A DNA stretch of 64,000 nucleotides from an uncultured SAR86 cluster bacterium. Its GTDB lineage: Bacteria > Pseudomonadota > Gammaproteobacteria > Magnimaribacterales > D2472. Each line of letters begins with the position of its first letter. Position 1 is the first letter of the stretch. Below the pieces are notes generated by a model. That model ran no database searches. It was given only the letters and a program-made list of their open reading frames with translations, and was not told the origin of the DNA. The stretch covers positions 177,794-241,793 of the forward strand of contig CACJCN010000001.1 of the NCBI GenBank assembly GCA_902591925.1, in the 5' to 3' direction. The position numbers and the translations under genes were made by a program. Positions 1 to 64,000 of the stretch are shown one piece after another.

Positions 1-857
1 AGGTATAAATCTAAAATCATTTCATCATTACCAATATTACTTATTGAGGTTTCTTTTATATCCTCTCCTTCAAATGTTTTAGATGTTAATACTCTATTAG
101 GTAGTATGACTTTACCTTTATCCAAGATGCTCTTTGCTATTTCTAACATTGATTCTTCAGTTAGTGAGTTTCCAACATTAAGGCCTGAAGACTTTATAAA
201 AGTATTTGCAATACCTCCACCTACAATAATATGGTCTGCGACTTCATTAATATACTTTATAAGATTAAGTTTTGTAGAAACTTTTGCGCCACCTATAATA
301 GCAACATAAGGTCTTTCATATTTTTTAAGTGCCTGCGATAAGAAATTTTCTTCTTTCTCTAGCAATAGCCCAGAGCAAGCTATTGGAGCATTCATTATTG
401 CAGCATGAGTCGATGCCTGTTCTCGGTGCGCAGTCCCAAAAGCATCAAAAACATATATATCTCCAAGAGATCCTAATTTATTACCTAACTCTTGAGAGTT
501 CTCTTTTTCTCCTTCAAAAAATCTTATATTTTCCAAAACTTGAATATTTGATGATGACTTAAAAATTTTGTTAGATTCTAATGTATCAATGAGTTCAACA
601 TCCATGTTTATGATTTTACTTAGTTCATTTGCAACAGGTTTTAGTGAAAACTCTTCCTCGAAATTTCCTTCAACGGGTCTACCCAAATGACTTATCAAAA
701 GAACTTTTGCATTATTTTCAAGTGCGTATTCAATAGTTGGCAAGCATGCCTTAATTCTTGTTGAATCAAGAACGTCTCCATCTTTAATTGGGACGTTCAT
801 ATCCACTCTAATGACTAAGTTTTTATTATTAAGATCTAATGATGATAGGTTAATCAT
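1..857 (-). CDS. pgk: Phosphoglycerate kinase, N-terminal 285 residues (cut by window start)
   Basis: This gene is absent from the ORF track because its stop lies outside the window. Read on the minus strand from an ATG at 857, it gives the classical PGK start (RVDMNVPIKDG), then SHLGRP, the ENIRFFEGE stretch, DAFGTAHR and IIGGAKVSTK. These are the substrate and hinge motifs of the glycolytic enzyme that interconverts 1,3-bisphosphoglycerate and 3-phosphoglycerate. About 100 C-terminal residues, with the nucleotide-binding half, are missing off the left edge. The start overlaps the tkt stop by 8 bp (ATGATTAA), so the two are probably co-transcribed and translationally coupled. The two plus-strand ORFs listed here in the track are shadows of this gene. 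Confidence 0.96.
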   Translation of the reverse strand, partial: MINLSSLDLNNKNLVIRVDMNVPIKDGDVLDSTRIKACLPTIEYALENNAKVLLISHLGRPVEGNFEEEFSLKPVANELSKIINMDVELIDTLESNKIFKSSSNIQVLENIRFFEGEKENSQELGNKLGSLGDIYVFDAFGTAHREQASTHAAIMNAPIACSGLLLEKEENFLSQALKKYERPYVAIIGGAKVSTKLNLIKYINEVADHIIVGGGIANTFIKSSGLNVGNSLTEESMLEIAKSILDKGKVILPNRVLTSKTFEGEDIKETSISNIGNDEMILDLY

Positions 858-2838
858 TTAGTAATGATTTAGCTGAATTAACAACATTTTCAGTATTAAA
901 CCCAAAATGCTCAAGTAATTCACTGCCTGGAGCAGATTCTCCAAAACTTTCTATTCCAATTACTTTATCTTTTCTATTTAAAATCCTGTACCAAGAATTA
1001 GGATGACTACACTCAACAACGAGTATTGGTTTATCAGGATTAATTATTGAACTCTGAAATTCCTCAGATTGCTGTAAAAATAAATCTAAAGACGGCATTG
1101 ATACAACATTTGCAGAGATAGAGTGACTTTTTAATTCTTTTGCTGCATCTATAATCAATTGAACTTCGCTTCCTGATGCAATGAGAGTAATATCAGAGTT
1201 GTCACTTTCATCGATAAGGTAACCACCCTTGTTAATTAAAGATAATTGATCTTCAGTACGTGATATTGCTGAAGTTCCTTGTCTGCTAAAAATTAAACAA
1301 GTTGGTATTTTTTTTGATTTAACTGCCTCGTTCCAAGCTACTGCAGTTTCTACAAGATCTGCCGGCCTCCAGCTATTTAAATTTGGAGTAGATCTCAGAG
1401 TTACCATATGTTCTACAGGCTGATGTGTTGGACCATCTTCACCTAGAGCTACTGAATCATGTGTATATACGAAAATACTTGGTATCCCCATTAAGGCTGA
1501 TAATCTTACTGCATTTCTAGCATAGTCAGTAAATACCAAGAAAGTTGCGCCATATGGTTTTATGCCACCATGAAGAACCATTCCATTCATAATTGCAGAC
1601 ATTCCAAACTCTCTTACTCCATAGTTAATATGATTACCTGAAGGATTTTCATTTGAGAAAGTAGAGCTTGATGATGAAAAAGTATTATTTGATGGAGTTA
1701 AATCAGCAGATCCACCAATTAATTCTGGTAATTCTTTTACAAAAAAATCAAGGCATGCTTTTGAGCACTTTCTTGTTGCCATTGGCGTATTGTTTTTATC
1801 ACATTCTGACAAGAAGGTTTTAAAACTATTCTCAAAATCATCAGGTAAGTCGCCCTTGATTCTTCTTCTAAGTTCTGCTGATTTATCAGGATATTTTTCA
1901 TCGTAGGTTTTAATCAAATTATCCCAATCCAAATTTAATTCAGAGCCTTTTTTGGTTGAATCCCAAAAATCATATGCCTCTTGAGGAACTTTAAATGCAT
2001 CATGATCCCAATTTAGAGCTTCTCGGGTTTTTATTACTTCTTCCTCTCCCAAAGCTGCTCCATGAACATCAGCAGTTCCTGACTTATTTGGAGATCCAAA
2101 ACCAATTATTGTCTTACAAAAAATCATTGTTGGTTTATTTGTCTCATTTTTTGCATCGACTATAGCTTTATCAATTTCTTCAATATTATGGCCATCTACA
2201 CATATAGTTTGCCAACCATAACTATCAAACCTTTTTATAGAGTCATCTGTAAACCAATTTTCAATTTCTCCATCAATTGAAATTCCATTTTGGTCGTAAA
2301 AACAAATTAGTTTTCCTAGTTTGTGTGTTCCAGCAAATGAACATGCCTCATGCGAGATTCCTTCCATAAGACAACCATCACCTAAAAAAGCATATGTATA
2401 GTGATTAATTGGTTTAATATCATCTTCATTAAACTCGGCTGCCATTATTTTTTCTGATACCGCCATGCCAATAGCGTTCGCAATTCCTTGGCCTAATGGG
2501 CCTGTGGTTGTTTCAATTCCAATATCTATATCGTATTCGGGATGTCCAGGAGTTTTTGAATGTAACTTCCTAAAATCTTTAAGATCGTCTATTGATATAT
2601 CGTATCCAGTTAGATGAAGTAAGCTATACAAAAGCATCGAACCGTGCCCATTAGAAAGAACAAATCTATCTCTATCAAACCAATGAGGATTAAGCGGATT
2701 ATGATTTAAGTGTTTGCCCCATAACGAAGTTGCTATTTCTGCCATCCCCATAGGCATGCCAGGATGACCAGAATTAGCTTTTTGAACAGCATCGATGGAT
2801 AGAAATCTTAATGCGTTAGTAGGAACTGTATGCTGCAA
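850..2838 (-). CDS. tkt: Transketolase
   Basis: A full-length 662-residue transketolase, close to the E. coli length. It moves two-carbon ketol units between sugar phosphates in the non-oxidative pentose phosphate pathway, using thiamine diphosphate. Visible motifs are SGHPGMPMG near residue 23, the ThDP/metal-binding GDG...QNG stretch near residues 155-186, and the second-half YTHDSVALGEDGPTHQP. The start is a TTG with a good GGGGA ribosome-binding site seven bases upstream. It leads directly into pgk, without the epd/gap gene that often separates them in gammaproteobacteria. Confidence 0.97.
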   Translation of the reverse strand: MQHTVPTNALRFLSIDAVQKANSGHPGMPMGMAEIATSLWGKHLNHNPLNPHWFDRDRFVLSNGHGSMLLYSLLHLTGYDISIDDLKDFRKLHSKTPGHPEYDIDIGIETTTGPLGQGIANAIGMAVSEKIMAAEFNEDDIKPINHYTYAFLGDGCLMEGISHEACSFAGTHKLGKLICFYDQNGISIDGEIENWFTDDSIKRFDSYGWQTICVDGHNIEEIDKAIVDAKNETNKPTMIFCKTIIGFGSPNKSGTADVHGAALGEEEVIKTREALNWDHDAFKVPQEAYDFWDSTKKGSELNLDWDNLIKTYDEKYPDKSAELRRRIKGDLPDDFENSFKTFLSECDKNNTPMATRKCSKACLDFFVKELPELIGGSADLTPSNNTFSSSSSTFSNENPSGNHINYGVREFGMSAIMNGMVLHGGIKPYGATFLVFTDYARNAVRLSALMGIPSIFVYTHDSVALGEDGPTHQPVEHMVTLRSTPNLNSWRPADLVETAVAWNEAVKSKKIPTCLIFSRQGTSAISRTEDQLSLINKGGYLIDESDNSDITLIASGSEVQLIIDAAKELKSHSISANVVSMPSLDLFLQQSEEFQSSIINPDKPILVVECSHPNSWYRILNRKDKVIGIESFGESAPGSELLEHFGFNTENVVNSAKSLLND

Positions 2839-3009
2839 ATTTTTTCCCCGTTAGATAAAAAGATAATAATATTTTTGCAATAAAAAGCAACGACATAATT
2901 TAAATATTTCATGTTTTTTGATATAAAATAGCCATATTGTGATCTCAATTCTTTTTTAGTAAGCACTCTATAAAATAATTCTTCACAGTTTAAATTCAGG
3001 GAGAGAAAA
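2839..3009. promoter_or_regulatory. Divergent tkt/metK intergenic region
   Basis: This 171-base AT-rich gap separates two divergently transcribed genes, so it must hold promoters for both. A TATAAAAT at about 2971 is a candidate -10 for metK, but no convincing -35 pairs with it. GGGAGAG just before the metK ATG is a clear ribosome-binding site. I saw no recognisable SAM riboswitch fold, although such elements often precede metK. Confidence 0.35.
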
Positions 3010-4164
3010 ATGAGTTATATATTTACTTCAGAGTCTGTTTCGGCAGGACATCCAGATAAGGTCTGTGATCAAATTTCGGATGCTGTTTTGGACGCATATT
3101 TAGCGGTAGATCCTAATAGTAGAGTTGCATGCGAGACTATGATTAAAAATAATATGGTATTTATTGCTGGTGAAATAACTTCAACTGGAAGCCCTGATTT
3201 GGAACCTGTAGTAAGACAGACCATTAAGGATATCGGATACGATAATGATGAATATGGCTTTAATGGTGACACATGTGAATTTACAAACTTAGTTTTTGAA
3301 CAATCTCCAGACATTTCTCAAGGAGTTACCGAAGGAGAAGGCGAAAACCTAGAACAAGGTGCTGGAGACCAAGGGCTGATGTTTGGTTATGCCTGTACTG
3401 AAACTGAAGCACTTATGCCTCTTCCAATTGATCTTTCTCATAGACTAGTACGACAACAAGCAGAGGTTATGAAAAGCAATGAGCTTTCATGGCTAAGACC
3501 TGATGCAAAAAGTCAGGTAAGTGCAATTTACTCAGATGACGGAAAGACGATTGAAGGTCTTTCAGCAATTGTACTTTCAACCCAACATGATGAAGATGTT
3601 ACACAAGATGAAATTAAAGAAGGAGTAATGGAAAATATCATTAAGCCAATTGTTCCTCAAGAATGGATACTAGATTCAACAAAGATATATATCAATCCAA
3701 CAGGTAAATTTGTAATTGGTGGTCCAGTTGGTGATTGCGGCCTTACTGGAAGAAAAATTATTGTAGACACCTATGGCGGTATGGCAAGACATGGTGGTGG
3801 TGCATTTTCAGGAAAAGATCCATCAAAAGTGGATAGATCAGCAGCCTATGCAGCTAGATATGTAGCTAAAAATATTGTTGCAGCCGGGCTTGCGGATTAT
3901 TGTGAAATCCAAGTTTCATATGCAATTGGAGTAGCTAAACCTACATCAATTAATGTAAATACGTTTGATAGCGAAAAAGTATCAAAAGAGGCTATTGAAA
4001 AAATAGTTGAAGAAAAATTTGATCTTAGGCCTAAAAGTCTTATAAATATGCTTGATCTCAAAAGACCAATCTATCTTCCGACAGCGGCTTATGGTCATTT
4101 TGGAAGGACTGATATTGATCTTTCATGGGAAAAGACTGATAAAGCTTCAGAAATTTCACAATAA
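3010..4164 (+). CDS. metK: S-adenosylmethionine synthetase
   Basis: MetK makes SAM from methionine and ATP in the cytoplasm. At 384 residues it matches the usual length. GHPDK occurs at residues 13-17, the flexible-loop signature [11 protein letters not shown] at about 116-126, and the phosphate-binding [16 protein letters not shown] at about 258-273. All three domains are present. It lies 20 bases upstream of ahcY, so synthesis of the methyl donor and removal of its by-product SAH are likely expressed together. A GGGAGAG Shine-Dalgarno precedes the ATG. Confidence 0.98.
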
Positions 4165-4184
4165 ATAAATATAAGGAAATTAAT

Positions 4185-5579
4185 ATGGAAAACGATTATA
4201 AAGTTGCTGATATAAAACTTGCAGAATTTGGAAGGAGAGAAATATCTCTTGCAGAAAATGAGATGCCAGCCTTAATGGCGTTGAGGGATAAATATAGAGA
4301 TGAGCAGCCTTTGGCTGGTGCAAAAATAATGGGATGCATTCACATGACTATTCAGACTGCTGTTTTGATGGAAACATTACTTGATCTTGGAGCAGAATTA
4401 AGATGGTCATCCTGTAACATATTTTCAACACAGGATCACGCAGCAGCAGCAATGGCTGCAAAAGGAGTTCCTGTATTTGCTTGGAAAGGTGAAACTGAAG
4501 AGGAGTACGAGTGGTGCATTGAACAAACTATTTGTAAAGATGGGAAGCCATGGGATGCAAATATGATTCTTGATGATGGAAGTGATCTTACATCAATGGT
4601 GCATGCTAAATTTCCTGACATGTTAGAGACTATCCATGGTGTGTCCGAAGAAACAACTACTGGGGTGCATAGGTTAAAAGAAATGCTTGAAAAAGGTGAA
4701 CTAAAAATTCCTGCTATTAATGTAAATGACTCAGTTACAAAAGCAAAAAATGATAATAAATATGGATGCAGACATAGTCTTAATGATGCTCTAAAAAGAG
4801 GAACCGATATGTTGCTTTCTGGTAAGAAAGGGTTAGTAATTGGTTATGGAGATGTTGGTAAAGGTTCGGCTGCAAGTTTGGCTCAAGAAGGCATGATAGT
4901 CAGTGTTGTTGAATCAGATCCAATTTGTGCGATGCAGGCATGCATGGATGGATTTGCAGTTGTCTCATGTTACAAAAATGGTGTGGTAACCAGAGATCCT
5001 AAGGATATTAACATGGATGTCATGGGTGATACGGATCTAATAGTAACTACCACTGGTAATGTAAATGTTTGTGATTCTGCAATGATAAGCACTTTAAAAA
5101 ATACTGCAGTTGTGTGTAACATTGGTCATTTTGATAATGAGATTGATACTGCTTATATGAGGGAAAACTACTACTGGGATGAAATTAAGCCACAGGTTCA
5201 CAGAGTTTTTAGAGATACAGCCCCAGATGGAACTCCTGATTTGTCGAGCAAAAACTATATTATTTTGCTAGCTGAAGGAAGATTAGTAAATCTTGGAAAT
5301 GCAACAGGGCATCCTAGTAGAATTATGGATGGATCTTTTGCAAATCAAGTCCTTGCACAAATTCATTTATATAAACAAGGCTTTGCAAATGTTAATGATG
5401 CGGATAAAAAAGCAGAAATGTTAACCGTTGAAGTATTGCCTAAGAAACTTGATGAAGAAGTTGCTAGTCTCATGGTTGAAGGTTTTGGAGGAACGGTAAC
5501 TCAACTCACCAAAGAACAAGCTGATTATATTAATGTTCCTCAGGATGGGCCTTTTAAAGAGGAAAGTTATAAATACTAA
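4185..5579 (+). CDS. ahcY: S-adenosylhomocysteine hydrolase
   Basis: This enzyme splits SAH into adenosine and homocysteine with a bound NAD, relieving product inhibition of methyltransferases. The 464-residue protein has the substrate-domain HMTIQTAVL and [14 protein letters not shown] motifs, the catalytic DDGSDLT stretch and the NAD-binding [10 protein letters not shown] near residue 222. It ends in the conserved FKEESYKY tail that reaches the NAD site of the partner subunit. Enteric gammaproteobacteria usually use the Pfs/LuxS route instead. The metK-ahcY pair here indicates the one-step hydrolase route. Confidence 0.97.
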
Positions 5580-5625
5580 AAAGCTTTTATATCAATTTAA
5601 ATAAATTAAATTCATAATACTGTTT

Positions 5626-5706
5626 ATGAATTTCAAAAAAATTTTTAGTTTAATTGTAATATTCCTTTTATATGGGTGCGGTGTAAAGGGTCCTCTAATA
5701 TTCTGA
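5626..5706 (+). CDS. lptM: Minimal LptM (YifL)-type lipoprotein, 26 aa
   Basis: This ORF is too short for the track. It encodes 26 residues: a basic start (MNFKKIF), a hydrophobic stretch, and the lipobox-like LLYGC with the lipidated Cys at residue 18. It then ends immediately after CGVKGPLIF. The CGLKGPLYF core is the family hallmark of LptM, the outer-membrane lipoprotein that helps LptD/LptE mature. E. coli LptM continues for about 40 further residues that are missing here. Position supports the call, because it sits directly before lysA-dapF-DUF484-xerC, where yifL lies in other gammaproteobacteria. No ribosome-binding site is evident. A CATAAT about eight bases before the ATG would fit a very short leader. 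Confidence 0.82.
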   Translation: MNFKKIFSLIVIFLLYGCGVKGPLIF

Positions 5707-5724
5707 GAATTATATTTTTAATAC

Positions 5725-6960
5725 ATGAGTAGTTTTATATACAAAGATAATATTCTTTTTTGTGAAAATGTTGCTGTAACCGACATTGTTAAAGAGGTCG
5801 GTACTCCGGCATATGTATATTCAAAGAAGACTTTATTAGATAATTTTGATTCCTATTCTAATGCCTTCAAAAAAAATTATGGATTGGTTTGTTTTTCTGT
5901 TAAGTCTCTGAGTAATATTTCTGTACTCAAATTATTAAAAAATAAAGGAAGTGGTTTTGATATCGTCTCTGGAGGTGAATTGGAGAGAGTCTTGGCTGCT
6001 GGTGTAGATCCAAAAAAAATAATATTTACAGGCATTGCAAAATCCAACGAAGAAATTATCCAAGGCATAAGAAAAAATATTTTGTCTTTTAATATTGAAT
6101 CTGAGGCAGAAATGTTAAGAATAGAAAAATTAGCTACTAATGAAAATAGAATTGTTGATGTTGCAATAAGATTCAATCCTGAGATTGATTCAGGTGGACA
6201 CGAATATATTAAAACTGGAAGAAAAAAGGATAAGTTTGGTGTTTTATTAAAAGGAGTTATCAATTTATCTAAATATATTTTGAATTCTAGTTCGCTAAAC
6301 CTTATTGGCTTGTCATGCCATATTGGCTCTCAAATATTTGAATTAAATGATTTTGAAGAATCTGCAAAATATATAAAAAAACTTGCTAAAGAAATTAATA
6401 AACTTGGTATTGAACTTAAATTTCTAGATGTTGGAGGAGGTTTAGGTATCTCCTATACTGACTCAAGCTTTCCTTCTCCCTCAAATTTGATAAAAAATCT
6501 TGAAAATATCTTAGGTGATAGAACTGAAAAAATTATTATAGAGCCTGGAAGAAGCATTTCTGGAGATGCCGGAATTTTATTAACAAGCGTAGAATACGTT
6601 AAAGATAATTATCTTATTATTGATGCTGGAATGAATGACTTAATTAGGCCAGCTTTATATGATGCAAAACATCAAATCATAAACGTTGAGAATAATAAAG
6701 TCCCAACAAAAGAGTGGACAATAGTTGGGCCAATATGTGAGTCATCAGATGTAATGGCTAAAAATTATAGCTTGGGTGCATCAGGTGGAAGTATTTTAGC
6801 TATTAAAACAGCAGGTGCATATGGGCATGTTATGTCATCAAACTATAATTCTAGACGAAAGCCGCCAGAGATATTAGTAGACGATAATAACTTTGAGATT
6901 ATAAGAAAACGAGAATCATATGAAGATCTGATAAGACATGAGGTAAATCTTGGGTCTTAA
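5725..6960 (+). CDS. lysA: Diaminopimelate decarboxylase
   Basis: LysA catalyses the last step of lysine synthesis, meso-diaminopimelate to lysine, using pyridoxal phosphate. The protein is 411 residues, an alanine-racemase-like barrel followed by a beta domain. The PLP lysine lies in FSVKSLSN (residue 60). HIGSQ, DVGGGLG, EPGRS, GPICESSD and the C-terminal AGAYGHVMSSNYN motif are all present. dapF follows with an 11-base overlap, coupling the last two enzymes of the pathway. The start ATG lies 18 bases after the small lptM ORF. Confidence 0.97.
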   Translation: MSSFIYKDNILFCENVAVTDIVKEVGTPAYVYSKKTLLDNFDSYSNAFKKNYGLVCFSVKSLSNISVLKLLKNKGSGFDIVSGGELERVLAAGVDPKKIIFTGIAKSNEEIIQGIRKNILSFNIESEAEMLRIEKLATNENRIVDVAIRFNPEIDSGGHEYIKTGRKKDKFGVLLKGVINLSKYILNSSSLNLIGLSCHIGSQIFELNDFEESAKYIKKLAKEINKLGIELKFLDVGGGLGISYTDSSFPSPSNLIKNLENILGDRTEKIIIEPGRSISGDAGILLTSVEYVKDNYLIIDAGMNDLIRPALYDAKHQIINVENNKVPTKEWTIVGPICESSDVMAKNYSLGASGGSILAIKTAGAYGHVMSSNYNSRRKPPEILVDDNNFEIIRKRESYEDLIRHEVNLGS

Positions 6961-7729
6961 TTTTGAAAAATGGCATGGTAACGGTAATGATTTTATAATC
7001 GTTAATTCTATTGAGTGCGAATTAAAAATTACTCGAAAAAAAATAACAAAAATTTCTGACAGAAATATAGGAATAGGATTTGATCAGCTAATAAAAATAG
7101 ATCTTCCAACAAAACCTAATCATGATTTTTTTATACGATTTTTTAATGCTGATGGATCAGAAGCTGGGATGTGCCTTAATGGCATAAGATGTGCTGCAAA
7201 ATATATATGGAACAATAACTTTGCTCCTGTAGGTAGAGTAAATTTCCAAACAAAAACAAAAAACATTATTTGTGAGCCTAAAGCCAAAAAAATGATTCAG
7301 GTTCATATGGAGCTACCAAATAAAATTGAGAGTAAAAGTTTATGTGACAACTTAAAAAATAAAGGAATTAATAATTTCTTTATCTCAAATATTGGAAATA
7401 ACCATCTTTGCATAAAAATGAAATCTATTAAAAAAATTAATCTTAATGAAATATATAAAAATCTTGAAGGAGTCATAAAGGAACTCGATATTAATTTGTC
7501 GATATTTAAAAAAGATGGAAACAGTATTGATATAAGAACTTTTGAAAATGGCGTTGGTGAAACCTTGTCATGTGGATCAGCTGCATTATGCGTTGCTTCA
7601 TATTTTCTTAAGGATAAACTTCTAAAAATAAGGTCGATTGGTGGTGAATTAGCCTTTAAAAAAAATAAAAATGGTATATTAATGGCAGGTCCTGCAAGTT
7701 TTATATACAGAGGAAATATAAGTGACTAA
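6950..7729 (+). CDS. dapF: Diaminopimelate epimerase
   Basis: DapF converts LL- to meso-diaminopimelate for lysine and peptidoglycan. The chosen start is a TTG inside the lysA 3' end, six bases after GAGG. It gives the family N-terminus KWHGNGNDFIIV. The two catalytic cysteines are seen in ADGSEAGMCLNGIRC and GVGETLSCGSAAL. The first is usually followed by GNG, but here it reads C-L-N-G, a departure beside an otherwise intact active site. The protein is 259 residues, slightly shorter than E. coli DapF. The 3' end overlaps the next gene by 8 bp. Confidence 0.95.
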   Translation: MGLNFEKWHGNGNDFIIVNSIECELKITRKKITKISDRNIGIGFDQLIKIDLPTKPNHDFFIRFFNADGSEAGMCLNGIRCAAKYIWNNNFAPVGRVNFQTKTKNIICEPKAKKMIQVHMELPNKIESKSLCDNLKNKGINNFFISNIGNNHLCIKMKSIKKINLNEIYKNLEGVIKELDINLSIFKKDGNSIDIRTFENGVGETLSCGSAALCVASYFLKDKLLKIRSIGGELAFKKNKNGILMAGPASFIYRGNISD

Positions 7730-8342
7730 AGAATTAAATCCCAAAGATGTTGAGCTTTTCTTACTTGATAATTTAGATTTCTTTGAAAGTAGAGAATCAC
7801 TTGTTGGAGAGATGAAATTTAAACATTCTTCTAGTTCTGCCTCATCTATTCTTGAAAGACAAATATTAAAACTTAGAGAAGAACATAAGAATCTTATAAA
7901 TTTATTATCATCGTTCATTGAAACTGCCAACATAAATGAAGATCTTTTCAATAAATCAAAGAGTCTCACATTAAAAATTCTTGAATCTAATTCTAAACAA
8001 GAGATTATAAAAGTAGTCGAAGATGCTTTTAAAAAAGACTTTAAAGTGAACAAGCCAATACTCAAATTTTATAAAAATGAGAGGATCGATGAACTTGAAA
8101 AAGTAACTGGTCTTTCATTTCATAAAGGGGCTATTCATTGTGGATCATTCTCTTCAGAAAAAATGTCAGTTTTATTTAAAGATAAGAAAGTTGAATCTAT
8201 GGTGATTTCAGTAGTGCTTATTGAAAGTCAAATTGGTCTTTTGATGTTAGGAAGCTATGATAGATCTAAATATCTTGGTAACGAAGATACCACTTTTATA
8301 GAATATATAAGGGATGTTTTAGAGAAAAAATTATCAAAATAA
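7722..8342 (+). CDS. DUF484 family (YigA-like) protein
   Basis: A 206-residue soluble protein of the DUF484 family, recognised from its start (ELNPKDVELFLLDNLDFF), the LERQILKLREEHKNL coiled-coil stretch near residues 43-60, a GAF-like second half, and its fixed place between dapF and xerC. Its biochemical role is not established. It starts at a GTG overlapping the dapF stop (GTGACTAA), so it is translationally coupled to dapF. xerC begins three bases after its stop. Confidence 0.85.
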   Translation: MTKELNPKDVELFLLDNLDFFESRESLVGEMKFKHSSSSASSILERQILKLREEHKNLINLLSSFIETANINEDLFNKSKSLTLKILESNSKQEIIKVVEDAFKKDFKVNKPILKFYKNERIDELEKVTGLSFHKGAIHCGSFSSEKMSVLFKDKKVESMVISVVLIESQIGLLMLGSYDRSKYLGNEDTTFIEYIRDVLEKKLSK

Positions 8343-8345
8343 TAT

Positions 8346-9242
8346 ATGAAGAATACATCGCCTATTCTTAATGACATTAATGAATACCTCGTTTTTGTCT
8401 CACAAGTAAAAAATCTCTCAGAAAATACAACAAAATCATACAAAAGAGATCTTAAAAAACTTTATCTATTTCTAGAGAAATTAAACGTAACAAATTATTC
8501 AGACATAAAAGAGGAAATCTGTTCCGCATGGATAGGTGACCTATACTCTCAAAATAATAAGCCTAAAAGTATTCAGAGGCACTTATCATCTGCAAAAGGA
8601 TTTTTTAGATTTCTAAAAAAAAATAATCTTATCAGCTCGTCACCTTTTGAACTAGTTACTGCGCCAAAATCATCAAATACTTTACCTGACGTTCTTTCTC
8701 CAGAGGATGTTGAACAACTTTTGAATTTTAAGCCATCTAATACAATAGAGATTAGAGATATGGCTATAGTTGAGCTAATGTATTCATCAGGATTAAGAGT
8801 TTCAGAGACTGTAAACATTAATATTAGTGACTTTGAAGAAAATATGTCTTTTCTGCGAGTATTAGGAAAGGGTTCTAAAACAAGATTAGTGCCGATGGGT
8901 AGATTTGCTATTAACGCAATTAATAATTGGATTAGTGAGAGGGAGAAAATTTCAAATAATACCGATGCACTTTTTTTAAATTCAAAAGGTTCAAGACTCT
9001 CAGTTAGAAGCATTCAAATGAGGTTAAAAAAAATGGCAATAAAGCAAGGCCTGCCCCCAGTCCATCCCCATATGCTAAGACATAGTTTCGCTACGCATAT
9101 GCTTGAATCTAGTGGTGATCTTAGAACTATACAAGAACTTCTTGGTCATAGCTCATTATCAACTACACAGATATATACCAAATTAGATTATCAGCATTTG
9201 GCAAAAATTTATGACAAATCACACCCACGAGCAAAAAAGTGA
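8346..9242 (+). CDS. xerC: Tyrosine recombinase XerC
   Basis: XerC, with XerD, resolves chromosome dimers at dif near the terminus. It is 298 residues, the E. coli length. An N-terminal SAM-like DNA-binding domain spans residues 1-100. The catalytic domain carries the Arg in SGLRVSE, Lys in [10 protein letters not shown], HxxR in [12 protein letters not shown], His in [10 protein letters not shown] and the Tyr nucleophile in IYTKLD. Its position downstream of dapF-DUF484 and before a YigB-type HAD gene is the classical gammaproteobacterial arrangement. That supports XerC rather than XerD or a phage integrase. Confidence 0.95.
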
Positions 9243-9946
9243 ATAAAAAAATAAAAATGATAACTTTTGATCTAGATGACACCTTATGGGATAACCGTCC
9301 AACAATAATTAAGGCAGAAATAGACACAAGAAAATGGATAGAAGATCAAGTTGGCAGAGTTGAATGGGGAGATTTTAATGATTTTTTAGAACTTAGAGAA
9401 GATTTAATAAAAGAAGATGAAAGCATTGCATGGGACATAAGCAAGCTCAGAAAGGAAATCTTTAGAAAAAAACTAATTCATGTAAATCCAAGAAAGTTAA
9501 GGAATGAGATTGTAGAAAGTGCATTTGATATTTTTATATCTAAAAGGCATGAAATTGTGTTTTTTGATGGAGTGGAAAAATGTATTGCGGATTTGTCAAA
9601 AAAATATTTACTAGGGATATTAACCAATGGAAATGCGGATATTTATAAATTTAAGATTGGAAAATATTTTAAGTTTTCTATTAGTTCTCTTGAGGCTAGA
9701 GATAGCAAACCAAACAGATCTCATTTTGACATGGCCTTGGCCCAAGTGAATGATGTTACTTTTGAAAATATGCTTCATATTGGTGATCATCAAATAAATG
9801 ATATGTATGCTGCCAATAATCTTGGTATAGATTGCTTATGGTTTAATAATAATCATGATGAATGGACGCAAAATTTTAAAAAACCAGATGAATTCTCATC
9901 TTGGCAAAATTTAACAAATATAATAAAAGATAAATATGAAAGATAA
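9239..9946 (+). CDS. HAD-family phosphatase (YigB-like)
   Basis: A 235-residue haloacid-dehalogenase hydrolase. The nucleophile motif [10 protein letters not shown] lies at residues 10-19, motif II is LTNGNAD, the lysine is in RDSKPN and the acidic motif is [13 protein letters not shown] helical cap spans roughly residues 20-110. In E. coli the same locus holds yigB, one of several phosphatases acting on 5-amino-6-(ribitylamino)uracil phosphate in riboflavin synthesis. The substrate here is inferred from synteny only. It starts at a GTG overlapping the xerC stop by four bases (GTGA). Confidence 0.88.
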
Positions 9947-10166
9947 AGATCTAATAGAAGCGCTTAAAAACATTATTGAGAAAGAACTCAAAATTTTTAA
10001 TAAGCTAATTCCAAAAGATGCAGTCAAGAATATTGAGGACAGTATTTTTCCTCAAATTGAAAAAATTGTAGAACAAAGTGGCTATGTCAAAAAAACAAAA
10101 TATGAGAACCTCAAAAGAATTATTGATAATCTTGAGGAAAGGATCTCTGATTTAGAAAAGAATTAA
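9936..10166 (+). CDS. ubiK: UbiK/BMFP-like ubiquinone accessory protein
   Basis: A 76-residue, highly charged, almost wholly helical protein. Its C-terminal half (KKTKYENLKRIIDNLEERIS) reads like the coiled coil that closes YqiC/UbiK proteins, which trimerise and assist the soluble Ubi complex. The N-terminal half would be the membrane-interacting amphipathic helix. Identity rests on pattern and length, not on a search. It overlaps the HAD gene by 11 bases and shares its TTAA stop region with the convergent cupredoxin gene. Confidence 0.6.
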   Translation: MKDKDLIEALKNIIEKELKIFNKLIPKDAVKNIEDSIFPQIEKIVEQSGYVKKTKYENLKRIIDNLEERISDLEKN

Positions 10167-10750
10167 AGCTGACTTAAATATGTGTCAATTCTTTCAGCAT
10201 TCATAACAAAAGATGATTTAAGGCTATTTGAAGCAGTTTTAATTTCATTCATATTTACTGCCTCACCAACTTGGATAACACCAATCATTGCCATCATTAC
10301 GTGTGGATCACATTGATAAACATATACACCTTCAGTGTCAAGAGTAACACTTATATCCATATTCATTTGACCAGACCAAGACTCTGCTCCATCTGGCAGC
10401 ATTCCATCTACGCTTGCAGAATTATGAGACATGTCTGATGCTTTGAAATGAATTGTGTCACCTACAGACACTTTTAAAACAGCAGGTTCAAAAATCATTT
10501 GTCCACCTTCACCAGAATTTAACATTTTTACTGTATGTTCTGAACCTTCTGATAACTCTACTTTCTTAACTGCTGCAGGGGAGACAGCTGCAACTGACTG
10601 AGATGCTTGTACTGCACTTCCACAATCTTGTCCCTCGACACAAACTTTTACAGGTACTAATAGCCTCTCAATGACTGCTTCTTCATATTTCTTCCCATTA
10701 AAAAGAATTAAAACGAGTAATGGAAGTGTTAGTAAAAATTTTCTGCTCAT
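10163..10750 (-). CDS. Pseudoazurin-like type I copper protein with N-terminal extension
   Basis: A 195-residue exported protein. An N-terminal signal or anchor segment (residues 3-18) is followed by a linker and then a cupredoxin domain spanning about residues 72-165. The four expected type I copper ligands are H109 (SHN), C147 and H150 (QCDPH) and M155, with the same spacings as pseudoazurin. GMLPDGAESW and GVIQVG are family signatures. Pseudoazurins carry electrons in the periplasm, so it may serve the oxidase encoded nearby. The unusual part is the VPVKVCVEGQDCGSA stretch at residues 32-46, which resembles the leader region of c5-type cytochromes. About 30 further residues follow the copper domain. 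Confidence 0.85.
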   Translation of the reverse strand: MSRKFLLTLPLLVLILFNGKKYEEAVIERLLVPVKVCVEGQDCGSAVQASQSVAAVSPAAVKKVELSEGSEHTVKMLNSGEGGQMIFEPAVLKVSVGDTIHFKASDMSHNSASVDGMLPDGAESWSGQMNMDISVTLDTEGVYVYQCDPHVMMAMIGVIQVGEAVNMNEIKTASNSLKSSFVMNAERIDTYLSQL

Positions 10751-10756
10751 AATTAT

Positions 10757-11377
10757 TTAAGAATTTGGTTTTTGAAGCTCAACAACATAGTCAACTACAT
10801 TAAGTATTCTTTGATATGGGCCTCTAGGTTCAATAATATATTTTCCATCAACTATCATAATTGGTGTTGAGTTAACACGAAGCTGTCTCGCATTTTTTGT
10901 AGCTCTATTAACTCTTTGCTTTACAGTAAAGGAATTTAAATATTTTTCAGTAACCTCTGGTGCGACCCCAAATCCCTGAAGAAAGTTTTTTATAGATTTT
11001 TCACTAGATAAAAAGTTTCCTTCTTTATGCATAGAAACAAATACTGCAGAATGAACACTTGGATCGAGTTTTAAAGCTTCAATAGTATAATAAAGTGAAG
11101 CATGAAGTTCATGAATAGAACCCCATGCGACAGGCATTTTAGTAAACTTTACATCATCATCTAATTTTGATGCCCATGAATTAACGGGCGCATCAAAGTT
11201 ATAGCATGCGCCACATCCGTACCAAAATGTTTCAGTAACCTCAACAACACCATCTTTTTTTACAGGAAGTGGATTATCAACAATTCTATAATCAACTCCA
11301 AGTCTAAATTCAATATCTTCTCCACTTACGGATAGAGTAAATAAAATAAAAGTTAAGAAGGTTACTAAATATTTCAT
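10757..11377 (-). CDS. dsbA: Thiol:disulfide interchange protein DsbA
   Basis: A 206-residue periplasmic oxidoreductase with a signal peptide (about residues 1-19). It has a thioredoxin fold with an inserted helical domain and the cis-proline motif VNSTPIM. The active site is FWYGCGACYNF, so the dipeptide between C55 and C58 is Gly-Ala rather than the Pro-His of E. coli DsbA. DsbA introduces disulfides into secreted proteins and is reoxidised by DsbB, which is encoded at 16.8 kb. It overlaps cytochrome c4 by four bases, the same engB/c4/dsbA arrangement seen in Pseudomonas. Confidence 0.93.
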   Translation of the reverse strand: MKYLVTFLTFILFTLSVSGEDIEFRLGVDYRIVDNPLPVKKDGVVEVTETFWYGCGACYNFDAPVNSWASKLDDDVKFTKMPVAWGSIHELHASLYYTIEALKLDPSVHSAVFVSMHKEGNFLSSEKSIKNFLQGFGVAPEVTEKYLNSFTVKQRVNRATKNARQLRVNSTPIMIVDGKYIIEPRGPYQRILNVVDYVVELQKPNS

Positions 11378-12039
11378 TGATACAAACCGTGCATGTAATT
11401 AGCCAAGGCATCTATTTCATTATCTGTGAGATTGGCAGCAATTGATTGCATTACCAATGATGCCTCACCTGCATTTCTTTCTTTAGATCTATATGCTTTT
11501 AAAGTAGATGTTAGGTACCCTACTTGCTGTCCAGCTACAGAAGGGTAGCCAGCTAAACTGTTTCCTTGACCATAAATAGCATGACATGACGTACAAGCAG
11601 GAATTTGTTTCTTAATATTACCAAATCTATATAACTGAGTCCCAAGAGCTAGAAGATCATCATCATTTTTAGCTTGTCCTGTAGTACTTTTATATTCAGA
11701 GTAATAAGCAGCTATATGCTTCAAATCATTATCATTTAAAGTTTGTAAATATGGAGTAACTGACATCATCAAAGCATTCATTCTATCTCCATCTCTAAAA
11801 TATTTAAGTTGTTCATATAAATATCTCTGATTTTGTCCAGATAGCTTTGGCCAATCTGTGCTGATGCTATTGCCATCAGCTCCATGACATGCAGCACAGG
11901 AGTCTACTAATTTAGCTCCAATAGTTGCATCACCAGAAACAAAAATTTCTGGCAATTCTATTTCTTTAGTTTTATCATCTGCGGCATTTATGCCAGCTGA
12001 TAAGATAAAAGATATAAAAAATATTAATGAATACTTCAT
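11374..12039 (-). CDS. Diheme cytochrome c4
   Basis: A periplasmic electron carrier with two c-type haem domains: CAACH at residues 48-52 and CTSCH at 149-153. Each is followed by a later methionine ligand candidate (SVTP and QSIA regions). The signal peptide covers about residues 1-19. The 221-residue length and two-domain repeat match cytochrome c4, which passes electrons from the bc1 complex to terminal oxidases. It is transcribed divergently from engB, with dsbA downstream. With the cox cluster 16 kb away it fits an aerobic chain. Confidence 0.93.
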   Translation of the reverse strand: MKYSLIFFISFILSAGINAADDKTKEIELPEIFVSGDATIGAKLVDSCAACHGADGNSISTDWPKLSGQNQRYLYEQLKYFRDGDRMNALMMSVTPYLQTLNDNDLKHIAAYYSEYKSTTGQAKNDDDLLALGTQLYRFGNIKKQIPACTSCHAIYGQGNSLAGYPSVAGQQVGYLTSTLKAYRSKERNAGEASLVMQSIAANLTDNEIDALANYMHGLYQ

Positions 12040-12107
12040 CGAATAAATAAATGTGTGTCTAGTAAGTGTGTATTATAAACATAGGTTGATATGATATAAA
12101 CGATTTA

Positions 12108-12695
12108 ATGAAAAACCTTTTTAAAAAAACTGAGTTTGTTTTTGGAGTAACAAACTATAAAAATCTTCCAAAGGATTCCGGATTTGAAATTTTGCTAGCT
12201 GGTAGATCTAATGCAGGAAAATCAAGCGCATTAAATACACTTACAGATAATAAAAAATTAGCAAGGATTAGCAAAACCCCAGGCAGAACAACAGAAATTA
12301 ACTTCTTTAAAGTAAATGAAAATTTGAAGCTATTGGATTTACCAGGATATGGATTTGCAAAATCTAGTAAGGCAAAAAAGCAAGATTGGGGACCATTGTT
12401 GGGACAATACTTCCAAAAAAGACAAGCTCTCACTGCAGTTGTTATATTTATGGACATTCGTCATCCTCTTAAAGAAAGTGACTGGGACATGATTCAGCTT
12501 TGCAGAGATTTCAACGTTCCTTTTCTACCAGTTCTTACAAAAAGCGATAAATTATCAAACAATAAAATTGCAACTACTATTAAAAATGTTAAAACTAAAA
12601 TTCATGAAGTAGATGCTTTGGCTATTTCGTCTCGAAATGGAACAGGTTTTGACAAGTTTTCTGCTGAAATATTAAAATTTATTCCACAATGTTAG
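12108..12695 (+). CDS. engB: Ribosome-assembly GTPase EngB (YihA/YsxC)
   Basis: A small TRAFAC GTPase of 195 residues needed for late 50S ribosome assembly and for cell division. The G motifs are easy to see: G1 GRSNAGKSS (about residue 32), G2 GRTTEIN, G3 DLPGYGFAK, G4 TKSDK and G5 SSRNGTG. It is slightly shorter than E. coli YihA at the C-terminus. It is divergent from cytochrome c4 across a 68-base gap. Its 3' end overlaps the Coq4-like gene by seven bases, so the two are likely co-transcribed. Confidence 0.96.
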   Translation: MKNLFKKTEFVFGVTNYKNLPKDSGFEILLAGRSNAGKSSALNTLTDNKKLARISKTPGRTTEINFFKVNENLKLLDLPGYGFAKSSKAKKQDWGPLLGQYFQKRQALTAVVIFMDIRHPLKESDWDMIQLCRDFNVPFLPVLTKSDKLSNNKIATTIKNVKTKIHEVDALAISSRNGTGFDKFSAEILKFIPQC

Positions 12696-13192
12696 ATTAT
12701 CAGAATCAAAACTGTGACCTTACTTTGCAAGAAGCTCTAGAGTCTTATTACAACTCTTTCCCTGATACTAAAGAAATATTAGAAGATAATGATGATTCTG
12801 GAACTCTTCTAAGAGATCACGACTGTACTCACGTAATTTTTGGGCTAGATATATCTCTAGAGCAAGAGTCTATTCTTGATACCTGGGTATTATGGGGCAG
12901 TAAATGGGAATTGAAATACATATTAGGCTATCAAAAGCTCCCTCAGATAAAGCAACTATATAAAGACTTAATAAAAGAAATAGGATATTTTGGATTAATT
13001 AAAATTATTTGGAAGCTTGGTAGAATTAAAAGAAAGGTGATGTTTAGAGCTTTTAAAATGAAAAAAAAATGGCCATTTAAAATGCCCGAAGAGTATCTCT
13101 CAATGAAAGTTTCAGATCTAAGAAACATGCATGGTATTAAAATTCTTCTTCCTGAGGAAATGAATTACATTCCATTAGAAAGAGCTAATTAA
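12689..13192 (+). CDS. Coq4-family ubiquinone biosynthesis protein
   Basis: A 167-residue protein recognised from the Coq4 metal-binding signature HDxxHx(11)E. Here H44-D45-C46-T47-H48 is followed by exactly eleven residues and then E60. Coq4 acts late in ubiquinone synthesis, with evidence in eukaryotes for C1 oxidative decarboxylation. Bacterial members exist, but this is not one of the classical gammaproteobacterial Ubi proteins. It overlaps engB and abuts the alpha/beta hydrolase with no gap. A UbiK-like gene lies 2.5 kb upstream. The family call is from motif and length only, and the exact reaction is inferred. Confidence 0.72.
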   Translation: MLDYQNQNCDLTLQEALESYYNSFPDTKEILEDNDDSGTLLRDHDCTHVIFGLDISLEQESILDTWVLWGSKWELKYILGYQKLPQIKQLYKDLIKEIGYFGLIKIIWKLGRIKRKVMFRAFKMKKKWPFKMPEEYLSMKVSDLRNMHGIKILLPEEMNYIPLERAN

Positions 13193-14098
13193 TTGAAAAA
13201 AGTTTTCTTTCTTTTTTCAATATTTATTCTTATTCCAGTTTGCTTGTATCTTGCTCTTGATAGAGAAAACATTGACATAAATGAATTTAGATTAAATTCT
13301 GGATACGAAGAAGTTAAGTTAAGTGATGGTATAACCTCTTATAAAGACATTGGAGATAAAAATAACAAAGTTATTGTTTTAGTTCATGGTGCTACCTTTG
13401 GATCACTAGCATATGAGGAATATGTAAATGTCTTTATTAAAAATAACTATAGAGTAATAACCTATGATCAGTATGGCAGAGGCTATTCAGATAGAATACA
13501 CAATGACATAAGCATTGAGCTTATGGAAAGACAACTTAAAGAGCTGATTGAGCATTGTAAAGTTGAGGATGTAATATTATATGGTGTCTCTTTTGGTGCT
13601 GCGGTTGTAGCTAAATATGCCGCAAATAATCCAGAAAACATTAGTTTCATTGGTTACCAAGTTCCACTTATTAATTCTGCAAATATTCCACTGTTATCAA
13701 TAGTAAAGATTCCTTTATATGGTGACTTGTTAACAAGAGGATTTTTAGTTCCTGGTGTTTTAAAAAGAATAGAAGATTATGAAGATTTAATGAGTAAAAA
13801 ACTACTAGATCATTACATTGGACAATTTAATGTGGAAGGAACTGAAAAATTTTTTAAAAAGTTCTTTTTAGGCAATGCCACAGGAAATAGGCTTGAAGAT
13901 CATAGTATTATCGGAAATAAGTCTATACCAATTTATTTTGCATATGCAGAAGATGATACTGAAATAGATTCTAAGCTGGTTGAAGATGCTATTAAACTAT
14001 ATCAAAATCCAGTAGTTAAAAAATATTCTGGTGGTCATTTTTTTGCATCTGGTATAGAAAGAGAGGTTGCTCAGGAATTCATTGATAGTATTAAGTGA
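13193..14098 (+). CDS. Membrane-anchored alpha/beta hydrolase
   Basis: A 301-residue alpha/beta-fold hydrolase with an N-terminal hydrophobic segment (residues 3-22) that probably anchors it in the inner membrane facing the periplasm. The oxyanion motif is HGATFGS, the nucleophile elbow GVSFGAA, the likely acid the Asp in AEDDTEI and the histidine in GGHFF near the C-terminus. The YDQYGRGYSD stretch is typical of lipase/esterase-like members. The substrate cannot be told from sequence. It starts at TTG directly after the Coq4 stop codon and converges on polA with nine bases between the stops. Confidence 0.85.
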   Translation: MKKVFFLFSIFILIPVCLYLALDRENIDINEFRLNSGYEEVKLSDGITSYKDIGDKNNKVIVLVHGATFGSLAYEEYVNVFIKNNYRVITYDQYGRGYSDRIHNDISIELMERQLKELIEHCKVEDVILYGVSFGAAVVAKYAANNPENISFIGYQVPLINSANIPLLSIVKIPLYGDLLTRGFLVPGVLKRIEDYEDLMSKKLLDHYIGQFNVEGTEKFFKKFFLGNATGNRLEDHSIIGNKSIPIYFAYAEDDTEIDSKLVEDAIKLYQNPVVKKYSGGHFFASGIEREVAQEFIDSIK

Positions 14099-14107
14099 TA
14101 TATCAGG

Positions 14108-16780
14108 TTAATGAGCTTCATTCCAGTTATTTCCAATAGCAGCTTCAGCTATTAGAGGAATATTTAATTTAACAGTTTTCTCCATAGTGTCTTTCATTTT
14201 TTGCATGATCATATCAGCGTTATCTTTTGGACACTCAAAAACTAATTCATCGTGAACCTGCATAATCATTTTTACTTCTTGCATTTCATTTAGTAAAAGC
14301 TGATCTATGTCGAGCATAGCCTTCTTAATAATATCTGCTGCTGATCCTTGAAGTGGAGCGTTAATGGCAGCCCTTTCCGCTGCTTGTCTTCTTAAACCAT
14401 TAGCTGCGTTGATTTCATTTAAATAAAGTCGTCTACCCATAATCGTTTCAACAAACTTATCTTCCTTTGCTTTTGCTTTTATATTATCCATATAATCCCG
14501 AACACCTGTATATCTCGCAAAATATGTATCTAAATATTCTTGTGCTTCGCCTCTTGAAATTCCAAGTTGTCTTGTTAATCCAAAAGCAGACATTCCATAC
14601 ATTAACCCAAAATTAATCGCTTTAGCGCTTCTTCTTTGATCTTGAGAAACATCTTCAATTGAAACTCCAAAAACCTCAGCCGCTGTTGAAGAGTGAACGT
14701 CGATATCATTATTAAATGCATTAGTTAAATTTTTGTCATCTGATAAATGAGCCATTATCCTAAGTTCTATTTGAGAGTAATCTGCTGATATTAATATATT
14801 GCCTTTCTCAGGAACAAAAGCCTCTCTAATTCTTCGGCCTTCAGCAGTTTTTATAGGTATATTTTGTAAATTTGGTTCAGTAGATGACAACCTGCCAGTT
14901 GAAGTTACGGCTTGTTGATATGATGTATGAATTCTTTTTGTCTTGGGATTTTCAATATTTATTAAGCTATCTGTATAAGTAGACTTTAATTTTGCTAGCG
15001 TCCTATATTGCAGAATAATTTTTGGCAATTCGTATTCTTCAGATAATCTTTGAAGTGTGTCCTCATTTGTAGATGGTTGACCTTTGGGTGTTTTTTTTAG
15101 TACAGGTAATCCTAATTTTTCATATAGTATTTCTAGAAGTTGCTTTGGAGAATCTAAATTAAATTCTTCACCAGCAATCTTAAAGGCTGCAGAAGATAAT
15201 TCATCAATCTTTTCACTCAACTCCTTAGAGTGGTTAGCTAATTTGTTCTTATCAATTTTTGCACCATTTTGTTCAACTCTTGATAAAACATGAACAAGCG
15301 GATATTCAAGATCCTCCAGTAACTTTTCCTGAATGGGCTTTTCTTTTAGCAATGGAGATAAAACGTTAAATAGTCTTAAAGTAATATCTGCATCCTCAGC
15401 AGCATAATCAGTGGCTACATCTAATTTAACTTGGGCAAAACTTATTTGTTTGGAGGCAGTTCCAGTTACATCGGTGTATTTTGTAGTTGTATAGTTTAAA
15501 TAATAATCAGCTAGTCTATCCATACCATGTCTTGTGGCTGTGCTATTTAATACATATGACATTAACATTGTATCTGCCAAAAACTTTGTTATGTTAATAC
15601 CGTGTCTTGATAATATTGGAATATCAAATTTTAGATTCTGCCCAACAATCTTATCTTGATTTTCTTCTATAACAGGGCCAAGGACTGTAATCACCTCATC
15701 CATAGATAATTGTTTTGGGCAACCTTCATAATCATGTCCAATTGGAATATAACAACCTTCGTTTTCTGCTACTGAGAGAGATATCCCTAACATGTTAGCA
15801 GAAACAGTTTGGACAGAATCTGTTTCAGTATCTATTGCAAAGGCTTTTGATTTCTTTATTTTATTAATCCAGGAATTTAGATCTTTTTTGCTAAGGACTG
15901 TTTGATATTTTCCATTTTTTTTAGGAGCCTGCTCATCTTTATCTTTGTTTATTGGTGCAAATTCTAAATCTTTAAAAATTTTATCTAGCTCTTCTTGGTT
16001 TGGATTTAGTTTTAAAAGATCTTCAAACTTTACATTTAAATCAACATCTTCCTTTAAGGAAACGAGGTCAACATTTCTTTGAAGTTCACTTAAGCTGTTT
16101 CTTAAATTATCTCCAACAACTCCTTTTATCAAGTCAGCATTTTTTATAACTCCATCCAAATTGCTATATTCGTTAAGCCACTTTGCAGCAGTTTTTTGAC
16201 CTACTTTTGGAACACCTGGGATGTTATCTGATGAATCACCAACAAGAGCTAGCATGTCTCTTATTTGATTAGGTTTTACGCCAAACTTTTCAAATACCTT
16301 TTTCTCATTGAAAATTTCATGCTTCATAGTATTCATTAAAGTTGTGTCTGGGTCTTCAACAAGTTGCATTAAATCTTTATCTAAGGATGAAACAACACAT
16401 TTATATTTAGCATCTTTTGCCATTCTGGTTATTGTTGCTATAACATCATCTGCTTCAACACCTTCGATTTCGATAAGTGGAAATCCTATAGCCCTACAAA
16501 TTGATTTGACTGGATCTAATTGCAATCTAAGTTCATCAGGCATGGGGGGTCTGTTTGCTTTATACTCCGAATAAATTTCGTTTCTAAAAGTTTTTCCTTT
16601 TGCATCAAATACAACAATGATAGGTGAGCCCTCACTGTCTTTTTTTAAATTCAGAAGCATATTTGTAACGCCTTTTACTGCGCCAGTTGGCTGTCCTTTT
16701 GAAGTGCTTAGTGGTGGCATAGCATGAAAGGCTCTATATAAATAAGACGATCCATCTATGATAAAAATTCTATTTTTCAT
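14108..16780 (-). CDS. polA: DNA polymerase I
   Basis: PolA removes RNA primers and fills gaps in replication and repair. The 890-residue protein has all three domains. The 5' nuclease covers residues 1-290 (DGSSYLYRAFHA, VSSLDKDLMQL, GDSSDNIPGVPKVG). The 3'-5' exonuclease starts near 315 with its acidic motif AIDTETDS intact, so proofreading is likely. The polymerase domain has motif A DYSQIELRIMAHLS, motif B RRSAKAINFGLMYG and motif C QVHDELVFE. It is somewhat shorter than E. coli Pol I (about 928). It is transcribed alone and diverges from dsbB. Confidence 0.97.
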   Translation of the reverse strand: MKNRIFIIDGSSYLYRAFHAMPPLSTSKGQPTGAVKGVTNMLLNLKKDSEGSPIIVVFDAKGKTFRNEIYSEYKANRPPMPDELRLQLDPVKSICRAIGFPLIEIEGVEADDVIATITRMAKDAKYKCVVSSLDKDLMQLVEDPDTTLMNTMKHEIFNEKKVFEKFGVKPNQIRDMLALVGDSSDNIPGVPKVGQKTAAKWLNEYSNLDGVIKNADLIKGVVGDNLRNSLSELQRNVDLVSLKEDVDLNVKFEDLLKLNPNQEELDKIFKDLEFAPINKDKDEQAPKKNGKYQTVLSKKDLNSWINKIKKSKAFAIDTETDSVQTVSANMLGISLSVAENEGCYIPIGHDYEGCPKQLSMDEVITVLGPVIEENQDKIVGQNLKFDIPILSRHGINITKFLADTMLMSYVLNSTATRHGMDRLADYYLNYTTTKYTDVTGTASKQISFAQVKLDVATDYAAEDADITLRLFNVLSPLLKEKPIQEKLLEDLEYPLVHVLSRVEQNGAKIDKNKLANHSKELSEKIDELSSAAFKIAGEEFNLDSPKQLLEILYEKLGLPVLKKTPKGQPSTNEDTLQRLSEEYELPKIILQYRTLAKLKSTYTDSLINIENPKTKRIHTSYQQAVTSTGRLSSTEPNLQNIPIKTAEGRRIREAFVPEKGNILISADYSQIELRIMAHLSDDKNLTNAFNNDIDVHSSTAAEVFGVSIEDVSQDQRRSAKAINFGLMYGMSAFGLTRQLGISRGEAQEYLDTYFARYTGVRDYMDNIKAKAKEDKFVETIMGRRLYLNEINAANGLRRQAAERAAINAPLQGSAADIIKKAMLDIDQLLLNEMQEVKMIMQVHDELVFECPKDNADMIMQKMKDTMEKTVKLNIPLIAEAAIGNNWNEAH

Positions 16781-16843
16781 GTTTAGCTTTTATATAATGT
16801 ATTATGACTCTTGTTTTTCTATAATGGAAAAAATTAAAGAAAA

Positions 16844-17362
16844 ATGTATAACAAAATATCAGCAATTGTTAAAAATATTTTCCAAAACTATTTTGAACTG
16901 TCGGTTATGTTTTCTGCTTTAGCAATCATTTTTGCAGCGATAATAATGGATCAGGTTATGTATTTACAGGCCTGTCCCTTATGTATACTTACTAGATATG
17001 TTTTTGGATTAGTGGCAATTTCTGGGTTGCTAGGATATTTAATTAATAAGCAGTTTATAAGTGCTATATTAATTACAATTTCTTCTTTGATTGGATTATT
17101 CGTAACCTCAAGACAAATATATATTCAAAGCATGTCTTTGGATGAATTGTTCAACCTATCAGGTTGTGGAATGCCTTTTCATGCTCAAGTAGATTATTTT
17201 GGGCTCATTGAAGCTATAAATATGACACTTGCCGGTGGTCCAAGTTGTGCTGAGGATGGGTGGAGATTTATTTTTAACTTTGCAGAGTATGGCTTTATAT
17301 TTTTTGCAACTTACCTAATCGCTACAATTTTTAAGTATAGAGGTTTAATTAAATTAGCCTAA
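16844..17362 (+). CDS. dsbB: Disulfide bond formation protein DsbB
   Basis: A 172-residue inner-membrane protein with four hydrophobic helices that reoxidises DsbA and passes electrons to quinone. The first periplasmic loop has the redox pair in QACPLCILTRY. The second has the distant cysteine pair in SGCGMPF and GGPSCAED. This is the complete four-cysteine set of a DsbB. It stands alone, with polA divergent on the left and an imperfect terminator-like hairpin just after its stop. It pairs functionally with the DsbA at 11 kb. Confidence 0.93.
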   Translation: MYNKISAIVKNIFQNYFELSVMFSALAIIFAAIIMDQVMYLQACPLCILTRYVFGLVAISGLLGYLINKQFISAILITISSLIGLFVTSRQIYIQSMSLDELFNLSGCGMPFHAQVDYFGLIEAINMTLAGGPSCAEDGWRFIFNFAEYGFIFFATYLIATIFKYRGLIKLA

Positions 17363-17365
17363 TTT

Positions 17366-17390
17366 TGTAGCATAACTACATCTTTTTATC
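17366..17390 (+). terminator. Weak intrinsic terminator after dsbB
   Basis: TGTAG-CATAA-CTACA forms a five-base-pair stem with a five-base loop just after the dsbB stop, followed by TCTTTTTATC. The T-rich tail suits Rho-independent termination, but the stem is short and AT-rich, so efficiency would be modest. Confidence 0.45.
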
Positions 17391-17427
17391 TTTCTAAACC
17401 GCTTTAATATAACAAATTTATAGATTG

Positions 17428-17456
17428 TTGACTTAATGATGCTTTAATTTTTTAAT
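17428..17456 (+). promoter_or_regulatory. Candidate sigma-70 promoter of pckA
   Basis: TTGACT and TTTAAT are separated by exactly 17 bases, a good match to -35 and -10 consensus. Transcription would begin near 17463. That leaves a leader of about 107 bases containing the long hairpin that ends just before the pckA ATG. Confidence 0.55.
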
Positions 17457-17482
17457 ACACTACATAATAATTCTAAATATTG

Positions 17483-17565
17483 CTAACGAATAAAATATTA
17501 TAGGTACATAATTATCACCTCAACATATATAATTATTCCCCCCAAGTACCTATAATATTTGTTAG
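17483..17565 (+). promoter_or_regulatory. Long hairpin in the pckA leader
   Basis: A perfect 15-base inverted repeat (AAATATTATAGGTAC at 17493-17507, complement at 17546-17560) encloses a second perfect 8-base repeat (ATAATTAT at 17508-17515 and 17529-17536) with a 13-base loop. A C-rich TCCCCCCAA is bulged on the 3' side. CTAAC/GTTAG extends the base across a five-base bulge. The structure ends four bases before the pckA start codon, and no normal Shine-Dalgarno is left between stem and ATG. It is therefore likely to control translation, as a cis-acting RNA switch, RNA thermometer or protein site. Alternatively the DNA palindrome is an operator. No known riboswitch class was recognised. Confidence 0.7.
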
Positions 17566-17569
17566 TAAT

Positions 17570-19120
17570 ATGAACACCCAACCAAATACCTCGGAAGCAC
17601 TAATCTTGAGCAATGAAGAGCTTATACAAGAAGCTGTAAATAACGATGAAGGTGTTATTGCTTCTAATGGTGCATTTTCAACATCTACTGGAGAAAGAAC
17701 CGGAAGAAGTCCTAATGACAGATTTATTGTTAAAGAAGCAGGAACAAAAAATCTTATTGATTGGGGTGAAATTAACAAACCTTTTGAAGAAGAAAAATTT
17801 GATGCATTATGGAATAAAGTAGAAACATATCTAGCTGAAAAAAATAGATATATTTCTAACGTTCATGTGGGTTCTCATGATGAGCATTATTTGCCGGTGA
17901 AAGTTACAACAGAAACTGCGTGGCATTCTTTATTTTCTAGGCTTATTTTTGTAGCTACCGATGATTATAATCCGGCCAATAAGCAAGAGTGGCAGATAAT
18001 AAGTGCTGCTAATTTTGTTTGCGACCCCTCTGAAGACGGAACAAATTCTGATGGTTGTGTGATTATAAATTTTGCAAAAAGAAAAGTTATTCTTGCTGGT
18101 ATGAAATATGCAGGTGAAATGAAAAAATCTATGTTTTCCGTCCAAAATTTTCTTCTTCCAGAAAAAGGTGTTCTGCCAATGCATTGCTCTGCAAATGTAA
18201 ATTCTAATGGAAACGTAGCTTTATTTTTTGGTTTATCTGGTACAGGAAAAACTACGCTATCAGCTGATCCTAAATGTTCACTCATAGGAGATGATGAACA
18301 TGGGTGGAGCAAAGGCTCAGTTTTTAACTTTGAAGGCGGGTGTTATGCAAAAACAATTAATTTAACTGAAGAAAATGAGCCTGTAATTTATAAAGCTATC
18401 AAACATGGAAGTGTTATAGAGAATGTTTTTATAAATGAAGATGGCACGCCTGACTATAGTAATACTTCGCTTTCTGAAAATGGAAGATGTTGTTATCCAA
18501 GGTCTCACATTAAAAATGCTGTTGACAGCAATGCAGCTGGCGAGCCAAAAACAGTCATTTTTTTAACTTGTGATCTTACAGGTCTTATCCCTCCTGTCTC
18601 ATTATTATCTAAAGAAGCAGCCGCGTATCACTTCTTGAGTGGATATACAGCTAAGGTTGGTTCAACTGAAATGGGATCTGGATCTGATATAGAATCAACT
18701 TTTTCAACGTGTTTTGGGGCACCGTTTTTTCCTAGGCCTGCAAATGAGTATGCAGACCTTTTAATGGAGCGCATAGAGGGTTTTAATTCTAAAGTTTTTC
18801 TTGTAAATACCGGTTGGACTGGAGGCCCTTATGGAGTAGGAACTAGATTTAAGATACCCACTACGAGAAGAATTGTTAATGCAATTCAGGATGGTGAGCT
18901 TGATAATGTTGAAACAACAACTCTTCCTGGATTAAATTTATCTGTGCCCTTAAAAGTTGATGGAGTAGATAGTGAATTACTAAATCCGATTAATACATGG
19001 AAAAATAAAGACGAATACAAAAAATATCTTTCAGAATTAATTACAAAATTTCAAGAAAACTTCAAAAAATTTAATGCAAAACCTGAAATAGTAAAAGCTG
19101 GTCCAGGGTTTAATGACTAA
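17570..19120 (+). CDS. pckA: ATP-dependent phosphoenolpyruvate carboxykinase
   Basis: PckA turns oxaloacetate plus ATP into phosphoenolpyruvate, the entry step of gluconeogenesis from TCA intermediates. The 516-residue protein is the ATP type, with P-loop [14 protein letters not shown] near residue 222, metal-binding GDDEHGWS, and the substrate motif [13 protein letters not shown] near residue 45. [12 protein letters not shown] lies in the C-terminal domain. The ATG follows a long inverted repeat with no visible ribosome-binding site, so its translation is probably regulated. gshA starts inside the stop region with an 8-base overlap. Confidence 0.97.
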
Positions 19121-20618
19121 TGCATTACTAAAAAATAGATTAAATAATTTAAAAGACTCAGGTTTCTTTAAAAATCTAATTATTAAAAGAGGTATAGAGA
19201 AAGAATTTTTTAGAGTAGATAACGAGGGTAATATATCTGAAAAACCTCATCCAGAAGCTTTGGGGTCTGCTCTTACAAATAAATTTATAACTACAGATTT
19301 CGCAGAGGCACAGCTCGAGCTAGTTACACCCACATTTGAAGATGTTAATGATCTTTATAATTTTTTATATTCTCTTCACGTATTTGTAGGACAAAATATT
19401 GATGATAATGAGATGTTATGGCCTTTTTCAATGCCTCCACAAATTGAAAATGAATCAGATATAAATTTGGGCTTTTATCACCAAAGCAACATTGGACTGC
19501 TTAAGCATGTATATAGAAAAGGACTAAAAGTAAGATATGGACCAACCATGCAATGCGTTTCTGGTATGCACTATAACTTTTCAATACATCCTGACTCTCT
19601 TACTTTTTTAACTAATTCAAATAATCAAGTTGATATTGATGAAGCCTATCTTGGATTAATAAGAAACTTTAAAAGATTGTTTTGGTTTGTGCTTCTAGAA
19701 TTTGGTCAAACGAATGTAGTTGATAAGTCTTTTGTTAATAATAGAGAACATAAACTAGAAAAGCTTAACTCTAACGATATGTATCTTTTAGATGCAACGT
19801 CTTTAAGAATGAGTGATATAGGATATCAAAGTAAGGCTCAGAAAAATTTGAATATTAAATATAACTCGTTGTCAGGTTTTCTAAAAAAGATAAAGGATGC
19901 AATTACTGTTCCTTACAAGGACTTTGAAGCACTTGGTTTGTTAGATTCTAATGATGAATACCATCAGATCTCAAATGGAATTATTCAAATAGAAAACGAA
20001 TATTATGATGCTATAAGGCCTAAAAGATCATCTTTAAATGGCTTGAGGCCATACAATCTTTTAAAAGAATATGGAATTGAGTATCTTGAGGTCAGAGGTG
20101 TTGATCTATTGCCTGATAACATAACTGGTACATCAGTTCATCACATGCAATTTTTAGATATTATTCTTATTTATTGTTTAATCGATCAAAGTCCTAAGAT
20201 ATCAGATGATGAGAAAGAAAAAATTGATTTAAACGATTCAAAAGTTATTTATAAAGGAAGAGATAATGATACAAATATAGATAAAAACAATCGGGTGGTA
20301 AATATCAATGAGGCAAGAAATGAAATAATTGATGATCTTAAGCTAGTTGCATCTTTTTTTGAGAATAGTGAATCATTCATAGAATCTATTGAGTATGTTA
20401 TTGGCTCAGTAAAAGGAAAAATACCTGATAATAGCTTTCATTCAGATGGTGTTAAAAAAGCTAAAGAAAATATTAAAATTTTAAGATCTGATGGTTCATT
20501 AAATTTAGATGGTATAAAAAAAGAAGCAGAGTTATCATTAAATAAATTAAAAGAAATTCCAGAAAATACAAACGAAGAAATGAATGAATTCGTTAAAAAC
20601 TACAACTTAAAGTTATAG
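19113..20618 (+). CDS. gshA: Glutamate-cysteine ligase (proteobacterial GshA type)
   Basis: GshA joins glutamate and cysteine, the first and limiting step of glutathione synthesis. The 501-residue protein carries the family signatures [11 protein letters not shown] near the N-terminus, [21 protein letters not shown], and [11 protein letters not shown]. It is slightly shorter than the E. coli enzyme. The start ATG overlaps the pckA stop (ATGACTAA), so a gluconeogenic enzyme and a redox enzyme are translated from the same message. That is not a pairing I recognise from other gammaproteobacteria. Confidence 0.95.
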
Positions 20619-20627
20619 GGGGAAATT

Positions 20628-21626
20628 ATGAAAGCTTTACAATGTGTCGAGCTGGGCATGCCAGATAAATTACAAATTAATGAGGTGCCTGATCCTGAAA
20701 TTCTACCTGGACATGTGCTAATTAATAATAAAGCTGGTAGTGTTAACTTTCCTGATGTTTTGATGATACAAGGGCTATATCAATTTCAACCAGAACTACC
20801 TTTTACCCCCGGAGGTGAATCATCAGGTACAGTTGAAGCAGTCGCTGAAGATGTAAAAAATTTAAAAGTGGGTGATAGAGTATTTGCAATGACTGGTTTG
20901 GGGGCTTTTGCTGAAAAGATTGTTGTTCCAGAAACAGCTGCTGTAAAAATACCAGACTCTATGAGCTTTGAAACTGCAGCTGCTTTACCAATGACGTATG
21001 GCACATCCCTATATGCTCTCAAACAAAGAGCGGATTTGAAGGAAGGAGAAACTTTGTTAGTTCTAGGAGCAGCCGGAGGTGTTGGTCTTGCTACTGTAGA
21101 GCTTGGAAAAGCTATGGGAGCTAAAGTCATAGCTGCAGCATCAACTGAAGAAAAAATTAATCTTTGTAAAAATCATGGCGCTGATGAAGCTTTTATTTAT
21201 CCATCAGGAAAACTTGATAGAGATCAGCAAAAGGAACTCTCATCTAAAATAAAAGAATTAACAGGGGGCATTGGAGCTAATGTTGTTTATGATCCGATTG
21301 GCGATTCATATTCAGAGCCTTGTATCAGAGCTACTGCATGGGATGGGAGATATTTAGTAATTGGATTTGCAGCAGGTGAAATTCCAAAAATTCCAATCAA
21401 TCTTGCTCTACTAAAGGGTATGAAAATTGTTGGAGTTTTCTGGGGTGCATGGGTTGGAATGTTCCCTGAAGAGAATAAAAAGAATTTTGAAGAGCTGTTT
21501 AAACTTCACTCGGATGGAAAAATTAATCCAGAAGTCTCTGATTCATTTAGTTTAGATGATGGTGCACAAGCAATTGCTCACCTTAAAGACAGAAAGGCTA
21601 AAGGCAAAGTAATTATTAAAATATAA
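20628..21626 (+). CDS. NADPH:quinone reductase-like MDR oxidoreductase
   Basis: A 332-residue zinc-free medium-chain dehydrogenase/reductase of the quinone oxidoreductase type. The N-terminal GroES-like domain includes PGGESSGTVEAV. The Rossmann domain has GAAGGVGLATVELGKAMGA near residue 150, and DPIGDSYSEPCIRA follows. There are no structural zinc cysteines. Members reduce quinones or alkenals with NADPH, and the true substrate is unknown. A strong GGGGGAAA ribosome-binding site precedes the ATG, nine bases after gshA, so it could be the third gene of the pckA-gshA unit. It converges on the SCO gene with a three-base gap. Confidence 0.85.
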   Translation: MKALQCVELGMPDKLQINEVPDPEILPGHVLINNKAGSVNFPDVLMIQGLYQFQPELPFTPGGESSGTVEAVAEDVKNLKVGDRVFAMTGLGAFAEKIVVPETAAVKIPDSMSFETAAALPMTYGTSLYALKQRADLKEGETLLVLGAAGGVGLATVELGKAMGAKVIAAASTEEKINLCKNHGADEAFIYPSGKLDRDQQKELSSKIKELTGGIGANVVYDPIGDSYSEPCIRATAWDGRYLVIGFAAGEIPKIPINLALLKGMKIVGVFWGAWVGMFPEENKKNFEELFKLHSDGKINPEVSDSFSLDDGAQAIAHLKDRKAKGKVIIKI

Positions 21627-21629
21627 AGA

Positions 21630-22262
21630 TTACTGAGTTACCGATTGATAAGTCAAAGATAGTCTTGATAAGTCGAATGGAGGTCTAAATACTCCTGCAA
21701 ATTCCCCATTTGGATTTAGCAGTATTATATTATTTACATGATTGTCCAAGTGAGAATGATCAGTCTCTCCTCCACTTGGCATTACATTATTCACAGATAG
21801 CTGTGTTGCAAGATTTATCAACATAGGCCTGACATTTGATACGCCAATAAATGCCTCATCAAAGCCCTTTGCATACTTATTAATCTGTTCTGGTGAATCT
21901 CTTTCAGGATCAATGGAAACCAGAACAAATTGTTTATCTTCTAATGGAAAGTTTTTTTCTCTTAAAACTTTGACAAGTTTTGACATTTGATACATTGAGG
22001 TTGGGCACTCGTCAGGACATCTTGTAAATCCAAAATACATTAAAGTCCATTTTCCAATTAAGTCATCTTTTTTAAATTCAATATTATCTTCTGACAAAAA
22101 AGTAAAATCTGATATTTGCTTTGGAGTTTCAAAAAGAAAAAGGCCATTGATTAAAAGTTCATTTTCACTCAAAACTCTTGGAGATGTTAACTTATTAATG
22201 AAAAGGGCTAAAACCGTGAATATAAAAACAAGAATTATTAATATATTTTTTTTTATCGTCAT
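21630..22262 (-). CDS. SCO1/SenC copper chaperone for cytochrome oxidase
   Basis: A membrane-anchored thioredoxin-fold protein of 210 residues that delivers copper to the CuA site of oxidase subunit II. An N-terminal transmembrane helix covers residues 6-22. The CxxxC metal site is at C82/C86 (TRCPDECPTS), and the third ligand histidine is in the SHLDNHVNNI stretch near residue 168. It is the last gene of the cox cluster. The start codon overlaps the cyoE stop by one base (TAATG). Confidence 0.93.
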   Translation of the reverse strand: MTIKKNILIILVFIFTVLALFINKLTSPRVLSENELLINGLFLFETPKQISDFTFLSEDNIEFKKDDLIGKWTLMYFGFTRCPDECPTSMYQMSKLVKVLREKNFPLEDKQFVLVSIDPERDSPEQINKYAKGFDEAFIGVSNVRPMLINLATQLSVNNVMPSGGETDHSHLDNHVNNIILLNPNGEFAGVFRPPFDLSRLSLTYQSVTQ

Positions 22263-23128
22263 TAGGCCACAATTATAAAATGATCTACCAGTAAAGCTAA
22301 GAAAATTAAAAAAATGTAATAAATTGAAAATTGGAAAGTGCTCATTGCATCTTCATCGTCGTCACTGTAATAAAGATTAATTGAGTAATATAAAAAGACT
22401 GAACTTAATATTAGAGCAGAAACTAAATAAATTATTCCAGACATTAGAACCACATATGGCAACAATGAGACTATGAACAAAATAATCGTATATAAAACTA
22501 TTTGAAGTTTAGTAAATATTACTCCATGTGTGACAGGCAACATTGGAATTGATTCCTTCGCGTATTCATCCTTTCTATAAATTGCAAGCGCCCAAAAATG
22601 TGGAGGAGTCCATACAAATATTATTAGAACTAACAACAAAGCGTAGGGATCTATTGTATTTGTTACAGATGACCAGCCCAATAATGGTGGAGCTGCACCA
22701 GCAAGACCTCCAATCACAATATTTTGTGGGGTAGCTCTCTTCAAATAAACGGTATAAATAAAAGCATATCCTATTAGAGATGCTATTGTTAGAACCATTG
22801 TTAATGTATTTACATATAAATATAAAATTGTTGCGCCCAAGCCTCCTATAACCAAAGCAAACATTGATGCATGCATTGGTGACAGATTACCCTGAGGCAA
22901 TGGTCTTTGATCGGTTCTTGTCATAGATGCATCAGTCTCACGATCAATTACCTGATTGATTGCAGCTGCAGAAGCTGCACAAAATGCTATACCAACTAAA
23001 GACACGATCAAATAACTGAAAGAACTTACAGACTTTTCTGCTAACAACATTCCTACAAAAGCGCATATCAGCATCATGTAAACTACATTTGGTTTACAAA
23101 GTTGATAATAACTTTTAAGAAGGGTCAT
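22262..23128 (-). CDS. cyoE: Protoheme IX farnesyltransferase (haem O synthase)
   Basis: An UbiA-type membrane prenyltransferase that adds farnesyl to haem B to make haem O. It has about eight or nine helices and the first aspartate-rich motif NQVIDRETDASMTRTDQRPL. The track starts it at a TTG at 23137. I prefer the ATG at 23128, because GGAAGAA lies just before it and it forms a four-base ATGA overlap with ctaA. That gives 288 residues. It works with the adjacent ctaA to supply haem A to the oxidase. Confidence 0.94.
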   Translation of the reverse strand: MTLLKSYYQLCKPNVVYMMLICAFVGMLLAEKSVSSFSYLIVSLVGIAFCAASAAAINQVIDRETDASMTRTDQRPLPQGNLSPMHASMFALVIGGLGATILYLYVNTLTMVLTIASLIGYAFIYTVYLKRATPQNIVIGGLAGAAPPLLGWSSVTNTIDPYALLLVLIIFVWTPPHFWALAIYRKDEYAKESIPMLPVTHGVIFTKLQIVLYTIILFIVSLLPYVVLMSGIIYLVSALILSSVFLYYSINLYYSDDDEDAMSTFQFSIYYIFLIFLALLVDHFIIVA

Positions 23129-24099
23129 TTCTTCCAAGCTAAGTAATTTACAGTAAATGTTGCTAAAAGAAGACAGGCTGCAAATAAATTATGAGCAATC
23201 GCCACGTATAAAGGTAAAACATATACAACATTAGTAATTCCCAGTGCTATTTGAGTTAGAAGAAGAATGCCGAGAGTTGAGGCAAGCGGGGCTGCTTCGG
23301 AAAACCATAGTCTAGACATAAGTATAAGAAATATAAACGTAACTAGTATTGCTGAAACTCTGTGAGAATAATGTATGGCTACTCGCGCAGGATTGTCTAA
23401 TAATCCATACAAATAGTTTGGGCCAACTTCTTGGTTTAAATTAAATCCACTCTTAAAGTCCATCTCTGGCAAATAAGTTCCCTGGCATGTTGGAAAATCT
23501 GCACATGCTAGAGAGGCATAATTAGTACTAGTCCAAACTCCAAGGAATATCTGAAATATTAAAGCTAAAAATGCTACGCCAGCAATAATTTTTAAATTTG
23601 AAATATTTATCTGGTTAAATATTTCAAAATTTCGAGATTTTAAATAAATAAAATAAAACAGAGTTAACGTGGTGAATCCTCCGAATAAATGCAATGTAAC
23701 TATTATGGGTAAAAGTTTTAAGCTTACTGTTAAATATCCAAAAATGCCTTGGCAACATATAAAAAATAATAAAAATGACGACCAACCTTGTATTGATCTA
23801 TCATTTGTCTTTCTTAAAGACAGATAAACGAGAAAGATTGCTATCAGGCCAAGTCCTGCTGCAAAGTATCTATGCACAACCTCTGGAATTGCTTTATTAA
23901 TATCATATGGAAATAACGGATATCTGCTTTCTGCTATAGCAATGTCTGCCTCGTTAATAGGAAAAACAACAAAACCATAGCATCCTGGCCAATCTGGACA
24001 TCCAAGACCAGCATCTACAAGACGCGTCCATGCTCCCAATGCAATAACCACAAATGCAAAGCAAATACCAAAAAGAGACAAATTTTTAATTTGATTCAT
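23125..24099 (-). CDS. ctaA: Haem A synthase (CtaA/Cox15)
   Basis: A 324-residue inner-membrane protein with eight predicted helices in two similar halves. It oxidises the C8 methyl of haem O to the formyl group of haem A. The first-half signature GAWTRLVDAGLGCPDWPGCYG and a haem-ligand histidine in PEVVHRYFAAGLG are seen. The second half has a matching TSTNYASLACADFPTCQG loop and IHYSHRVSAI. The start overlaps the preceding assembly-type gene by one base (TAATG). Confidence 0.95.
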   Translation of the reverse strand: MNQIKNLSLFGICFAFVVIALGAWTRLVDAGLGCPDWPGCYGFVVFPINEADIAIAESRYPLFPYDINKAIPEVVHRYFAAGLGLIAIFLVYLSLRKTNDRSIQGWSSFLLFFICCQGIFGYLTVSLKLLPIIVTLHLFGGFTTLTLFYFIYLKSRNFEIFNQINISNLKIIAGVAFLALIFQIFLGVWTSTNYASLACADFPTCQGTYLPEMDFKSGFNLNQEVGPNYLYGLLDNPARVAIHYSHRVSAILVTFIFLILMSRLWFSEAAPLASTLGILLLTQIALGITNVVYVLPLYVAIAHNLFAACLLLATFTVNYLAWKK

Positions 24100-24650
24100 T
24101 AAATTAACACCTTCAAGTCTTTTAAAATTAATTTTGGGTCAGTATCTGGTAAAAAATACATAACTGCCCTTCCATATGGATCGATTACAAATATTGGATT
24201 TTCAATATTAAAATCAAGCGATGAATTTCTTTGTAAAACGTTTAACAATACCCCGTTTTTATCCTCGATAATTTCAACTCGTGGATATTGTAATTTAATA
24301 TCTTTAAGATTGGGTTCAAGTAATTTATTTGAATAAAAAATTACTCTCTTAAGCTTATTGATATCTCTATTAAGTGCGACATTTAGTTGTCTTGCAAGGT
24401 ATATGGATTCCTCACTGCTATCTATATTTGTAACATATACAGATAATATCCATTTACCATCTTCAAACTTAATAAGGTCTTGTTTACCTTCTATATTTTT
24501 AAAGTCATTTAAATCAAAATAGCTTTTAAAAAATACGCCATTGTTTTTAGTGCCTTCTGGAGACATGCCTGATAAAAAATATAAGGTCGAGAAAGTTACA
24601 ACCAGTATTGGTGTAAGCAACAAAACTGCAAGAAAAATTTTACTTCTCAT
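24099..24650 (-). CDS. Cox-cluster membrane-anchored protein of unknown function
   Basis: An uncharacterised protein found between SURF1 and ctaA in many gammaproteobacterial oxidase clusters (the PA0111 position in P. aeruginosa, from memory). One N-terminal helix is followed by about 150 residues resembling a thioredoxin-like domain (DGKWILSVYVT, IFVIDPYGRAVMYF), but there are no cysteines at all. That fits a degenerate SCO-like fold acting in oxidase assembly rather than a redox enzyme. The start is uncertain. The track uses 24674, a 35-base overlap with SURF1. The ATG at 24650 gives an 11-base overlap and the usual MRSK-plus-helix start. Confidence 0.72.
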   Translation of the reverse strand: MRSKIFLAVLLLTPILVVTFSTLYFLSGMSPEGTKNNGVFFKSYFDLNDFKNIEGKQDLIKFEDGKWILSVYVTNIDSSEESIYLARQLNVALNRDINKLKRVIFYSNKLLEPNLKDIKLQYPRVEIIEDKNGVLLNVLQRNSSLDFNIENPIFVIDPYGRAVMYFLPDTDPKLILKDLKVLI

Positions 24651-25341
24651 TTTTTTTGTATCCATACCAGACATACATGCCGCATAAAACTATAAACATT
24701 AAAAACCATTGAGCTGAATAACCGTAATGTTTTACTGGCGTCATGTTTGTTGGATTAATTTTAATATATTCTAAGCTATATCTGCTTATTGGGTCTGCTA
24801 AAAGAATTAATGGATATATTGATTCATTGTACTCTTTTGATATTACATCAATATTCTTAGTTTGCGATATTTTTGGCCATTCACTAGACACTAGCTCGTC
24901 TGAGAGAACAAGTCCAAGTTCAGGTGATTCTAATATCCCGCTTACTCTTTCTTTAATATCCTTAATACTGATATTTGGTAAGTCTGACATATTTCTGTTT
25001 CTTTTTATCCATCCTCTATCTATCAGGATTAGATCACCTGTTTCGTTTAGCCTGAAAGGTGTAAGCACTTTATATCCAGCAATGCCTCCATTTATTACAT
25101 TATCAATTAATATTTGATTGGCTCCATACCAAGTTCCTTCCACATATACTCTTTCCCATTTTTTTGAATCCTGTTTGATCTCTTGGGGTTCTATAACTGA
25201 GTTTTTATCGAATTCATCAAGCAATACTGTTTTTGCTTGTCCTCTTTCGATTTGCCACAATCCTAATGAGAAAAAAATAATTGCAAACGTAACAAAAAAA
25301 ATTGTAATTCTTGCTCCTGGATTAAATTTATTTTTTTTCAT
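24640..25341 (-). CDS. SURF1-family oxidase assembly protein
   Basis: A 233-residue protein with one transmembrane helix at each end and a periplasmic domain between, the standard SURF1 layout. The N-terminal GLWQIERGQAK motif, the DRGWIKRNR stretch and the C-terminal HYGYSAQWFLMF motif are diagnostic. SURF1 helps place haem A in oxidase subunit I. It lies upstream of the small assembly gene and ctaA in one minus-strand run and is separated from ctaE by a plus-strand gene. Confidence 0.93.
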   Translation of the reverse strand: MKKNKFNPGARITIFFVTFAIIFFSLGLWQIERGQAKTVLLDEFDKNSVIEPQEIKQDSKKWERVYVEGTWYGANQILIDNVINGGIAGYKVLTPFRLNETGDLILIDRGWIKRNRNMSDLPNISIKDIKERVSGILESPELGLVLSDELVSSEWPKISQTKNIDVISKEYNESIYPLILLADPISRYSLEYIKINPTNMTPVKHYGYSAQWFLMFIVLCGMYVWYGYKKNEK

Positions 25342-25375
25342 ATCTATAAAAGTATATATGCATTAAAATTTTATT

Positions 25376-25594
25376 ATGATTACTACCTTAATTTATATCG
25401 TAATACCTCTGTTACTTCTCTCACTTGCTGGCGGTCTTTTTTTTCTACTTGTAGATAAGGGCGAGACAGGAAGAAAAAGAACAGTTTACTTGCTTGGTCT
25501 TAGAGTTTTCTTTGCTACAGTTTTAATCATTTTAATTGCAATTGGTTTATATACTGGCGAACTTGGTAACAGCGTTCCTTGGGAAGATTCCTAA
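25376..25594 (+). CDS. DUF2909 twin-transmembrane protein
   Basis: A 72-residue protein with two hydrophobic helices (about residues 3-25 and 42-62) joined by a basic loop (DKGETGRKRT). It matches the small DUF2909 proteins that accompany gammaproteobacterial cox clusters. It is the only plus-strand gene within the cluster. It ends directly against the ctaE stop codon with no spacer. A role in oxidase assembly is suspected from context only. Confidence 0.8.
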   Translation: MITTLIYIVIPLLLLSLAGGLFFLLVDKGETGRKRTVYLLGLRVFFATVLIILIAIGLYTGELGNSVPWEDS

Positions 25595-26509
25595 TTATAA
25601 AATATAAACAAATATAAATAGCATTAGCCAGACAACATCTACAAAATGCCAATACCATGATGCAGCTTCAAAGCCAAAGTGATCGTGTTGCTCAAAGTGA
25701 CCTGCAAAAACTGATCTTGCAAGCATAATAGCTAACATAAAACCGCCCATCATCACATGGAAGCCATGAAAACCAGTAAGCATAAAAAACGTTGATCCAT
25801 ATATTCCAGAATTTAATTTAAGGCCATAATGTGCATAAGCTTCATAATATTCAAGAGCCTGCAGCCCAACAAAAATTAAAGCCAAAAGAACTGTAACTCC
25901 AAGATATACATTAAACTTTTTTCTATTTCCTTTTTTTAAACCAAGGTGGGCTAAGTGAACAGTCCATGATGAACTCAAAAGAACAATTGTGTTCCACAAA
26001 GGCAGCCATAAAAGAGCCTTACTCCATCCTGGCCATGCCATGCTCTTGTCAGCTAAATCATACTCATTGCCTTGATCCGGTGTGGTCATAACCGGCCATG
26101 AAGACTCAAAGGCTGGCCATAGTTCAATGGCTGTAATTGCTGCTCCTTTTGATCCTTCGCCGGCTAACCAAGGAACTGCTAGAGTTCTAACATAAAATAA
26201 AGCACCAAAAAATGCAGCAAAGAACATGACTTCAGAAAAAATGAACCATGCCATTCCGTATACATAAGATTGTTTTAATTGATTAGAATCTAATCCAGCA
26301 AGATGTTCTTTTATTACTTGTCTGAACCAAAAAAACATGGTCAAAAATAAACATGCAAATCCTGAATATAATATATATACAGAGTTGCTAGTTGGGTCAT
26401 CTAAGTTATTTATCGTACTTGAAGCTCCCATAACCAATAGAAACAAAGAAACCGCCATAAAAATTGGAAATCTGCTTTGATCTGGTACGTAATAACTTCC
26501 CCCACTCAT
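25595..26509 (-). CDS. ctaE: Cytochrome c oxidase subunit III
   Basis: A 304-residue membrane protein with seven helices, the lipid-binding subunit III of an aa3/caa3-type oxidase. It contains EVMFFAAFFGALFY, the GFHGFHVMMGG loop and the closing ASWYWHFVDVVWLMLFI motif, all diagnostic of the family. It lies eight bases downstream of ctaG in the ctaC-ctaD-ctaG-ctaE order typical of pseudomonads. Confidence 0.96.
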   Translation of the reverse strand: MSGGSYYVPDQSRFPIFMAVSLFLLVMGASSTINNLDDPTSNSVYILYSGFACLFLTMFFWFRQVIKEHLAGLDSNQLKQSYVYGMAWFIFSEVMFFAAFFGALFYVRTLAVPWLAGEGSKGAAITAIELWPAFESSWPVMTTPDQGNEYDLADKSMAWPGWSKALLWLPLWNTIVLLSSSWTVHLAHLGLKKGNRKKFNVYLGVTVLLALIFVGLQALEYYEAYAHYGLKLNSGIYGSTFFMLTGFHGFHVMMGGFMLAIMLARSVFAGHFEQHDHFGFEAASWYWHFVDVVWLMLFIFVYIL

Positions 26510-26516
26510 ATCTGCT

Positions 26517-27077
26517 TTACTCCATCGCCATTTGATTATGAGCTAAAACCTCATCATCATAATCAGTTATATCAAAAATTGTATAAGATAAAATTATGTT
26601 TTTAATATTTGAAGGTAGTTCATTTGAAACCAATAGTTTGACTGGAAGCAGTGCTTCTTCACCCGGCATAAGTTCTTGCTGCTCAAAGCAAAAACATTCT
26701 AGTTTTTTTAGATGTGCAGCTGCATTTGATGGAGCAACACTTGGAACTGCCTGAGCAGTCATTTTTTTATCAGTTGTATTTTTAACGTAAAAAGTCGCGC
26801 CATGATACTTGCCAGTTTCAATCTTCATAACTTGTTCGGATGGTTTAAATGTCCACGGCATATTCTCATTATTTGTAGATATAAATTGAATTGCTAAAGT
26901 TCTACCATCATCAGTAACTAGCTCTTCAGAATATTCGGATTGAAAAACCTTTCCATTGATCCCTGTAACCTCACAAAAAACATCATAAAGAGGAACAAGT
27001 GCGAAGCCAAAAGCAAACATCAAAGGAACAGCCACAACTAGTTTAATTAATGTTTTCTTAGCTTCTTTCTTCATCAA
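26517..27077 (-). CDS. ctaG: Cytochrome c oxidase assembly protein CtaG (Cox11)
   Basis: A 186-residue membrane-anchored copper chaperone that builds the CuB centre in subunit I. After one N-terminal helix come the conserved LYDVFCEVTGING motif and the copper-binding CFCFEQQELMPGE loop near residue 127. The start overlaps the ctaD stop by four bases, linking the chaperone to its target subunit. Confidence 0.95.
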   Translation of the reverse strand: MMKKEAKKTLIKLVVAVPLMFAFGFALVPLYDVFCEVTGINGKVFQSEYSEELVTDDGRTLAIQFISTNNENMPWTFKPSEQVMKIETGKYHGATFYVKNTTDKKMTAQAVPSVAPSNAAAHLKKLECFCFEQQELMPGEEALLPVKLLVSNELPSNIKNIILSYTIFDITDYDDEVLAHNQMAME

Positions 27078-28657
27078 TCAACCTTTGGTGGTGTTGAAAA
27101 TGTATGGTACGGAGCTGGTGAAGCAACTGTCCACTCAAGCCCTTTGGCGCCTTCCCAAACTTGATCTGTTGCCTTTTTTCCACCCATCACAGTCTTGATA
27201 ACAATAAATAAAAACAGTAATTGAGAGAACCCAAATAGAAATGCTCCAATACTAGAAACCATGTTCCAGTCAGCAAATATTAGAGCATAATCAGGGTATC
27301 TTCTTGGCATTCCAGCCAAACCAATAAAATGTTGCGGAAAGAATGTAACGTTTACACCTATAAATGAAAGCCAAAAATGAAGTTTGCCGAGTCTCTCGTC
27401 ATACATATTTCCAGACCATTTTGGAATCCAATAATAAACAGCGGCCATGATAGAGAATATTGCTCCAGGAACCAAAACATAATGAAAATGAGCAACAACA
27501 AAATATGTATCATGATATTGGAAATCAGCAGGAACAATAGCAAGCATCAATCCTGACAATCCTCCGATAGTAAATAAAACAACAAATGCAACTGCAAAAA
27601 GCATAGGAGTTTCAAATGTTAGAGATCCTCTAAACATAGTCGCTACCCAATTAAATACTTTTACACCGGTAGGCACGGCTATCAACATAGTTGCCCACAT
27701 AAAAAATATTTCAGCTGCTAATGGTAAGCCAACTGTAAACATATGGTGAGCCCATACTACAAAAGAAAGAATTGCAATTGAAAGCATAGCCCAAACCATT
27801 GAAGAATAACCAAATAGTTGTTTCCTCGAAAAAGTCTCGATAATGTGGGAAACGATACCAAAGGCTGGCAAAATCATTATGTAAACCTCAGGGTGGCCAA
27901 AGAACCAAAAAATATGTTGAAAGAGAACAGGATCTCCGCCACCAGCCGCATTAAAGAAACTTGTTCCAAAGTGGATGTCCATTAACATCATTGTTACTGC
28001 TCCGGCCAAGACAGGCATTACAGCTATTAATAAATATGCAGTTATTAGCCATGACCATACAAATAATGGCATTTTCATTAAGGTTACGCCTGGTGCTCTC
28101 ATGTTCATGATTGTTACAACCACATTAATTGCACCCATAATTGAAGAAGCTCCCATTATGTGAACAGAAAATATAAAAAACGTTACGCTTGGCGGTGCAT
28201 ATGTTGTTGAAAGTGGTGCATAAAATGTCCACCCAAAGTTAGGAGCTCCGCCCTCCATGAAAAGAGATGATAAAAGAATAAAGAAAGCAAAGGGCAATAT
28301 CCAGAAACTCAAATTGTTCATTCTGGGTAATGCCATGTCTGGTGCTCCAATCATCATTGGAACCAACCAGTTAGCGAGTCCAACAAATGCCGGCATAACA
28401 CCACCAAATATCATGATCAAACCATGAAGCGTTATCATTTGGTTATAAAATTCAGGCTCAACTATTTGCATACCAGGCTGGAAAAGCTCAGCCCTTATTA
28501 TCATCGCCATTGCTCCGCCTATAAGGAACATTGCAAAACTGAACCATAAATATAGTGTTCCTATATCTTTATGATTGGTTGTGTATAACCATCTAGTGAT
28601 TCCTTTTGCTGGGCCATGATCGTGATCGTCATGATGATTCTCTATTACTGCACTCAT
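27074..28657 (-). CDS. ctaD: Cytochrome c oxidase subunit I
   Basis: The catalytic subunit, 527 residues with twelve helices. It carries the low-spin haem ligand region (TLHGLIMIFGG), the CuB/Tyr motif FGHPEVYIMILPAFG, the adjacent HH pair in VWAHHMFTVG, and the haem-ligand HFHYVLVPG. The K-channel motif and cross-linked Tyr are intact, so this is an A-type proton-pumping haem-copper oxidase. It reduces oxygen to water with electrons from subunit II. Confidence 0.98.
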   Translation of the reverse strand: MSAVIENHHDDHDHGPAKGITRWLYTTNHKDIGTLYLWFSFAMFLIGGAMAMIIRAELFQPGMQIVEPEFYNQMITLHGLIMIFGGVMPAFVGLANWLVPMMIGAPDMALPRMNNLSFWILPFAFFILLSSLFMEGGAPNFGWTFYAPLSTTYAPPSVTFFIFSVHIMGASSIMGAINVVVTIMNMRAPGVTLMKMPLFVWSWLITAYLLIAVMPVLAGAVTMMLMDIHFGTSFFNAAGGGDPVLFQHIFWFFGHPEVYIMILPAFGIVSHIIETFSRKQLFGYSSMVWAMLSIAILSFVVWAHHMFTVGLPLAAEIFFMWATMLIAVPTGVKVFNWVATMFRGSLTFETPMLFAVAFVVLFTIGGLSGLMLAIVPADFQYHDTYFVVAHFHYVLVPGAIFSIMAAVYYWIPKWSGNMYDERLGKLHFWLSFIGVNVTFFPQHFIGLAGMPRRYPDYALIFADWNMVSSIGAFLFGFSQLLFLFIVIKTVMGGKKATDQVWEGAKGLEWTVASPAPYHTFSTPPKVD

Positions 28658-28671
28658 AATATTTTCCTATA

Positions 28672-29823
28672 TTAAATTTTTGGTTCCTTATAATCCACGA
28701 TATCTTTGGGTATTACGATTTCTCCATCTCCCTTTTCAGCGTTACCCCATGATTGTCTTGTATACGTAATAACTGCGGCAAGTTCAACCTCTGAAAGATA
28801 GCTAAATGAATTCATGGCTGCTCCCTGAACACCTTCCATGAGAATTTCAATATTTCTATCTTTGTTATTCATAACAATGTCACTTCCTGCAAGCGCCGGG
28901 AATATTCCAGATATGCCTTGACCAGATGTTTGATGACAAGCAACACAATTTACTTCATAAATGCTTTCACCTCTTTCAACCAACTCAGCGGCTGTCCATT
29001 CTTTTGTTGTTAACTCAGCTAATTTGATTGCTTCTTGTTTTTTAGCAAAAACCCAATCGTCATATTCAGCTTGTTCAACAACTTTTACAACTATTGGCAT
29101 GAAGCCGTGATTTTTTCCGCACAACTCCGTGCACTTGCCTCTGTAGATTCCAGGTTCATCGACAATAGTCCACGCTGTGTTTACGAATCCAGGTATTGCA
29201 TCTTGTTTAATTGCAAATGCAGGCAACCACCATGAGTGAATTACATCATTGGCTGTTATTAAAAATCTTACTTTCTTGCCAGCAGGGATTACAACCATCT
29301 CATCAACTTCTTGTAAGTAATTTTCTCCCTTAGGAACTAAGTTATATATCTCATCCAAATCAGTTGATAAATTCGAAAAGAAGCTTACATCATCCTCAAG
29401 ATATCTGTATTGCCATTTCCACTGATATCCAGTTACTTGAATATTAATATCGCCTGCCTCATCATCATAGATTTTGACAAGCGTTTTTGACGCTGGAACA
29501 GCCATAGCTATTAGGATCAAAAATGGAATAATGGTCCAAGCTATTTCAAGCTTGTGATTTTCATGAAACTTAGCAGGTATTGGATTCTTTTTCTTTGTAT
29601 GAGCCCACATTGAGTAGAACATAACGCTGAAAACTACTACTCCAATTGCGACACATATCCAAAAAATTAGCATGTGTAGCTCAAAAACTTCGTTACTTAT
29701 ATCGGTACTACCTCTAGTCATATTTAATGCAAACCAATCAGCTTGCATAAATGGTGAAGCTAGCAAAAGCAAAGCTAGAAGAAAAATATTTCTCTTTGTA
29801 AAGTTAAAAAGATTAAATAACAT
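28672..29823 (-). CDS. ctaC: Cytochrome c oxidase subunit II with fused cytochrome c domain
   Basis: A 383-residue subunit II of the caa3 type. A signal peptide and two transmembrane helices are followed by the CuA cupredoxin domain, with copper ligands in HSWWLPAF and CTELCGKNHGFM. A C-terminal cytochrome c domain then has haem motif CVACH near residue 296. The fused haem lets the oxidase take electrons directly from other c-type cytochromes such as c4. It is the first gene of the cox run, with a promoter about 50 bases upstream and a GGGCGGA ribosome-binding site. Confidence 0.97.
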   Translation of the reverse strand: MLFNLFNFTKRNIFLLALLLLASPFMQADWFALNMTRGSTDISNEVFELHMLIFWICVAIGVVVFSVMFYSMWAHTKKKNPIPAKFHENHKLEIAWTIIPFLILIAMAVPASKTLVKIYDDEAGDINIQVTGYQWKWQYRYLEDDVSFFSNLSTDLDEIYNLVPKGENYLQEVDEMVVIPAGKKVRFLITANDVIHSWWLPAFAIKQDAIPGFVNTAWTIVDEPGIYRGKCTELCGKNHGFMPIVVKVVEQAEYDDWVFAKKQEAIKLAELTTKEWTAAELVERGESIYEVNCVACHQTSGQGISGIFPALAGSDIVMNNKDRNIEILMEGVQGAAMNSFSYLSEVELAAVITYTRQSWGNAEKGDGEIVIPKDIVDYKEPKI

Positions 29824-29872
29824 TATCCGCCCAATAAGTGTGTCTTATAATAATAAAATTTAGTTATAGTAT

Positions 29873-29900
29873 ATTATAAGCTATTTATATATATAACCAA
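29873..29900 (-). promoter_or_regulatory. Candidate promoter of the cox operon
   Basis: On the minus strand, TTGGTT and a perfect TATAAT are separated by 16 bases. The leader to the ctaC ATG would be roughly 40 bases. No recognisable ANR/Fnr palindrome was seen beside it. Confidence 0.5.
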
Positions 29901-29901
29901 G

Positions 29902-29923
29902 TAAAAAAGCACTTTTTTGTGCT
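29902..29923 (-). terminator. Intrinsic terminator after the purE-tsaC-hemF-aroE-YheV run
   Basis: Read on the minus strand, AGCAC-AAAAAA-GTGCT is followed directly by TTTTTTAC. A five-base-pair stem and U-run lie 30 bases past the YheV stop. It sits upstream of the cox promoter and separates the two minus-strand transcription units. Confidence 0.6.
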
Positions 29924-29953
29924 ACGTATAATATATGTTTGAGGGTTTAATTT

Positions 29954-30166
29954 CTATCGATTTTCTTCCCTATTTTTTTTAAAATCTTCTAGATTAACTA
30001 CCTTGATTTCATTGATGTTATCTTTAGATTTTTCTTTGGGTCTTTTTTCAACAAAATCACAATTAACACAATAAATTTCGTCATCTGTAGGGTTAAGAGC
30101 AATAGTATCTTGTGATTTACATTCAGGACAGATTGCTCCAGCTATGAATTGTACAAATCGTTTCAT
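29954..30166 (-). CDS. YheV-like zinc-ribbon protein (DUF2387)
   Basis: A 70-residue protein. It starts RFVQFIAGAICPECKSQD and has CPEC and CVNC pairs 21 residues apart, the layout of a small zinc ribbon. It matches the YheV/DUF2387 family, whose function is unknown. A charged C-terminal tail follows. The start overlaps the aroE stop by four bases. It is the last gene of its operon, before a terminator-like hairpin. Confidence 0.82.
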   Translation of the reverse strand: MKRFVQFIAGAICPECKSQDTIALNPTDDEIYCVNCDFVEKRPKEKSKDNINEIKVVNLEDFKKNREENR

Positions 30167-30981
30167 TCTCTCATTCCCTCAAGGTCACTAATAACACTAT
30201 CTGTTTCAGGAAATACATCAAACCATTTTTCAAAAGAAAATGCTGCTTGATACACAAGCATCCCTATGCCATCAAATACATGTTTAGAATTTTCACTAGC
30301 CCATTTACAAAATGGCGTTTCAGTTAAAGAATAATTTAAATCATAAAAGTAAGTACTAGAATTTGTAAAGATTTCTTCTATTGGCTTAAATTCACCTGTT
30401 AATCCTGCTGATGATCCATTTATAACAACATCGAAAGCAGAATTTTGTTCTTCATGAAATAAGTCTATTTTTCCCATATTAGAAAATTTTCTTATCAGCC
30501 TATTTGCTTTTTCTTCAGTTCTATTAAATAAGGTAATGCTTTTAGTGCTGCTTTTAGCAACTCTATACAATACACTTTCTATGGCTGCTCCGGCCCCAAT
30601 CATCAGAACTTTCTTATTTTTTAAATCAAAGCCTTTTGAATCAATATCGTTAATAAAACCTTTGCCGTCAGTTGAATATAGTGAAAGCTCTCCATTTGAT
30701 TTAACCAGAGTATTTACTGCATTTATATATTTTGCTTCTGATGAAATATTTCCATTAAGATTGGCAGCATTTTTTTTATATGGAAGAGTTACATTTAATC
30801 CTTTTGAATCTTTATCAGAGAAAAATTCTTTTATGAAAATTTCAAAATCAGACTCATCTACTTTATAGGGCAAATACTCAATATTAATATTTTCATTCCT
30901 TGAAAATCTTGAGTGTATAAACGGAGATAATGAATGCTCAATAGGCCGCCCAACAACACCAAGTTTGTATTTTTTATTCAT
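30163..30981 (-). CDS. aroE: Shikimate dehydrogenase
   Basis: AroE reduces 3-dehydroshikimate to shikimate with NADPH in aromatic amino acid synthesis. The 272-residue protein has the substrate serines in EHSLSPFIH, the catalytic lysine in NVTLPYKK, the catalytic aspartate in STDGKGF, nucleotide-binding GAGAAIESV and the closing GMLVYQAAFSFE. The usual GAGGA is GAGAA, a conservative change. It overlaps hemF by 8 bp and YheV by 4, so the three are tightly coupled. Confidence 0.95.
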   Translation of the reverse strand: MNKKYKLGVVGRPIEHSLSPFIHSRFSRNENINIEYLPYKVDESDFEIFIKEFFSDKDSKGLNVTLPYKKNAANLNGNISSEAKYINAVNTLVKSNGELSLYSTDGKGFINDIDSKGFDLKNKKVLMIGAGAAIESVLYRVAKSSTKSITLFNRTEEKANRLIRKFSNMGKIDLFHEEQNSAFDVVINGSSAGLTGEFKPIEEIFTNSSTYFYDLNYSLTETPFCKWASENSKHVFDGIGMLVYQAAFSFEKWFDVFPETDSVISDLEGMRE

Positions 30982-31879
30982 TCCAATTTCTATTAAGATT
31001 TTTAAGTAGAGCCCTTTCCATTAATTTGTATTTTTTATTTTTTTTATACTTCCATTTAACTTCTGTTGGAAGTGAAGCTAAGATTGATTCAATCCTTCCA
31101 TTTGATTGAAGTCCAAATGACGTTCCCCTGTCATATATTAGATTAAATTCAGCATATCTTCCTCTCCTAATTAGCTGAAAATCTTTCTCATCTGAGGAAT
31201 ATTTTATTTTCATTCTTTTAGAAACAATATCTAAATATGAATTTAAATAGGTGCTTGCAATAGAATTTAGCATTTTCAAGCTATCGTCGAGGCTTAAGCT
31301 AGATAGATTATCAAAAAAGATACCTCCAACACCCCTTCTTTCTTTTCTATGAGGTATATAAAAATATTTATTACAATTCTCAGAAAATAGCCCATAAAAA
31401 TTTTTATTATATTTATCAAGAGTTTCTTTTGCTGAGTTATGCCAATTAATATTGTCTTCTGGAAAAGATATATAAGGCGTTAAATCATAGCCGCCTCCAA
31501 TCCACCAATCTTTTATGTTTTTATTCTTGTCTAATATTCCAAATAGACGAACATTCATATGACTAGTTGGAACATATGGATTTTTTGGATGAGAGATCAC
31601 AGAAACACCCATGGCTTGATAGCCATGATCAATTTTTTTGGCTAATTTTTTTCCAAGTGCACTTGTAGGCATATTTTTACCGTATATTGACGAGAAATTT
31701 ACAGCACAATTATCAAAGAAATTACCGTTAGATATTACAAAGGTTTTCCCTCCGCCACCTTCAGGCCTTTTCCAGGCATCAGATGAAATTTCTGCAGAAG
31801 ATAGACCCTCTAGAAGTTTAAAATTTTTAATGATTAATGATTGAATTTTTTTAAAAGATTTTTCTAAATTTATTAACAT
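30974..31879 (-). CDS. hemF: Oxygen-dependent coproporphyrinogen III oxidase
   Basis: HemF uses molecular oxygen to decarboxylate coproporphyrinogen III in haem synthesis. The 301-residue protein has the signatures RPEGGGGKTFVI, HMNVRLFGI, WWIGGGYDLTPY, HRKERRGVGGIFFD, and RRGRYAEFNLIYDRGT. An oxygen-dependent haem step agrees with the aerobic oxidase encoded next door. It is placed between tsaC and aroE, as in Pseudomonas (from memory). Confidence 0.97.
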   Translation of the reverse strand: MLINLEKSFKKIQSLIIKNFKLLEGLSSAEISSDAWKRPEGGGGKTFVISNGNFFDNCAVNFSSIYGKNMPTSALGKKLAKKIDHGYQAMGVSVISHPKNPYVPTSHMNVRLFGILDKNKNIKDWWIGGGYDLTPYISFPEDNINWHNSAKETLDKYNKNFYGLFSENCNKYFYIPHRKERRGVGGIFFDNLSSLSLDDSLKMLNSIASTYLNSYLDIVSKRMKIKYSSDEKDFQLIRRGRYAEFNLIYDRGTSFGLQSNGRIESILASLPTEVKWKYKKNKKYKLMERALLKNLNRNWNE

Positions 31880-31880
31880 A

Positions 31881-32441
31881 TTATTCTCTAATAATTTCTC
31901 TAGATTCTAAATCAATAATAGTTGAAGGGTTTTTATTGTCACCTAATATTTCATCATAATATGCCATCTCTTCGTATTCAAAATAATTCATAATATGTTT
32001 AGGATCATTAATATTTTCTTCACCAGAGATATTTGCAGACGTTGATACCATAAAGCCAGAAAAACTTTTAAATAAACGTCTTAAAGGTAAGTGATTACTC
32101 ACTCTTATTGCTATTTTGGCAGATGGATTTTTTAAATGAGTTGGAAGTTTTTCATTATATTTAATTAAGAAAGTATATGGCCCAGGCCAATGCTTATTTA
32201 ATAAAGCTTTATCTTCCGTATTTATTTCTTCTAAATATTTTTCAATTGATTCGAGTGATTTTACAAGCAAAATAAAGTTCTTTTTTTTATCTCTTTTTTT
32301 TATCTTAAAAATAAGATTCACTGCTTCTTCATTCAGCGCATCACAACCCAAACCCCAAATTGATTCAGTAGGATGTGCTAGAATTTTTCCAGCATTTAAC
32401 CACTCAACGGATGAGTTGATATTTAAAGCATTGTTTTTCAA
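31881..32441 (-). CDS. tsaC: Threonylcarbamoyl-AMP synthase
   Basis: TsaC makes threonylcarbamoyl-adenylate for the t6A37 modification of ANN-decoding tRNAs. The 186-residue YrdC-fold protein includes KILAHPTESIWGLGCDA, the KKRDKKKNFILLV stretch, WPGPYTFLI and SANISGEE. It is near the length of E. coli TsaC and lacks the Sua5 C-terminal domain. It starts at TTG immediately after the purE stop codon (TAATTG) and hemF follows after one base. Confidence 0.94.
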   Translation of the reverse strand: MKNNALNINSSVEWLNAGKILAHPTESIWGLGCDALNEEAVNLIFKIKKRDKKKNFILLVKSLESIEKYLEEINTEDKALLNKHWPGPYTFLIKYNEKLPTHLKNPSAKIAIRVSNHLPLRRLFKSFSGFMVSTSANISGEENINDPKHIMNYFEYEEMAYYDEILGDNKNPSTIIDLESREIIRE

Positions 32442-32942
32442 TTATGAATTAAGTTTTTTATCTTTTTCTAAAACTTCAGATCTCATATTTTGTTTATACT
32501 CAACCAACTTTTGTGCAAGATCTTCATCACTAGTTGCAAGAATCTGAACTGCAAGTATTGCACTGTTTTTTGCCCCACTTTTACCAACGGCTACTGTTGC
32601 AACAGGAACTCCCGGTGGCATCATTGCAGTGGACAACAAGGAATCAATTCCACCCATGCCGCCTGATTCTATTGGAATACCTATAACTGGTTTAGTTGAG
32701 TGAGCCGCTACCGCTCCGGCAAGATGAGCTGCCATACCAGCAGCTGCTATAAAAACTTTACATCCGTTTTTCTCAGAATTTTTTATTAGCTCCATTACAT
32801 CATGAGGCGTTCTATGCGCTGACATGACATTTTTAGTGTATTTGACACCAAAATCATCTAATATTGAAAAACTTGCTTCTACAACAGGAAGATCTGAGTC
32901 AGAACCCATTATGATAGCTACTTGTACTGTTTCATTTGTCAT
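32442..32942 (-). CDS. purE: N5-carboxyaminoimidazole ribonucleotide mutase
   Basis: PurE moves the carboxyl group to give CAIR in purine synthesis. The 166-residue protein starts with the class I motif IIMGSDSDLPVV and includes SAHRTPHDV, AAAGMAAHLAGAVAAH and SGGMGGIDSLLS. Class I PurE normally needs PurK for its substrate, but no purK is adjacent here, whereas purE-purK pairing is common. It heads the minus-strand run and is divergent from def. Confidence 0.95.
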   Translation of the reverse strand: MTNETVQVAIIMGSDSDLPVVEASFSILDDFGVKYTKNVMSAHRTPHDVMELIKNSEKNGCKVFIAAAGMAAHLAGAVAAHSTKPVIGIPIESGGMGGIDSLLSTAMMPPGVPVATVAVGKSGAKNSAILAVQILATSDEDLAQKLVEYKQNMRSEVLEKDKKLNS

Positions 32943-33005
32943 TATATGTACTCTTAATTTGTTAAGTGGATTATAATCTCGAAATTATAATGAAAAACTT
33001 TAAAA

Positions 33006-33509
33006 ATGGCTAAAAAATTAGATATTTTAATATTTCCGGACCCAAGATTAAGAAAAGTAGCTAAAAAAGTTACTAAATTCGACAAATGTCTAGAAAAATT
33101 AGCCCAAGATATGCTTAAAACTATGTATGAAGCTAATGGAATAGGTTTAGCAGCAACACAAGTAGACAAACATATAAGGCTTGTAGTTATGGATCTTTCT
33201 GAAGAAAGAAATGATCCAAGAATATTTGTAAATCCAGAGTATGAAATTCTTGAAGGACATGAAATGTTTGAATTTGAAGAAGGATGCTTATCAATACCTG
33301 GATTTAATGAAACTATAGCCAGACCAGATAAAATCAAACTTATTTGGCAAAATTTGAGTGGAGAAACTATGGAGGATACACCAGAAGGCATTCTAACAGT
33401 ATGTATTCAGCATGAAATAGATCACTTAGACGGTAAATTAATGGTTGATTATGTAAGTGCATTAAAGAGAGATCGCATAAGAAATAAGCTTTTAAAAGAT
33501 TTTAGATGA
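33006..33509 (+). CDS. def: Peptide deformylase
   Basis: Def removes the formyl group from new proteins. The 167-residue metalloenzyme shows all three motifs: GIGLAATQ near residue 43, EEGCLSIPG near 88 and QHEIDHLDG near 130. The Cys and two His coordinate the metal. It is paired with fmt 24 bases downstream, so adding and removing the formyl group are encoded together. Confidence 0.97.
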   Translation: MAKKLDILIFPDPRLRKVAKKVTKFDKCLEKLAQDMLKTMYEANGIGLAATQVDKHIRLVVMDLSEERNDPRIFVNPEYEILEGHEMFEFEEGCLSIPGFNETIARPDKIKLIWQNLSGETMEDTPEGILTVCIQHEIDHLDGKLMVDYVSALKRDRIRNKLLKDFR

Positions 33510-33533
33510 ATTTAACAGATATTAAATGAATTT

Positions 33534-34454
33534 ATGAATATTTTATTTGCTGGTAGTCCTCATAGCGCTGCTAAAGTTCTAGATTATTTGTCTAATGAAT
33601 CAAATATAAATGTTAAAGCAGTTATTACCCAGCCTGACAAAAGGGGCAAAAGAGGCAGCAAATTAATAGAGTCTGCTGTTTCGGATAAAGCAAGATCTTT
33701 AAATATTAAAACCTTTAAACCGGAGCATCTGGATAATGATAACTTGAAAGCTGAACTATCATCGATAGAGGTTGAATTTCTAATTGTAGTAGCTTATGGA
33801 AAAATTATCCCCAGTTGGTTATTAAATTTGCCAACAGTTTCACCAATTAATATTCATTTTTCTATTCTTCCAAAATATAGAGGGGCATCGCCAATTCAGT
33901 CGGCAATTTTAAACGGAGACACATCTACTGGGATATCAATAATTAAAATAAATAATAAGCTAGACTCTGGTGACATCTATTCAGTATTTGAAAAAAATAT
34001 TGAAGATGATGATGATAAGATTTCACTTGAAAGAAAATTAACTGAATTATGTAATGCAAACCTCTTTAATGTTCTAGATAAAATTAATTCAAATGAATTA
34101 AATGCTTCACCTCAGGATCATTCAAAAGCAACTTATTGTAATAAGGTTTTAAAACAAGAATCAGAAATAAATTTTAATGATGGCAGCACTAATATTATTA
34201 ATAAATATAGAGCATATATTGAATGGCCAGGCATATATTTCAACTATAAAAATAAAGTTATTAAAATTCATAAAATTGAAAAAACTAACGAAAACAGCAG
34301 TGACATTCCTGGAACAGTCCACAAAATTGATAAAACAGGATTGTATATAAATACAAGTGATAAATTGGTAGTGATTACTTACTTACAATTTCAAAACAAG
34401 AACATTATTTCATCAAATGATCTTTATAATTCATATAAAGATTTTTTTTCATAA
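33534..34454 (+). CDS. fmt: Methionyl-tRNA formyltransferase
   Basis: Fmt formylates initiator Met-tRNA using 10-formyl-tetrahydrofolate. The 306-residue protein begins NILFAGSPHSAA, has the folate-binding INIHFSILPKYRGASPIQ with the catalytic Asn/His, and the conserved Asp in KLDSGDIY. A C-terminal OB-like domain is present. In most gammaproteobacteria rsmB (sun) follows, but here trkA follows after 58 bases. Confidence 0.95.
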   Translation: MNILFAGSPHSAAKVLDYLSNESNINVKAVITQPDKRGKRGSKLIESAVSDKARSLNIKTFKPEHLDNDNLKAELSSIEVEFLIVVAYGKIIPSWLLNLPTVSPINIHFSILPKYRGASPIQSAILNGDTSTGISIIKINNKLDSGDIYSVFEKNIEDDDDKISLERKLTELCNANLFNVLDKINSNELNASPQDHSKATYCNKVLKQESEINFNDGSTNIINKYRAYIEWPGIYFNYKNKVIKIHKIEKTNENSSDIPGTVHKIDKTGLYINTSDKLVVITYLQFQNKNIISSNDLYNSYKDFFS

Positions 34455-34512
34455 AAAATAAATTTATACGATAAGTCTTGCTTTATTTAAAAAGAGGTTT
34501 AATTTACACACT

Positions 34513-35868
34513 ATGAAAGTACTAATTTTAGGTGCTGGTCGAGTTGGTGGAAGTCTTGCCACTGCATTAGTAAATAATAATTATGATGTTTCGATTGTTG
34601 ATTTTGATAAATCTTCTCTTGGTGCCTTAGAGGATAAGCTTGATATTTTGACAGTAGAAGGACATGCTTCACACCCTCTTTCAATAAAGAAAGCTGGTGC
34701 TGATGAATCTACAACTGTGATTGCAGTTACCTCAAATGATGAAGTTAATTTAATTGCTTGTCAGATAGCAAAAAATAGTTTCAATGTTAAGAAAACAATA
34801 TGTAGATTGTCAGAAGAAACTTATTCAGAAAACTTAGATATATTTGGTACTGACATTGTTGACATTGTTATTAGCCCTGAAAAAGAGGTTATGAATCATC
34901 TTAAAGAGCTTATTAAACACCCTGGTACAGAACAAATAGAAAAATTTGCTGACGGAAAAGTAAATCTCGTTAGTGTAAAAGCAAAAAAGAAAGGTAAGCT
35001 TGTTGGAAGAGAACTAAAAGGCATTAAAGATGACATGCCAGATACAAATGCCTTTGTTGCATCCATTTATAGAAAAGGAAAGCCCTTTATTCCCTCCGGT
35101 GAAACTATTATAAAAGAAGGTGATGAGGTGTATTTTGTATCTTCTGTCTCTAACATTGATCTTATTGTTAATGAATTTAGAGATAAGATTGATGTTTATT
35201 CAAGGGTGATGATTATTGGAGGCGGAAAAATAGGCTACTCATTAGCAAAAGAGCTAGAAAATGATTACAAAATAAAACTAGTTGATTCAGATAAACAAAA
35301 ATGTAAAGAATTATCTAAGAAACTTGATAAAACTATCGTCCTAAGTGGATCTGCGACTGATGAGGATCTTCTTAAAAGTGAGAATATATCAAATATTGAC
35401 ATTTTTTGTGCTCTTACTGACGATGATGAGACAAACTTAATGTCTTCCCTTCTCGCTAAAAAAATGGGTGCAAAAAAAACAATGATTATTTTAAATAATC
35501 CATCATATCTTGGTCTGGTTCCAGGCTTTATTGATATATATATAGCACCATACAGGTTAACCGTTTCTTCAGTACTTCAAGACCTTAGAGAAAGTGATGT
35601 TACTCAAGATGTATTATTAAAAATGGATACTGGGGCCGAGGCCATTGAAGGTGTTGTTCACGCAAATGAGTTTACCTCAAATCTATTCGGAAAGTCGGTT
35701 AAAGAAATACCTTTGCCTGAGGGAGCTTCAATTGGCGCAGTTGTTAGACATGGTGATCTGATAATGCCTGATTCTAATGTTGAGCTTTGTTTAAATGATC
35801 ATTTAATTATATTTTTAGCAAATAAAGACATGGTTTCTGAGGTCGAGATTCTTTTTAAAACACAATAA
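34513..35868 (+). CDS. trkA: Trk potassium uptake regulator TrkA
   Basis: A 451-residue cytoplasmic ring protein that gates the TrkH channel. Two RCK units are visible, each with an NAD-binding Rossmann motif: GAGRVGGSLATAL at residue 7 and GGGKIGYSLAKEL near 236. Each is followed by a TrkA-C domain. The stop overlaps the trkH start by one base (TAATG), giving the gate and the channel as a coupled pair. Confidence 0.95.
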   Translation: MKVLILGAGRVGGSLATALVNNNYDVSIVDFDKSSLGALEDKLDILTVEGHASHPLSIKKAGADESTTVIAVTSNDEVNLIACQIAKNSFNVKKTICRLSEETYSENLDIFGTDIVDIVISPEKEVMNHLKELIKHPGTEQIEKFADGKVNLVSVKAKKKGKLVGRELKGIKDDMPDTNAFVASIYRKGKPFIPSGETIIKEGDEVYFVSSVSNIDLIVNEFRDKIDVYSRVMIIGGGKIGYSLAKELENDYKIKLVDSDKQKCKELSKKLDKTIVLSGSATDEDLLKSENISNIDIFCALTDDDETNLMSSLLAKKMGAKKTMIILNNPSYLGLVPGFIDIYIAPYRLTVSSVLQDLRESDVTQDVLLKMDTGAEAIEGVVHANEFTSNLFGKSVKEIPLPEGASIGAVVRHGDLIMPDSNVELCLNDHLIIFLANKDMVSEVEILFKTQ

Positions 35869-37304
35869 TGAATCCTAAGTCAATATTAAACCTTTTTAGT
35901 GTGTTGATTTTATTTTTCAGCTTTTCATTTGTTTTTCCTATTTTTATATCAATTATTTTTAATGACGACGCCTTTTATGTTTTTTTAAAAACATTTATGT
36001 CAATTAGCTTGATAGGTGTTGTTGGATTAATTCTAACCAGAAATATAAATAATGAATTATCTCAAAAAGATGGTTTTGTAATTATAGTTATGTTCTGGGT
36101 TGTCTTGTCATTTGCAGGCTCAATACCGTTCTACCTGAGTGGAATGAGCATAATTGACTCTTTCTTTGAGTCAATGTCAGGAATTACTACTACTGGAGCA
36201 ACTGTTATTCCGAATATAGATGCCTTACCTGAATCTATTTTATTCTATAGACAAATGCTCCAATGGATGGGTGGAATGGGTCTTATAGTTCTTGCTATCG
36301 CAGTAATGCCATTATTAGGCATTGGAGGTGGTCAAATATATAAAACTGAGATACCCGGAGCTATGGGTGAGCAAAGGCTTACACCTAGAATAAAGGAAAC
36401 TGCACAAGCGTTATGGTCTATATATCTTGGACTTACTATTGTATGTGCCCTTTTATATTACTTGGGTGGAATGTCTCCATTTGATGCAGTATCACACGCA
36501 ATGTCAACAGTTGCAATTGGAGGATTTTCTACTCACAACGAAAGTATTGGATATTTTAATAGTACAACGATTGAGATTATATGCATTGTATTTATGCTTT
36601 TGTCTGCATTTAGTTTTACGCTTCATTATTTTGCAATTTACAGAAGAAAGCCATTGAAGTACTTTTATGATCCAGAGTTTAGATTTTTCTTTTCAATACT
36701 ATTACTAATTTTGGTTGTCTCGTTTCTTATAAATTTACTTTCTAATTATGAAAATGGTCCTAGCTATAAAGAAATTATTTTTCATTCAGTTTCAATGATA
36801 ACAACTACAGGTTTCTCAATCTCTGATACTTCATACTGGCCATTATCGATATCTTTTCTTTTACTTATAGGAGCTTTTATTGGAGCTTGTTCAGGCTCAG
36901 TTGGAGGTGGAGTAAAGTCATGGAGAGTCATGATAATGTTAAATCATGCCTACTCTAATATTATGAAGATAATTCATCCAAATTCTGTAATATCTTTAAA
37001 GATAGGCTCAAGAAGTGTAGATGATGAAGTTGCAACATCTGTATGGGGCTTTTTTTCTATTTATGTAATTTCTTTTATGATTCTTTTATTTGCAGTTTTA
37101 ACATCGGGTCTTGATTTAGAATCTGCATTTTCAGCAGTGGGTGCATGCCTTAATAATCTCGGTCCTGGATTGGGAGTGGTATCAGAAAATTATTCTAATC
37201 TAAGTGCTTTTACTAAGAGCACATTAGCCTTTGCAATGCTTTTAGGTAGATTAGAGATATTTACGCTTTTAGTAATCTTAACTCCTATGTTTTGGGCAAA
37301 ATAA
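35868..37304 (+). CDS. trkH: Trk potassium transporter TrkH
   Basis: A 478-residue potassium channel subunit of the SKT family with four M1-P-M2 repeats. Pore-loop segments are recognisable in SGITTTGATV, STVAIGGFST, SMITTTGFSI and a last NNLGPGLG, each with the selectivity-filter glycine. MLQWMGGMGLIVLAIAVMPLLG is a family signature. It converges on the acyltransferase gene with the stop codons directly adjacent. Confidence 0.96.
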   Translation: MNPKSILNLFSVLILFFSFSFVFPIFISIIFNDDAFYVFLKTFMSISLIGVVGLILTRNINNELSQKDGFVIIVMFWVVLSFAGSIPFYLSGMSIIDSFFESMSGITTTGATVIPNIDALPESILFYRQMLQWMGGMGLIVLAIAVMPLLGIGGGQIYKTEIPGAMGEQRLTPRIKETAQALWSIYLGLTIVCALLYYLGGMSPFDAVSHAMSTVAIGGFSTHNESIGYFNSTTIEIICIVFMLLSAFSFTLHYFAIYRRKPLKYFYDPEFRFFFSILLLILVVSFLINLLSNYENGPSYKEIIFHSVSMITTTGFSISDTSYWPLSISFLLLIGAFIGACSGSVGGGVKSWRVMIMLNHAYSNIMKIIHPNSVISLKIGSRSVDDEVATSVWGFFSIYVISFMILLFAVLTSGLDLESAFSAVGACLNNLGPGLGVVSENYSNLSAFTKSTLAFAMLLGRLEIFTLLVILTPMFWAK

Positions 37305-38171
37305 CTATATACCACTATATAAATTTTTTTCTTCAGGCAAGCTTCTCTTAAACCTTTTATATTCCCATGAATAATCTATTGGCCTTCTATTAATTAATTT
37401 TTCTATATCTTTATTTACTAATTGTAAGTGCTTACTACTATCATAGATATTATCACTACAAGGCTTTATTGATACAGAAAGAAAACCATTAATATTTGAA
37501 TTCATACAGAGATATATCACTGGACAATTTGTTTTAGATGCCAAATTTTGAACAAGTGTAGTTGTATATGCCATTTTATTATATAACTTTATATGTTCTC
37601 CTAGGCCCCTTTTGGGAACTTGATCTGCAGCAAAACATATTACTTTTTTATCTTTTAAAGCTTTGTAAATAGTTCTAACACCAGAAATCGAGGTTTTGAC
37701 GCTCACTGAGTTATTTAATTCCCTTTTATTTTTTACAAATGTATTAATGTATTTATTTTTAATCTCTTTATAAAGACTTACTGTTGGTGTTTGCGAGTTA
37801 ATCCAGGTTAACAGCATATCAACACTTCTGTTATGTATTGCTACACAAATTAATCCTTGTTCGCTTAAAATATTTTTTTTTAGTAAAAAATTATTTTCTA
37901 TTTTAAAAATTAAATTGTTTGAATCTGAAAATGATCTCCCCCATGAATATACTGTCTCATATCCTGAAATAATGGACTCTCTTAAACTTCTTCTTGATAA
38001 CAATTCAATATTTGTGTGAGTTAATTCAGGAAAAGCTATTTTAAGATTAATTTTTGTTATCTTATAAGACTTAGTAATCTTATAAAGTCTCAAGTAAATG
38101 AATAAATCAATAAAAAAAACTAAGAAAAACCTTGGAATGTATGAAAGAATGTAAAATAGTGTAAATATCAT
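37305..38171 (-). CDS. Lipid A biosynthesis-type lauroyl/myristoyl acyltransferase
   Basis: A 288-residue LpxL/LpxM-family (HtrB-like) inner-membrane acyltransferase. One N-terminal helix precedes the catalytic HX4D, read as AIHNRSVDML near residue 113, then AADQVPKRG (the usual DQ-P-R motif), an acceptor-site LYNKMAYTTT and the YSWEYKRFK ending. The family adds secondary acyl chains to lipid A. Which chain is added cannot be told. A homologous gene lies near the glycyl-tRNA synthetase genes in P. aeruginosa (from memory), so this is a retained neighbour. It is strongly AT-rich and diverges from GlyRS. Confidence 0.85.
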   Translation of the reverse strand: MIFTLFYILSYIPRFFLVFFIDLFIYLRLYKITKSYKITKINLKIAFPELTHTNIELLSRRSLRESIISGYETVYSWGRSFSDSNNLIFKIENNFLLKKNILSEQGLICVAIHNRSVDMLLTWINSQTPTVSLYKEIKNKYINTFVKNKRELNNSVSVKTSISGVRTIYKALKDKKVICFAADQVPKRGLGEHIKLYNKMAYTTTLVQNLASKTNCPVIYLCMNSNINGFLSVSIKPCSDNIYDSSKHLQLVNKDIEKLINRRPIDYSWEYKRFKRSLPEEKNLYSGI

Positions 38172-38285
38172 GATAATAATTTATAAGCTTGATATATAAT
38201 CACAAAAGTATTAATTATACACAGATAATTTAAAAATAAGCCTCTATATAAAAGGGACAAATGTTAATTTTCAAGGAGATTGAAA

Positions 38286-39632
38286 TTGCCAGCTAAAAAC
38301 ATGGAAGAGCTTGTTGCTTTATGTAAAAGAAGAGGCTTTATATTCCAATCTAGTGAAATTTACGGAGGTCTTCAGGGAACTTACGATTTTGGACCACTAG
38401 GTGTTGAACTAAAAAATAATATTAAAAACGCCTGGTGGGAAGCAATGGTGTATGAAAATGATGATATTGAGGGTCTTGATTCTTCTATTCTTACAAACCC
38501 GCTTGTTCTGGGGTATTCAGGCCATGAAGATACCTTTTCAGATCCAATGGTCGATTGCAAGTCGTGTGGTCTTAGATTTAGAGCTGATCAAGTACCAAAA
38601 GAGTGCAAACCAGAAGATCTAACAGAACCAAGGCAATTTAACTTGATGTTTAAGACCAATGTTGGTCCGATAGACGATGGTTCGAGTTTTGCATATCTCA
38701 GGCCTGAAACAGCTCAACAGATATTCACTAACTTTAAAAACGTCATAGATTCAACATCCAAATCAATTCCATTTGGAATTGCACAAATGGGCAAAGCATT
38801 TAGAAATGAAATAACACCGAGAAATTTTATTTTTAGAGTAAGGGAATTTGAACAAATGGAATTAGAATATTTTGTTATGCCAGGTGAAGATGAAAAATCT
38901 CATGACATATGGGTACAAAAAAGACTAGAATGGTGGAAAAACCAAGGTGTACCCACAGAAAGTATAGAGCTTTACGATGTACCCACCAAAGAACTAGCTC
39001 ATTATTCTAAAAAAACTATCGATCTAATGTATAAATTTCCTCATGGCCTTGAAGAACTTGAAGGTATTGCAAACAGAACTGATTTTGATTTAGGTTCACA
39101 CTCTAAGAAACAAAATGAATTGAGTATTGGGTCATCTGTAAAGGAAAATAAACACTCAAATAGTAAAATGGCAGTACAGGATGACTCTGGTAAATGGGTT
39201 GTTCCATTTGTAATTGAACCATCAGCAGGTGTAGAAAGAGGCTTTCTAGCAATATTAAATGAAGCTTATTTTGTTGAGGAGCTAGAAAATGATAAAACCA
39301 GGGTTGTCTTAAGGCTAAAACCACATTTATCACCAATAAAGGCAGCTGTTATACCTTTAAAGAAAAATAACTCAGAATTAGTTGAAGCTGCAAAAAATAT
39401 AAAGAATGATCTTCAAAAAATTGGTTTAGGAAGGGTAATATTTGAAAATACTGGAAATATTGGTAAAAGCTATCGGAAACATGATGAAATTGGAACACCG
39501 GTATGTATTACAGTTGACTTTCAAACACTCGAAGATAACTCAGTAACCATAAGAGACAGAGACTCAATGGAGCAAAAAAGATTAGATATTGATGATCTTA
39601 ACAATTATTTGATTAATTTAATAAATTACTGA
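38286..39632 (+). CDS. Glycyl-tRNA synthetase, single-chain (alpha2) type
   Basis: This enzyme charges tRNA-Gly. The 448-residue class II protein has the eukaryote/archaeal-like single-chain architecture: [17 protein letters not shown] at the start, a cysteine-containing insert [12 protein letters not shown], motif 2 [19 protein letters not shown], and a C-terminal anticodon domain. Gammaproteobacteria normally use the unrelated tetrameric GlyQ/GlyS. The track starts it at TTG 38280, only one base after GGAG. The TTG at 38286 has the correct seven-base spacing and is preferred. It occupies the place of glyQS between an HtrB-like gene and plsC. Confidence 0.95.
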
Positions 39633-39634
39633 TA

Positions 39635-43336
<3,702 letters not shown>

Positions 43337-43338
43337 TA

Positions 43339-44442
43339 TTAAATAAGAAGTGGCATTACAACATATTTAAGATTTTCAGAATTTGGATCTGTTATTAAGC
43401 AGCTTTTTTCTGAACCAAAAAAATTGATTTCTATTGTTTCAGAATCAATAGTAGATAATATTTCTTGTAAATAATTAACATTGAAAGCTATATCAATTTC
43501 TTCACCCTGATATTCACATGGAAGATTTTCTTCACCTTGTTCCTTCTCAGGATTATTTGCAGAAATATTTAAAGAATCTTTTTTTGTGATTATTCTTACT
43601 CCCTTATATTTTTCACTTGATAAAACACTAACTCTGCTAAGGCTTTCTGAGAAATTTTTTCTATCAACAACTAAAAGCGAACTTTCACCAGATGGAATTA
43701 CTTGTTCATAATCTGGAAACTTGCCTTCGATTAATTTACTAACAAAAGTAGTGCCTGAAACATTTGCTGCAATAGAAGTTTGCCCGAGTTGAATCACAAC
43801 ATTTTCAGATTCGTCACCGACAAGCTTACCAATTTCATTAATAGATTTTCTTGGAACGATTCCACTTGTTGATTCAGACGAAGCTTCGTTAAGTGATGAA
43901 GTTGCCATTGCAAGTCTGTGAGCATCAGTTGCTACGGTAGTAATAACCTTATCATCTATCATCATATAAAGTCCGTTTAAGTAATGACGCCAATCCTGAT
44001 TACCCATCGCAAAAGATGTTTTTGTAATTAAATTTTTTAGATTTTGTGATGAGATATTGATTTGGGATTGAGTGTCCTCTATTTCAAAAACAGGAAAGTC
44101 TTCGCTTGGAAGAGTTGAGAGATTGTACTTACCAGATTCGGTCTCTATTTTTAAATTATCGCCATCAAGAAAAAAATGAATTTCAACCAGATCTGGCATG
44201 AGCCTACACAAATCACTTAATTTTCTTGCAGGTGCTGTTGTTTTTCCCCCGCTCTTGAAATTCGATATTGTTGAAGTTGTTGATATCTCACTCTCTAAGT
44301 CTGTTGCAGTAAGTTTCAGCGATGATTCATCAACCTCAAACAAAACATTTGATAAAATAGGCAACGTTTGTCTCTTTTCAACAACTCCAAGCGTTTGATT
44401 AATTGATTTAACTACCTCTTCTTTAGTTATATAGAAATCCAT
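43339..44442 (-). CDS. dnaN: DNA polymerase III sliding clamp (beta)
   Basis: The 367-residue beta clamp, three similar domains of about 120 residues each forming half of the dimeric ring. Family stretches include LPILSNVLFEV, TDAHRLAMATSSL and the closing LKYVVMPLLI, the C-terminal tail at the partner-binding pocket. The start overlaps the dnaA stop by one base (TAATG), so clamp and initiator are translationally coupled. Confidence 0.97.
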   Translation of the reverse strand: MDFYITKEEVVKSINQTLGVVEKRQTLPILSNVLFEVDESSLKLTATDLESEISTTSTISNFKSGGKTTAPARKLSDLCRLMPDLVEIHFFLDGDNLKIETESGKYNLSTLPSEDFPVFEIEDTQSQINISSQNLKNLITKTSFAMGNQDWRHYLNGLYMMIDDKVITTVATDAHRLAMATSSLNEASSESTSGIVPRKSINEIGKLVGDESENVVIQLGQTSIAANVSGTTFVSKLIEGKFPDYEQVIPSGESSLLVVDRKNFSESLSRVSVLSSEKYKGVRIITKKDSLNISANNPEKEQGEENLPCEYQGEEIDIAFNVNYLQEILSTIDSETIEINFFGSEKSCLITDPNSENLKYVVMPLLI

Positions 44443-45734
44443 TAGTTGGTTAGGGCCCTATTTAAATTTCTGTAGTCCTCTTCATGCGAAGGGCTTTCTT
44501 TTCTTAATTCGTTGATTTTTTTACACGCATGAAGAACGGTTGTGTGGTCTCTTCCATTATATGCCTCTCCAATTTCTGGAAGGCTGTGGTTTGTAAGTTC
44601 TTTTGTTAATGCCATTGCCATTTGTCTTGGTCTGGTTATAGATCTGCTTCTCCTTTTTGAAAGAAGGTCTGAAAGTTTAATGTTATAGTATTCTGCAACT
44701 GTTTTTTGAATATTTTCGATGCTTATCATTTTTGCAGAAATTACAAAAAGATCTTTTAGTGCGTCTTTCACGAGAGCAAGATCAACTTCTTGATTTGTAA
44801 ATCTGGCATTTGCAACAACTCTTTTTAATGCTCCCTCAAGCTCCCTGATGTTAGACCTAATTCTTTGGGCAATATATATTGCACAATCATTGGGAAGAAA
44901 AATGCCCATTGAGTTAGCCTTGCTTAGCAAAACCGCCGCTCTTGTTTCGAGCTCAGGTGGATCAATAACAACAGGTAGGCCCCAACCAAGTCTTGATTTT
45001 AACCTTTCTTCTAAGCCATCAATCTCTTTCGGATATTTGTCGCATGTTAATATCATTTGATTGTTTCTATCCAACAAAGCATTAAAAGTATGAAAAAACT
45101 CCTCTTGAGACTGTTCTTTGCCAGCAAAGAACTGAATGTCGTCAATTAAAAGGGCGTCAGCGTTTCTATAAAATGATTTGAACTCATTCATTGCGCCCAA
45201 TTGAAGTGCCTTCACCATATCAGATACAAATTTTTCTGAGTGAACATATACAATTCTTTTTTTAGGTTCGTTTTTAAGAATCTCATTGCCAACAGCATGC
45301 ATTAGGTGTGTTTTGCCCAAGCCAACCCCGCCATATATAAAAAGTGGGTTATAGTCTCCTTTTGGATTGGCTGCAACTTGTTTGGCTGCGGCTAAAGCAA
45401 GGTGATTTGACTTTCCCTCAACAAAACTATCAAACGTATATCCGTCAACCAGTTTTATTTCTGAGTTTTGATTGTTTTTATATTTGTCAATAAAAGTCTC
45501 TTTTGTAAGGGTTTTAAAAACGAGATTTATGTTTGACTTTGACTGTGACTTAACTATTTTTTTGATTTCTTTGGAATAGTTTTTTTCAATGTAGTCTAAA
45601 ATAAAGTCATTAGGCGCAACAAGCTCCAGAGTATTTTTATCAATTTTTGCCTTTAGAGGCCTAATCCAGGTGTTGAAATCTTCTTGAGAAAGGGTGTTTT
45701 CAAGCTTTTCAGAACACTTATTCCAAAGTTCCAA
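44442..45734 (-). CDS. dnaA: Chromosomal replication initiator DnaA
   Basis: A 430-residue initiator. The N-terminal oligomerisation domain (residues 1-80) is followed by the AAA+ domain with Walker [14 protein letters not shown], Walker [14 protein letters not shown] and sensor motifs, then the C-terminal DNA-binding domain with the signature [14 protein letters not shown]. The linker domain II is short compared with E. coli (467 residues in total). It starts at TTG with GGAG seven bases upstream. Perfect and near-perfect DnaA boxes lie in the gap to rpmH, suggesting autoregulation or an origin there. Confidence 0.97.
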
Positions 45735-45910
45735 TTATTATCTCCTATTTGATTCATAGTCTATTAAAAAATCCACAAGATATCTACAGAATAAATATAA
45801 GAATTTGCTGTGGATAACTTGTATATAAAAAAAATTGTGTTTTACAGAAATTTTTATGGTTTTAAAAACTTATTGCGCTATAATCCACAACACTTTTAGC
45901 AATAGATATT
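45735..45910. promoter_or_regulatory. dnaA-rpmH divergent region with DnaA boxes (possible oriC)
   Basis: This 176-base AT-rich gap holds a perfect DnaA box (TTATCCACA on the minus strand, 45809-45817), an 8/9 box TAATCCACA at 45881-45889 and two 7/9 matches at 45769-45777 and 45780-45788. The 8/9 box overlaps a perfect TATAAT at 45879-45884 that should be the rpmH -10. Pseudomonas has its origin in the equivalent gap. Only one perfect box is few for an oriC, so this may instead be a DnaA-controlled promoter region. Confidence 0.55.
45809..45817 (-). promoter_or_regulatory. Perfect DnaA box
   Basis: TGTGGATAA on the plus strand is the exact complement of the consensus TTATCCACA. It is the only exact match I noticed in the dnaA-rpmH gap. 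Confidence 0.75.
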
Positions 45911-46045
45911 ATGAAAAGAACTTTTCAACCAAGCAACTTAAAAAGAAAAAGAACCCATGGTTTTCGTGCGAGAATGTCAACCAAGGCTGGAAGAGCTGTT
46001 TTATCCAACAGAAGAAAAAAGGGTAGAAAGGTCCTTAGCGCTTAG
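45911..46045 (+). CDS. rpmH: 50S ribosomal protein L34
   Basis: This 44-residue gene is missing from the track because of its length. It starts [19 protein letters not shown] and ends [11 protein letters not shown], which is canonical L34. L34 is a very basic protein of the large subunit. It is divergent from dnaA and directly upstream of rnpA, the standard order. Its start sits in the frame opposed by the spurious upstream extension of the rnpA ORF. Confidence 0.97.
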
Positions 46046-46046
46046 T

Positions 46047-46361
46047 TTGTCTAATTCCAATCAACAATTTGCATCTCTTGAGTGTTTATATTCCTGTAAG
46101 TTTTTTAGGATATTTTATAAGCGATCAAAAAATAGTGGGTTTGAGATATCAATCTCAAAAAAGTTTTTTAGGCTTGCGGTCGAAAGAAATAAAATAAAAA
46201 GAAGGATTAAAGAAATTTTCAGAAAATTATCAATAGAGATGCCGGGTGGAATTTTGGTTTTTTCTGTATTTAGACCTTTTGGAGAGTTATCATATGAAGA
46301 GGCGGTGATAGAGATCTCATCAGCCGTAAAATCTATTGCTGGCAATATGGATAAAAAATGA
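46047..46361 (+). CDS. rnpA: Ribonuclease P protein component
   Basis: RnpA assists the RNase P RNA in trimming tRNA 5' ends. The signature AVERNKIKRRIKEIFRKL is intact and preceded by the FEISISKKFFRL strand. The track ORF begins at 45957 and runs through rpmH in another frame, which is unlikely. The first plausible start after rpmH is TTG at 46047, one base past the rpmH stop, giving 104 residues. No strong ribosome-binding site is visible, so translation may depend on coupling to rpmH. The 3' end overlaps yidC by four bases. Confidence 0.85.
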   Translation: MSNSNQQFASLECLYSCKFFRIFYKRSKNSGFEISISKKFFRLAVERNKIKRRIKEIFRKLSIEMPGGILVFSVFRPFGELSYEEAVIEISSAVKSIAGNMDKK

Positions 46362-47884
46362 ATATAAGAAGTTTATATATGGCTCTGATTGTTTTTCTTT
46401 CATTGGCGTTGTTATATGAATGGAATTCAGACCAAAAAACAAAATCAATTAAACGGCATCTTGATATGGTTGGGTCGTCCTATTACGGGGATGACAGCAG
46501 GTTTGTTTCAATTGAAAACGATGAGCTGTCGTTGGTTATTTCAATATCTAATGGTTCTATTGTTGAGGCGAGGTTAAAAAAATACCCCGTTGAAAATGTA
46601 AATGGTTCTTTAGGGTTTAGGGTGTTTGGGTCTTCTGAATCCTCCGCATTTCAATATTATTTTAAGAGTGGGTTTACCGGAATCGCACCAGTTTATGAAG
46701 TTTCAGAAAGGGGCGATGATTTTGTTGTTTTATTAGATCCAAGTCTTGGTGTGTCTAAGAGAATATATTTTTCTGATGCTAGTTATGAGGTGAGTGTTTA
46801 TGATTCAACGGTTAATGGAATTAATGGTAAGTCGTTTGCAGGTTTGTACCGTTCTGAAGGAAGGGCTCTTGACTTAAAAAGGGGTGCTCTTGAGGGTGGA
46901 ATGATGAACAACAGCTCCTATGAGGGTGTTGCGATAAGCACAGAGCTTGACCCTTATTCCACATCGAGATTAGGGTCCGTAGATGAGCCTCTTGAGGTTT
47001 TGTCAAAGTCTGGTTGGGTTGCTTTTATTCAAAAATATTTCTTTGCAGCCATTATTGGGTCAGATGAATATATTTATAATTATTATGTTCTTCCAAAGGA
47101 GTCTGGGTTCTATAGAATGGGCTATACAGTAGAGGGGTCCTCAACAAGCAATTTAGTGTATGGTCATGAGCATAGGCTGTTTGTTGGTCCAAAGATTAGA
47201 AAAGATCTTATGGAAAGAGCTGACAATTTAGAGCTAGCAATTGATATGGGTTGGTTTTGGTTTTTGGCACAACCCATGGTGTTCATAATGGATTTTATTA
47301 ATGGTTATGTTAATAGCTGGGGCTTAACAATAATAATATTTACTATATTAATTAAACTATTGTTTTGGCCTGTAACAGCCAAAAGCTTTAAGCAGATGGC
47401 TGCATTAAGAAAAATTACACCAGAGCTTAATGAGATAAAAGAAAGGTACAAAAACGATCGTCAATCAGCTGGAACAGAAACAATGAGACTGATGAAAAAA
47501 CATGGGGCAAACCCTCTTGGGGGTTGTTTGCCTTTGTTAATTCAAATGCCGTTTTTTATAGGCTTCTTTTTTGCTCTAAGGGAAATGGTTGAGTTAAGGT
47601 ATAGTTCGCTAGGTTTTTGGACAGACCTCTCTGCTCCAGATCCATATTTTATTTTGCCTGCAGCTTTTGGTTTGCTTATGATATTAACACAAAGGCTTAA
47701 TCCTCAACCCGCTGGTATGGACCCAACCCAAGCACAGGTTATGAAGTATATGCCTGTAATGTTCTCGGTGTTCTTTTTGTTTTTCCCTGCTGCTCTTTGT
47801 TTATATACTGTTGTTAATACTGGTGTTCAGCTTGGCCAACAAAGTTATCTTTACAAACAGCAAGGCGCCCTTAATACAGACTAA
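46358..47884 (+). CDS. yidC: Membrane protein insertase YidC
   Basis: A 508-residue insertase. It has the N-terminal helix (SLYMALIVFLSLALLYEW), a large periplasmic domain (residues about 30-285) and the conserved five-helix core with GWFWFLAQPMV, NSWGLTIIIFTILIK and LGGCLPLLIQMPFFIGFF. The core arginine and hydrophilic groove residues appear present. yidD, normally between rnpA and yidC, is absent. The periplasmic domain's coding strand is strongly rich in G and T, as in mnmE. Confidence 0.96.
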   Translation: MNIRSLYMALIVFLSLALLYEWNSDQKTKSIKRHLDMVGSSYYGDDSRFVSIENDELSLVISISNGSIVEARLKKYPVENVNGSLGFRVFGSSESSAFQYYFKSGFTGIAPVYEVSERGDDFVVLLDPSLGVSKRIYFSDASYEVSVYDSTVNGINGKSFAGLYRSEGRALDLKRGALEGGMMNNSSYEGVAISTELDPYSTSRLGSVDEPLEVLSKSGWVAFIQKYFFAAIIGSDEYIYNYYVLPKESGFYRMGYTVEGSSTSNLVYGHEHRLFVGPKIRKDLMERADNLELAIDMGWFWFLAQPMVFIMDFINGYVNSWGLTIIIFTILIKLLFWPVTAKSFKQMAALRKITPELNEIKERYKNDRQSAGTETMRLMKKHGANPLGGCLPLLIQMPFFIGFFFALREMVELRYSSLGFWTDLSAPDPYFILPAAFGLLMILTQRLNPQPAGMDPTQAQVMKYMPVMFSVFFLFFPAALCLYTVVNTGVQLGQQSYLYKQQGALNTD

Positions 47885-47886
47885 CT

Positions 47887-49200
47887 ATGCATCCTGTTTT
47901 TGCGCTAGCAACGCCGCCTGCAAAGTCAGCCATTTGCATATTTAGGGTTTCTGGTGATGGGTGTCTTGAAGGACTATCAAAAATTATTAAAAATAAGTGT
48001 TTTGAGCCGGGCCGCTTTTATGTCAGGGGTTTTTATAACGGTGATCGGTTGGTTGATAAGGCTGGTTTGTTGGTTTTTAAAGGTCCAAATAGTTATACGG
48101 GTGAAGATTCTTTTGAGGTTTATGCACACGGAAGCCTTGCTGTAATGTCTTCTTTTGTTACCTTATTTAGGAGTGTTGGTTTTGATGAGGCTGCAAGGGG
48201 TGAGTTTACCAAACGTGCTTTTTTGAATAACAAAATGAGTCTGAATGAGGCCGAGGCTTTGGCTGATTTTATTGATGCTACAGATGATAAAGGGGCTGTA
48301 TTGTCTGGCAGTTCTTTGTTTGGTGATTTGTCTTCAAAAATATCTTCTTTTGCTGATGAAATTGATCAAATTAGGGTGCAAATAGAGGCTGAAATTGATT
48401 TTTCTGATGAGGGTAATGAATATATGGATGAGGGGCTTGTTGATGGTTTGAACAATCTTGTAAATAGGTTTAACTCGTTTATATCTGGTTGTGTTAATAA
48501 AAATATGTTTTCTCAAAAAAATAATGTTCTTTTGGTTGGTCCTGTTAATTCAGGTAAGTCTTCTGTGTTTAATAGACTTCTGGGTTTTGAAAGGGCTATT
48601 GTCTCAAACACTCCTGGAACAACTAGAGATATTATCAGCAGTGAACTTTTTTACGAATCTAGTGTTTTTTCCATACAAGACTCTGCTGGTATAAGAGAAA
48701 CTGATAACAAAATTGAGGGTGCTGGTATTGATTTGTCTTTGTCACAAATTAAGAGTGCGGATTTGGTAATAGGGGTTTTTGATTTTTTTGATAAAACTTT
48801 AATCAAAAACTTTAAAGATTTAGCAAAGAATACATCTTTCATGTCTGTTCAAAATAAAACTGATGTTAATAAAAAGAACTTTGAGTATTTTGACTGTTGT
48901 GTTTCGGCTAAAACCGGTGATGGTTTTGATGATCTAAAAAAATTAATTTTATCTTCTTTTAATAAGGGTGTTAAAAAAGACGACTATAAATTTATGATAA
49001 GAGATAGGCATAATAAATTGTTTCAGGATGTTATTAAAAACTTAGTCTCTGCTCAAAAAGGTTTAAAAGAGAATTTGTCTTTGGATTTGGTCGCTGAGGA
49101 CCTTAGGTTGGCAAGGACATGTCTTGATGAACTTGTTGGTGAAAAATTTTCAGATTCATTATTAGGGGATATATTTAGTAGTTATTGTATTGGTAAATAG
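47887..49200 (+). CDS. mnmE: tRNA modification GTPase MnmE
   Basis: MnmE works with MnmG to add the cmnm5 group to wobble uridine 34. The 437-residue protein has an N-terminal folate-binding domain, a helical domain, and an inserted G domain: G1 GPVNSGKSS near residue 218, PGTTRD, DSAGIRE and NKTD. It ends with the catalytic CIGK motif. G1 usually reads GxPNxGKS, and the Pro is Val here. Its plus strand is markedly rich in G and T. The partner mnmG is 211 bases downstream with the opposite strand bias. Confidence 0.96.
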   Translation: MHPVFALATPPAKSAICIFRVSGDGCLEGLSKIIKNKCFEPGRFYVRGFYNGDRLVDKAGLLVFKGPNSYTGEDSFEVYAHGSLAVMSSFVTLFRSVGFDEAARGEFTKRAFLNNKMSLNEAEALADFIDATDDKGAVLSGSSLFGDLSSKISSFADEIDQIRVQIEAEIDFSDEGNEYMDEGLVDGLNNLVNRFNSFISGCVNKNMFSQKNNVLLVGPVNSGKSSVFNRLLGFERAIVSNTPGTTRDIISSELFYESSVFSIQDSAGIRETDNKIEGAGIDLSLSQIKSADLVIGVFDFFDKTLIKNFKDLAKNTSFMSVQNKTDVNKKNFEYFDCCVSAKTGDGFDDLKKLILSSFNKGVKKDDYKFMIRDRHNKLFQDVIKNLVSAQKGLKENLSLDLVAEDLRLARTCLDELVGEKFSDSLLGDIFSSYCIGK

Positions 49201-49201
49201 G

Positions 49202-49266
49202 TTGTTATTTATTTGTTAATAATTTTGTATTGTTTTTTTTGTTAACAACTTGTTAAGTATTTGTTA
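49202..49266 (+). repeat. Five TTGTTA direct repeats on 11-base phasing
   Basis: TTGTTA starts at 49202, 49213, 49239, 49250 and 49261. Four of the five fall into two runs spaced exactly 11 bases apart, about one helical turn, and the middle gap is 26. A TTGTTT at 49230 partly fills the gap. They lie in the mnmE-mnmG gap, just left of a hairpin and a change of strand composition. They could be protein-binding iterons or an unwinding element. No canonical DnaA box is present. Confidence 0.65.
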
Positions 49267-49310
49267 CCTGTTTTCAAACAAAGCTTAACCGTTTTTATAA
49301 ATTAAACAGT

Positions 49311-49335
49311 CCTATATAAAGCAAGGGCTTATAGG
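49311..49335. repeat. Hairpin at the centre of the mnmE-mnmG gap
   Basis: CCTATA and TATAGG pair around AGC/GCT with a three-base TAA bulge and an AAGG loop. It marks roughly the point where the sequence changes from T/G-rich (left) to A/C-rich (right). It has no U-run, so it is not an ordinary terminator. Confidence 0.5.
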
Positions 49336-49411
49336 AGTTTTTAACAGAAAACAATCAACATAATAGAAATAACAAAAAGTATATAATATAGATATTAAAG
49401 TTTAATTATTA

Positions 49412-51256
49412 ATGAATAAATACGATGTGATAGTTGTTGGAGGTGGCCATGCTGGGGTTGAGGCAGCATACGCTGTACAAAGATTAGGCATGTCATGTGC
49501 TCTTGTGACCTTTAATAAAAAAGCTATAGGTCAAATGTCTTGCAATCCTGCAATTGGAGGTTTAGGTAAATCACACATAGTCAGAGAGATTGATGCTATG
49601 GGTGGCTTGATGCCAATAGCCACTGATATGTCAGGTATCCAATATAGAACACTTAACACAAGAAAAGGAGATGCGGTTCAGGCTTTAAGGGTTCAGTGTG
49701 ATAGAGATCTTTACAAAAAAGCAGTTCAAAAAATACTAAAAAAAACAAATATTGATGTATACGAAGATGAGGTTGAAGATATTTTAATTAAAAACAATAA
49801 AGTAACCGGGGTAATAACAAGCAACCAAAACATATTAGCAAAAAGAACCATCTTAACCACAGGTACATTTTTAAACGGAAAGATGTATGTAGGAAATGAA
49901 GTAACCAAAGGTGGAAGAATGGGTGATGGAACCGCTATACCACTATCTGAAAAACTTTATTCACTAAAACTACCAATGGGAAGATTGAAAACAGGAACCC
50001 CAGCCAGGATAAAGCTTTCAAGCATTTCAACATCCTACATGGAAGAACAGCCTGGTGAAAAACCCACGCCATGGATGTCCTCATACAACAGACCAAAAAA
50101 ACATCAAAAACAACTCTCATGCTTTATAACAAGAACTAACAAAAAAACCCATGAAATCATAAAAGAAAACACCCATTTATCAGCTATGTATTCAGGAGAT
50201 ATTGTGGGGATAGGGCCTAGGTATTGTCCATCAATCGAAGACAAGATAAATAGATTTAGTGACAAAGAAAGCCACCAAATATTTATTGAACCCGAAGGCA
50301 TAAATAAAGACCTAATATATCCTAATGGAATATCAACAAGTCTGCCTAGAAGAGCACAAGAAGATTTTATACGCTCCATTAAAGGTCTCGAAGGGGCGAT
50401 CATAACCGAGTTTGGCTATGCTGTAGAGTATGATTTTGTAGACCCAAGAAACCTTAAAACATCTCTAGAAACAAAGTTCCTTAACAATTTTTATTTGGCG
50501 GGACAAATAAACGGAACAACGGGATATGAAGAAGCTGCTGCACAGGGTTTAATAGCCGGTCTTAATGCCGCGAGATCAATTCAAAAAAAACAACCCATGG
50601 TTTTAAAAAGAAGCGAAGCATATATAGGAGTTTTAATTGATGACCTAACAACACACGGAATTACAGAGCCCTACAGAATGTTTACAAGCAGAGCAGAACA
50701 CAGGCTTATGCTTTCTCAAAACAACGCAGAACAAAGACTTCTAATAAAAGCGTTTAATGTTGGACTTGTAGATGCCGAAAGAAAAAACAGTTTCACAACC
50801 AAAGAAATGGAATACAAAGAATTCCTAGAAGCAATAAAAAAAATCAAAATAACTAAAATCATAGACAGAAAAAACAAAACACAAAAACTAAACGAAAGCA
50901 AAAATGTCTTTGAGCTTTTAAAGAGAACAGATATTGATACAACAAAAGTTTTTAAACCAAAAAAGAAAGACAGAAACCTTTATAAAAGAGCTGTAACGGA
51001 ATCAAAATACATGGGCTATGTTGAAAAACAAAAAAGAGAAATTAAAAAAACACAAAAACAAAACAACAAAAAAATCCCCCAAGACTTTAAATACGACAAC
51101 ATAGTTGGACTCTCTAATGAGGTTAAAGAAAAGCTCATTAAACATAAACCCGAAACCATAGGGCACGCATCAAAAATTGAAGGCGTAACACCAGCAGCAG
51201 TAAACCTTATATTGATTCAAATAAAGAAAAAAGAAATTTTAAAACAACATGCCTAA
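49412..51256 (+). CDS. mnmG: tRNA modification enzyme MnmG (GidA)
   Basis: The FAD-dependent partner of MnmE for wobble-uridine modification. The 614-residue protein starts with the FAD motif [12 protein letters not shown] and has [31 protein letters not shown] and [17 protein letters not shown]. The C-terminal half (residues about 450-600) is unusually rich in Lys and Asn. It is written with A/C-rich codons, unlike mnmE just upstream. A TATAAT at 49382-49387 is a possible -10. rsmG overlaps its end by 8 bp. Confidence 0.97.
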
Positions 51257-51836
51257 AGTCTTTTCAGACGAACAAGAAAACAAAATAAAAACATTTATAA
51301 ACCTTGCTCTAGACTTCAACAAAACCCACAACATTTTTTCAAGAAAATCCTATGACGAGGTATATGAGAACGATATTCTAGACTGCAAACCACTAATTAA
51401 TCATATAAAAAAGAATGAAAGTGTATTAGACCTTGGTTCGGGAGGGGGCTTCCCAGGAATACTATTATCAATAACAAAACCAGAAAATAAAATAAGCTTA
51501 TTAGAGAGCAACAACAAGAAGTGCTATTTTCTAAAAAAAGTATCCTACGAGCTGAACCTAAAGAATACAAAAATAATTAACAAAACAATCACCAAAAAAA
51601 ACAAGCTAGGCAAGTTTGACATCATTACTTCAAGAGCCTTTGCCAGTATTGAAAAAACAATAAACCTCACAAAAACAAACACCCACGAAAAAACAAAACA
51701 CCTTCTGCTTAAAGGAAAAGCATCAAATATAAAAAAGGAGCTAAAAGATATCGACAAAAATATGTTCAGATATGAAATAATCAATCAAGACACAACAAAA
51801 GAAAGAAACATAGTTTTATTATGCAAAGATGAATAA
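51249..51836 (+). CDS. rsmG: 16S rRNA m7G527 methyltransferase RsmG
   Basis: A 195-residue class I methyltransferase (GidB) that modifies G527 of 16S rRNA. The SAM motif [17 protein letters not shown] lies near residue 60, followed by [13 protein letters not shown] and the catalytic-region ITSRAFASI. It is rather short and very lysine-rich. It overlaps mnmG and parA by 8 bp each (ATGCCTAA and ATGAATAA). The coding strand is strongly A/C-rich with few Gs. Confidence 0.94.
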
Positions 51837-52590
51837 AGTTATTGCAATTGCGAACCAAAAAGGAGGGGTTGGCAAAACAACAACAGCAGTTAACCTCGCC
51901 GCAAGCCTGGCCGCAACCAAAAGAAAAGTATTATTAATAGACCTTGACCCACAAGGGAATGCCACTAGCGCGGCAGGTATCAAGGAAAATGCAACCATAA
52001 ATCTTTACAACCACTACTTTGAAAATTCTTCAATAGAAGACTGTGTCTATGAAAGTAGCGATGGTTATAAAATCATACCTGGAGGAGAAGAGCTTATTGC
52101 CCTTGAAATAGCAATAAGAAATGATAACAAGCAGGGTTTCATGTCTAAAAGTTTAGAACCAATCTCTCAAAACTATGACTATACAATTATTGACACACCC
52201 CCAACCCTAAACCAACTCACCATCGAGGGTCTGTTTTGTGCCTCTGGAACACTTATTCCACTTCAGTGTGAATATTATTCACTCGAGGGAGTAACAGGAC
52301 TCATGAATACGATTGAAACAATATCAAACAAAAACATGTCATCAAACAGGATCCTTGGGATAGTAAGAACAATGGTGGATATGAGAAACAACCTTGCAAA
52401 AGAGGTTTCTGATGAGCTTGAAAAGCACTTTGAAAGCTTGGTGTTTAATACCCTTATTCCTAGAAATATAAAACTAGCCGAGGCTCCAAGCCATGGGATA
52501 TCTGGTATAAAATATAAACCAGATTCTTATGGAGCAAGAGCATATTTAGCGCTAGCAGGAGAGCTTATTAGAAAGGTGGAGTATGTCTGA
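51829..52590 (+). CDS. parA: Chromosome partitioning ATPase ParA (Soj)
   Basis: A 253-residue deviant-Walker ATPase that moves ParB-parS complexes. The P-loop KGGVGKTTTAVNLA lies at residue 10, followed by LIDLDPQGNAT and the Walker B region IIDTPPTLNQLT. The absence of an N-terminal DNA-binding domain marks the chromosomal Soj type. parB follows with an 8-base overlap. The parS target sits 10 kb away inside recF. Confidence 0.96.
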   Translation: MNKVIAIANQKGGVGKTTTAVNLAASLAATKRKVLLIDLDPQGNATSAAGIKENATINLYNHYFENSSIEDCVYESSDGYKIIPGGEELIALEIAIRNDNKQGFMSKSLEPISQNYDYTIIDTPPTLNQLTIEGLFCASGTLIPLQCEYYSLEGVTGLMNTIETISNKNMSSNRILGIVRTMVDMRNNLAKEVSDELEKHFESLVFNTLIPRNIKLAEAPSHGISGIKYKPDSYGARAYLALAGELIRKVEYV

Positions 52591-53422
52591 AGAAAATAAA
52601 ACACTCAACAAGGGACTAGATGCGCTTTTGGGACAATCTAATATCAATCAAAGATCTGTAAAAGAAATAGAAATATCAAAAATTAAACCAGGTAGGTTTC
52701 AACCAAGATCAAACTTTGACAATGAAAAGCTTCAGGAATTAACTGAATCGATAAAAAAACAAGGAGTTCTTTCACCCATTTTAGTTAGAGAGCTTGGTCT
52801 TAATGAGTATGAAGTTATTGCTGGCGAGAGAAGGTTAAGATCATCAAAAATGGCGGGACTAGGAACAATACCTTGTTTGGTAGATCAAAAAAAAGATCAA
52901 GACGCTCTTGTGTCGGCCCTTATAGAGAACCTTCAAAGAGAAGACCTTAATCCTGTTGAAGAAGCAAGAGGTCTTGATAGACTAAAAAGAGAGTTTGGGC
53001 TTACTCAAGACGAAGTGGCGTCTTCAACAGGCAAGGCAAGAAGCACAATAGCCAACTCACTTAGAATACTATCTTTGCCAACATCGGTTCTTGATTTGCT
53101 TTCTGAGGGAAAAATTGAAAAAGGGCATGCAAAACTTTTAGCATCAATGCTACCCTCTGACGCGGAAAAAATGGCAAGAAAAATAATTAAGGAAAGATTG
53201 ACCGTAAAAGATCTCAGCAATGTTTCTCTAAAAAACAAATCAAAAAATTCACCAAAATCCAAACAAAAAGATACCGATATGTTGAATATAGAACAAGAGA
53301 TGTCTGAATCATTTGGACATAAGGTTGAAATAGAAACCAAGAATAAAAAATCTGGAAAAGTAACTATTTTTTATAAAAGCCTTGATGAGCTTGATAATAT
53401 TATTGCAAAGATAAAAAAATAA
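52583..53422 (+). CDS. parB: Chromosome partitioning protein ParB (Spo0J)
   Basis: A 279-residue CTPase clamp that loads at parS. The N-terminal domain has the CTP motifs KPGRFQPRSNF and VIAGERRLRSS, with the GERR box intact. ENLQREDLNPVEEA and a helix-turn-helix (LTQDEVASSTGKARSTIANSLR) follow. The C-terminal dimer domain comes after a Lys/Ser-rich linker. An 82-base gap follows, holding the atp promoter. Confidence 0.96.
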   Translation: MSEENKTLNKGLDALLGQSNINQRSVKEIEISKIKPGRFQPRSNFDNEKLQELTESIKKQGVLSPILVRELGLNEYEVIAGERRLRSSKMAGLGTIPCLVDQKKDQDALVSALIENLQREDLNPVEEARGLDRLKREFGLTQDEVASSTGKARSTIANSLRILSLPTSVLDLLSEGKIEKGHAKLLASMLPSDAEKMARKIIKERLTVKDLSNVSLKNKSKNSPKSKQKDTDMLNIEQEMSESFGHKVEIETKNKKSGKVTIFYKSLDELDNIIAKIKK

Positions 53423-53434
53423 CTTACAAACAAC

Positions 53435-53463
53435 TTGTTTATCAATGATTATGTTTCTATAAT
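53435..53463 (+). promoter_or_regulatory. Promoter of the ATP synthase operon
   Basis: TTGTTT and a perfect TATAAT are separated by exactly 17 bases in the parB-atpI gap. Transcription would start near 53470, about 35 bases before the atpI TTG. Confidence 0.62.
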
Positions 53464-53504
53464 TCTCGCCAGAAAAATATATAAATATATCCCAAAGCCT
53501 GAGT

Positions 53505-54733
<1,229 letters not shown>

Positions 54734-54747
54734 TCCTCAAATTATAG

Positions 54748-54978
<231 letters not shown>

Positions 54979-54997
54979 AAAGTATATAAGCTAAAAA

Positions 54998-55468
54998 ATG
55001 AACATAAACGCAACCTTAATTGCCCAAGCAGTTGTAATGATTGTATTTGTAGCAATCTGTTGGAGATACATTTATCCTCCTATTCTCTCTGTTATGAAAG
55101 AAAGAGAAAAAAGGATATCTGACGGTCTTGAGGCTGCAAAAAAAGCTGATGATTCATTAGAAGAAGCTAAGCTTGCCTTTGACAAAGAACTTAATCAGGC
55201 AAAGGCCGAAGCAGCAGAAATTCTTGATAAAGCAAATGCAAGAGCATCACAAATTGTAAGTGATGCTGCATCTAAAGCAGAAGCAGAAGCTGAAAAGATA
55301 CTAACCTCAGCATCAACAACAATAGAAAATGAAACCAATAAAGCCAAAGAAGAGTTGAGGCAGCAGATGTCAGACATAATAATTGATACCACTCAAAAAA
55401 TTCTTGGGGATGAGATATCAAAGGAAAAACATGAAGAAATCCTCAAAAAAGCCGCTGAGGAACTATAA
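54998..55468 (+). CDS. atpF: ATP synthase Fo subunit b
   Basis: The 156-residue peripheral-stalk subunit, equal in length to E. coli b. One N-terminal transmembrane helix (about residues 5-27) is followed by a long Ala/Glu/Lys-rich coiled coil that dimerises and holds F1 to Fo through delta. Confidence 0.96.
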   Translation: MNINATLIAQAVVMIVFVAICWRYIYPPILSVMKEREKRISDGLEAAKKADDSLEEAKLAFDKELNQAKAEAAEILDKANARASQIVSDAASKAEAEAEKILTSASTTIENETNKAKEELRQQMSDIIIDTTQKILGDEISKEKHEEILKKAAEEL

Positions 55469-55471
55469 AAG

Positions 55472-56008
55472 ATGATTGAGCTAACACCCCTTGCCAGACC
55501 ATATGCCAAAGCATTGTTTGCCTCGGCATTAGAATCTAAAAACATTGACGAAATGGCGTCTGAGTTAAAAACTATGGCGCTTGCATCAAAAACCGATGGC
55601 GTAATTAATACCATTGAAAATCCTGTTCTATCAAGACAAGATGTTGTAACTGTTTTGGTCGATATATTTGATGAAAGTATTTCTGACACCTCAAAAAAGC
55701 TATTAGAAATATTATCAGAAAATAAACGCCTAAATCTTCTAGAAACAATCTATATAATTTATCAAGAACTCTTAGAAGAGCATAAAGAACAAAAATCAGT
55801 AGAAGTTTTTGTAGCTGTTGATCCTGGAGAAGAGGCCAAACAAAATATTGAAGACAAACTAAAATCAACCTATGGCAAAGATGCCAATATTTATTTTTCT
55901 AAAGACCCATCAATGATGGGCGGCCTATCAATAAAGATAGGAGATGAGACATTAGACCTTTCCATCAAAGGTAAGGTTAAAAAACTTGTAAACCAATTAA
56001 ATTTTTAA
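55472..56008 (+). CDS. atpH: ATP synthase F1 subunit delta
   Basis: A 178-residue protein that caps F1 and binds the b stalk. It starts with ARPYAKALFASALE, the family's N-terminal helix, and ends with the GGLSIKIGDETLDLSIKGK domain. It is four bases downstream of atpF and nine bases upstream of atpA. Confidence 0.95.
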   Translation: MIELTPLARPYAKALFASALESKNIDEMASELKTMALASKTDGVINTIENPVLSRQDVVTVLVDIFDESISDTSKKLLEILSENKRLNLLETIYIIYQELLEEHKEQKSVEVFVAVDPGEEAKQNIEDKLKSTYGKDANIYFSKDPSMMGGLSIKIGDETLDLSIKGKVKKLVNQLNF

Positions 56009-56017
56009 GGTGAAAAT

Positions 56018-57562
56018 ATGAGCCAATTAAATCCATCAGAAATTTCCAGCGTCCTAAAAGAGAAAATTGCTGGCCTTGATCTATCAGCTGAAAGAAAAAA
56101 TGAAGGCATAGTTGTAAGTGTCTCAGACGGTATTGTAAGAATTCATGGTATGGGTGACGTCATGTATGGTGAGGTTATTGAATTTGAAAATGGCACAAAA
56201 GGAATGGCGCTTAACTTAGAACAGGATTCTGTTGGTGCGGTTGTTCTTGGTGATTATCTTGAAATAATTGAAGGTCAAAAAGCTGTTTGTACTGGAAAAG
56301 TTTTAGAGGTGCCTGTTGGGGAGGCCATGCTTGGTAGAGTTGTAAATACATTGGGTGCACCTATTGATGGCAAGGGTGAAATTAATGCTGAACACTCTTC
56401 ACCAGTTGAAGTTGTTGCTCCTGGAGTTATTGCACGTCAGTCAGTAGATCAACCTGTTCAAATTGGCTTAAAAGCTGTTGATGCCATGGTTCCAATAGGA
56501 AGAGGTCAAAGGGAATTAATTATTGGCGATAGACAAACAGGTAAAACAGCTGTTGCAATTGACGCAATCATTAATCAAAAAGGTACGGGTATTAAATGTA
56601 TTTATGTTGCTATTGGACAAAAACAATCAACTGTTGCTAATGTTGTAAGAAAACTAGAGGAACATGGAGCAATGGAACACACCATTGTTGTTTCAGCCAC
56701 AGCTGCAGATCCAGCACCTATGCAATATCTATCAGCCTATGCTGGATGCACAATGGGAGAATATTTTAGAGATAAAGGAGAAGATGCTCTAATAGTATAC
56801 GATGACCTATCAAAACAAGCTGTTGCATATAGACAGGTATCATTGCTTCTTAAAAGGCCTCCAGGGAGAGAGGCATATCCTGGAGACGTATTCTATCTTC
56901 ACTCAAGGTTGCTTGAGAGGGCTGCAAGAGTAAATGCCGACTATGTTGAGCAAGTCACTGGTGGAAAAGTTAAAGGTAAAACAGGCTCATTAACAGCATT
57001 GCCTATTATTGAAACTTTGGCTGGAGACGTTTCAGCCTTTGTTCCAACCAATGTAATTTCTATTACAGACGGACAAATATATTTAGAAACAGAATTATTT
57101 AATTCAGGTGTAAGACCTGCAATTAACCCAGGTCTATCTGTGTCAAGGGTTGGCGGATCAGCACAGACGAAAATAATGAAAAAATTAGCTGGTGGAGTCA
57201 GAACTGCGTTAGCTCAATATCGTGAATTAGCTGCATTCTCTCAGTTTGCATCTGATTTAGACGATGCTACAAAACAACAACTTGCAAATGGTAAAGCTTT
57301 TACAGAACTTCTAAAACAAAAACAATATGCGCCAATGAGTGTTGCTCAACAAGCATTAAGTTTATTTGCTGCTGACAGAGGATACATGGCAGATGTTGAG
57401 GTTGAAAAAATTCTTGATTTTGAAGAGGCCCTTCATGGGTATTTGACTTCTGAAAAAGGTGATCTTGAAGAACAAATTAACTCAACAGGTGACTGGAACG
57501 ACGACATTGAGGCACAATTTACTGCTTTGGTTGAAGATTTCAAGAAAACACAAACTTATTAA
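56018..57562 (+). CDS. atpA: ATP synthase F1 subunit alpha
   Basis: The 514-residue non-catalytic nucleotide-binding subunit. The P-loop is [15 protein letters not shown] near residue 170. The arginine finger lies in the signature SRVGGSAQT near residue 373, after PAINPGLSV. Length and motifs are standard. The upstream AAGGTGAAA is a fair ribosome-binding site. Confidence 0.98.
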
Positions 57563-57572
57563 ATTATAAACA

Positions 57573-59844
<2,272 letters not shown>

Positions 59845-59846
59845 AT

Positions 59847-60260
59847 ATGAATACCATAAAAATAAATATTGTTTCTTCAAGTGAGGAAATCTATTCTGGG
59901 GAAGCAACTATGGTGTTTGCTACTGGAACTTTGGGAGAGCTTGGAATTGCACCCGGCCACACACCACTTTTAACGGGCCTAGCTGCTGGACCTGTTAGAG
60001 TTCAAAATGGATCGGATGAAGAAACATTTTTCTGCTCTGGAGGATTTTTAGAGGTTCAACCAGATTTGGTAACTGTTTTATCTGATACTGCAGAAAGGGC
60101 GGAAAGCCTAGACGAGTCCGAAGCGATTAAAGCTAAAGAAGTCGCTGAGCAGGAACTTGCAAATAAAGACACATCAATTGATTATGCAAAAGCTTCAGCC
60201 CAACTCGCAGAAGCTGTTGCGAGGCTAAAAACTATTCAAAAACTGCGAAAAAAACAGTAA
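59847..60260 (+). CDS. atpC: ATP synthase F1 subunit epsilon
   Basis: A 137-residue subunit linking gamma to the c-ring. The beta-sandwich domain has GELGIAPGHTPLLTGL and FCSGGFLEV. The C-terminal helical pair can inhibit ATP hydrolysis. It ends the atp operon. No terminator is visible before glmU, only 22 bases away, so read-through is likely. Confidence 0.95.
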   Translation: MNTIKINIVSSSEEIYSGEATMVFATGTLGELGIAPGHTPLLTGLAAGPVRVQNGSDEETFFCSGGFLEVQPDLVTVLSDTAERAESLDESEAIKAKEVAEQELANKDTSIDYAKASAQLAEAVARLKTIQKLRKKQ

Positions 60261-60282
60261 GGTATCTATTTAGCCTTATATT

Positions 60283-61638
60283 GTGAAAGTTCATACTGTA
60301 ATTCTAGCTGCCGGAGAGGGCTCTAGAATGCAATCAAACAAAGCAAAATCTCTTCAACCTGTTGGCGGACTGTCAATGCTAAGGCGTATTTTCGATACTG
60401 TTTCAAATTTAACTGATGAAATTTCTTTTGTAGTTGGTTTCGAAAAAGATTCGGTAATCAATGAGATAGAAAAATTTTCTGGAATAAATCATATTTGTGA
60501 ACAAAAAAGGCCAATCGGCACTGCTGATGCAGTGAAATCTGCACTAGACTCCATAAAGCAAAACTCAAAGGTTTTAGTCTTATACGGCGATGTTCCCTTA
60601 ATAAAAAATGAAACACTTAATAATCTAATTTCAATGACAGATGATAGCCTCGCGATTTTAAGCACAGAACTTAAAAATCCAACTGGCTATGGAAGAGTGA
60701 AAAAAAACGAAAATGGATTGGCAATATCAATAGTTGAGGAAAAAGATGCTTCTGAGGAAGATAAAAAGATAAAAGAAATTTTTACAGGGATACTTTGTTG
60801 TAATAAAAAACTTCTTGAAGAGGCAATAGGCGAAGTAAATAATGATAATGCTGCATCAGAGTTCTATTTAACAGATATTGTTTCTATAATAAATACAAAA
60901 GGGTTTAGAATTAATACATGTATTGTTCCCAATGATGAAGTAAAGGGCGCCAATACAAAAGAAGAATTGTCAGAGTTAGAGGGAATATATAGAGAAATGA
61001 AAGCAAACGATCTATTAAATATGGGCATAACTATATCTGATCCATCTAGAATTGATGTAAGAGGAGATGTCTCTGCTGGTAAAGATTGCTTTATTGACGT
61101 GAACGTAATTTTGGAGGGTGATGTATCGTTAGGCAATAACGTGTCTATAGGCCCAAATACAATTTTAAAAAATGTTGAGATTGGAGATAATTCAAAAATT
61201 GAGGCTTTTTCTCATTTAGTGTCATCAAAAGTCGGGAATAATTGTTCTATAGGACCATATGCAAGACTAAGAGAGGGGAGTCATATAGATGATTCAGCAA
61301 AGATAGGCAATTTTGTTGAAACTAAAAAAACAAAAGTTGGCAAAGAATCTAAAGCTAATCATTTTGCATATCTTGGCGATGCTGACATTGGCAGTGACTC
61401 CAATATAGGAGCAGGTACAATCACATGTAATTATGATGGTAAGGAAAAACATCAAACAAAGATTGGAGATAACAGCTTTGTTGGAACCAATTCATCACTA
61501 GTTGCACCGGTAACAATTGGCTCAAATGCATATGTTGCAGCTGGATCTGTAATTACAAAAGATGTTCCTGATAATGCTTTAGGTGTAGGAAGGGCTAAGC
61601 AAGATAACAAAGAAAATTGGTCTAAAAAGAAGGACTAA
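60283..61638 (+). CDS. glmU: Bifunctional GlmU (UDP-GlcNAc pyrophosphorylase / acetyltransferase)
   Basis: GlmU acetylates glucosamine-1-phosphate and uridylylates it to UDP-GlcNAc for peptidoglycan and LPS. The 451-residue protein has the nucleotidyltransferase motif LAAGEGSRMQSNKAK near residue 7, LYGDVPLI, and a C-terminal left-handed beta helix of hexapeptide repeats, with NYDGKEKHQTKIG in the acetyltransferase site. It starts at GTG. glmS follows after six bases, uniting consecutive steps of the pathway. Confidence 0.97.
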   Translation: MKVHTVILAAGEGSRMQSNKAKSLQPVGGLSMLRRIFDTVSNLTDEISFVVGFEKDSVINEIEKFSGINHICEQKRPIGTADAVKSALDSIKQNSKVLVLYGDVPLIKNETLNNLISMTDDSLAILSTELKNPTGYGRVKKNENGLAISIVEEKDASEEDKKIKEIFTGILCCNKKLLEEAIGEVNNDNAASEFYLTDIVSIINTKGFRINTCIVPNDEVKGANTKEELSELEGIYREMKANDLLNMGITISDPSRIDVRGDVSAGKDCFIDVNVILEGDVSLGNNVSIGPNTILKNVEIGDNSKIEAFSHLVSSKVGNNCSIGPYARLREGSHIDDSAKIGNFVETKKTKVGKESKANHFAYLGDADIGSDSNIGAGTITCNYDGKEKHQTKIGDNSFVGTNSSLVAPVTIGSNAYVAAGSVITKDVPDNALGVGRAKQDNKENWSKKKD

Positions 61639-61644
61639 AAAATT

Positions 61645-63471
61645 ATGTGTGGAATTATAGCTGCTGCCTCAAATCGAAATGTTGGAAAGTTGCTTGTTCA
61701 GGGTCTACATAAAATGGAATACCGTGGCTATGATTCTGCTGGAATTGCTCTTCATCAAACAGACCAAATTGCTCATCTTAGAACTCTAGGAAAAGTAAAG
61801 CTTCTAGAAGAAAAAATGATAGCTGAAAAGCCAAAAAGCAAGCTTGGCATTGCTCACACTAGATGGGCAACTCATGGAGAACCATCAGAAGAAAATGCAC
61901 ATCCACATATGTCAAATGAAAGAGTTTATATCGTTCACAATGGAATAATTGAGAATTATCTAGATCTTAAAGATTTTTTAAAAAAAGAAGGTTATTCTTT
62001 TTCATCCCAAACGGATTCTGAATTAATAGCTCACCTTCTTGAATATTTCCTTAATAAAGGAAATAGCATGTTAGATTCAATGTATTTTACCAAAGAAAAG
62101 CTCGATGGCGCTTATGCAATAGCAGCTATAGACAAAGAAGACGATCAAAATATTATTATTGCTAGATGCAAATCTCCACTTTTAATAGGAATTGGAATGG
62201 ATGAATTTTTGGCTGCATCAGACCCATTGGCGATTGGCCAACTTACCAATGAGTTTATTTTTTTAGAAGACGGAGACGTAGCAGAATTATCATCTGAGAC
62301 TTATACCATTTTTGATGAGTCTAAGAACAAAGTAAAAAGAGAAATTTCTCAAATAGATATTTCAAGTCAAGCTACATCTAAAGGCGAATATCGGCATTTC
62401 ATGGAGAAAGAAATTTATGAGCAACCAGAAGCAATTCTAAAGACCATTGATGGGAGAGTAGGCGGAGACGATGTTTTAGAAAATATATTTGGTCTCGGTT
62501 CATCTGAAATGTTCGAAAAAGTTAAGAGAGTCCAAATAGTGGCCTGTGGAACAAGCTTGCACGCTGGAAGGGTTGCAGCTAATTGGTTTTCAGCAATTTC
62601 AGAACTTCCTACACAAATAGACTATGCATCTGAATATAGATATAGAAATCCCCATGTGGACGATGACTCTCTCCTTGTAACAATTTCTCAGTCTGGAGAA
62701 ACAGCTGATACCCTTGCTGCTTTAAGATATGCACAAGAAAAAGATTATCTATCCACCATTTGTATTTGTAATGTTCCTACAAGTTCTCTTGTAAGAGAAT
62801 CAGAGTATTCAATATTTACTAACGCCGGTCCTGAAATTGGGGTTGCATCTACAAAAGCCTTCACAACACAACTTGCAGCTTTAATGCTACTAGCATTGTC
62901 TCTTGCAAAAAGCAGGGGAAAAAATCCAAAGCTAAGAACAAGAGTAATAACAGCATTAAGATCATTGCCAGAAACGGTCGAAGAAACATTAAAACTTAAA
63001 GACACAATTCTAGAAATCGCACCTGAAATAGCCAATAAAGATAATGCTTTGTTTTTAGGTAGAGGTATTTTTTATCCAATCGCAAAAGAGGGGGCACTAA
63101 AGCTTAAAGAAATTTCTTACATTCATGCTGAAGCCTATCCAGCAGGGGAGTTAAAACACGGTCCTCTCGCATTAATTGATGAAGAAATGCCAGTTATTGC
63201 TTTAGCTCCAGAAAGTGAGATAGCTGAAAAATTAGTATCAAACTTAGAAGAAGTTAAAGCTAGGGGCGGAACTCTATATGTATTTTCTGATCCTTCAATT
63301 TCAATGGACTTAAAGTCTGGAAGACTCATCAAAATGCCAAAGTGCGACTTTCTTTTGACGCCGATCATTTATACGATACCTCTTCAAATACTTTCTTATG
63401 AAGTAGCTTTGTTAAGAGGTACCGACATTGACCAACCAAGAAATTTAGCAAAGTCAGTCACTGTCGAGTAG
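61645..63471 (+). CDS. glmS: Glucosamine-6-phosphate synthase
   Basis: GlmS makes glucosamine-6-phosphate from fructose-6-phosphate and glutamine. The 608-residue enzyme starts MCGIIAA, so Cys2 becomes the N-terminal nucleophile. HTRWATHGEPSEENAHPH and the glutaminase core are followed by two SIS domains (ACGTSLHAGRVAA, SQSGETADTLAAL, STKAFTTQ, KHGPLALID) and the conserved closing QPRNLAKSVTVE. No glmS ribozyme is present, as expected outside Gram-positives. Confidence 0.98.
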   Translation: MCGIIAAASNRNVGKLLVQGLHKMEYRGYDSAGIALHQTDQIAHLRTLGKVKLLEEKMIAEKPKSKLGIAHTRWATHGEPSEENAHPHMSNERVYIVHNGIIENYLDLKDFLKKEGYSFSSQTDSELIAHLLEYFLNKGNSMLDSMYFTKEKLDGAYAIAAIDKEDDQNIIIARCKSPLLIGIGMDEFLAASDPLAIGQLTNEFIFLEDGDVAELSSETYTIFDESKNKVKREISQIDISSQATSKGEYRHFMEKEIYEQPEAILKTIDGRVGGDDVLENIFGLGSSEMFEKVKRVQIVACGTSLHAGRVAANWFSAISELPTQIDYASEYRYRNPHVDDDSLLVTISQSGETADTLAALRYAQEKDYLSTICICNVPTSSLVRESEYSIFTNAGPEIGVASTKAFTTQLAALMLLALSLAKSRGKNPKLRTRVITALRSLPETVEETLKLKDTILEIAPEIANKDNALFLGRGIFYPIAKEGALKLKEISYIHAEAYPAGELKHGPLALIDEEMPVIALAPESEIAEKLVSNLEEVKARGGTLYVFSDPSISMDLKSGRLIKMPKCDFLLTPIIYTIPLQILSYEVALLRGTDIDQPRNLAKSVTVE

Positions 63472-63530
63472 ATAGAACTGTCCACTTTTACAAGATTGTG
63501 GATATTAAATATTAGTGATAAAACATAAAA

Positions 63531-63917
63531 ATGAATAGAAAGTTTGTTTATTACATTATTTTTGCTATTTCTTTTTTGCTTTTTTCTATAGTCCAGGATT
63601 ACATAAGACCAAATTATGATGGTGCTAATAAAATAATAATTTATCTTCTTGGGGTTGCTCCAAATTTCTTGCCAGGAATTGGATTGCCTGCTCTGTTATA
63701 TGTGGTGATTCCAGAAGTATCCAAACCTAATTCATCTTTATTTAAAAATCGACTCTATTGGTCAGTAGGAATCTCCATATCGGGATTAATTGCCAATGAG
63801 TTCATTACAATTTTTACACCTGGAAGAGGTGTCTTCGATTGGAATGATATTCTATGGACTATAATCGGAGCATGTTTGTTTACATTGACTCACAAGAAGT
63901 TAAGCAAAACAAAATAG
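63531..63917 (+). CDS. Small integral membrane protein, VanZ-like
   Basis: A 128-residue protein with about four hydrophobic helices. The third and fourth are joined by NEFITIFTPGRGVFDWNDILWT, which recalls the E-x-Q...PGR..D..D pattern of VanZ-like proteins. I do not recognise it securely and no function can be given. It lies 59 bases after glmS on the same strand and may be a separate unit. Confidence 0.6.
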   Translation: MNRKFVYYIIFAISFLLFSIVQDYIRPNYDGANKIIIYLLGVAPNFLPGIGLPALLYVVIPEVSKPNSSLFKNRLYWSVGISISGLIANEFITIFTPGRGVFDWNDILWTIIGACLFTLTHKKLSKTK

Positions 63918-63924
63918 AAGTTTA

Positions 63925-64000
63925 ATGAAAGAAAGGCACATAGAATTTTTAATTAGATTCCATAAACCAACAAGTAGACAGTTAAATCTACTCAGTGACG
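63925..64000 (+). CDS. Start of an unidentified ORF cut by the window end
   Basis: From an ATG at 63925 an open frame (MKERHIEFLIRFHKP...) runs to the window edge for 25 codons without a stop. No strong ribosome-binding site is seen apart from GAAG a few bases upstream. It is too short to identify. Confidence 0.35.
   Translation, partial: MKERHIEFLIRFHKPTSRQLNLLSD

Follow-up and report, generated by a model that had tools for sequence, protein, structure and literature searches.

A nine-residue lipopeptide as the probable natural minimal form of LptM in the SAR86A genus

LptM was described in 2023, and the question at stake is whether it serves mainly the maturation of LptD disulfides or the opening of the LptD gate, and which part of the protein does the work. 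This question is raised anew by a very short open reading frame from the SAR86 cluster, in a genome of the genus SAR86A (g1, which includes the SAR86A scaffold JH611157). A literature search returned no paper that mentions LptM together with SAR86. The window analysed here is the whole stretch of 64,000 nucleotides; an Rfam scan of it gave 0 matches, and metK, named from the sequence by eye, also lies upstream of the reading frame. The features of the locus are as follows:

4185-5579: ahcY, upstream neighbour of lptM
5613-5618, plus strand: CATAAT, putative -10 element, 7 nt upstream of the lptM start
5626-5706, plus strand: lptM reading frame, 26 codons and TGA, encoding a signal peptide and a nine-residue lipopeptide; kept in 28/28 readable loci of the genus
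5626-5676, plus strand: signal peptide MNFKKIFSLIVIFLLYG, 17 residues, lipobox LLYG/C, read from the sequence
5677-5703, plus strand: mature CGVKGPLIF, with the predicted lipidation-site Cys followed by Gly
5704-5706, plus strand: TGA stop of lptM, its position fixed in the genus, relatives using TAA, TAG or TGA
5725-6960, plus strand: lysA, downstream neighbour, ATG at 5725, with a TAA in the same frame at 5719
6950-7729, plus strand: dapF
7722-8342: DUF484 gene, named from the sequence by eye
8346-9242: xerC, named from the sequence by eye

The first-pass annotation had described a 26-residue frame ending right after CGVKGPLIF and had taken it for a minimal LptM; its coordinates are exact, and the assignment is borne out both by profile comparison and by the genus-wide selection described below. 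The NCBIfam equivalog model for LptM (NF047847) scores the peptide at 28.3 bits, above its cutoff of 27.7. The Pfam model PF13627 gives 23.0 bits (E 6.8e-5), below its gathering score of 27.3; as this model has just 23 positions, 18 of which are spanned by the match, and the equivalog model is passed, we ascribe the miss to the limited sensitivity of so short a model. The sequence and the genus alignment show a signal peptide, a lipobox Cys and the motif G-x-K-G-P-L, and the gene order matches the lptM-dapF-yigA(DUF484)-xerC order of E. coli K-12. The C-terminal region by which the enterobacterial form contacts LptE is missing from the SAR86A protein, but outside Enterobacteriaceae this region shows little conservation (PMC10567701), so that it is not family-defining. 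By all the defining tests run, save the Pfam score, the frame is an LptM as judged from its sequence. It shares with E. coli LptM (YifL) the signal peptide, the lipobox Cys, the CG-x-KGPL motif and the dapF-DUF484-xerC neighbourhood, whereas it differs in having 26 residues in total against 67 and nine mature residues against 48, ending at the equivalent of F28 without the part that reaches LptE.

The same genome carries a plausible set of partners. Its LptD (L181, 801 aa) conserves the hinge motif and all four disulfide cysteines of the E. coli protein, and the lipoprotein signal peptidase LspA is present. Its LptE (L237, 1495-2019) is divergent and was found between leuS and holA by synteny and protein search; this leuS-lptE-holA order holds wherever SAR86 LptE was examined, while searches with PF04390 were negative in 19/20 SAR86 genomes and gave one weak match. 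Two features of these partners are recorded in their own right. LptD proteins of the genus contain a loop that is rich in Met and has numerous MxM/MxxM motifs (about residues 590-632 in the window's own genome), which aligns with about residues 593-607 of the E. coli protein and is weaker in genera g2 and g4. Among the LptE proteins of the genus (loci L237 and L206), those of some species have a His/Met-rich insert, MDHSMHSNHSMLMNHSNN, which is lacking in the LptE of G011. A metal-binding role or a pairing of the two loops is possible.

Is the short form a peculiarity of one genome? LptM is near-universal in a sample of Gammaproteobacteria (345/370 at E<=0.001). At a loose threshold LptM-like matches occur in 109/120 relatives, and, as many of these are spurious, the loci were read directly. 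In all 28 readable loci of SAR86A the mature peptide has nine residues, or ten in two species with an extra Tyr, following the consensus CGV[KR]GP[LI][IL]F with the stop immediately after; in those genomes without a reading that were checked, ahcY was not detectable or was cut at a contig end. As all 28 loci share it, the short form is not a local truncation. The sister genera in the same family (f1) have mature parts of 15-23 residues and the SAR86 families f2 and f3 of 19-26; these proteins are like the SAR86A form in location and motif, and within f1 in a promoter-like element, but differ in their longer, variable tails. The shortest mature part in other Gammaproteobacteria is 18 residues, among about 30 loci readable by the motif used. 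A search of 398 Pseudomonadota genomes for the pattern CGxKGP(x)3-stop found the nine-residue form only in the window's own genome, apart from one match in G747, which lies antisense to an efflux gene without a signal peptide and was rejected as chance.

The first-pass annotation had also proposed that purifying selection on the motif codons be examined and the lptM-lysA region be read in relatives. Parsimony reconstruction of codon changes on an ahcY tree of 28 SAR86A species places 58 synonymous changes in the nine codons of the mature peptide and 8 nonsynonymous ones, all of them K/R or L/I exchanges; under neutrality 75.7% would be expected to be nonsynonymous (p = 1.3e-27), and the omega-like ratio of 0.044 indicates strong purifying selection. 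The signal peptide codons, with 84 synonymous and 153 nonsynonymous changes (omega-like 0.52), encode a segment that is hydrophobic and variable in sequence. The final Phe is invariant despite six synonymous changes, and the stop position is identical in 26/28 species, which use three different stop codons. The motif is highly conserved across these loci, with neither motif loss nor a frameshift seen in the LptM of the 28 species. That the peptide is a decaying LptM, truncated and drifting to loss, might be suspected from the small, streamlined genomes of these bacteria and from the sister genus g6, which lost the entire lptM-lysA-dapF block; however, the constraint on the mature codons, the shared stop position under changing stop codons and the invariant terminal Phe make such a remnant highly improbable. 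In SAR86A, lptM is under selection and is not a remnant. A longer LptM interrupted by a frameshift was a separate candidate and is ruled out: the start codon of lysA lies 18 nt past the lptM stop with an in-frame TAA directly before it, so that a longer product is impossible, and the congeners share the stop codon position, one codon later in two of them. Longer LptMs do occur in sister genera, with no frameshift involved.

The proximity of the frame to lysA, with which it overlaps in several relatives, could instead be explained if it were a leader peptide or upstream reading frame that regulates or couples lysA translation. Against this, five close SAR86A species have lysA deleted downstream of the lptM stop, most of them retaining a leftover of its 3' end, and dapF comes next; in five more loci of the genus, and in genus g8, dapF lies directly downstream of lptM without lysA at that place. 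In all ten SAR86A species that lost lysA there the peptide is unchanged, so that it can be neither a leader of lysA nor a remnant in decay. Selection moreover acts on the residues themselves, beyond the reading frame alone, and we regard the leader explanation as having hardly any claim. The same observations divide an argument of the first-pass annotation, which had held a chance frame unlikely on account of synteny with lysA: the judgement stands on the 28/28 congeneric loci and on purifying selection, whereas the synteny with lysA is not its strongest support, since the ten species without lysA keep lptM unchanged. Loss of lysA from this locus with dapF kept (L018, L019, L020, L023, L024, L034, L061, L076, L163, L164, and also L021, L062, L068, L073) suggests, for these bacteria, a possible lysine auxotrophy with retained synthesis of DAP for peptidoglycan.

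Structural and biochemical work on E. coli indicates how so short a peptide could function. Solved structures are available as 8h1r, 9ia2 and 9rpr. Cryo-EM resolves LptM residues 20-29 at the LptD hinge and gate, residues 20-28 lying against the hinge and strands beta1-beta4, and simulations show the gate loosened by LptM (PMC12644819). An LptM lacking residues 44-67, which retains 24 mature residues, still co-purifies with the translocon, and one lacking residues 22-30 does so poorly (PMC12644819). In the complex with the phage protein Rtp45 only the first ~10 LptM residues are visible, and permanent binding through these residues has been suggested (PMC12685063). We consider it very likely that the SAR86A frame encodes a functional LptM orthologue reduced to this docking tip. 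After cleavage by signal peptidase II and acylation, the lipopeptide would be sorted to the outer membrane, as expected from Gly, rather than Asp, at +2. Its acyl chains would sit at the beta1-beta26 lateral gate of LptD and CGVKGPLIF would lie against the hinge and beta1-beta4, in the position taken by residues 20-28 of E. coli LptM; from there it would loosen both hinge and gate as assembly and LPS insertion proceed. SAR86A would have dispensed with the C-terminal region through which the E. coli protein contacts LptE; the docking wedge would have been kept and the rest dropped, the peptide ending at the F28 equivalent.

A rival reading is that the lipopeptide is functional but now acts mainly away from LptD/LptE, for instance at BAM or in a structural capacity. 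It draws some appeal from the missing LptE-contacting tail and from LptD E275, the predicted salt-bridge partner of LptM K23 in E. coli, which aligns with Asn in this SAR86 family. Yet the motif is the very LptD-hinge contact seen in the solved E. coli complexes, and in SAR86 the LptD hinge motif is kept only in lineages that bear LptM, so that a role elsewhere seems to us unlikely.

The evidence from LptD is as follows. In all LptM-bearing lineages sampled, namely E. coli and the SAR86 families f1, f2 and f3, LptD carries the hinge motif SG[FI]L, which begins with S or T. LptM was undetectable by HMM searches, in partly incomplete genomes, in family f4 and in genus g6, which is nested within f1 and has the lptM-lysA-dapF locus deleted; these are the only SAR86 lineages sampled in which LptD is without SG[FI]L. 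The g6 LptD has SRFL in its place (G227R), with a six-residue insertion in front. Among 18 LptD columns invariant in LptM-bearing sequences, three (G227, T258, R277) are changed in all g6 sequences, all of them in the docking region; a Fisher test of this concentration gives weak p values of 0.04-0.15, depending on the set chosen. In f4 the motif is gone from a low-identity alignment. An apparent absence of LptD from f4, from negative PF04453 searches, proved wrong: a divergent LptD was recovered in 4/7 genomes tried, solely by search with an alignment of SAR86 LptDs. These f4 proteins (L275-L278) are very divergent and short, in frames of 625-646 aa, with one C-terminal Cys versus two.

The cysteines are distributed differently from the hinge motif. 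Family f3 has LptM, yet the C-terminal CC pair is missing from its LptD (L194, L203, L204), in which CPC takes the place of the single Cys at C2; in g6 LptD has all four cysteines and there is no LptM. From these two patterns it follows that in SAR86 LptM tracks the hinge motif rather than the disulfides. The association is suggestive, resting on about two loss events and one lineage of cysteine loss. It would suggest that the conserved role of LptM lies at the hinge and gate, and that disulfide maturation follows where LptD has cysteines.

Since the minimal form is selected across the whole genus, the N-terminal motif is the part kept by selection, and we infer that these nine residues are sufficient for both function and binding. 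That an N-terminal fragment of 24 residues binds in E. coli was already known from the laboratory construct lacking residues 44-67, which resembles the SAR86A protein in being an N-terminal form; the latter differs in being a natural form of nine mature residues, fixed by selection, and what is new is this natural minimal length fixed genus-wide together with the hinge-motif association. It is conceivable, as a tentative proposal somewhat short of even chances, that ancestral LptM was a lipopeptide wedge at the LptD hinge and lateral gate, independent of LptD disulfides and for which nine residues are enough, and that lineages losing LptM compensated with a rebuilt hinge, through the six-residue insertion and G227R in g6 and the loss of SG[FI]L in f4. 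The natural peptide ends where the cryo-EM density ends, and SAR86 lineages separate LptM from LptD cysteines and not from the hinge motif; taken together, this makes the question of the working part, and of disulfide maturation or gate opening, directly testable with a very short construct. The peptide furthermore gives a minimal scaffold for lipopeptides acting on the LPS translocon.

Finally, a -10-like hexamer precedes the lptM start in 56/58 loci of family f1, being exactly CATAAT in 47 and spaced by 6-7 nt in 55, and no -35 element was identified at lptM. As this putative -10 lies just 6-7 nt from the start codon, it points to a transcript that may be leaderless or nearly so. In many relatives (e.g. 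L027, L030, L038, L054, L072) the ahcY-lptM gap holds an inverted repeat, ATTATGGGC..GCCCATAAT, with this -10 as its right arm; in the subclade of the window itself the repeat is not obvious. Its two arms change together in some species, from GGG/CCC to GAG/CTC, and it is a candidate operator or hairpin.

Follow-up and report, generated by a model that had tools for sequence, protein, structure and literature searches.

In the surface ocean, SAR86 ranks with the most abundant groups of bacteria, and the switching between glycolysis and gluconeogenesis in these small-genome bacteria is poorly understood. In one SAR86-cluster genome (G000, 1.2 Mb), a long hairpin fills the space directly before the start codon of pckA, raising the question of whether it acts in the RNA, as a leader of the pckA mRNA, or in the DNA, as an operator. 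The window analyzed here is a 64,000-nucleotide stretch of that genome; an earlier examination of its letters (the sequence-only reading) had favored cis-regulation of translation, with an operator palindrome as the alternative. As described below, in one SAR86 genus the pckA mRNA probably has at its 5' end a nearly constant hairpin in which the site for ribosome landing is hidden, and this hairpin is probably a previously undescribed RNA lock or switch.

Structure and identity of the hairpin

The hairpin lies between dsbB (PF02600) and pckA (PF01293, E 8e-193), both assigned by profile match. Two perfect inverted repeats, one of 15 bp (17493-17507/17546-17560) and one of 8 bp (17508-17515/17529-17536) that encloses a 13-nt loop, a one-sided C-rich bulge of 9 nt (TCCCCCCAA, 17537-17545), and a basal 5-bp extension (CTAAC/GTTAG, 17483-17487/17561-17565) were all present as the sequence-only reading had described them. 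The element is bigger than first noted, as the basal pairing in this genome zips past CTAAC/GTTAG to the start codon. Folding of the RNA from 17463 to 17600 gave a single hairpin of 13 + 13 + 8 bp spanning 17477-17571, with a predicted 5-nt bulge (AUAAA) on the 5' side in addition to the C-rich bulge on the 3' side (Table 1). Its minimum free energy was -27.5 kcal/mol, compared to -11.9 +/- 2.8 kcal/mol for shuffled sequences (z = -5.6; 0 of 200 shuffles as good). Judged as a riboswitch would be, the hairpin RNA has a single dominant fold, and the leader 5' of it is unconserved. Among the 100-nt stretches of the window ranked by G+C-corrected structure, the hairpin is second; the top rank is held by 11920-12020 (-29.1 kcal/mol, minus strand), close to the start of a minus-strand gene.

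Table 1. Features of the pckA upstream region (window positions)
Feature	Position	Strand	Basis or remark
Operator TGTAGCATAACTACA, 15 bp, HexR/RccR type	17366..17380	+	Palindrome in most family genera; 62 bp before -35 box
Promoter P1, TTGACT-17 nt-TTTAAT	17428..17456	+	Family-wide geometry; shared with aceA, pntA, cadherin-like gene
CACTACA at P1 start (placed from spacing)	17458..17464	+	Resembles operator half-site; CTACA genus-invariant, family-conserved
Outer stem, 5' arm	17477..17489	+	Fold; conserved part CTAAC 17483-17487; compensated and wobble changes
Middle stem, 5' arm	17495..17507	+	Fold; arm of the 15-bp repeat begins at 17493; genus only
Inner stem, 5' arm ATAATTAT	17508..17515	+	Fold and alignment
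Terminal loop with invariant CCTC	17516..17528	+	Alignment
Right-half motif TATATAA-N18-TATAAT, candidate P2	17526..17556	+	-10 box 17551-17556, 13 nt before ATG
Inner stem, 3' arm ATAATTAT	17529..17536	+	Fold and alignment
C-rich one-sided bulge TCCCCCCAA	17537..17545	+	Near-invariant in genus
Middle stem, 3' arm GTACCTATAATAT	17546..17558	+	Invariant in 25 sequences; TACCTATAAT kept where 5' arm lost
Outer stem, 3' arm	17559..17571	+	Fold and alignment; extends into ATG in G000
pckA, ATP-dependent phosphoenolpyruvate carboxykinase	17570..19120	+	PF01293

An Rfam search at the gathering score gave no match in the window, in agreement with the earlier statement that no known riboswitch was recognizable; at E <= 10, there were only two chance matches to microRNA models, located downstream (E 5-8). 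Within the library of papers searched, nothing relevant turned up on a pckA leader RNA or on a SAR86 riboswitch at pckA. Several other identities were rejected. No terminator-like site was found and no U run follows the stem, which argues against an intrinsic terminator or attenuator. In many species, no stop codon interrupts the frame that runs through the hairpin (a 22-residue peptide), but this frame is without a start codon, and L011, L018, and others differ by 1 to 2 nt, so that an upstream coding extension was dismissed. A leader peptide was discarded because the leader contains no ATG, and a replication origin because the GC skew makes no clear turn at the element.

Distribution and conservation among SAR86 relatives

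The pckA gene was found in 90 of the 107 genomes of the family. The paired arms are kept in full upstream of it in 27 of the 30 same-genus genomes having pckA. When 203 genomes of the order (22 genera) were searched with a covariance model of the hairpin, 28 matched, all of them in this genus, which includes SAR86A, and all at pckA; the hairpin was not found in the other 21 genera, and the only further signals were weak reverse-strand echoes of the same palindrome. Each genome carries one copy, ruling against a dispersed repeat or mobile hairpin, and when GTDB genomes were scanned for exact copies of the 5' arm plus part of the loop, 26 records came back, with one match each. Degenerate forms were also seen: in L019 and L022, the inner stem is missing, the middle stem has 7 to 8 bp, and the outer stem is largely kept; L020 (G056) retains no more than the 3' half plus both inner octamers. 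In the pckA tree, the genus forms one branch (support 99), with L020 nested inside a clade of hairpin carriers. Other genera have a shorter, unstructured pckA leader, with no general excess of structure.

Mean column identity within the genus is 0.94 to 1.00 for the arms, inner stem, and bulge, against 0.62 for the upstream spacer and 0.83, 0.90, and 0.61 for pckA codon positions 1, 2, and 3. The 21-bp core, the loop, and the C-rich bulge are thus more conserved than the first and second codon positions of pckA; most of the loop and bulge is invariant, and the spacer and third codon positions vary nearly freely. In the alignment of 25 sequences, 12 of the 13 middle-stem pairs show no variation at all. 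This degree of core conservation exceeds what pairing alone would require.

The evidence for pairing comes from the outer stem, where 96.4% of the cells in the 25 sequences are paired and two pairs show double changes. No slid control and not one of 500 shuffles matched its covariation score. An outer-stem C-G pair is replaced by A-U in L045 and L050, and the divergent L019 has TTAAA/TTTAA in place of CTAAC/GTTAG, which amounts to two further double changes. Among the variable pairs, we counted 23 G-U cells in five pairs and no A-C cells; since A-C is what a wobble on the antisense strand would give, wobble is tolerated on the sense strand only. These observations indicate that the sense RNA is the strand that folds and that its pairing is under selection. 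Taken alone, the count of pairs in which both partners changed is unexceptional (72 of 500 shuffles), and the case for pairing therefore rests on the sum of the signs. As for the expected compensatory changes upstream of pckA in relatives, they were found in the outer stem but not in the 21-bp core, which has no compensatory change and a single wobble; being invariant, the core is uninformative on selection for pairing.

The upstream promoter and its putative regulon

A promoter was found where the sequence-only reading had placed it, with TTGACT (17428-17433) and TTTAAT (17451-17456) separated by a 17-nt spacer. Our simple promoter scanner missed this promoter (P1) because its rule admits only an A as the second base of the downstream hexamer. 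In most genera, pckA is preceded by the same arrangement of operator, 62 bp, TTGAC, 32 bp, and CTACA (genus g3 and single exceptions aside), and the 32-nt distance from TTGAC to CTACA holds in nearly all family members. The pattern TTGAC...CACTACA also precedes three other genes in this genome, namely, isocitrate lyase (aceA, identified by NF005074), a cadherin-like lipoprotein gene, and the gene for a protein that we take to be PntA from its sequence. The operator lies 51 bp upstream of TTGAC at aceA and 61 bp upstream of it at the PntA gene, and the lipoprotein gene is preceded by an operator with one mismatch. Besides the pckA promoter (window 17366-17464), these promoters lie at G000:C2:85613-85700, C3:187951-188049, and C6:74054-74151 (L163, L164, and L166). 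A further pattern match (L165) and a perfect HexR consensus at G000:C3:201120 fall inside coding regions and were taken as chance. A terminator was also considered for the TGTAG...CTACA palindrome after dsbB; a U run is missing behind it in most relatives, and an operator is the better reading.

The operator TGTAGCATAACTACA is near-identical to TGTAGTAAAACTACA, a sequence identical in every letter to one of the RccR sites at aceE in Pseudomonas, where RccR also targets aceA, pckA, and pntAA (PMC5489143). In the SAR86 genome, central-carbon genes are preceded by the palindromic TGTAR-N5-YTACA operator, and an RpiR-type regulator is encoded as well. Only one HTH_6/RpiR-type regulator was found in this genome, a protein of 281 residues (G000:C5:31659-31883; L143:889-1734, minus strand) whose best match is the HexR model at 228.5 bits, below the cut-off of 296, making it a candidate RccR-like regulator. 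Together, pckA, aceA, pntA, and the cadherin-like lipoprotein gene would form a small RccR/HexR-like regulon in which the layout of the promoter is rigid. It is very likely that P1 is genuine and is controlled by a regulator of the RccR/HexR kind; the hairpin would then be part of the pckA transcript made from it. At aceA, the leader is short and lacks a hairpin.

The 3' half of the hairpin and a possible internal promoter

The two halves of the hairpin differ in their distribution. The 31-nt right half occurs at the same place without any hairpin in genus g4 and in part of g9 (shuffle P <= 0.008), and it is also kept in L019, L020, and L022; the left half was not found outside the genus. The C-run of the bulge is partly retained in some species that have no hairpin, and the right-half motif is absent from genera g5 and g6. 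The right half therefore appears to be older than the hairpin and to have a role of its own, with the left arm as its later complement; if so, the core would not be expected to covary. A constraint independent of pairing, missed by the sequence-only reading, thus seems to act on the 3' half.

Our guess is that the 3' half doubles as a start-proximal promoter, P2. TATATAA-N18-TATAAT, with its fixed spacing, occurs once in the genome. In the window, ACCTATAAT is no commoner than expected (26 matches against 24.9), so the -10 box alone means little. TATAAT lies 13 to 16 nt before the ATG in all hairpin carriers and 7 to 15 nt before it in several other genera. Several genes of the window also have TATAAT-like boxes 8 to 25 nt before their ATG. 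At pckA, no Shine-Dalgarno sequence is visible, in line with the earlier remark that none remains outside the hairpin, but only 16 of the 61 predicted genes of the window have such a sequence. The boxes and the scarcity of Shine-Dalgarno sequences hint that short-leader mRNAs may be numerous.

Proposed function and alternative readings

The reading that we consider most probable, with some reserve, is that the hairpin is a cis-acting leader that keeps the long transcript, the mRNA from P1, from being translated. Transcribed from P1 within a HexR/RccR-type central-carbon regulon, the pckA mRNA would start with the hairpin leader, which would swallow about 20 nt before the AUG and, in G000, part of the AUG itself. 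The long transcript would then be translated poorly, or only once the hairpin had been opened or removed, and the invariant CCUC of the loop and the C-rich bulge may be the sites for an opener, be it a protein, a small RNA, or a ligand. Less confidently, a transcript from P2 would start within the 3' side of the hairpin and escape the lock. In support of a leader, the hairpin is found across species at a single gene, with the promoter on its 5' side and the start codon on its 3' side, and the predicted unpaired probability of positions -20 to -1 in the P1 RNA is 0.002; both transcription of the hairpin and the block of initiation are deduced from such sequence features. The earlier proposal of a cis-acting leader is thereby upheld as to the conserved upstream promoter, the genus-wide hairpin, the covarying base, and the sense-only wobbles. 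Against a lock, the invariant core would not be explained by pairing alone, and the hairpin is confined to one genus. Moreover, if the hairpin merely blocked translation, the retention of P1 would need another reason.

A doubtful but possible extension of the leader model is that promoter choice sets the output: P2 would give a near-leaderless, translatable mRNA and P1 a hairpin-locked one, so choosing P1 would lower pckA output. The position of TATAAT before the ATG fits this, as do the few Shine-Dalgarno sites in the genome and the predicted accessibility of the AUG, which is 0.83 in the P2 RNA and 0.28 in the P1 RNA. L020, which sits among the carriers in the tree, lost the operator, P1, and the 5' arm and kept TATATAATTATCAANCCCAAATACCTATAAT, the TATATAA...TATAAT half, which makes it a natural test case for a second promoter, although its genome is incomplete and the motif contains an N. 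P2, however, has no consensus -35 box at the right distance and was not called by the simple scanner, and g5 and g6 lack the motif. We consider it unlikely that the two promoters form a nested switch, in which an upstream complement of the internal promoter silences the outer mRNA and the inner mRNA is translated; with the outer mRNA folded on itself, promoter choice would set translation without a ligand.

It is equally improbable that the element is a DNA operator, with the arms serving as two sites for a dimeric or looping protein that regulates a promoter close to the start codon or stops RNA polymerase on its way from P1, and with the RNA fold incidental. Such a protein would account for the invariance of the core arms and bulge beyond pairing and for the conservation of the right half outside the genus without any hairpin, and the starts of the arms are separated by 42 bp (GTAC to GTAC) and those of the inner octamers, each palindromic, by 21 bp. 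Yet the inner and outer repeats do not share a center of symmetry, owing to the 9-nt one-sided bulge, L025 has 2 bp extra between the arms, and no other copy of the 22-bp half-site occurs within three mismatches in the genome. Nor would an operator lead one to expect outer-stem compensation and strand-specific wobble, and the operator alternative of the sequence-only reading falls short on these points.

Somewhat less probable still is an RNase III substrate or mRNA stabilizer, where processing or shielding of the 5' end would set mRNA lifetime instead of translation start; a near-perfect helix of >30 bp would suit either role, but neither requires an invariant loop, bulge, and arm sequence. 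An RNA thermometer, whose melting would free the start region that is predicted to be masked, is very improbable, as the unpaired probability of -20 to -1 is predicted to stay at <=0.002 from 4 to 37 C; this closure, which speaks against the temperature control suggested earlier, argues for a lock on the long transcript.

With a lock on the P1 transcript as the preferred reading, a near-invariant, genus-wide pckA leader on an RccR/HexR-type promoter would be a specific control point in central carbon metabolism, and the hairpin would be a structured RNA class absent from Rfam.

Comparison with known systems

The RccR/HexR regulon of Pseudomonas and other Gammaproteobacteria has the same 15-bp operator type (TGTAGTAAAACTACA), the same targets, pckA, aceA, and pntA, and likewise an RpiR-type regulator (PMC5489143). 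The likeness concerns the SAR86 promoter and not the hairpin, and it is incomplete at pckA, where Pseudomonas has a 29-bp RccR site and SAR86 the 15-bp type (PMC5489143).

As for the hairpin, it shares with translation-gating leader RNAs (riboswitches and leaders controlled by proteins or small RNAs) a conserved structure directly before one metabolic gene, a start region that adjoins or lies within the 3' arm, and invariant unpaired nucleotides. It differs from them in having no Rfam match, a core without covariation, a distribution limited to one genus, and no alternative structure or known ligand. In Escherichia coli, pckA is controlled by CsrA. This gene is mentioned in a review of the Csr system (PMC3856055). 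The E. coli case provides a precedent for posttranscriptional control of the same enzyme, although the unpaired parts of the SAR86 hairpin are C rich and without a GGA motif of the CsrA type. Overall, cis-acting leader RNAs are a known kind of element, and what is unusual here is that the core is invariant and that its 3' half appears to be older than the hairpin itself.
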